IMG/VR virus record: IMGVR_UViG_3300005470_000022
Location: 1 to 20,897 of that record
DNA length: 20,897 bases
Direction: 5' to 3' (one strand)
Source: a virus
Positions within the stretch are counted from its first letter, which is position 1; each line of letters starts with the position of its first letter. Shown here in pieces: positions 1 to 20,897 of the stretch. The notes under the pieces were generated by a model. The model did no database searches and was not told the origin of the DNA. It saw only the letters and a program-made list of their open reading frames with translations. A program made the translations under genes and the position numbers.

Positions 1-1306
1 CCTGTATCGCACGGAAAATCTCTTTGACAAAGTTGAAAAATGCTCTGATAGCCCCGCCGACAGAGTCTTCAACTGCCTTGAACGTTTTAGTGATCAATTC
101 CATCTCGAGAAAATCTGCCACAGCATAAAGTACGTCTGCCATGGTATCGATAATGCTATAGAATATTTCTACCAGACCCTTCCCCGCGCCGACTATATTT
201 TCGAATGCTGACGTTATAGCCCCGGAATTTTTGCTGACAAACGATTCTATAGCGCCAACAAATTTTGTGAACCCTTGAACCACATTGCGCAATACAGAAT
301 CCAGAGATTCAAATATTGTTATCTTCAGACCGGATAGGCCAGATTGCAGAATTGTCACGTCACCTGATAGGTTATCGAGCCGATCTGCCGCAGCCTGTGC
401 CGCTGTGTTCGCTTCCTTTTGCTTTTCGGCGAATTGCCGAACCGCTTCTCCTCCTTTTTCAATTACCTTGAAAAACTTCGGGGCTGCCTCTTGGCCCAGC
501 AAAGTTATTATGTCTTTCTGCTGCAACCCAGCTTTATTCAGCGTGTCAAGAATAGACGCAAACGATTGTGTTGCCGGGTTTACTTGTTCGGTTGATATTT
601 TGTATTTCTCTAGGACTGCCTGTGCCTCAGCTGCAGGTTTGGCAAGTCTTGAGAATGCAGCATTTAGCGCTGTACCAGCAACAGATCCCTTCACGCCAGC
701 CTCGGCCATTGCGCCCAATATACCGGTCAGATCCTGAAACGGGACACCAAATGCCGACGCTGTACCAGATACTGCTTTCAAGGCCTCATTTAAATCTTCG
801 AACCCTTGAGGTGACGCGCCGACAGTCTGAGTTATCAGGTCAACAGCTTTTCTTGCGTCCAGACCGGAATCTTTGAAGATATTTAGCTGTATCGCTACCG
901 TTGACGCTGCTGTTGCTAGATCAGCCCCGGTTGCAGCAGCCAAGTCCATGGCCTCAGACGTTGTGTCAATGACTCCAGCGGTTGACATGCCAGCACGGCG
1001 AAGCTCTTCCATCGCTTGCGCTGCCTCAACCGCGCTGAATGCTGTTGTCGCCCCAATCCTCTTGGCTTCATCGCTTAGGGATTTGAATTCTGCCTCTGTT
1101 GTTTTGCTTATTGATTTCACCGCCGACATTTGTTTGGTGAAATTCATCCCCTCTGTAACCACTGCCTTAAATGGGGCCGACAAAGCACTTATGGATTTTT
1201 GAAATAATTCAATCGCCTGGTTAGCTGCGATCACAGTAGCGCCAAACGATCTAAATACCGGGGTCGCTGTATCTTTGGCCGTTATGATCGCTTCTATTTT
1301 TGCCAT
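1..1306 (-). CDS. Phage tail tape measure protein (5' part, runs off left edge)
   Basis: The reading frame starts at ATG 1306 and stays open to base 1, so only the first 435 residues are present. The N-terminus reads MAKIEAIITAKDTATPVF, followed by a segment with TKQMSAVKSISKTTEAEF, AKRIGATTAFSAVEAAQAME and RRAGMSTAG. This is the conserved opening of the tape measure family (PhageMin_Tail / TP901-type). Members of this family set tail length as a scaffold inside the tail tube and pass towards the host membrane during ejection. Later parts are Ala/Gly-rich and helical with a Gln/Lys-rich coiled-coil-like stretch. The ATG shares one base with the stop of the frameshifted chaperone frame (TAATG), the usual chaperone/tape-measure arrangement. 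The left end is a window cut, not a break in the gene. Confidence 0.93.
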   Translation of the reverse strand, partial: MAKIEAIITAKDTATPVFRSFGATVIAANQAIELFQKSISALSAPFKAVVTEGMNFTKQMSAVKSISKTTEAEFKSLSDEAKRIGATTAFSAVEAAQAMEELRRAGMSTAGVIDTTSEAMDLAAATGADLATAASTVAIQLNIFKDSGLDARKAVDLITQTVGASPQGFEDLNEALKAVSGTASAFGVPFQDLTGILGAMAEAGVKGSVAGTALNAAFSRLAKPAAEAQAVLEKYKISTEQVNPATQSFASILDTLNKAGLQQKDIITLLGQEAAPKFFKVIEKGGEAVRQFAEKQKEANTAAQAAADRLDNLSGDVTILQSGLSGLKITIFESLDSVLRNVVQGFTKFVGAIESFVSKNSGAITSAFENIVGAGKGLVEIFYSIIDTMADVLYAVADFLEMELITKTFKAVEDSVGGAIRAFFNFVKEIFRAIQ

Positions 1307-1557
1307 TATTTTGTACCCTGGGAACGTTGCATTTGAGCCTGAAGTGTAGCAAACTGACCAGAAATTATCTCAAAAATTGCGGGGACGTAGTTAGGCTGGC
1401 GGTATAGCGGTTGTCCATCCGGGTAACACCACTGCGTAAATCCCGTTAGTGCTGGGTTGTGGCAGTGGTAGTATATCTGAAGCCACTGATGGGCTAATTT
1501 ACCAAAATAGACTCTCGGCTGAGCAGGGGATATCCCCCGCATCAACCGAGCTAATTC
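1306..1557 (-). CDS. C-terminal extension of tail assembly chaperone, made by -1 frameshift (GT-type)
   Basis: This frame is entered by a -1 slip at the A AAA AAG heptamer at the end of the upstream chaperone gene. The first codon after the slip is GAA at 1557-1555. It adds 83 residues (ELARLMRGISPAQ at the start, QAQMQRSQGTK at the end) to the first 142 residues of the chaperone, giving a fusion of about 225 residues. The stop TAA overlaps the tape measure ATG by one base. In lambda-like phages the long form (gpGT) binds the tape measure protein while the short form coats it; I infer the same roles here. Independent initiation at TTG 1545 or ATG 1542 cannot be excluded, but I saw no good ribosome binding site. 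The residue composition, with many Tyr, Trp and Gln, is typical of a T-type domain. Confidence 0.8.
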   Translation of the reverse strand, partial: ELARLMRGISPAQPRVYFGKLAHQWLQIYYHCHNPALTGFTQWCYPDGQPLYRQPNYVPAIFEIISGQFATLQAQMQRSQGTK

Positions 1558-1563
1558 TTTTTT
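1514..1563 (-). promoter_or_regulatory. Programmed -1 ribosomal frameshift signal: slippery heptamer plus stem-loop
   Basis: Read on the minus strand, the heptamer A AAA AAG occupies 1563-1557 exactly in the zero frame (ATA AAA AAG AAT TAG). After a 6-base spacer comes an inverted repeat at 1550-1514. It has a 9-bp lower stem (CTCGGTTGA with TCAGCCGAG, one G-U pair), a single unpaired base, a 7-bp GC-rich upper stem (GCGGGGG with CCCCTGC, one G-U pair) and an ATAT loop. Heptamer, spacer and stem-loop match the standard bacterial and phage -1 frameshift design, and the -1 frame is open to the tape measure start. Confidence 0.88.
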
Positions 1564-1982
1564 ATGTCGGTTTCATCCTCCTTAGACATTGCGCTGGCAG
1601 AAGATATCCTGTTAAAAATTTGCATCGCGAAAGACATAAAAGCCGCATATGTGACGATATCATCAACCGTAGCCTGCCTTCGCTGACCATCGATTTTGAC
1701 ATCAAGGCCGACCACATTCCTAGCATGTTGTGGCAGCCTTTCCTTGAGAAATTTTGAAAACCGCGGGTCACCCATTAACCTGATTCCGGCATCTTTCTTT
1801 TCGTCTTCGCCCAATGAATTCACATCAGTCCCGGCAGCGGTCTGAAAGATCGTAACCATTTCTTGATACGCCACGAATTCAAACGGCCTGATTTCTACCG
1901 TTATTCCGGTATCAACATTGCCTTCAGGTGTTTCTTCTACCAATTCAAAAGATTGCCAGTCAAGATCAACATAGTAGCTCAT
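1551..1982 (-). CDS. Tail assembly chaperone (G-type, zero-frame product)
   Basis: A 143-residue protein starting MSYYVDLDWQSFELVEETPE. It lies between the tail tube and tape measure genes, the fixed position of the lambda gpG-like tail assembly chaperone. Its N-terminal half is beta-like and acidic and its C-terminal half is helical. It ends in a charged stretch (SKEDETDIKKN) whose Lys codons form the slippery site. The short product would coat the tape measure protein during tail tube polymerisation; it is not expected in the mature virion. The start ATG 1982 has only a weak purine-rich upstream sequence. Assignment rests on position, size and the frameshift rather than on residue motifs, which are poorly conserved in this family. 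Confidence 0.82.
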   Translation of the reverse strand: MSYYVDLDWQSFELVEETPEGNVDTGITVEIRPFEFVAYQEMVTIFQTAAGTDVNSLGEDEKKDAGIRLMGDPRFSKFLKERLPQHARNVVGLDVKIDGQRRQATVDDIVTYAAFMSFAMQIFNRISSASAMSKEDETDIKKN

Positions 1983-2002
1983 TTTTATCCATTTGATTCA
2001 TA

Positions 2003-2023
2003 GGGCGCCATTGAAGCGCGCCC
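2003..2023 (-). other. GC-rich hairpin between tail tube and chaperone genes
   Basis: GGGCGC and GCGCCC are separated by a 9-base loop in the 46-base gap between the tail tube stop and the chaperone start. There is no run of T after it in the transcription direction, so it is not a standard intrinsic terminator. It could be a 3' mRNA-stabilising or attenuating structure after the highly expressed tube gene, or chance. Confidence 0.3.
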
Positions 2024-2028
2024 AATAG

Positions 2029-2982
2029 TTAAACGAAAAGCGCTTGCGTATTAACAAGCGTTACGGCCATAGCGGTTGCACTGCCGGTGTGATACATAGC
2101 GCCTGCCGTAAAACTGGCCTCAATCAGCCCAGGACCGCCGATAGACGCTTCAAACGATTTGAACCGCAATGCCGGAAAATCAAATGTCAGCGCATTCGGT
2201 GTCTGAGACCCAGCGAAATGGATCTTGAACGGGTACTCGGTTTGGGCCAAGAACGCGTCAAAATAGCTGTGCGACTGGAAAAGCATTGAGCCGGTTAGCT
2301 CAATTACCTGCTGCGCCGTGCGCTTAATTTTGCGAGGCACTGCTGTATTCTGTAGCGTGTATCTTGCTTCCAGGTTGTTGTTTACTGTGATTGTCAAATC
2401 GTTCAGGTCAACAATTGCGGCACTATTGAAAGACCCGCTAAACTGGTCCCATTTGAACGGTTTTGCCGCTGGGTAAGTAGGCGATCCGGCAGCCTTCCGC
2501 GTCCACCCGGCACCGATAAATCCTGCGGTAACGTTCAGCAGCTCCCCATTAGCAACATTGAACGAAAGGGTATTCCCGCACATATCAGAGAATACACCAG
2601 CCGACCCAACGTCAATATGCTGCTCGATTGTCAGTGGTGTCACTGCCGCACGATCTGAAAAATCTGACGTTGCAGGCTTAAACAAATGCGTTTGCGTATT
2701 CGTCCCGCTGGTCGTTGTCGGCGCCGCTAATGCCGACTTGAGAAACCATCCGAGTGATATCGGGCTAGCTTCCATCGTAATATCACCGCCGAACGACCAG
2801 AACCCGGAATGATATGGAGATTCAGCAAACCTTCCATACATTCCGGTTTCAATTTTTTGCTCAATACCGTACACCAACGACGCGTTAGTTACTGCTACAG
2901 CCGTCAGCGACGTAGTCAGCGACGTACCGAATGCCGACTGGCACTGGATCATCACATGACCTCTCATTCCATATCCGGACAT
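2029..2982 (-). CDS. Major tail tube protein
   Basis: A 317-residue protein that I identify as a siphovirus tail tube protein of the Phage_tube-type fold. It opens MSGYGMRGHVMIQCQSAFG, has SFGGDITMEASPISLGWFLK early on and a C-terminal half rich in beta-strand-like stretches (LTITVNNNLEARYTL, FPFKIHF-like, GLIEASFTAGAMY). Composition is Ala/Ser/Thr/Gly-rich with few charged residues, as expected for a self-polymerising tube subunit. It sits directly upstream of the frameshifted chaperone and tape measure genes. The ATG at 2982 follows AAGGAGAAATAACT, a strong Shine-Dalgarno that overlaps the end of the preceding small gene. It would stack into hexameric rings around the tape measure protein. 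Confidence 0.85.
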   Translation of the reverse strand: MSGYGMRGHVMIQCQSAFGTSLTTSLTAVAVTNASLVYGIEQKIETGMYGRFAESPYHSGFWSFGGDITMEASPISLGWFLKSALAAPTTTSGTNTQTHLFKPATSDFSDRAAVTPLTIEQHIDVGSAGVFSDMCGNTLSFNVANGELLNVTAGFIGAGWTRKAAGSPTYPAAKPFKWDQFSGSFNSAAIVDLNDLTITVNNNLEARYTLQNTAVPRKIKRTAQQVIELTGSMLFQSHSYFDAFLAQTEYPFKIHFAGSQTPNALTFDFPALRFKSFEASIGGPGLIEASFTAGAMYHTGSATAMAVTLVNTQALFV

Positions 2983-2984
2983 AG

Positions 2985-3161
2985 TTATTTCTCCTTTTTA
3001 TCCGATTTCTTGTCCGGCTTTTTGTCTGCCTTGACTAACCCATGACGCAATAACACGTCGTAATCGGCTGCATCAAGGGTTATTTTTCTTCCGGGCGAAA
3101 CATCCCCAGCGATGTTATGTGACCCGGGTGGACCTAGCCAGACACAGGTTATTTTACCCAT
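2985..3161 (-). CDS. Small 58-residue protein with Lys/Asp-rich tail, tail module
   Basis: Starts at ATG 3161 (MGKITCVWLGPPG) and stops at 2985, two bases before the tail tube ATG, so it is almost certainly translated with it. The first two-thirds look like a compact beta-rich domain with a GPP turn, ending LDAADYDVLLRHGLVKA. The last 14 residues are a low-complexity charged tail of DKK-type repeats (ADKKPDKKSDKKEK). Small proteins with a similar layout are common between tail terminator and tail tube genes in siphoviruses and are usually left unnamed. No enzyme motif is visible. Position suggests a role in head-tail joining or tail assembly, which is inference only. Confidence 0.7.
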   Translation of the reverse strand: MGKITCVWLGPPGSHNIAGDVSPGRKITLDAADYDVLLRHGLVKADKKPDKKSDKKEK

Positions 3162-3169
3162 TGTAACCC

Positions 3170-3622
3170 CTAAGTTAGCAGTTCAGCAGTGATATTTATC
3201 TGACGCATAGCGAACAGATCCTCAAGTTCTTCGGCGTCAAATGCCGAAGCTGAAAAGCCGGTTATAATGTCAACCGTATTGTTAATCGTTCGTCTGCTGC
3301 TGCTGTGTTCGTTTATTGCCGTCATGACAGCAGTTTGCAGTTGATCAAGTTTTTGCATTGCGTTCAACTTGTTTCTGTCGCCGACCTGTATAACCAACGG
3401 GATAGTTAACGATGCCATCCATGGTTCTGTGATATTCGCACGGCGAGGTTCAAATGTCTGGTCAATACCCATATCACCTGGAACTATGCCGATCCAAGGT
3501 AGCCGGTTGATATTTGAATTCATCACTGAATACAGATCGACGTTAACTCCAGAACTGACTAGCGTTGCGTCGGATGATAGTATCGTGTAAAGCGCAGCCG
3601 TTATGCTGTTTGTAGCAATCAT
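3170..3622 (-). CDS. Probable tail terminator / tail completion protein
   Basis: A 150-residue protein (MIATNSITAALYTILSSDAT at the start). It begins with a short helical domain, followed by alternating strands (LPWIGIVPGDMGI, TIPLVIQVGDRN) and a helix around LNAMQKLDQLQTAVMTAINE, then a strand-rich end (QINITAELLT). This order and length fit the gpU-like tail terminator family, which caps the tube and joins it to the head. Its ATG overlaps the stop of the gpG-like gene upstream by four bases (ATGA). The gene order connector, gpG-like, this protein, small protein, tube supports the call. No catalytic residues are expected. Confidence 0.65.
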   Translation of the reverse strand: MIATNSITAALYTILSSDATLVSSGVNVDLYSVMNSNINRLPWIGIVPGDMGIDQTFEPRRANITEPWMASLTIPLVIQVGDRNKLNAMQKLDQLQTAVMTAINEHSSSRRTINNTVDIITGFSASAFDAEELEDLFAMRQINITAELLT

Positions 3623-4092
3623 TTATCATCTCCTAGCGCTGCTTGAACCTTTTTCTCGTACACCGGATGAACGATATTGCGGCTTTGCTTGTCTGTCGGG
3701 AATATCTTCCGTTTCGGGATATTCTGTTTTTTCGATCCATGCTCATGCACTGAAGAATATATTCGCTTTGATTTAACCTTGCCGTATTTTTCAGTTGCCG
3801 TCAGTTCCCAGTCGCGCATCAGTGATCCGGTGTCACGCAATATTTGTGCGCCAGAGTTACTGCTTTTCTTACCCTTTCTTCGCCGCTCTAGGGTAGATTC
3901 TTTTAACGGCTTCCACTTTAGTGACCTGTCGTCATGCAACCCCCCGTCAGCTCTAAAATTACGTGATATCCATTGTCTATATGCCGTAGCTGCCGCAAGG
4001 TTTGTCGCCCTCATCCGTTGCATGCTGTCAACAGCACCTTTCATTACGCTGACAAATTTATCCATGCCTTTTAATTTCAGATCTACTTTCAC
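3619..4092 (-). CDS. Mu gpG-like virion morphogenesis protein
   Basis: About 157 residues, basic. Motifs typical of the phage virion morphogenesis family (Mu gpG, Phage_tail_S) are visible: KWKPLKESTLERRRKGKK, ILRDTGSLMRDWEL, a VHEHG segment and PKRKIFP. These proteins act at head-tail joining or tail completion. I place the start at GTG 4092 because it overlaps the stop of the upstream connector gene as GTGA, with GAGGA just upstream. This gives the family-like opening VKVDLKLKGMDKF. An earlier in-frame GTG at 4107 would add five residues. The stop overlaps the next gene by four bases, so translation is probably coupled. Confidence 0.8.
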   Translation of the reverse strand: MKVDLKLKGMDKFVSVMKGAVDSMQRMRATNLAAATAYRQWISRNFRADGGLHDDRSLKWKPLKESTLERRRKGKKSSNSGAQILRDTGSLMRDWELTATEKYGKVKSKRIYSSVHEHGSKKQNIPKRKIFPTDKQSRNIVHPVYEKKVQAALGDDK

Positions 4093-4547
4093 GTGTCCTC
4101 GCTCCACAGATCGTCTAAAAGATCAGGGTCAACACGTTGGTAGATATCGTCACGCATATCGAATGTAGGCTTATAGTCACCGGTGCTACTGTAGGCCGTG
4201 AACAAGTTGTTATCTGATCCCTGAAGTTCTGCCCCATCATCCAGTACCATCGATGCGTTGTTCTTGTTGATTGCGTCAATTCGCGAATCAAGATCTTCCT
4301 TCAGCTCTTTACTATCTTCTATGTTGCGTGTTCTCAGCAGAATGCCAAGATATGCGAAATGAATGGATAGATCCCTGGCAGTGGCATTGTTGCTGCTGAA
4401 TGGCGTTGTATAGCTTTTTGACAGCCGTTCATTAACTCGCATCCATCCATATGGCAACCAGACGTTAGCGATCTCCGACGAATTGATACCAATGGCTTCG
4501 ACATTGTAGTATGCCGCGAACTGATCTACTGTGGCGTATGTCGTCAT
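4089..4547 (-). CDS. Probable head-tail connector / adaptor (gp36-like)
   Basis: A 152-residue acidic, mainly helical protein beginning MTTYATVDQFAAYYNVEAIG. The opening TVDQFAAYY, the helix around WMRVNERLSKSY and the position directly before a gpG-like gene match phage gp36/DUF1320-like or head-completion adaptor proteins. Those bind under the portal and attach the tail. The C-terminus (DPDLLDDLWSEDT) is strongly acidic. It overlaps the radical SAM gene upstream by four bases (ATGA), so a typical structural gene is translationally coupled to an enzyme gene that does not belong to the usual structural set. The assignment is by size, order and weak pattern only. Confidence 0.55.
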   Translation of the reverse strand: MTTYATVDQFAAYYNVEAIGINSSEIANVWLPYGWMRVNERLSKSYTTPFSSNNATARDLSIHFAYLGILLRTRNIEDSKELKEDLDSRIDAINKNNASMVLDDGAELQGSDNNLFTAYSSTGDYKPTFDMRDDIYQRVDPDLLDDLWSEDT

Positions 4548-5227
4548 TTGAATTTTTCCGGATCGTCAACGCAATTCGCGCAAAGAGCAAACCGCCTGGT
4601 TTGCAGTTCGATTATATCTTCAATTGGGTGAAAAACAGATCCGTGAATGCACTCCCCGTCTGCGTCAACACAACATGCTGATATTCTTCCATCTACCAAA
4701 ACCATCATCCATCCGAGCCCTATCCACCCGCATGTCGCCCCGACCTTATCGACTGGCCAATTTACTTTCCCGGCCCAATCATTCGCAGATATAACCGGGT
4801 TACACGCGATATAATCGAGTATACCCCGGCTTTGTAGCATTCTCGGTACTTTGGCAAGTGCCTCCTGATCCGGGACATTCAGATGAATTGATACATGCAC
4901 CCGAATATTCAGCTCTGCCAAAACATCTGCAATGTCTTCCGTCATGAGCATTGCATTTGTCGATACCTGAATCTTTGTTTTTGGCAAGTACTTCCGCGCC
5001 AACCGGCAGAACAGCGTAAATTGCGGGTGAAGCAACGATTCGCCCAGGCCATGAAGCCATATTTCCTTTTGATTCAGTCTTGACGCTATATCCAATGTTC
5101 GGCTGAACGTCTGCAAATTCATAAATGATTTTTCGCGCAACTGAAGATGATTCGCGCAATAAACACAATTCAGATTGCACCGGTTCGTTAGTTCTATTTG
5201 GTGTATCCGCGATAAAATTGTTCCCAT
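4544..5227 (-). CDS. Radical SAM enzyme with SPASM-like cysteine-rich C-terminus
   Basis: A 227-residue protein with the radical SAM cluster motif CX3CX2C at residues 17, 21 and 24 (TNRCNLNCVYCANH). A GLGESLLHP stretch follows at about 60-68, corresponding to the family GGEPLLHP motif that contacts S-adenosylmethionine. Further cysteines at 166, 185, 186, 193, 216 and 219 (CGWIG, ISACCVD, GEC, CANC) look like a short SPASM/twitch domain binding an auxiliary iron-sulfur cluster. Enzymes of this architecture modify peptides, proteins or small molecules by radical chemistry. At 227 residues it is short for the family, so the core may be a partial barrel. It lies between the holin-like gene and the connector gene, overlapping the latter by four bases. 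The substrate is unknown; a virion protein, a host factor or a glycan precursor are possible. Confidence 0.88.
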   Translation of the reverse strand: MGTILSRIHQIELTNRCNLNCVYCANHLQLREKSFMNLQTFSRTLDIASRLNQKEIWLHGLGESLLHPQFTLFCRLARKYLPKTKIQVSTNAMLMTEDIADVLAELNIRVHVSIHLNVPDQEALAKVPRMLQSRGILDYIACNPVISANDWAGKVNWPVDKVGATCGWIGLGWMMVLVDGRISACCVDADGECIHGSVFHPIEDIIELQTRRFALCANCVDDPEKFK

Positions 5228-5241
5228 AAGTTTTTTCTCAA

Positions 5242-5508
5242 TTACTGACGTTCCATAAATTTTCGTGATATGACCTGAGCGGCAGTGGTTTTCCCACTGG
5301 CCAACGCGCGATTTACAATTTGCTCATCTGGTTCTTGTGCTTCGTGGTGCAGCACTGCCAGTTCATCCACGGCTTTTTTTGCTGCCCCCAATAATGGCAC
5401 CCATGCCGGCGCAAACGATTTTACCAGAATGCCGACAATTGCCCAGAACGGAACTTGCACCGCCGGGTCAAAGAACAATCGTACTGCGCCGTCAATCAAC
5501 GTTTCCAT
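5242..5508 (-). CDS. Small membrane protein, holin-like
   Basis: An 88-residue protein with one hydrophobic stretch near residues 18-45 (VQVPFWAIVGILVKSFAPAW, VPLLGAAKKAV). After it comes a charged, helical tail containing HHEAQEPDEQIVNRAL and ending ISRKFMERQ. It lies immediately downstream of an M15 peptidase gene, and size, hydrophobic start and charged end fit a holin or holin-like lysis protein. The ATG at 5508 is preceded by GAGGCGAA, a good Shine-Dalgarno. With only one clear membrane segment it could also be another lysis accessory protein, so the name is by context. Confidence 0.55.
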   Translation of the reverse strand: METLIDGAVRLFFDPAVQVPFWAIVGILVKSFAPAWVPLLGAAKKAVDELAVLHHEAQEPDEQIVNRALASGKTTAAQVISRKFMERQ

Positions 5509-5514
5509 TTCGCC

Positions 5515-5937
5515 TCATAATTGGTGTTTTTCGGCGTATTCTAGTCCTAGCGGATAAGCAACATACTTACCATCCAGCTTTGCCCATGACGCCCGCTCGC
5601 CCCTGGTGTCAAGGTGAAATCCTGGATCTTTCCATTGCGGGTATATCCCGACGCCTACCAGTTCGATCATGCCGGTATTGTGCAGATACCGCATTATATG
5701 GCTGTCGGCAACACGCAACGAACAGCCGACAACATGAAAGTCAACCGCCTTGCCAACATAGTGCTGAGACTGTGGACTGTGGCCCCTGGTAGCGAACCCT
5801 TTATGGATCTTGACCCAGTGCCCTGGCGGCAAATGGCCACGTATCTTTTCCATCAGAAATAGAAGCATGATATCCATCCGATCCGGATCGCCCCATGCCT
5901 CAGTCCGCTTGAAATATTCAAGCATATTCCAGATCAT
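5515..5937 (-). CDS. M15-family peptidase-like endolysin (D,D-carboxypeptidase fold)
   Basis: A 140-residue protein with the zinc peptidase motif of family M15: SPQSQHYVGKAVDFH at residues 54-68, which supplies zinc ligands H59 and D66. GFHLDTRG follows with H108 as the third ligand and D110 nearby. Enzymes of this fold cut peptide bonds in peptidoglycan. As a single-domain protein without a signal peptide or cell-wall-binding domain, next to a holin-like gene and a membrane/coiled-coil gene, it is probably the endolysin. A role in degrading peptidoglycan during entry cannot be excluded because the gene sits inside the structural region. It overlaps the upstream gene by four bases (ATGA). Confidence 0.82.
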   Translation of the reverse strand: MIWNMLEYFKRTEAWGDPDRMDIMLLFLMEKIRGHLPPGHWVKIHKGFATRGHSPQSQHYVGKAVDFHVVGCSLRVADSHIMRYLHNTGMIELVGVGIYPQWKDPGFHLDTRGERASWAKLDGKYVAYPLGLEYAEKHQL

Positions 5938-6263
5938 TTCAACCTGTCTTTTATTTGTTCTAACACCCCGATGAGATGCGCGATTAGCTCATTGTTGCGA
6001 CGTAAAACCTGCGCCATTTCGTCGGCCTGTCGTTTCTGATAATCGATATGAATCTGTGATTGACGCTGTGATTCGCGAATATCAAAAACAACTTCTTTCA
6101 CCCGTTTAGCGTCGTTGCAATGCGAAGTTTTGTACGATTCATAATCTGATCGCCAAGATTCCATATCGCCCCTGAATCGAAAAACGAACCACAGTATTCC
6201 AAAAACCATTCCAGCGACCGTCATCAGACCAGAGTATTCGTTCAGCAACATCAATACCTGCAT
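5934..6263 (-). CDS. Membrane-anchored coiled-coil protein, lysis cluster
   Basis: A 109-residue protein with one N-terminal transmembrane segment at about residues 12-29 (MTVAGMVFGILWFVFRF). The remainder is a long charged, coiled-coil-like helix rich in Gln, Arg, Lys and Glu (SQRQSQIHIDYQKRQADEM and following). This layout resembles inner-membrane spanin or holin-accessory proteins. Its position directly before the M15 peptidase, with a four-base overlap, supports a lysis role. The start codon ATG 6263 has GGGGGG about six bases upstream. No lipobox is seen, so it is not an outer-membrane spanin by itself. It could instead be a small tail or ejection-associated membrane protein. Confidence 0.6.
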   Translation of the reverse strand: MQVLMLLNEYSGLMTVAGMVFGILWFVFRFRGDMESWRSDYESYKTSHCNDAKRVKEVVFDIRESQRQSQIHIDYQKRQADEMAQVLRRNNELIAHLIGVLEQIKDRLK

Positions 6264-6278
6264 CCATCACCCCCCGGG

Positions 6279-9278
6279 TCAAATATATTGCAAATTTGTG
6301 GCGATTGAATCTGTTTTTTCTTTCGCCAATTTTGCTATAAGCGCGTTCATATCTTCAGCGTTAACCGTTCGCCCTTCAATTACCCGCGGTGCTGCGCCAT
6401 TGATATTGTCGCCAGATCCGGCCACCTCAAGGTCTACCGCGAATCGAAAATGCAGAGACTTTCCTTGCATAACAAGGTCTGCACATTCAGAAACATACGG
6501 CAGTGAATCAATAACAAGGCGTGCATTGCCGTCGTTTAGCAGACCACGCCACATTTCAATCGCTTCATTCGCTCGATCAGCCATATCGCCAGTAATATTG
6601 CCGCCGTTCTGTTCCATTTCAAATCGGTTCTTGTGGGCAAGGTCTCTGATCCATAAAAATTTAGATAGCATCCGATCAGGATTTTCTTTTCTGTCACGCA
6701 CCATCAACGGCCAGTTGCGGACGAACCTATCTCGGCGTGTCTGCTCTGTTTCGTATCCGGCGTGAACAATACATGTTTCTTGAGCCGGGATAAGAAAAGT
6801 ACGGCCAGCACCTTTGTTAATTTCTGTTTCCGGATGCTCGTGCACCAACCCAAAAAACTTTATCGACTTATGATTTCGAAACAGTCGACATGGTAGGTCC
6901 GTCTTCATGACCGACGGTGGTTCGGCGGTATAGTGGTGCTGGTGGATAGCGTATGAATCGAATTCATTTTCACGCAAGTACTTAAAAACCCGGTGCTGGT
7001 GCTGCCAAATTTCGTCGGCATCAATCCACAAGATCCAGTCTTTTGTAGCTCGCTCTATTGTCAAATTTCTTGCTGGACCAAAACCCATTTCCGTTGGGCT
7101 TTGTGGCAGATAGAAAATATTTGCCGAAGGTATTATGCGTTTTATAGTCCGTTCTGTTGCGCAGAGTGAATCTCCCTGGTAATCAATCCCAATGACAAAT
7201 TCATCGGCTAAATACTTAACCGATCGCAGCGTCTTTGCCAGCATGTCTCCTTCTGCATCGACAATCATGCAACACGACAGCGTTTGCTTTGGTGCCTGGA
7301 CTGCAAACTTGCGATCATAATTGATATCGCGAATATCGTCATATTTGTCTACCGTCCAGGACCAGACCATATTCCCAAGAATATCTTGCCGGCGGTTGTC
7401 ATTATCACGGACATACAGCACTTGCAAATCCTTTTTGTGGCCGACAATGTCGAGTATATCTGCCTCCTCAAAATGGTGGACGTGTTCTATCGGAGTTGTC
7501 CGATCCTGGACATTCGCATCGTGTGGACCATGCGGTGTCGTCAGAATGATCCGCCCGCCAGGCTTTACAATCTTTTCGACTGAAGTGAGAAATTTATGAT
7601 AGTCGTTGATGTGCTCAAGGACTTCGGTGCAAATCACCAGGTCAAAATCAGGTGTGGTTACGTCTTCAGGGGTTATTACAGGATAAAACCTTACATTCCC
7701 GACATTATGTTGCGCTGTGAACCGACGCGCTTCATGGATTTGTTTGTCGGATAGATCGACCCCGGTGAATTGCAGTGACTTAAATTCATTTGCCCATGCG
7801 TGAGTATTCTGCCCAACACAGCAACCATAGTCAAGAATACGGCTGCCTTCAGGCATTTTTGATAGGTAATCGGTGATAGATTTTAGTCTGGGAATTCTAT
7901 TGAGAACATGTTGAAAATCTCCCAGCCTGTGGTCGTTGTTTATTTTTTGGTGGTATTCCGCCTGAGCGTTGTAGAATTCCGAGGTTTCCTTTCCGTCTGT
8001 TTTCGCATAAGACGGATACGTCTCAGATGTTCCCGGTAAATTGTCTGCTCTAAGTCCGTACTTTTCGGCCAGCTTGCCCGCCGCATGAATGTCTGAATAG
8101 TACATAAAATGCCGGTAAAGGCGTTCTTTATCGCTTGTCCTGGCCTTAAAATCATCATTGATAAGCTGTTCAAGCCCATCGACAGAAGCAGTGATCGAAT
8201 ACTCATGGCAGGCCCCCAATGCTTTTTTGTGAAGCTGCAACCACTTGTCTGGATTTTTCGAAATATAAGAAACAGCCTTAACCGTGTTTGCGATCACCGA
8301 CCTGGAAGATCCATCATGGTCAATCCAGTATACTCCTCCATTTTGCAATGTCTCAGGTAGTGCGCCAACCCTGGTTGCTACAATTGGCGTCCCTGCCGCC
8401 TGCTGCTCCATGACGGTAATGCATGACGTTTCTTCAAACTCTGTGGGATATACATGTAGCCAGCAGTTAGCTTGGATCACTGCCAGTTCTTGTTTTGATA
8501 AGAATCCAATATTCTCAACGTTTGGCATTTCGCTACATCGTCGGTACAGGTAGCCATACTGCCCAGCCATTGCCGGGTGACTGTGGTTATAGCTGCACAC
8601 CAGCAATTTTATTTCTGGATCGACTTTCGCCAACTGATCCATTACCCCATTTTCACCGACCAAATTTACCAGCCCCCTTTCCGGTCGGTGAGAATACAGA
8701 ATTGTTTTTGACCGCTGCTTCCGTTCTGGATTATGTGCCGTTGGATACAGGTCCAGCCGGATGCCGTTCCTAAATACTGCTGTGTTCGATACGCCGTAAA
8801 CACTTTTTACCTGTTCCGCATGCCAGTCAGACACTGCAAGAATACGGTCAACGTTCCACTGCTGTGCCATGATGCCGCCGATATAGCGCTTGAGCGCCAG
8901 GTCATGAGTCCACCAGTAGTTCAGCTTGCTGTTGTACTGCTGTGTGAATATACCCGGCGCGCGCTGCGCTATCAGCACGTCGTGCGGTATCGATCTAGCA
9001 TGCGCCTGGAAATTTGACCCAAATGGCGTCTGTTCGTTTTGGTCACCGACAGGTAAATACACCACACCGTTTACTGTTTTCGGTGTGTTATCAGGTATCC
9101 GTGAAAAAACGAATGCTGAGTGACCTCTTTTTGCCATCTCTTCGGCTGCCATTAGCCCCATCGTTTCAGAACCACCAAGGCTTTCGGCAGGCTTTGTGAT
9201 ATTTCCTTTTTCGTCGCGCACTTCTGTTAGTGTCAGCCCATCGAATGGCATTCCATTGACATACATAAATATTTTCAT
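6279..9278 (-). CDS. Trifunctional fusion: GT4 glycosyltransferase - SAM methyltransferase - GT2 glycosyltransferase
   Basis: A 999-residue protein with three enzyme domains. Residues 1-375 are a GT-B/GT4-type glycosyltransferase: GGSETMGLMAAEEMA at 35-49, ILYSHRPERGL at 193-203, and FEETSCITVMEQQAAGTPIV at 281-300, which carries the C-terminal sugar-nucleotide motif. Residues 435-625 are a class I methyltransferase with ILDYGCCVGQ at 481-490, FTGVDLS at 504-510, FDLVICTEVLEHI at 545-557 and VKPGGRIILTTP at 571-582. Residues 664-880 are a GT-A/GT2 domain with MGFGPARNLT at 731-740 and the metal-binding WIDADE at 751-756. The C-terminal 120 residues are unassigned. I chose ATG 9278; in-frame TTG 9305 and GTG 9287 lie upstream and overlap the preceding gene. 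It probably builds or caps a methylated glycan in the cytoplasm. Acceptor unknown. Confidence 0.9.
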   Translation of the reverse strand: MKIFMYVNGMPFDGLTLTEVRDEKGNITKPAESLGGSETMGLMAAEEMAKRGHSAFVFSRIPDNTPKTVNGVVYLPVGDQNEQTPFGSNFQAHARSIPHDVLIAQRAPGIFTQQYNSKLNYWWTHDLALKRYIGGIMAQQWNVDRILAVSDWHAEQVKSVYGVSNTAVFRNGIRLDLYPTAHNPERKQRSKTILYSHRPERGLVNLVGENGVMDQLAKVDPEIKLLVCSYNHSHPAMAGQYGYLYRRCSEMPNVENIGFLSKQELAVIQANCWLHVYPTEFEETSCITVMEQQAAGTPIVATRVGALPETLQNGGVYWIDHDGSSRSVIANTVKAVSYISKNPDKWLQLHKKALGACHEYSITASVDGLEQLINDDFKARTSDKERLYRHFMYYSDIHAAGKLAEKYGLRADNLPGTSETYPSYAKTDGKETSEFYNAQAEYHQKINNDHRLGDFQHVLNRIPRLKSITDYLSKMPEGSRILDYGCCVGQNTHAWANEFKSLQFTGVDLSDKQIHEARRFTAQHNVGNVRFYPVITPEDVTTPDFDLVICTEVLEHINDYHKFLTSVEKIVKPGGRIILTTPHGPHDANVQDRTTPIEHVHHFEEADILDIVGHKKDLQVLYVRDNDNRRQDILGNMVWSWTVDKYDDIRDINYDRKFAVQAPKQTLSCCMIVDAEGDMLAKTLRSVKYLADEFVIGIDYQGDSLCATERTIKRIIPSANIFYLPQSPTEMGFGPARNLTIERATKDWILWIDADEIWQHQHRVFKYLRENEFDSYAIHQHHYTAEPPSVMKTDLPCRLFRNHKSIKFFGLVHEHPETEINKGAGRTFLIPAQETCIVHAGYETEQTRRDRFVRNWPLMVRDRKENPDRMLSKFLWIRDLAHKNRFEMEQNGGNITGDMADRANEAIEMWRGLLNDGNARLVIDSLPYVSECADLVMQGKSLHFRFAVDLEVAGSGDNINGAAPRVIEGRTVNAEDMNALIAKLAKEKTDSIATNLQYI

Positions 9279-9283
9279 AGTTT

Positions 9284-10243
9284 TCACACAAAAAGTGGTT
9301 GCCAATAATATGACACAATCTCATCCCATTTAACAGCGGTGTAAGCCGGTGTATGCTGGATTGTGTCTGTTTCGTTCAGAAGAAATTTATCAAACGGGAT
9401 ATAGTCGCCGACAGTATCGGCCAGCGCCCCGCAAAGATTTACAACCGGTTTGCATCCGCAGTATTGTGCCTTCAACGCATTCAGGCAAAACAGCTCAGCA
9501 TCTGGCTTGTTCAGCGGCAAACACCAGTACTCTGCGCGCCAATATTCTTCCTCGATCTGCTCTTTCGGCAGTTCGCCTAACGCAATTATCTGGTCCTGCC
9601 GCATCAGGTGTTTTATTGTGTTTTTCAGCACTGTATCCTGGCACATTGCGTCAAAGTTACGGAAACCATAAGCAATACGAAGTTCTATTGCCGGGTAATG
9701 CAACCTCAACACCTGCCAGTTTTGCAGTAACTGCAAAAGTCCACGATCTGGGCTGCTGCAATACAGCATAGTGTTCGGATCTTTGTCGGATTTATTTCTA
9801 TCAAGTGACAATGTGTCTACACCTAAAGGTATAGCACATGACTTATCAACTGGAACAAATAAATTTCGCGACTCGTGGTATCGGGAAATATTGACAAAGT
9901 AATTTATCTTATCCATCGGCCATTTTTTTTCTACCTCAGCAGACCAATGGATATTGCGATAGCAGGATAACCCCTGTAACCAAGGCAGTTTATCCTTGAA
10001 CGTTATAAAAATCGTATTTGCCGGATCTTCTACCGAACACTTTTCACGCGGTTGATACCTTACCCCATGTCGCTCTGTGTTGTTGCCATCTTTTTGACTG
10101 TGATAAACATCAACCGAGTACCCGGCGCGAACCAGCGCTTCAGATAGCAGAACAACCGCCTCTTCCGACCCGCCCAAAAACCGATCGATATCGTCTGGGC
10201 ACCAGCCACCAGCAACTTCATTCGTGTAAATTATGATTTTCAC
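9284..10243 (-). CDS. GT4-type glycosyltransferase (GT-B fold)
   Basis: A 319-residue protein starting at GTG 10243 (MKIIIYTNEVAGGWCPDD), overlapping the upstream small gene as GTGA with AAGG in front. FLGGSEEAVVLLSEALVRAG is the N-terminal glycine-loop region of GT4-like enzymes. LYCSSPDRGLLQLLQNW marks the start of the C-terminal Rossmann domain, and the motif region near AEYWCLPLNKPDAELFCLNA carries the donor-binding Glu. It resembles the first domain of the following fusion protein in several places (GGSE, YCS/YSHxPxRGL), suggesting a tandem duplication. No membrane segment or signal peptide is seen, so it acts in the cytoplasm. Donor and acceptor are unknown. Glycosylation of a virion protein or synthesis of a glycan intermediate with the fusion enzyme is the simplest idea. 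Confidence 0.85.
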   Translation of the reverse strand: MKIIIYTNEVAGGWCPDDIDRFLGGSEEAVVLLSEALVRAGYSVDVYHSQKDGNNTERHGVRYQPREKCSVEDPANTIFITFKDKLPWLQGLSCYRNIHWSAEVEKKWPMDKINYFVNISRYHESRNLFVPVDKSCAIPLGVDTLSLDRNKSDKDPNTMLYCSSPDRGLLQLLQNWQVLRLHYPAIELRIAYGFRNFDAMCQDTVLKNTIKHLMRQDQIIALGELPKEQIEEEYWRAEYWCLPLNKPDAELFCLNALKAQYCGCKPVVNLCGALADTVGDYIPFDKFLLNETDTIQHTPAYTAVKWDEIVSYYWQPLFV

Positions 10244-10509
10244 TTTTTCGCCTTAGGCGGTCTGCCACGACGTGTTTCTTGCTTGGTCTGGCCTGTGTTC
10301 TGTAGCGCTTCATTTTTCGCCTTCAGAATATCGATCTGCGCCAACAATATTTCGCGTTCGCATTCCAAATCGATTATCCTCTGAGCGTTTTGATCAGCGA
10401 TCTCTGTCATCGCCTGCAACTCTGCCTCTAGCAGGCTGGAATCAACTGCATTTTTAACAGTGTCGATGCCAGCCGAGCTAGTAGGTTCAGGTACGCCAAC
10501 AAGAGCCAT
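10240..10509 (-). CDS. Small coiled-coil protein with AT-hook-like C-terminus
   Basis: 89 residues from ATG 10509, which is preceded by GGGGGTAGTCTT; an upstream TTG at 10536 lacks such a site. Residues 25-65 form a predicted coiled coil (DSSLLEAELQAMTEIADQNA, then RIIDLECEREILLAQIDILK). The C-terminus ends TRRGRPPKAKK, whose RGRP core is the AT-hook minor-groove DNA-binding motif. It follows the major capsid gene and precedes the glycosyltransferases. Small proteins with this basic end are common after phage capsid genes and are generally unannotated. Possible roles are a minor head protein touching packaged DNA or a head assembly factor. Both are inference. Confidence 0.7.
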   Translation of the reverse strand: MALVGVPEPTSSAGIDTVKNAVDSSLLEAELQAMTEIADQNAQRIIDLECEREILLAQIDILKAKNEALQNTGQTKQETRRGRPPKAKK

Positions 10510-10538
10510 AAGACTACCCCCATAAATTATGTTCAAAA

Positions 10539-11492
10539 CTAATCAACGTCCTTTACCAACACCCCGAGGGCTTTGGACATGACTTTTTCATCCTGGTAAT
10601 ATCCCAGTTCGATTTCGTCGGACTTGATTTTTGGGTCAAACGGATGACGCTCGACCGACATGTTCGCCAGTCCAGGCCGATTCCAGCGGAAAGTGTAGCC
10701 GAAAGACGGCATTTCCATTGACGGGCGCTGCGGGCAATAATACAAAAGGACCTTATCGCCCCACATCTGCGTGAGCGACATCGCGATCCCTTCCTCGGAG
10801 GTATTACGATATGCCCCGCCGACGTAAAGGCCCTCAAGTTCAAGCAATTGTGCCGCTTGTTCTTTCGTCGCATTCTGGCCACCGCCGCTGACACCGGCCT
10901 TGTTAACCTTGTCGATTACCTGAGCGTTTCGCGAAAACAGCCGCCAAGCAATATCGCCAAAGACAGCACGGTTCGGGCGATACCCGGTTTGATCAGCCTG
11001 TTCGTCGATCGCGGTCCAGATATCTTCCAGCGGGCGACTATTGGCGTAATCGGTCCAGGCACTGCCAACCGTGAATTGGGTCGATACGTTGGTTGCAGTA
11101 GTCACATGCACCGAAACCCGCATTTCCCAATCCAAATAAAGCTGGTCCTGAAGGAAAAACAACCTCCCCTCTTCCACGTCGCGAACAAAAGCGGGATCAG
11201 CGTTGGCCCGATCTTCGATCGTCGTCGGGACTTTCAACGCGTAGTTTTTGCAAAAATACGATTCTGACGAAACCTGAAAACTGACCTTGTTGGCCTCAGT
11301 TCCAGGCGCTCGCAGCGTATTATTGACGCGGAACAAGTCCGCTTGGTTGTACGTTTTGATCATGTCCGATTGGTTTTGAACATTGACAATCGGGAAGATC
11401 ATATCGGCAACGAATCCCATCGGGCGGTAATTCATCGCCAGGTTGGTCAGGTGCTTGTCAACATGCACCGTGCGACCCTGTAAGTATCCCAT
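10539..11492 (-). CDS. Major capsid protein
   Basis: A 317-residue protein beginning MGYLQGRTVHVDKHLTNLAM. The sequence has the pattern of a HK97-fold capsid protein of the group found with Mu-like proteases: an N-terminal stretch with FVADMIFPIVNVQNQSD, an E-loop-like region (APGTEANKVSFQVSSE) and a helical spine (DPAFVRDVEEGRLFFLQDQL). It then shows P-domain strands and a C-terminal region with GYTFRWNRPGLANMSVERH. The ATG at 11492 follows GGGAGGTAACC, the strongest Shine-Dalgarno of the region, as expected for the most abundant virion protein. It sits after protease/scaffold and decoration genes, the standard order. No large N-terminal delta domain is visible, consistent with a separate scaffold protein. 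Confidence 0.88.
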   Translation of the reverse strand: MGYLQGRTVHVDKHLTNLAMNYRPMGFVADMIFPIVNVQNQSDMIKTYNQADLFRVNNTLRAPGTEANKVSFQVSSESYFCKNYALKVPTTIEDRANADPAFVRDVEEGRLFFLQDQLYLDWEMRVSVHVTTATNVSTQFTVGSAWTDYANSRPLEDIWTAIDEQADQTGYRPNRAVFGDIAWRLFSRNAQVIDKVNKAGVSGGGQNATKEQAAQLLELEGLYVGGAYRNTSEEGIAMSLTQMWGDKVLLYYCPQRPSMEMPSFGYTFRWNRPGLANMSVERHPFDPKIKSDEIELGYYQDEKVMSKALGVLVKDVD

Positions 11493-11502
11493 GGTTACCT
11501 CC

Positions 11503-12252
11503 CTAGATTCCTACATCTAGCGACGAAGTCGCATAGTGTGGCGTTGCGAAATTAACGGCAGCCCAGAACGCGGCACCGGATGCGGCGGCAGCAGAAGCAC
11601 GACCGATAATCACATCACCTGACCCGGCATCGATCAGATATCCACCAGTCGTTATTTTCAGCGAACTATCAGCGGTTACACCCGCCCCAGCCTTGGCGGA
11701 TACACGCCCAACAGCCTTTGCCGTCACTGTACCACCTGATGTGGCGCCATCGATAATAACACCACCGGCGACTGAGCTTGAGGCAGCGACGTTGCCAGTG
11801 CTAAAGTCAATCGCCAAACCAGCGGCTGAAGACAGGTTGGCCGCTGCCGAAACCTCGAAAACATCCGCGATATTATCGTACTGTTTCGGCGCGACGAAAT
11901 TGAACATGCCATAACCAACAGCCCCGGACGCTACGGATGCCAGCGATCTGCCGACAACGTATTTCCCCTGAGTAGCGGTGATAAAATACCCGGACGTGGT
12001 GACGGTTACTTGCGCACCGGCGGCTACAGTGGCTCCAGCGGTGAACTTCATTATACCGTCCCAGCCCTGGGTCACATGCTCACCGGATTTTCCAACATAC
12101 TGCAAAATACCGGTTGCGTCAGAACCGTTATTTGCCAGAATACCAGTTGCCTGATTTACAGCTTTGTAAATTGCCCCGGTCCCGGCGTTAGTGGTATCGA
12201 TATCCTCGGCAGCCTTAAAAGACCACGTTCGAAAATCATTCTGAATAGCCAT
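11503..12252 (-). CDS. Head decoration protein (DUF2190-like) with internal duplication
   Basis: A 249-residue Ala/Gly/Ser/Thr-rich, beta-strand-rich protein between the protease/scaffold and major capsid genes, where DUF2190-type decoration or stabilising proteins are found. Two similar segments are visible: residues about 71-122 (QVTVTTSGYFITATQGKYVV then ending NFVAP) and about 187-238 (SLKITTGGYLIDAGSGDVII then ending NFATP). The protein therefore looks like two copies of a single decoration domain in tandem. The opening FKAAEDIDTTNAGTGAIYKA fits the family. The start ATG shares a base with the protease stop (TAATG) and follows GGGAGGGCC. It probably sits on the outer capsid surface; trimer formation is known for related proteins but not testable here. 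Confidence 0.78.
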   Translation of the reverse strand: MAIQNDFRTWSFKAAEDIDTTNAGTGAIYKAVNQATGILANNGSDATGILQYVGKSGEHVTQGWDGIMKFTAGATVAAGAQVTVTTSGYFITATQGKYVVGRSLASVASGAVGYGMFNFVAPKQYDNIADVFEVSAAANLSSAAGLAIDFSTGNVAASSSVAGGVIIDGATSGGTVTAKAVGRVSAKAGAGVTADSSLKITTGGYLIDAGSGDVIIGRASAAAASGAAFWAAVNFATPHYATSSLDVGI

Positions 12253-12815
12253 TAGGCCCTCCCTTCCGCGATATCAGCGGTCCATCGGTGATAATCGGCG
12301 AACAGCTTTTGGTTGCTGGCGATCACCAGTTCGAAAGCCTCGCTGTAGGTTGCATTGGTTTGCGCCCGAACTTTTGCAATTTCATTTTCGAGCAATTGAT
12401 CCGGCGTCAAAGTACTTCCTTTGCCGCTTTCATCAGCGTTGGCCGCAGTTTCACCGGGTTTCATTGCGTCGGTGTATGCCACAGCAACTTTCCTCGCCAG
12501 ATCAGCCGATAAATGCAGTTCGGCGGTGTCGGTGAAATTGGCCTTTTGCCCGTCCAGGTGCTTTTCGATTTCTAACAGCATCGCAGGCGGCAGTTTTCCG
12601 GCCTTGCTATCCTCGCGATACCCGGCAAGAATGGCTTCTTTTTGCTGTGCGAATTTATGCTCAATCGCCTCTTGCGCGAAAGTCTGAAGCTGTTTTTCGG
12701 CCTCGCTGAATTTCTGGTCTCTGTCTTTCAGCGAAACCTCCAATTCACCTAGGCGTTTTTTCAACGCTTCGTTTTCCTTCACAATGGCGTCTTGAGCGGC
12801 GGTTGAATCACTCAT
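12252..12815 (-). CDS. Nested scaffold protein (in-frame internal start)
   Basis: An internal ATG at 12815 (MSDSTAAQDAIVKENEALKK) is preceded by GAGAGG with a six-base spacer (GAGAGGAAAGAG then ATG), an excellent ribosome binding site inside the protease gene. It would give a 187-residue protein identical to the protease C-terminus. The first part is a coiled coil (ALKKRLGELEVSLKDRDQKF), the rest is helical and charged, and it ends YHRWTADIAEGRA. This mirrors lambda C/Nu3 and Mu I/Z, where the scaffold is made in excess from a start within the protease gene. The C-terminal end would bind the major capsid protein. The nested product is inferred from the site alone. Confidence 0.75.
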   Translation of the reverse strand: MSDSTAAQDAIVKENEALKKRLGELEVSLKDRDQKFSEAEKQLQTFAQEAIEHKFAQQKEAILAGYREDSKAGKLPPAMLLEIEKHLDGQKANFTDTAELHLSADLARKVAVAYTDAMKPGETAANADESGKGSTLTPDQLLENEIAKVRAQTNATYSEAFELVIASNQKLFADYHRWTADIAEGRA

Positions 12816-13319
12816 CTCTTTCCTCTCAATTTGTGTTTTTTCTAGCTTCGGTTCTGAAAACGTCAGCATTTGCTGGGTTTTGCTGGTTTCCATCGCCGGA
12901 ATTATTTCTGTCAGATACGCTTGCAAATCCTGAATGGATTTAACTGCTGGAATATCTGCACCAAGTAGGGCTATGGCGGTAATATACCAACCAAAATTAG
13001 CCTCATGATTCATTTCCACGGATACCGAAGTGAAACGTTCTTTTTCAATACTTTCGAAAAGGATATCCGGCATATTTTCAAAGTCTGCCGTTATCTTGTC
13101 TTCCTTTACCGCGAAGTTTTGCGCGTAGCCTAGCGCCGGGTCGCCGTCTGTCTGACCGGCAAGAATCTGTTTTTCGCTATGCCCTAACTTCAGCGGTATT
13201 TTGTGTTTTTGTGACAGCTGGTTTGTGTTTTTGACAATTTCTTCCAAATCTTCGGCAACGAACTTCATGTAGTTCCAGGTGCCGACACCAAAGATTTCTA
13301 CGCCTGATAATTTCGCCAT
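12252..13319 (-). CDS. Mu gpI-like prohead protease with C-terminal scaffold domain
   Basis: A 355-residue protein. Residues 1-150 resemble phage I-like/Mu gpI prohead proteases: NYMKFVAEDLEEIVKNTNQL, then IPLKLGHSEKQ with a likely catalytic His and FTSVSVEMNHE with a likely catalytic Ser, then WYITAIALLGADIPAV. The remainder, from about residue 169, is a charged coiled-coil scaffold. I start it at ATG 13319 (MAKLSGVEIFGVG), which has GAGG eight bases upstream. The reading frame is open further, to a possible start at 13442, but that would run through the microprotein gene in another frame and would add a very basic 41-residue stretch unlike the family. The protease would cleave the scaffold and itself during head maturation. 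Confidence 0.83.
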   Translation of the reverse strand: MAKLSGVEIFGVGTWNYMKFVAEDLEEIVKNTNQLSQKHKIPLKLGHSEKQILAGQTDGDPALGYAQNFAVKEDKITADFENMPDILFESIEKERFTSVSVEMNHEANFGWYITAIALLGADIPAVKSIQDLQAYLTEIIPAMETSKTQQMLTFSEPKLEKTQIERKEMSDSTAAQDAIVKENEALKKRLGELEVSLKDRDQKFSEAEKQLQTFAQEAIEHKFAQQKEAILAGYREDSKAGKLPPAMLLEIEKHLDGQKANFTDTAELHLSADLARKVAVAYTDAMKPGETAANADESGKGSTLTPDQLLENEIAKVRAQTNATYSEAFELVIASNQKLFADYHRWTADIAEGRA

Positions 13320-13329
13320 AGTATGTGCC

Positions 13330-13455
13330 TCAGCATTTACCCTTTTTACCGCCTTTCTGCGTCCCAGATGGGGAACCGGTTCCTTGCCCTTTACCTTGCC
13401 CACGTCCATCTTTCTGGCCTTGACCTTTCGGCCCACGACCATTTTTATTCGGCAT
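13330..13455 (-). CDS. 41-residue Gly/Lys/Gln-rich microprotein
   Basis: Starts at ATG 13455 (MPNKNGRGPKGQGQKDGRGQ) and ends KKGKC before a TGA. Fourteen of 41 residues are Gly and eight are Lys, with Gln and Arg making up much of the rest, so it is a disordered, strongly basic chain with a single terminal Cys. The ribosome binding site AAGGAG with a seven-base spacer is one of the best in the window, and it overlaps the stop of the preceding gene. That makes translation likely despite the small size. The gene lies between an unknown probable virion gene and the protease. No family is recognised with confidence. The basic composition suggests binding to nucleic acid or to the acidic portal linker, which is only a guess. 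Confidence 0.62.
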   Translation of the reverse strand: MPNKNGRGPKGQGQKDGRGQGKGQGTGSPSGTQKGGKKGKC

Positions 13456-13466
13456 TGTTATTCTCC

Positions 13467-14042
13467 TTAGTAGACATCTTCGTGTTCATACCACTCGCCA
13501 ACGTACGATATGGTATTTGCAGCTGCACCTGATACTATCAAGAAAGCGTATTGCGTCCCAGCCTTAAGAATAATTTCTCTTTCACGACTGACGATACCTT
13601 CAGCCACAGACTTTGACGGTGTGGCCCCAGCAACGCCCTTGGATTGGCTGAATATCAGCGTACCGGTATTGACCAGTACAGGCGCTAAACGCAGACTGTT
13701 TACGCTTGTGAACTCGCTATTGCGATCGTTATTAAGCGGCGTAACAACGGAACCAGCTGACGCTACGTCGTAACTCGAACCTTCGTATATGTAGAATGAC
13801 GTTTTGCTTTGCCCTTCGACCTCGAAAATCAGGTGTGTTTTTCGCCCGGTCGTCGGTGTTTGAAACGTAAATAGGATTTCTTCGGTATCGTCTTTCGTAT
13901 CGAACCCAGCCACATAAAAATGCCGCCCTGCATGTATTTCATGGTGCTCATAGTGCATTTGGTATTGACAATTTGACACCAGATCGTATCCAACCGGCTG
14001 AACTATTAACGCACTGTTGCTGTTCTGAATGTATCCGTTCAT
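13467..14042 (-). CDS. Unknown probable virion protein, head module
   Basis: A 191-residue protein starting MNGYIQNSNSALIVQPVGYD. It is rich in predicted beta-strands (THLIFEVEGQSKTSFYIYEG, REIILKAGTQYAFLIVSG) and resembles a jelly-roll or beta-sandwich structural protein. It has no signal peptide and no catalytic motif I can identify. It lies between the portal fusion and the protease genes, with GGGGG upstream of ATG 14042. Position and fold type suggest a head accessory, decoration or fibre-like protein, but I do not recognise a named family. Confidence 0.6.
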   Translation of the reverse strand: MNGYIQNSNSALIVQPVGYDLVSNCQYQMHYEHHEIHAGRHFYVAGFDTKDDTEEILFTFQTPTTGRKTHLIFEVEGQSKTSFYIYEGSSYDVASAGSVVTPLNNDRNSEFTSVNSLRLAPVLVNTGTLIFSQSKGVAGATPSKSVAEGIVSREREIILKAGTQYAFLIVSGAAANTISYVGEWYEHEDVY

Positions 14043-14050
14043 GTGGCCCC

Positions 14051-16453
14051 CTATATTGTGCCGAATCCCTTATCCGGTGATACAATCCCGGCCTTGTCTG
14101 ATGGCTTCCAATCGTCAATAATCAGTATTGGTTCAAGCATTGAACGACATTGAAAATGGTTTGGCGGGGTTATTTGCGCCCATATAGGGTCGTTCTTTGC
14201 GTATTTTCGCCCGCTCAAAGATTCGCAGATATCCGAGACACGATTATCCAATACAGCGACATATTCGAAACCTTCGACGAAATCACCAAGCCCCGGGTCC
14301 ATGTATGCTGATAATTGCGCCTGATTGAAAATAGAAGCTGTAGTTGTCCTCGCTATAGTTTCCAGTCTGGCCCTTTTCGGCTTGCCTGTCAATTCTGACA
14401 CGTTGTCGGTGCCAATAAACGGTTCCATAACTTGGTCGAATTCGCGAATATATTCCTGTACCGACCAATCTTCTTGGATTCCTTGCAGCAGAATATTGGT
14501 CGCCGCCTTCAGCATGTCGTCGGTGATGCCTTTCGTATCCTGGAACGCACGGCCGCGAATGTAATCATTTGCTGCCTTCAGTGATAGACCTTCGGCGAAA
14601 TTAGCCACCGTCCAGGTATCTACGGGCATACCATCGATCCAGACAAATTGTAGCCCTGATGCCTTTTCTTGTGATACTGCCGCCTTTATTTTTACTGCGT
14701 CGCGAATGTCCTTCGGCTGCCCAGCGACTGCGTCAACAATTACGTTTTGCGCTTCTTTCCGCCCCAGATCATACCCGGATTTAAGTTGCTTTTGGATCGT
14801 CTTGTTCAGGTTATCTTTCGTTGCCGACCTGATAACCGCCTGCAGGCGCTCAACCGCGTCAGTAGTATCTAGCCCGCTTTTTACGTCCTTGACCTGCGTT
14901 TCTAGCCCTGCCTTTAGATCTGCATAAACGTCGTCAACCGCGTCAGACAGTGCCAGAACGTAATCTTCTTCGACAGATGTCCACTTGTCGTCGAGTGCTG
15001 CAAAATCAATCCTGCTACTGAAAGGCACCGACATCGCAAGCTGGCCTGTCGCTGGCGGTATACCGCTGCACTGATGTTGGGCAAGCGCCGCGCCTGCCGG
15101 TGCTTCAATGTCGTCGTCGCTTGGTTCTTGTTCTTCCGGATCTTCGATTTCACTGCCTGGTGCCGGTTCTTCCGGTTCTTCCGGCTGGTCCTGCGGTTCT
15201 GGTGTTTCTGGTTCTTCGTCTTCGTCTTCTTCCCGATCGCCGTACATCAGCAATTCGCGGGTCCGAAGCTCATCCTCAAACGTATTTTCAACAACGCCTG
15301 ACTTAACGGCGTCCATCCATAGTTTGGCAATCGCCTGTTTCTGCGCCGTTGTGTAGCCGTCCAGGCAGAATCGCGGGCACTGGTCTGTACCGTAATTCCA
15401 TCGGGCCAGCTGCGCGAATACCTGTTCATTTAATGTGTCAGCCAGGCGTTCGCCTTCTTCCTGAACCGTCATCATGAATACGTCTAGCTGCGTATCGCCT
15501 AGCGCCCGGCTACCGAACCGGCTATCGTCGGTGAAGCCCATCAGATTCGGAATCAGCAGGCCTTTCGTTATCTGGCGGTCGCTGAATGCGATAGCGCTGT
15601 CGAATGCCTGCGTGTCTGCCGCCTGTTTAACATCGATCTGATATCCCATCGGGGCACGAATTGCCGACATGGTTTGCACGTTTTTGATCGCGTTCTCGAA
15701 GGCCGCCAGTTCTGCCGGGTGCATTGCTTGCGCGTTTTCGTTCGGCGTTGCCACCAGAAAACCACCGGCATGACGCTCAAGATAGATATTTCGCAGCTTT
15801 AGAATTACGTCCTTTTCCCAATATGCACGGTAAATCGACCGGAGATCGGACTCACCCCAAATCGGATCGATATCAGGGTGGTTTATGTACACCACAAATT
15901 TGTTTGGATCTAGGCGTTTTTCTTCGGTGTGCTGTTGCCGTTGAATAATCGTTTCCAGATTCCCGTATTCGTCAGCGATAAATTCAAACGTATCAAACGG
16001 TTTCGGTTTGATCGCCTTTACGATCCAACGCGGTTGACCTTCGAAATCGACAACGGAATAGACCTTTTCACAGACAGAAAAGCCGTGCATTTTTGCACGC
16101 AATATCGACCTCATCGCCTGAATAAACGTTCCGCGAAACCAATCAGACAGCATGCGTTCAAAAAAATCACGCATTTCGACTTGGATATCATCGTCATTCG
16201 GCAGCACAAACCGCCATCCCCGGCTGATTACGATATTGACGCGCAGATCGTAAGCGCTCTTGATCTGCGGGTCACGCATCATACGGGCGTATATGTCCGC
16301 ACCTTTCCTGGCCACAAGATCATCCGGGTTGTACCGGCTGATATCGCCCATCAGGCCCAACAGGCCAGATCGCGCGATCCATGCCTGTTCCTGCAGGATT
16401 GATCTTGTCGGTTCTGTCGGCGACTTGAAAAATGATTTTATCCGATCGATCAT
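14051..16453 (-). CDS. Portal protein fused to Mu gpF-like minor head protein
   Basis: An 800-residue protein with two parts. Residues 1-400 are a portal protein of the Mu gp29/DUF935 type: MRDPQIKSAYDLRVNIVISR at 59-78, the region near VVYINHPDIDPIWGESDLRS at 187-206, and FGSRALGDTQLDVFM at 313-327. Residues about 407-452 are an acidic, Pro-rich linker (EEPETPEPQDQPEEPEEP). Residues 480-800 are helical, then carry the gpF motif: DNRVSDICESLSGRKY at 736-751 and PPNHFQCRSM at 763-772, with C743, H766 and C769 resembling a metal site. The portal forms the dodecameric DNA channel; gpF-like proteins are minor head proteins made from a separate gene in most phages. ATG 16453 has TGAGGCAGA in front. 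A long single-frame fusion is seen; later proteolytic separation is possible but unproven. Confidence 0.88.
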   Translation of the reverse strand: MIDRIKSFFKSPTEPTRSILQEQAWIARSGLLGLMGDISRYNPDDLVARKGADIYARMMRDPQIKSAYDLRVNIVISRGWRFVLPNDDDIQVEMRDFFERMLSDWFRGTFIQAMRSILRAKMHGFSVCEKVYSVVDFEGQPRWIVKAIKPKPFDTFEFIADEYGNLETIIQRQQHTEEKRLDPNKFVVYINHPDIDPIWGESDLRSIYRAYWEKDVILKLRNIYLERHAGGFLVATPNENAQAMHPAELAAFENAIKNVQTMSAIRAPMGYQIDVKQAADTQAFDSAIAFSDRQITKGLLIPNLMGFTDDSRFGSRALGDTQLDVFMMTVQEEGERLADTLNEQVFAQLARWNYGTDQCPRFCLDGYTTAQKQAIAKLWMDAVKSGVVENTFEDELRTRELLMYGDREEDEDEEPETPEPQDQPEEPEEPAPGSEIEDPEEQEPSDDDIEAPAGAALAQHQCSGIPPATGQLAMSVPFSSRIDFAALDDKWTSVEEDYVLALSDAVDDVYADLKAGLETQVKDVKSGLDTTDAVERLQAVIRSATKDNLNKTIQKQLKSGYDLGRKEAQNVIVDAVAGQPKDIRDAVKIKAAVSQEKASGLQFVWIDGMPVDTWTVANFAEGLSLKAANDYIRGRAFQDTKGITDDMLKAATNILLQGIQEDWSVQEYIREFDQVMEPFIGTDNVSELTGKPKRARLETIARTTTASIFNQAQLSAYMDPGLGDFVEGFEYVAVLDNRVSDICESLSGRKYAKNDPIWAQITPPNHFQCRSMLEPILIIDDWKPSDKAGIVSPDKGFGTI

Positions 16454-16459
16454 TCTGCC

Positions 16460-18007
16460 TCAAAACAGCGATTGTTCGGCCTGATAACTTGTATATGCCG
16501 CTGATTGAATCATTATTGGCGATAGGTACTGTTCGATACCAACCCGCTCAGACAGCAGATATACAGCCTTTGCAACTGCGTCTATCCGGTCGTCGTGCGC
16601 GCCTTTCGGGAATGCCTCAGATTCGTCGTAAAACGTTTGTCCGTCGCAACGCTGGTATAGCCACCCGGTGCCATTGTGCACTGCTATATTTCCAGTCTCA
16701 GCCTTGTTTGCGAGTCTGTCAACATACGACTCTTTGCTCTTGTTTACACGGTAGGCTTGCCGCCTATAGCGGTCTAATACGCGTGATAAATACGCGCTTA
16801 CCATTTTGCCAGACGCGCCACCTTCTTCTTCCCATATTTGCGTCGTCCCTGGATATCGGTATTCGTCCTGCTGCGCTGTTTGAGCGATCAGCGATTCGAC
16901 CGCTGCCGGTGATCCGCGTTCAGCGACCACGTCTATTATGTAGTATGTGCCACCGTAGTATTGGCACAATGCGCCTACTGTCCAGTCAGGGTCATTCGTT
17001 TTGTTTTTCTCGGTTCCGGCTAGATCCCAGAATCGGATACGCTGTCCTTCGGACGGCAGTATATCGACCTGCCTGAACCAATCCCGGTTGATCAGGTTAC
17101 CGCCACGGATATATGGTGTCTGCTGGAATAGCGCGTCCCATTCGTAGCGGTTACGCCTGAATTGTTCCAGGAATTCGACTGAGTATTGCGAAGGCCAAAG
17201 CGCTTCGCCTACTTCCCGCTTGTCTGTATAATGCCTATACGCATAGGCATTTTCGAGTATAGCCGGGTATTGGATCACGTCCCAGGATTCTGGCTCTTCT
17301 TCCAGCAGTCGGCCAGCCAGATCGTTTCTGTGCCACCTGGTCAAGATAATGATCACCACCGCGCCTTTCTGCCGCCGCGTCAAAAACGTCGATTTATACC
17401 AGTCATATATCTTGTTTTGGTACGTTTTTGATTCTGCTTCTTCGCGGTTCTTCACCGGGTCGTCTATCACACCCAGGCGGCTAAAACCCATGCCGGTAAT
17501 GCCGCCACCGACACCGGCTGACCTGTAGATGCCCTTGCGACCGACCACCTCAAATATGTCGCTGTTTCGCAGCCATGTCCCGGTGGCCTGAGTGCGGATG
17601 TTTTTCGATGATAGCGTTGTATTCGGGAAGATATTGCGATACGATTCGCTGTCGATGATGCGCTGAACGTCGCGGTTGTTCTGGCTGGATAGGTCGTCGC
17701 CGTAGCTGGTGGCGATTATTGAGTCGTCTGGCCACCGGCCCAGGCAATAGGCGGGAAGGTATCTGGATATAATTTCAGACTTGCCATGACGCGGTGGAAG
17801 AAAGAACATCAGGTTTTGATTGCCTGATTCCAGCGCGATATCTATCCGATCGCAGATGGCCTCGTGGAACCACTGCAGCGAATACGCTGGATTCACCGCC
17901 AGGATGAACGACGCTAGATCATTCTTTGCTACTTCCTGACAGATCACTTCCCGCCCTTCCGGTGTTTTCGCGGCTTCGGTGATCGATGACGATTTGCCTG
18001 ATTTCAC
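16460..18007 (-). CDS. terL: Terminase large subunit (ATPase and nuclease)
   Basis: A 515-residue packaging motor. Walker A is PPRHGKSE at residues 71-78, Walker B is LGVIDDP at 178-184, and the coupling motif LTRWH is at 222-226. The C-terminal RNase H-like nuclease shows RFWDLAGTEK with D328, an acidic WEEEGG at about 392-397 and GAHDDRIDA at 469-477. It binds the portal, translocates DNA with ATP and cuts the concatemer. I list the GTG at 18007, which overlaps TerS by 89 bases. A second GTG at 17947 has GGAAGG a few bases upstream and would drop 20 poorly conserved residues, so the true start may be there. The two-domain length is normal and all key residues are present. Confidence 0.95.
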   Translation of the reverse strand: MKSGKSSSITEAAKTPEGREVICQEVAKNDLASFILAVNPAYSLQWFHEAICDRIDIALESGNQNLMFFLPPRHGKSEIISRYLPAYCLGRWPDDSIIATSYGDDLSSQNNRDVQRIIDSESYRNIFPNTTLSSKNIRTQATGTWLRNSDIFEVVGRKGIYRSAGVGGGITGMGFSRLGVIDDPVKNREEAESKTYQNKIYDWYKSTFLTRRQKGAVVIIILTRWHRNDLAGRLLEEEPESWDVIQYPAILENAYAYRHYTDKREVGEALWPSQYSVEFLEQFRRNRYEWDALFQQTPYIRGGNLINRDWFRQVDILPSEGQRIRFWDLAGTEKNKTNDPDWTVGALCQYYGGTYYIIDVVAERGSPAAVESLIAQTAQQDEYRYPGTTQIWEEEGGASGKMVSAYLSRVLDRYRRQAYRVNKSKESYVDRLANKAETGNIAVHNGTGWLYQRCDGQTFYDESEAFPKGAHDDRIDAVAKAVYLLSERVGIEQYLSPIMIQSAAYTSYQAEQSLF

Positions 18008-18485
18008 GAATATCGTCTCTGCTTAGTTTAGAGAAGTCAAACTGAACCGGTATTGGACCGGCTTCGGTGCTTATTGCGTGTTCCTGTTTTTCGCGCCACT
18101 GCTTTGGTTTTCGGTTCACGAGCCAGAACTTGAGCGCCACTGCATCAGGTGGGTAGTGCCGTTTCACCACCTTTCGTTCTTTGCGTGTTGGTTTGCCATC
18201 CTTGTCAATTTGCACGGTCGTGTGTTCTTCCTCATAGTCGTATCCAAGCGCTTTTTTCAGTAGTGCATTTTCGACTTCGATGTCCACCGGAGCCTTGCCA
18301 CGGGCCAAACCTTCCGCGAATTCCGGGTACTTTGCCACGTAAGTGTAAAACGCAGTCTTTTTTATTCCTAGCTTTTCAGCTATTTGTGCATCGGACAGAC
18401 CTTCCCTGGCCCATCCTTCTGCTAGTGTTGGGAATGTGTCTTTGTATTTTGTTTTTTGGCCTGCGTTACTTTTCTTGCGCTGCAA
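17919..18485 (-). CDS. terS: Terminase small subunit
   Basis: A 188-residue protein with an N-terminal helix-turn-helix at about residues 30-60 (GLSDAQIAEKLGIKKTAFYT, then YVAKYPEF). A central oligomerisation region follows (VENALLKKALGYDYEE, VQIDKDGKPTRKERKVVKRH), then PPDAVALKFWLVNRKPKQW, a stretch shared with many TerS proteins. It recognises the packaging site and loads TerL. The start is TTG at 18485. An in-frame TAA lies eight codons upstream and no ATG or GTG lies between, so TTG is the only start that keeps the N-terminus. It overlaps the glycosyltransferase gene by 20 bases. The pac or cos site it binds is not identifiable here. Confidence 0.88.
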   Translation of the reverse strand: MQRKKSNAGQKTKYKDTFPTLAEGWAREGLSDAQIAEKLGIKKTAFYTYVAKYPEFAEGLARGKAPVDIEVENALLKKALGYDYEEEHTTVQIDKDGKPTRKERKVVKRHYPPDAVALKFWLVNRKPKQWREKQEHAISTEAGPIPVQFDFSKLSRDDIREIRQIVIDHRSRENTGRAGSDLSGSSKE

Positions 18486-19326
18486 TTTTTTTGAACCTGT
18501 CTGAAATTATCTTTGGCACCGTTGCCTTCCAATTTATTCTGTGATGGATTCTTTTGTTTTTTGTTACCATTATCGAGCACTTGACACTGGACGGACACAG
18601 CATGACGGTGTAAAACGTTTTCAGGTATGTCCCGTGGTCTAAATAAACGTCGGTCATGCCACCTTGGTTTTGTTGCGTACTCTTTTGCTGCAATGCTACT
18701 ATTGGAATGGTCAAAAATATTTTTCCTTGCCCACCAAGCAGGAAATATGTATTTACATCTTCATTTATTGTGCCAATGAATTTAAATCGCCTTTCAGTGC
18801 TTAGGAAAAAACTATTCATTGCCTTGCGGCTTCCTTTTAATCCAAACCCGCTATATTTTCCGCCTATGTGGTCACCAGTTTGTGACATTGCGGTGGATAA
18901 TATATCATGCGATGCGTAAAAGTTAAATATCAGATCCCAAATAGCATCTAGATTTCTTATTGGCCTAGCTTCGTAACACTTTGTTTTGTTGTACTTGTAA
19001 ACAAATGACGTATAATCGTCATCTAGCTCGATGAATTGTTTATAGCCCAGGCTTTCGGCAATATCAAACCCAGCGTTTCTGGCAAAGACTATCGTTTTTG
19101 TTTTACCGAAGTTATCCGCTTTATCTGTTTCATCAATATATCTTTGTTTATTGAATACGACCACTTCCTTTTTGTAAAGGCGTTTGTACTCTTCCGCTGT
19201 TTTGTCATAATCGTCGATGACTATGAAGATCGGCCCGGTGTAACCATGTCGTCTCAGCGTTCTGTAAGTGTAGATGCGATCTGGCCGACCGTGACTTAGG
19301 ATCAAGACGCAATATTTATTCACCAT
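18466..19326 (-). CDS. TAGT/GREB1-like glycosyltransferase, probable DNA-base glycosyltransferase
   Basis: A 286-residue GT-A-like enzyme. Visible motifs are YCVLILSHGRPDRIYTYRTL at 5-24, IVIDDYDKT at 35-43, FARNAGFDIAESLG at 81-94, FIELDDDYTSF at 98-108 with the metal-binding acidic cluster, STERRFKFIGTINEDVNTY at 165-183 and GGMTDVYLD at 212-220. This set is that of the TET/JBP-associated glycosyltransferase family (also annotated GREB1-like). Family members occur in kinetoplastids and phages and are thought to add sugars to hydroxymethylated bases in DNA. I start at ATG 19326, inside the ParB-like stop region; an upstream in-frame TTG at 19347 is less likely. It is coupled to the ParB-like gene, a partner reported for this family. 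No TET/JBP oxygenase lies in the window, so the source of the hydroxyl is unknown. Confidence 0.8.
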   Translation of the reverse strand: MVNKYCVLILSHGRPDRIYTYRTLRRHGYTGPIFIVIDDYDKTAEEYKRLYKKEVVVFNKQRYIDETDKADNFGKTKTIVFARNAGFDIAESLGYKQFIELDDDYTSFVYKYNKTKCYEARPIRNLDAIWDLIFNFYASHDILSTAMSQTGDHIGGKYSGFGLKGSRKAMNSFFLSTERRFKFIGTINEDVNTYFLLGGQGKIFLTIPIVALQQKSTQQNQGGMTDVYLDHGTYLKTFYTVMLCPSSVKCSIMVTKNKRIHHRINWKATVPKIISDRFKKIAAQEK

Positions 19327-20071
19327 AATCAATTGCTGACTGGTCAAGTATTTTATCGATCATCATTGTGTATCCTTTTGCAATTGCGTCTTCCAGATCG
19401 ATTATGACGAGAGCTGAGTCTTCCATTAACGCTTGCATTTCTGGTGTTGCCCTTGAGTAGTATTGCGCTATATTTTCGTAATTGAAGACGGTATGCCGTG
19501 CGGCTGCGTGTATCAAAAACTGTTTTTCTTGTTCTGTTATCGTGTCGTTCTTTTTTATCGCCAGTATCAAGGTATCGCGTTTTGATGTGCTGCATAGTTC
19601 TTCGATAGCGATTTCTTTTTCATCTGGCTCGTATATTGGCGCTTCAATTTTGTTGGTGTAGATCGATTCTTTTTCTATTGAAATAAGTTCTGCGAGGTTT
19701 AATTCGTTGAATGCAGGATGGTCTTTCAATTCGGATATGATGTCATCCAGCCGTTCATCGAATTCGCCGGATATGTGCGGGTTGTTGAGCGTGATGTTCA
19801 GCGCTTTTTCGTCCTGGTCCGACAGATCGACGATGGTGCATTCGATTTCTGATTCGGCTGGCAGGCCAAGTGCTTCGAGGCGTTTGTGCCCGCCGACGAT
19901 TGTGTTCTTGCCGTTGCGGATGTTGACGATTACGTCTTGGAGGTAGCCGTACCGGGACAGTGATTGTTCAAGCCCAGCCTTGGCTTTTGCGGATATTGTT
20001 CGCGGGTTGTATTCGGCAGGTGTGATGTCAGCAACGCGAAACACCTGCCGTTCGGCTTTTGTTGGCTTCAT
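19316..20071 (-). CDS. ParB-like nuclease-domain protein
   Basis: A 251-residue protein with a ParB/Srx N-terminal domain at about residues 8-110. YNPRTI at 21-26, YGYLQDVIVN at 41-50 and TIVGGHKRLEAL at 57-68 contain the GxxR-type catalytic/CTP-binding motif, and EKALNITLNNP follows at 88-98. The C-terminal half is helical and acidic (RATPEMQALMEDSALVII) and lacks the helix-turn-helix of chromosome-partition ParB. It is therefore not a partition protein but the phage type often found with DNA modification genes, acting as a nuclease, ATPase or guide for the modifying enzyme. It is coupled to the TAGT-like glycosyltransferase by an 11-base overlap. The ATG at 20071 lacks a Shine-Dalgarno and a promoter-like sequence lies directly upstream. 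Confidence 0.85.
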   Translation of the reverse strand: MKPTKAERQVFRVADITPAEYNPRTISAKAKAGLEQSLSRYGYLQDVIVNIRNGKNTIVGGHKRLEALGLPAESEIECTIVDLSDQDEKALNITLNNPHISGEFDERLDDIISELKDHPAFNELNLAELISIEKESIYTNKIEAPIYEPDEKEIAIEELCSTSKRDTLILAIKKNDTITEQEKQFLIHAAARHTVFNYENIAQYYSRATPEMQALMEDSALVIIDLEDAIAKGYTMMIDKILDQSAIDYGE

Positions 20072-20077
20072 GTTTTA

Positions 20078-20106
20078 TGCATACCATGATTTTTCTATTT
20101 TGTCAA
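20078..20106 (-). promoter_or_regulatory. Candidate promoter for ParB-like/TAGT/terminase operon
   Basis: On the minus strand TTGACA at 20106-20101 is followed by a 17-base AT-rich spacer and TATGCA at 20083-20078, preceded by TGG (an extended -10-like element). The -35 is a perfect consensus, while the -10 matches only at its first three bases. The ATG of the ParB-like gene begins six bases further on, so transcription would begin at or next to the start codon. It lies in a 45-base gap, one of the few in the window. Confidence 0.35.
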
Positions 20107-20116
20107 GTGGTTATCG

Positions 20117-20575
20117 TCAAACCGGCAGGTCACGACGTGGTATCAAACTATCAGCATCAAATACGCTATGAGTATCACTGGTCTTTCGCAGTTCTTCGGC
20201 TATGTCCTGCATGCGTTTTTCGATAATCGCCAGCTTTTCATTAACCACGTCAACGACAGCCGACATAATACCTTCACACATTGCCTGCATATTTTCAGGA
20301 CTGATTACCTTTTTCATATTTTCTATCGGTAGTCTTGTGCGGCCAAGAACAGCTACCCTCGCATCTGTTTCGTCGATTTTGATATCCGGCGTTTGTTTAA
20401 GCTCCCATTCATATTCTATAAAACCATCCACGCCAAATGAAGTTTCATGCCACTTTTCAGTATAAAATTTACCATTGTTGTAAGTCAACCAACTACTATC
20501 AGGATAGCTTGAGTTGATCTTCGGCCTTGCCCATGCGCCTTGCTTCATCGCCTGCATAATTTCTTGAGTGATCAT
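20117..20575 (-). CDS. Unknown protein, 152 residues
   Basis: Starts at ATG 20575 (MITQEIMQAMKQGAWARPKI), with GAGGTG seven bases upstream. The first half has a Trp/Tyr-rich segment (WLTYNNGKFYTEKWHET) that looks like a small beta domain. The second half is helical with a coiled-coil-like region (VVDVVNEKLAIIEKRMQDIA), ending LIPRRDLPV. No membrane segment, signal peptide or catalytic motif is seen. The preceding gene stops three bases upstream, so both are probably co-translated. I do not recognise a family, and the position before the ParB-like/TAGT pair does not reveal a function. Confidence 0.65.
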   Translation of the reverse strand: MITQEIMQAMKQGAWARPKINSSYPDSSWLTYNNGKFYTEKWHETSFGVDGFIEYEWELKQTPDIKIDETDARVAVLGRTRLPIENMKKVISPENMQAMCEGIMSAVVDVVNEKLAIIEKRMQDIAEELRKTSDTHSVFDADSLIPRRDLPV

Positions 20576-20578
20576 TTT

Positions 20579-20881
20579 TCACACCTCGGGGGAATTACTG
20601 CCGTCACCTATCAACAGCTGTTGCATTCCAGATATTACGATATAATTTCGATAAGGCACTGGCGTTTTCGGTATCCCAAGATCAGATAATTCTCTTTTTA
20701 CAAACTGGTAAAGATCCTTATAACCGAGTCCATTTGACATGCCCTGATCGATAAAAATTGCGGTCATGCTTTCGACATGTACCAATAGCTTGATCTGTTC
20801 AGGAGATAGGAACTCAAGGTATTTCTTTTCATACCCGTCAGAAATTTCGAAAAGCATGCACTTTATTAGTTTTGAGTACAC
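20579..20881 (-). CDS. Unknown protein, N-terminus possibly outside the window
   Basis: About 100 residues if read from GTG 20881 (MYSKLIKCMLFEISDGYEKK); an internal ATG lies at 20857. Neither has a clear ribosome binding site, and the frame stays open to the right edge (16 further bases), so the real start may lie beyond the window. The protein is helical in its first two-thirds (YLEFLSPEQIKLLVHVESMT, FVKRELSDLG) and ends DGSNSPEV. Its last codons overlap the Shine-Dalgarno of the next gene. No known family is recognised. Confidence 0.55.
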   Translation of the reverse strand: MYSKLIKCMLFEISDGYEKKYLEFLSPEQIKLLVHVESMTAIFIDQGMSNGLGYKDLYQFVKRELSDLGIPKTPVPYRNYIVISGMQQLLIGDGSNSPEV

Positions 20882-20897
20882 CTGATAAATTTTATCA

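Follow-up and report, generated by a model that had tools for sequence, protein, structure and literature searches.

What does a radical SAM (rSAM) enzyme, not a usual head gene, do in the head operon of a phage? The question arises from the window, a stretch of 20,897 nucleotides from IMG/VR record IMGVR_UViG_3300005470_000022, in which the original prediction placed a radical SAM/SPASM-like enzyme at 4544-5227, coupled to a connector gene and possibly acting on a virion protein, a small peptide or a glycan intermediate. The gene is present as an ATG-initiated reading frame on the minus strand, as are all genes assigned in the window; the strand had been left unstated before. Its product carries both the CX3CX2C motif at residues 17-24 and, within HGLGESLLHP at residues 59-68, the GE motif GLGESLLHP that had been described (Table 1). 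The Pfam family Radical_SAM (PF04055) matches at 58.5 bits (cut-off 29.5), the profile match starting at residue 11 of 227. Given this score and the invariance of seven cluster cysteines (17, 21, 24, 166, 185, 216 and 219) in 84 homologues, the identity of the enzyme is far from chance; a loss of cluster cysteines was never seen. The four-base overlap with the connector gene is also present, and although the adaptor gene itself gave no Pfam or PHROGs match, its identity as a connector is borne out by three of six aligned homologues, which match both Mu gp36 (PF07030) and the 'head-tail adaptor' family phrog_195. Around roughly 100 rSAM homologues, gaps of 10 bases or fewer occur upstream in 59 of 102 cases and downstream in 66 of 99, with exact four-base overlaps in 29 and 19 instances respectively. 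Short gaps and overlaps are thus common among the homologues and the coupling to late genes, as had been proposed, is a trait of the family.

Table 1. Features of the rSAM locus and the surrounding head genes, in window coordinates.
Feature	Position	Strand	Basis
rSAM twitch-domain enzyme, 227 aa	4544..5227	-	Pfam Radical_SAM 1.2e-15; model pLDDT 95; top PDB match BtrN 9e-14
CX3CX2C (C17, C21, C24) for the SAM-binding [4Fe-4S] cluster	5156..5179	-	sequence; invariant in 84 homologues
Signature loop N149-D-W-A-G-K154	4766..4783	-	W151 invariant; aligned with BtrN N151-R152-G153-G154
Twitch motif, first half: C166-X13-G180-X4-C185	4673..4732	-	alignment of homologues and sequence
Twitch motif, second half: C216-X2-C219	4571..4582	-	alignment of homologues and sequence
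ATGA stop/start overlap, rSAM / head-tail adaptor gene	4544..4547	-	sequence
gp36-type head-tail adaptor	4089..4547	-	homologues match PF07030 and phrog_195
1008-aa fusion: GT4-type (~aa 44-329), class I methyltransferase (~472-614), GT2 (~669-890)	6279..9305	-	Pfam
GT2 part of fusion	6282..7325	-	nearest solved relatives GmaR, SunS, ThuS
Second GT4-type glycosyltransferase, 319 aa	9284..10243	-	PF00534 1.1e-7
Major capsid protein; putative acceptor of the glycan	10539..11492	-	similar to proteins annotated as major capsid in cultured phages
Putative decoration protein; alternative acceptor	11503..12252	-	by position; conserved beside capsid gene; no Pfam match
Portal fused to MuF-like domain	14051..16453	-	PF06074 7.6e-53, PF04233 1.3e-13

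The cysteines of the protein lie at positions 17, 21, 24, 74, 142, 166, 185, 186, 193, 216 and 219. The six C-terminal ones had been counted correctly, and four of them (166, 185, 216 and 219) fit the pattern of an auxiliary cluster. The alignment of the 84 family members has 15 invariant columns (C17, C21, Y23, C24, G62, E63, N91, H115, W151, C166, G180, C185, D188, C216 and C219), among which are the residues that mark a twitch domain with one auxiliary cluster, CX9-15GX4C followed by CX2C. A full SPASM domain with two auxiliary clusters (CX9-15GX4C - gap - CX2CX5CX3C - gap - C) was considered and rejected: only CX13GX4C and CX2C were found, and no second SPASM motif follows, since the chain stops 8 residues past C219. 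The radical SAM half of the earlier assignment therefore stands, and its SPASM half gives way to a one-cluster, BtrN-like twitch domain.

The likeness to BtrN was seen at the level of both profile and predicted fold. A search with the single window sequence matched generic rSAM families with coverage of the core only, as do the other solved chains when matched by the family profile; BtrN alone covers both the core and the twitch domain (1.8e-20, residues 6-203). The predicted model (pLDDT 95.4, pTM 0.92) has the partial TIM-barrel core fold of radical SAM enzymes, with matches to rSAM structures in the PDB, and the first structure returned by Foldseek is BtrN with SAM and substrate, over the full length (9e-14, TM 0.76, 212 columns), followed by sactisynthase, SpeY and ChlB structures from 3e-7 onward. 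Both the full-length predicted fold and the four cysteines for an auxiliary cluster are of the BtrN type. BtrN, the 2-deoxy-scyllo-inosamine dehydrogenase of butirosin biosynthesis (PDB 4m7t), oxidises a cyclitol alcohol and has four cysteine ligands to its auxiliary cluster (PMC9012708). The phage enzyme shares the rSAM core, the twitch domain and the four auxiliary cysteines and differs in its low identity (~22-23%), in its setting, a phage head operon with frequent tandem paralogues as opposed to an antibiotic cluster, and in one residue of the signature loop. This loop, NWAGQ in most homologues and NDWAGK in the window, lies just ahead of the auxiliary C169 in the BtrN alignment. The residue aligned with BtrN R152, which we take to lie near the substrate and to be the proposed base, is the invariant W151, and because of this replacement the protein is classed among BtrN-like twitch enzymes and not as a BtrN. 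The tryptophan suggests that either the substrate or the base differs and is counted against the BtrN-like reading; we infer from its invariance the same reaction type as BtrN on another substrate. The twitch rSAM dehydrogenase SpeY (PDB 7x0b, fold match E 4e-7) is more distant and longer, and its context is not common to both.

As a single query, the window rSAM returned nothing in viral or genome contigs and weak matches in only 3 of 50,697 phage records. Given these empty scans, the search for relatives started from the capsid protein, which identified 43 viral loci, many of them with rSAM genes, and continued with an rSAM alignment, which identified 90 relatives at 78 distinct loci of IMG/VR and only three in 84,980 prokaryote genomes. 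Most records are incomplete fragments, and the simple gene calling that was used missed the rSAM of L033 and L103. In the tree, 93 phage rSAM sequences stand apart from four cellular ones (97% SH-aLRT), indicating that the gene recurs in a clade of more than 90 phage sequences and is not stray cargo. Two rSAM genes are present in 33 of 69 phage loci; within a large clade all first copies of the tandem fall into one group and all second copies into its sister group (support 100% and 97%), which therefore reflect one old duplication kept as a pair, and other tandem pairs have separate origins. The window rSAM forms its own single-copy branch with that of locus L005 (46% identical), in a placement that is not firm. 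That the window is no chimera follows from L005, in which the genes stand in the same order (fusion, small gene, M15 peptidase, rSAM, gp36-like).

The arrangement of the window, with rSAM behind the fusion gene, is found in about 10 loci. Most often the genes run portal, rSAM(s), protease, decoration, capsid and GT4-methyltransferase-GT2, with tandem rSAM paralogues often between portal and protease. The window also has recognisable genes for terminase, tail tube and tape measure, and the Mu-type portal with its MuF-like domain is one 800-aa protein, the same long portal being found in relatives. A protein of ~180 aa (L068, 9450-9992, and its homologues) often follows the fusion or precedes rSAM and is a possible further acceptor.

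The constant companion of rSAM is the glycosyltransferase fusion, which directly follows the capsid gene in all 30 capsid loci whose downstream sequence exceeds 3.5 kb, a set gathered without use of rSAM. Among 50 related records, rSAM was found in 37, of which 33 have the GT2 domain; the four that lack the GT2 domain of the fusion include two incomplete records (G044 and G049) and one (G039) with another GT2 gene beside rSAM. A co-conserved partner, for which the original prediction had proposed to look in related phages, was thus identified. In two records, G042 and G029, rSAM lies outside the head block, with the fusion ~10 and ~26 kb away; in the latter (54 kb; L063, 9794-10690) it sits in a block of replication genes, next to one that resembles DNA polymerase III alpha. 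The parts of the fusion are found permuted in L056 (8149-11460; GT2-TPR, methyltransferase, GT4) and split into two genes in L070 (6612-9870; GT2-TPR and methyltransferase-GT4), and L103 has a methyltransferase-GT4 gene; rSAM is adjacent or near in each. The stand-alone GT4 gene between capsid and fusion is separate only in the closer relatives L003-L006 and L030.

A profile of 47 GT2 domains matched GmaR (1e-28), SunS (6e-24) and ThuS (7e-21), the next match being at 4e-8, and the predicted fold (pLDDT 93.3) matched SunS and ThuS at 3e-16 to 5e-14, followed by TarP as the next enzyme at 2e-8. NCBIfam SunS was matched by 46 of the 47 members far under its equivalog cut-off, and given 52.7 bits against a cut-off of 350 the domain is related to SunS and is not a SunS. 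The nearest solved relatives are therefore the peptide S-glycosyltransferases SunS and ThuS and GmaR, a transferase that adds GlcNAc to flagellin and has the domain layout GT2-TPR (PMC9638930). A likeness to that layout is seen in L056 and L070, where TPR repeats follow GT2; the phage domain differs from all three in being fused to a methyltransferase and a GT4 domain within a head operon. Taken together, the sequence and fold matches make this GT2 most like protein- or peptide-directed enzymes. The proposed link to a glycan through the neighbouring glycosyltransferases is supported. In principle, SunS/GmaR-like GT2 domains might act on other acceptors. Given that this GT2 is of the protein type and is encoded just after the capsid gene, the likeliest acceptor would be the capsid or the decoration protein.

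The best explanation, held with a slight lean in its favour, is that a virion protein, probably the capsid, is glycosylated and that rSAM oxidises a hydroxyl of the sugar in the course of this. We infer here dehydrogenase chemistry, a sugar substrate and the capsid as acceptor. The enzyme would work like BtrN, cleaving SAM with one [4Fe-4S] cluster and abstracting a hydrogen atom from the carbon that carries the sugar hydroxyl, whereupon a second electron would pass to the four-cysteine auxiliary [4Fe-4S] cluster to give a keto-sugar. The GT2 domain would attach a sugar to a protein of the virion, for which the product of the neighbouring major capsid gene is the likeliest candidate, and the GT4 and methyltransferase domains would extend and methylate the attached sugar. 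The rSAM is missing from a sizeable share of the capsid lineage, including the large records G004, G011 and G016 (each >41 kb), and would therefore tailor the glycan and not enable it, being dispensable for the glycan core.

In many relatives the decoration may be taken further by a second, paralogous rSAM, by FkbM or class I methyltransferases, or by a sulfotransferase. Sulfotransferase (PF13469), FkbM (PF05050) and class I methyltransferase genes lie between or beside the rSAM genes at some loci; FkbM and one methyltransferase family occur at 11 loci each, with rSAM present in all, and among loci having portal and protease, extra methyltransferases accompany rSAM in 10 of 38 against 0 of 15, a modest association (p = 0.046). 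A short-chain dehydrogenase directly after the fusion in L043 (14016-14690) could reduce an rSAM-made ketone, thereby inverting the sugar hydroxyl. Against the proposed pathway, none of the genes recognised in the window is for the synthesis of an NDP-sugar. For the phage clade as a whole, it is quite possible, at a little short of an even chance, that paired twitch rSAMs and the fused GT4-methyltransferase-GT2 build keto- or radical-modified capsid sugars.

It is possible that rSAM and the glycosyltransferases instead alter the surface polysaccharide of the host, its O-antigen or capsule, and so block superinfection. This is the strongest rival, and it is considered unlikely. Cellular rSAM relatives with the [N/D]WAGQ motif are only L118, L119 and L120 (an archaeon bin, Cyanobium and a Nitrospirae MAG), and all three lie in polysaccharide-type clusters, near glycosyltransferases, FkbM, ABC polysaccharide exporters or a flippase, a setting that also speaks for the preferred glycan pathway. 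In addition, glycosyltransferases of pelagimyophages, some with rSAM cassettes, are read as modifiers of the host O-chain (PMC7029224), so that both gene kinds are present in a phage; unlike here, these cassettes, with LPS-type glycosyltransferases, lie in the tail-fibre hypervariable region. Three observations weigh against a host target: first, the genes are within and coupled to the head operon, away from any moron and from the early genes; second, the GT2 domain resembles protein or peptide and not polysaccharide glycosyltransferases; third, the fusion tracks the capsid gene at every locus of the set.

A second scenario, which is improbable, has the module glycosylating hypermodified phage DNA, with rSAM tailoring a base-linked sugar. 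Radical SAM enzymes occur in some phage base-hypermodification pathways, and the window encodes a TET-associated (DNA) glycosyltransferase on the minus strand at 18466-19347 (PF20691 4e-25, phrog_842 6e-65), adjoining a ParB-like gene and the small terminase. However, this glycosyltransferase was found in 2 of the 50 related records, against 37 with rSAM, and the GT2 domain is protein-glycosyltransferase-like; TET/JBP was found in 0 of 50 records, a weak zero given that these are fragments and that no control genome was positive. Besides the window's twin, L002, only the record of L043 among the 50 relatives has the TET-associated enzyme, and the window phage may also carry glycosylated DNA.

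No greater probability is given to the reading in which rSAM is a peptide enzyme, either maturing a ribosomal peptide or acting directly on a virion protein by crosslinking, epimerisation or methylation, even though its core also matches SPASM peptide maturases and SunS-like GT2 enzymes act on peptides too. The small-peptide substrate that had been offered as one option found no support: no conserved small ORF lies beside 105 rSAM genes, the largest small-ORF family being confined to four related loci, and neither a leader-recognition domain in the 227 residues (Pfam) nor such a partner among the neighbours scanned was found. Furthermore, the second SPASM cluster motif is absent and the best full-length match is a cyclitol dehydrogenase. 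A phage-borne viperin-like nucleotide enzyme, to which a weak PADLOC pVip match (7e-10) might point, is scarcely credible, given that this match is limited to residues 12-115 of the rSAM core, that viperin fold matches span ~150 residues at 2e-6 or weaker against 9e-14 over the full length for BtrN, and that the window protein has the twitch cluster motif.

The oxidation of a sugar during virion glycosylation is thus the preferred reading, and glycosylation of virions by radical chemistry is not described in the literature found, where a search for rSAM enzymes with phage capsid glycosylation gave nothing on point. For mycobacteriophage Maravista (PMC11256854), phage glycosyltransferases are suggested to modify the capsid, as proposed for the present module, and the abstract names no radical SAM enzyme. 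Such a system is likewise absent from the cultured phage records searched: no near-full fusion was found among cultured phages and the full GT4-methyltransferase-GT2 protein in 0 of 50,697 phage records, neither a glycosyltransferase nor an rSAM is annotated in the head blocks of KPP23 and RDJL Phi 2, two cultured capsid relatives, and the rSAM-glycosyltransferase module was not found in cultured phages of the collection searched.

Phage-encoded glycosylation of virions is only beginning to be recognised. The presence of a BtrN-like rSAM beside enzymes resembling protein glycosyltransferases in the capsid block of an uncultured phage group suggests particles coated with chemically unusual sugars. 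A capsid gene beside its own glycosyltransferase provides a defined target, and the family is a new source of carbohydrate-acting radical enzymes, of which few have been characterised. In summary, the constant pairing of capsid, glycosyltransferase fusion and BtrN-like rSAM points to unusual sugars on the phage particle, which possibly serve its stability, its adsorption or its escape from recognition by the host or in the environment.

Follow-up and report, generated by a model that had tools for sequence, protein, structure and literature searches.

To our knowledge, the sugars known from phage-genome DNA need a prior handle on the base, e.g. hmC, hmU or 5-hydroxycytosine. Phage TAGT glycosyltransferases with ParB-like neighbours were reportedly described by Iyer et al. 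in 2013 as part of TET/JBP-linked systems. The ggt product of phage T6, annotated as beta-glucosyl-HMC-alpha-glucosyltransferase, is encoded next to a dCMP hydroxymethylase and extends a sugar already present on hmC; a Tequatrovirus TAGT has been linked to di-glucosylated cytosine (PMC13390438). Fusions of a ParB fold with a methyltransferase are frequent in phages (PMC12704722), and the DNA of phage Rosebush contains dPreQ0 at ~28% of G (PMC6884629). The locus described here resembles the TET/JBP-linked systems in combining a phage TAGT with a ParB-like neighbour, but it differs from them in that no TET/JBP was detected here or in complete relatives and that the constant element is the C-terminal domain of the partner protein. 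We read it as a ParB-targeted phage DNA-glycosylation cassette of two proteins that are probably co-translated, with an ordinary base as a possible acceptor, and assign this reading a probability of roughly 0.7.

The window we analyzed is a whole IMG/VR entry of 20,897 bp. It is probably a fragment, so that genes missing from this phage itself are uninformative. The gene order is ParB-TAGT-TerS-TerL, followed by a Mu-type portal, all on one strand. As originally predicted, two overlapping genes are located on the minus strand: the ParB-like partner gene (19316-20071), composed of a ParB head and a C-terminal domain, and the TAGT glycosyltransferase gene (18466-19326), which encodes 286 aa from an ATG at 19326. 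The predicted motifs were also exact, with FIELDDDYTSF at residues 105-115, INEDVNTY at 194-201 and GGMTDVYLD at 229-237 of the TAGT protein and GGHKR at residues 60-64 of the ParB-like protein. The first start of the TAGT open reading frame is an alternative TTG at 19347, giving a 32-nt overlap of the reading frames; since the ATG is preferred on the basis of homologue starts and model confidence, the overlap between the partner stop and the TAGT start comes down to 11 nt (19316-19326, minus strand, letters ATGGTGAATAA). Across 160 measured pairs the overlap with the TAGT start is 8 or 11 nt in 132 (11 nt in 90, 8 nt in 42), 11 nt being the commonest length in relatives. The small terminase subunit (TerS, 17919-18485, minus strand; PHROG 309, E=1.1e-47) and the large subunit (TerL, 16460-18007, minus strand; PF03237, 4.7e-13; PHROG 38, 7.5e-90) lie directly after the cassette, in agreement with the proposed ParB and terminase neighbourhood. 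Defining a ParB-head cassette as a head directly beside a DNA-modifying enzyme family and a terminase, we find one in the window. The cassette is also immediately upstream of the terminase in c5, jlb1, E. coli 666R9 and NTR1, and 82 of 133 loci have a recognisable terminase-like gene downstream. The original prediction further suggested that the sugar is added just before packaging. This timing is not required, because stand-alone pairs of the C-terminal domain and TAGT, which have no ParB head, are often found near recombination and replication-type genes (as judged from sequence fragments, without a family scan).

The TAGT protein matches Pfam PF20691 far above the curated cut-off (E=4e-25, 89.4 bits, cut-off 27.5) and PHROG 842 with E=5.9e-65, which bears out its assignment to the TAGT family. 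Searching PDB sequences with the protein or its profile gave nothing credible. The DDD motif (residues 109-111; 19015-19023, minus strand) is the presumed metal/NDP-sugar site of a GT-A enzyme, and D110 and D111 are invariant among 35 relatives. The same is true for D197 of the NED motif (residues 195-197; 18757-18765, minus strand), a candidate catalytic acid. A C-terminal HH pair (residues 268-269; 18541-18546, minus strand) is family-specific: it is invariant in 14 aligned relatives and absent from T6 ggt. T6 ggt itself belongs to PF20691 (35.8 bits vs 27.5) and PHROG 842, retains R90, DDD, E196/D197, G208, Q225 and GG, and is annotated as DNA-acting. It differs from the present enzyme in the missing HH, in the adjoining dCMP hydroxymethylase, in its pre-glucosylated substrate and in an annotated neighbourhood that has no ParB/C-domain partner. 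A direct hhalign comparison of the TAGT alignment with T6 ggt alone was not significant (E=0.17), so the kinship rests on the common Pfam and PHROG models. The T6-derived name of PHROG 842 is now carried over to TAGTs without a known acceptor.

The AlphaFold2 model of TAGT, for which the input alignment held window and fetched-locus proteins only, has a predicted GT-A fold (pLDDT 86.8, pTM 0.86). VIA-align placed it closest to ppGalNAc-T2 (Z 13.4; 221 residues at 4.6 A). Numerous GT-A chains scored Z 11-13, and many GT-A enzymes came within about 1 Z of this best match. The fold neighbours are general GT-A enzymes, protein and polysaccharide glycosyltransferases among them; the modelled fold fits sugar transfer and leaves the acceptor unnamed. 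A structural placement in an ordinary polysaccharide glycosyltransferase family was originally proposed as evidence against DNA glycosylation. The comparison confirmed a GT-A fold for the model, but it is not decisive on this point because the model resembles many GT-A enzymes and the fold is silent on the acceptor.

TAGT relatives were found in 41 GenBank phage records, and profile scans yielded 36 prokaryote-genome loci and 80 viral loci, the latter fetched from at least 575 matching IMG/VR stretches. The titles of the prokaryote records include Bacteroidota, Bacillota, Pseudomonadota, Verrucomicrobia, Kiritimatiellae, Spirochaetes, Cloacimonadota, Falkowbacteria and others, and relatives also occur in Nocardia phage NTR1 and the haloarchaeal virus HHTV-2. 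No natural ParB-TAGT fusion, which was wanted for modelling of the complex, was found. Some cassettes contain two or three tandem TAGT copies (L050, 7857-10843; also L028, L030, L037 and L063); some of these copies are very divergent and perhaps serve successive sugar additions.

The constant partner of TAGT is not the ParB head but the C-terminal domain of the ParB-like protein, a near-constant coupling that was overlooked in the original prediction. This adaptor-like domain (~110 aa, approximately residues 138-251; 19316-19660, minus strand) was always observed beside TAGT. In a tblastn search with the ParB gene, the similarity to many phage ParB-methyltransferase genes was confined to its first ~104-180 residues. 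Vibrio phages pv27 and Va1, in contrast, encode a short protein upstream of TAGT to which just residues 135-234 align. The C-terminal domain alone matches 28 phage records, every one of which is also on the TAGT list. Among 133 loci selected by TAGT (not independent, as some are near copies) 99 have a head and the C-terminal domain and 27 have the C-terminal domain alone, all 126 beside TAGT; of the other seven, four lie at contig edges and three are divergent Vibrio/Aeromonas genes. A divergent C-terminal domain was recognised in a Porphyromonas locus (L014, E=2.9e-13). In the reverse test, loci were newly fetched on the basis of the C-terminal domain, and TAGT lay within 1.5 kb downstream in 75 of 75; one of them is a second copy of a known contig (L001). 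A Pfam search assigned the domain to no family. Its model is helical (pLDDT 80.4, pTM 0.60) and has no match in the PDB (best Foldseek E 1.3, best VIA-align Z 2.3); with a model of only moderate confidence we do not claim a new fold.

The ParB-type head (approximately residues 1-125; 19697-20071, minus strand) contains the GGHKR nucleotide-pocket motif and is optional, dispensable and interchangeable, a second point that had been overlooked. The ParB-like protein matches PHROG 620 (ParB-like) with 1.6e-29 and PHROG 498 (ParB-DNA methyltransferase) with 1.8e-21 over residues 3-146. Its PF02195 score of 20.7 bits is under the cut-off of 26.3, and PF02195 is matched by 43 of 47 aligned relatives (best 4.8e-14). 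The locus does not show the ParABS organisation of a partition ParB (parA neighbour, HTH and C-terminal dimerisation domain): no HTH was detected, parA was not among the neighbouring genes observed, and the C-terminal part is the TAGT-linked domain. In 200 loci with the C-terminal domain and TAGT the head is present at 113 and absent at 87. At least seven changes between headed and headless forms are forced by well-supported branches of a 66-row tree, in which the bootstrap is not fully settled.

The same kind of head is reused with various DNA-modifying enzymes, usually upstream of the terminase, as we observed in comparison loci that were hand-picked from the match list and are not a random sample. 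In Nigel, gp1 (ParB), gp2 (Tet_JBP) and gp3 (Ploopntkinase3) precede TerL, and MakoManhole carries ParB, Tet_JBP (weak, 5.7e-4), ADDT and Ploopntkinase3, then TerL. FrenchFry, a Rosebushvirus, combines ParB with DpdA (annotated as queuine tRNA-ribosyltransferase), QueC, QueD, QueE and FolE (GTP cyclohydrolase), and in Typha we found ParB, DpdA (queuine tRNA-ribosyltransferase), QueD, QueE, FolE and the terminase. These actinophage cassettes (Nigel, MakoManhole and the Rosebush group) thus share with our locus the kind of head and the place before the terminase, but contain TET and kinase (with or without ADDT) or DpdA and preQ0 synthesis instead of the C-terminal domain and TAGT. The PHROG 498 ParB-DNA methyltransferase fusions of Streptococcus and gut phages have a homologous head upstream of the terminase as well, with a fused methyltransferase in place of the C-terminal domain and separate TAGT; in Javan51, for example, a ParB-N6_N4_Mtase fusion and a C-methyltransferase lie upstream of the terminase. 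Over 143 residues the NTR1 head shares 54.5% identity with the Nigel gp1 head, and its identity to other TAGT-linked heads does not exceed 35%, while the NTR1 C-terminal domain is ~50% identical to distant TAGT-type C-terminal domains and absent from Nigel gp1. We read this sequence pattern as an apparent exchange of enzyme modules under one kind of ParB head.

Some further arrangements were noted in these loci. In Baloo (L217) and Laroye (L222) a ParB head, a PAPS-reductase-like gene and a second ParB-like gene precede the terminase, in Baloo directly, and may form a cassette for sulfur-related DNA modification. In AlanGrant (L218, 1-3152) the head adjoins a PLP-dependent-enzyme-like gene and a kinase, upstream of the terminase, and in Warren (L224, 2962-4114) an acetyltransferase; these genes are possible further partner enzymes. 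Nigel gp2 (L214, 776-1744) carries the PHROG 6059 label queuine tRNA-ribosyltransferase, yet Pfam finds Tet_JBP.

The original prediction implied a sugar on hydroxymethyl bases. DNA as the acceptor is still the best reading, as T6 ggt belongs to the same families and the ParB head is common to other phage DNA-modification enzymes; the hydroxymethyl/TET route is not supported, as no such enzymes were detected in complete relatives. The proposed search for TET/JBP and hydroxymethylase genes was run on relatives, the record of this phage itself being incomplete, and returned neither. The Tet_JBP profile matched in none of the 41 records and in none of 27 further genomes or records with the cassette or a relative, while the same search detects the Nigel TET at E=4.2e-8. 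When looking for thymidylate-synthase-type hydroxymethylases we observed the family in only two large phages of the 41, both with thymidylate synthase as best assignment, and in 0 of 21 further fragments. The 2OG-FeII_Oxy_3 and 2OG-FeII_Oxy_2 profiles gave 0/7 each. For the complete 31.8-kb genome of Lactobacillus phage c5, 33 of ~50 proteins were scanned against Pfam and contained no base-oxidising enzyme; the other proteins carry routine annotations, taken as given. When neighbouring genes were clustered in search of a conserved acceptor-making gene, only the partner and the terminase stood out, and in the literature searched we found no restriction or nucleoside results on c5, HHTV-2 or relatives. 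Very divergent, novel or host enzymes that make the acceptor may remain beyond such profile searches. A hydroxymethyl-pyrimidine produced by a TET/JBP enzyme or hydroxymethylase from the unsequenced part of this phage, and then glycosylated by TAGT, would suit a 20.9-kb fragment, the dCMP hydroxymethylase adjoining T6 ggt and a family name that reflects TET-linked members; given the empty Tet_JBP searches beside a detected control, the scarcity of the thymidylate synthase family and the c5 proteins scanned, we consider this route unlikely.

That the acceptor of TAGT is a protein or a surface glycan, on the capsid, the tail or the host envelope, with the ParB gene as a mere packaging or regulation neighbour, is suggested by the closest structures, which are GT-A protein and polysaccharide glycosyltransferases with ppGalNAc-T2 at the top, and by two separate glycosyltransferase genes among the virion genes of the window, which make glycosylation of something else in this phage possible. 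However, the near-constant overlapping coupling, a partner head that is common to DNA methyltransferase, TET and DpdA cassettes, and the presence of T6 ggt within PF20691 make such an acceptor improbable. ParB folds are also known as nucleases or NTP switches without a link to modification. The ParB/C-domain protein could be imagined as a nuclease or sequence-specific DNA-binding switch in a cassette whose target is the DNA of the host or of a rival; TAGT would then mark either this DNA or that of the phage itself, and ParB-methylase and related ParB domains have been reported as nucleases or nucleotidases (PMC5512222). The head is absent from 87 of the 200 loci, however, and therefore cannot be the core activity, which leaves this explanation hardly credible. 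We thus prefer DNA glycosylation: the phage genome probably receives a sugar mark from the cassette, despite the lack of a recognisable handle-making enzyme in complete relatives. The C-terminal domain would bind and orient TAGT, the ParB head, probably nucleotide-bound, would load or direct the complex onto DNA, and TAGT would move a sugar from a host NDP-sugar to the phage DNA, where it may protect from host nucleases. A DNA glycosyltransferase without an acceptor is, as far as we know, unusual, and this counts against DNA glycosylation. As complete relatives have no recognised hydroxymethyl-base enzyme, the acceptor would be either an unmodified base or other DNA group used directly by the TAGT/C-domain pair, or a group supplied by a host enzyme or by one that escaped recognition. 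A tentative and rather doubtful extension is that the pair forms a self-contained, one-step DNA glycosyltransferase that acts on an ordinary base or native DNA group without prior hydroxylation, in phages from a wide range of bacterial phyla as well as at least one archaeal virus. The cassette is common in IMG/VR and is found in cultured phages whose genomes are small enough to list every gene; in combination with the lack of a recognised handle-making enzyme this points to a hidden new handle-making step or direct glycosylation of DNA. For structural and mechanistic studies the partner C-terminal domain offers a new target, and the interchangeable head suggests that phages share a means of guiding different modifying enzymes to the phage genome.

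The two glycosyltransferase genes among the virion genes of the window encode a 1008-aa protein with GT4-like, methyltransferase and GT2-like (SunS-like) parts (6279-9305, minus strand), for which tblastn found no match at E<=1e-10 in 50,697 phage records, and a neighbouring GT4-like protein (9284-10243, minus strand); virion glycosylation is a possible function of both. A radical-SAM protein with a weak SPASM match is encoded among the head and tail genes (4544-5227, minus strand).
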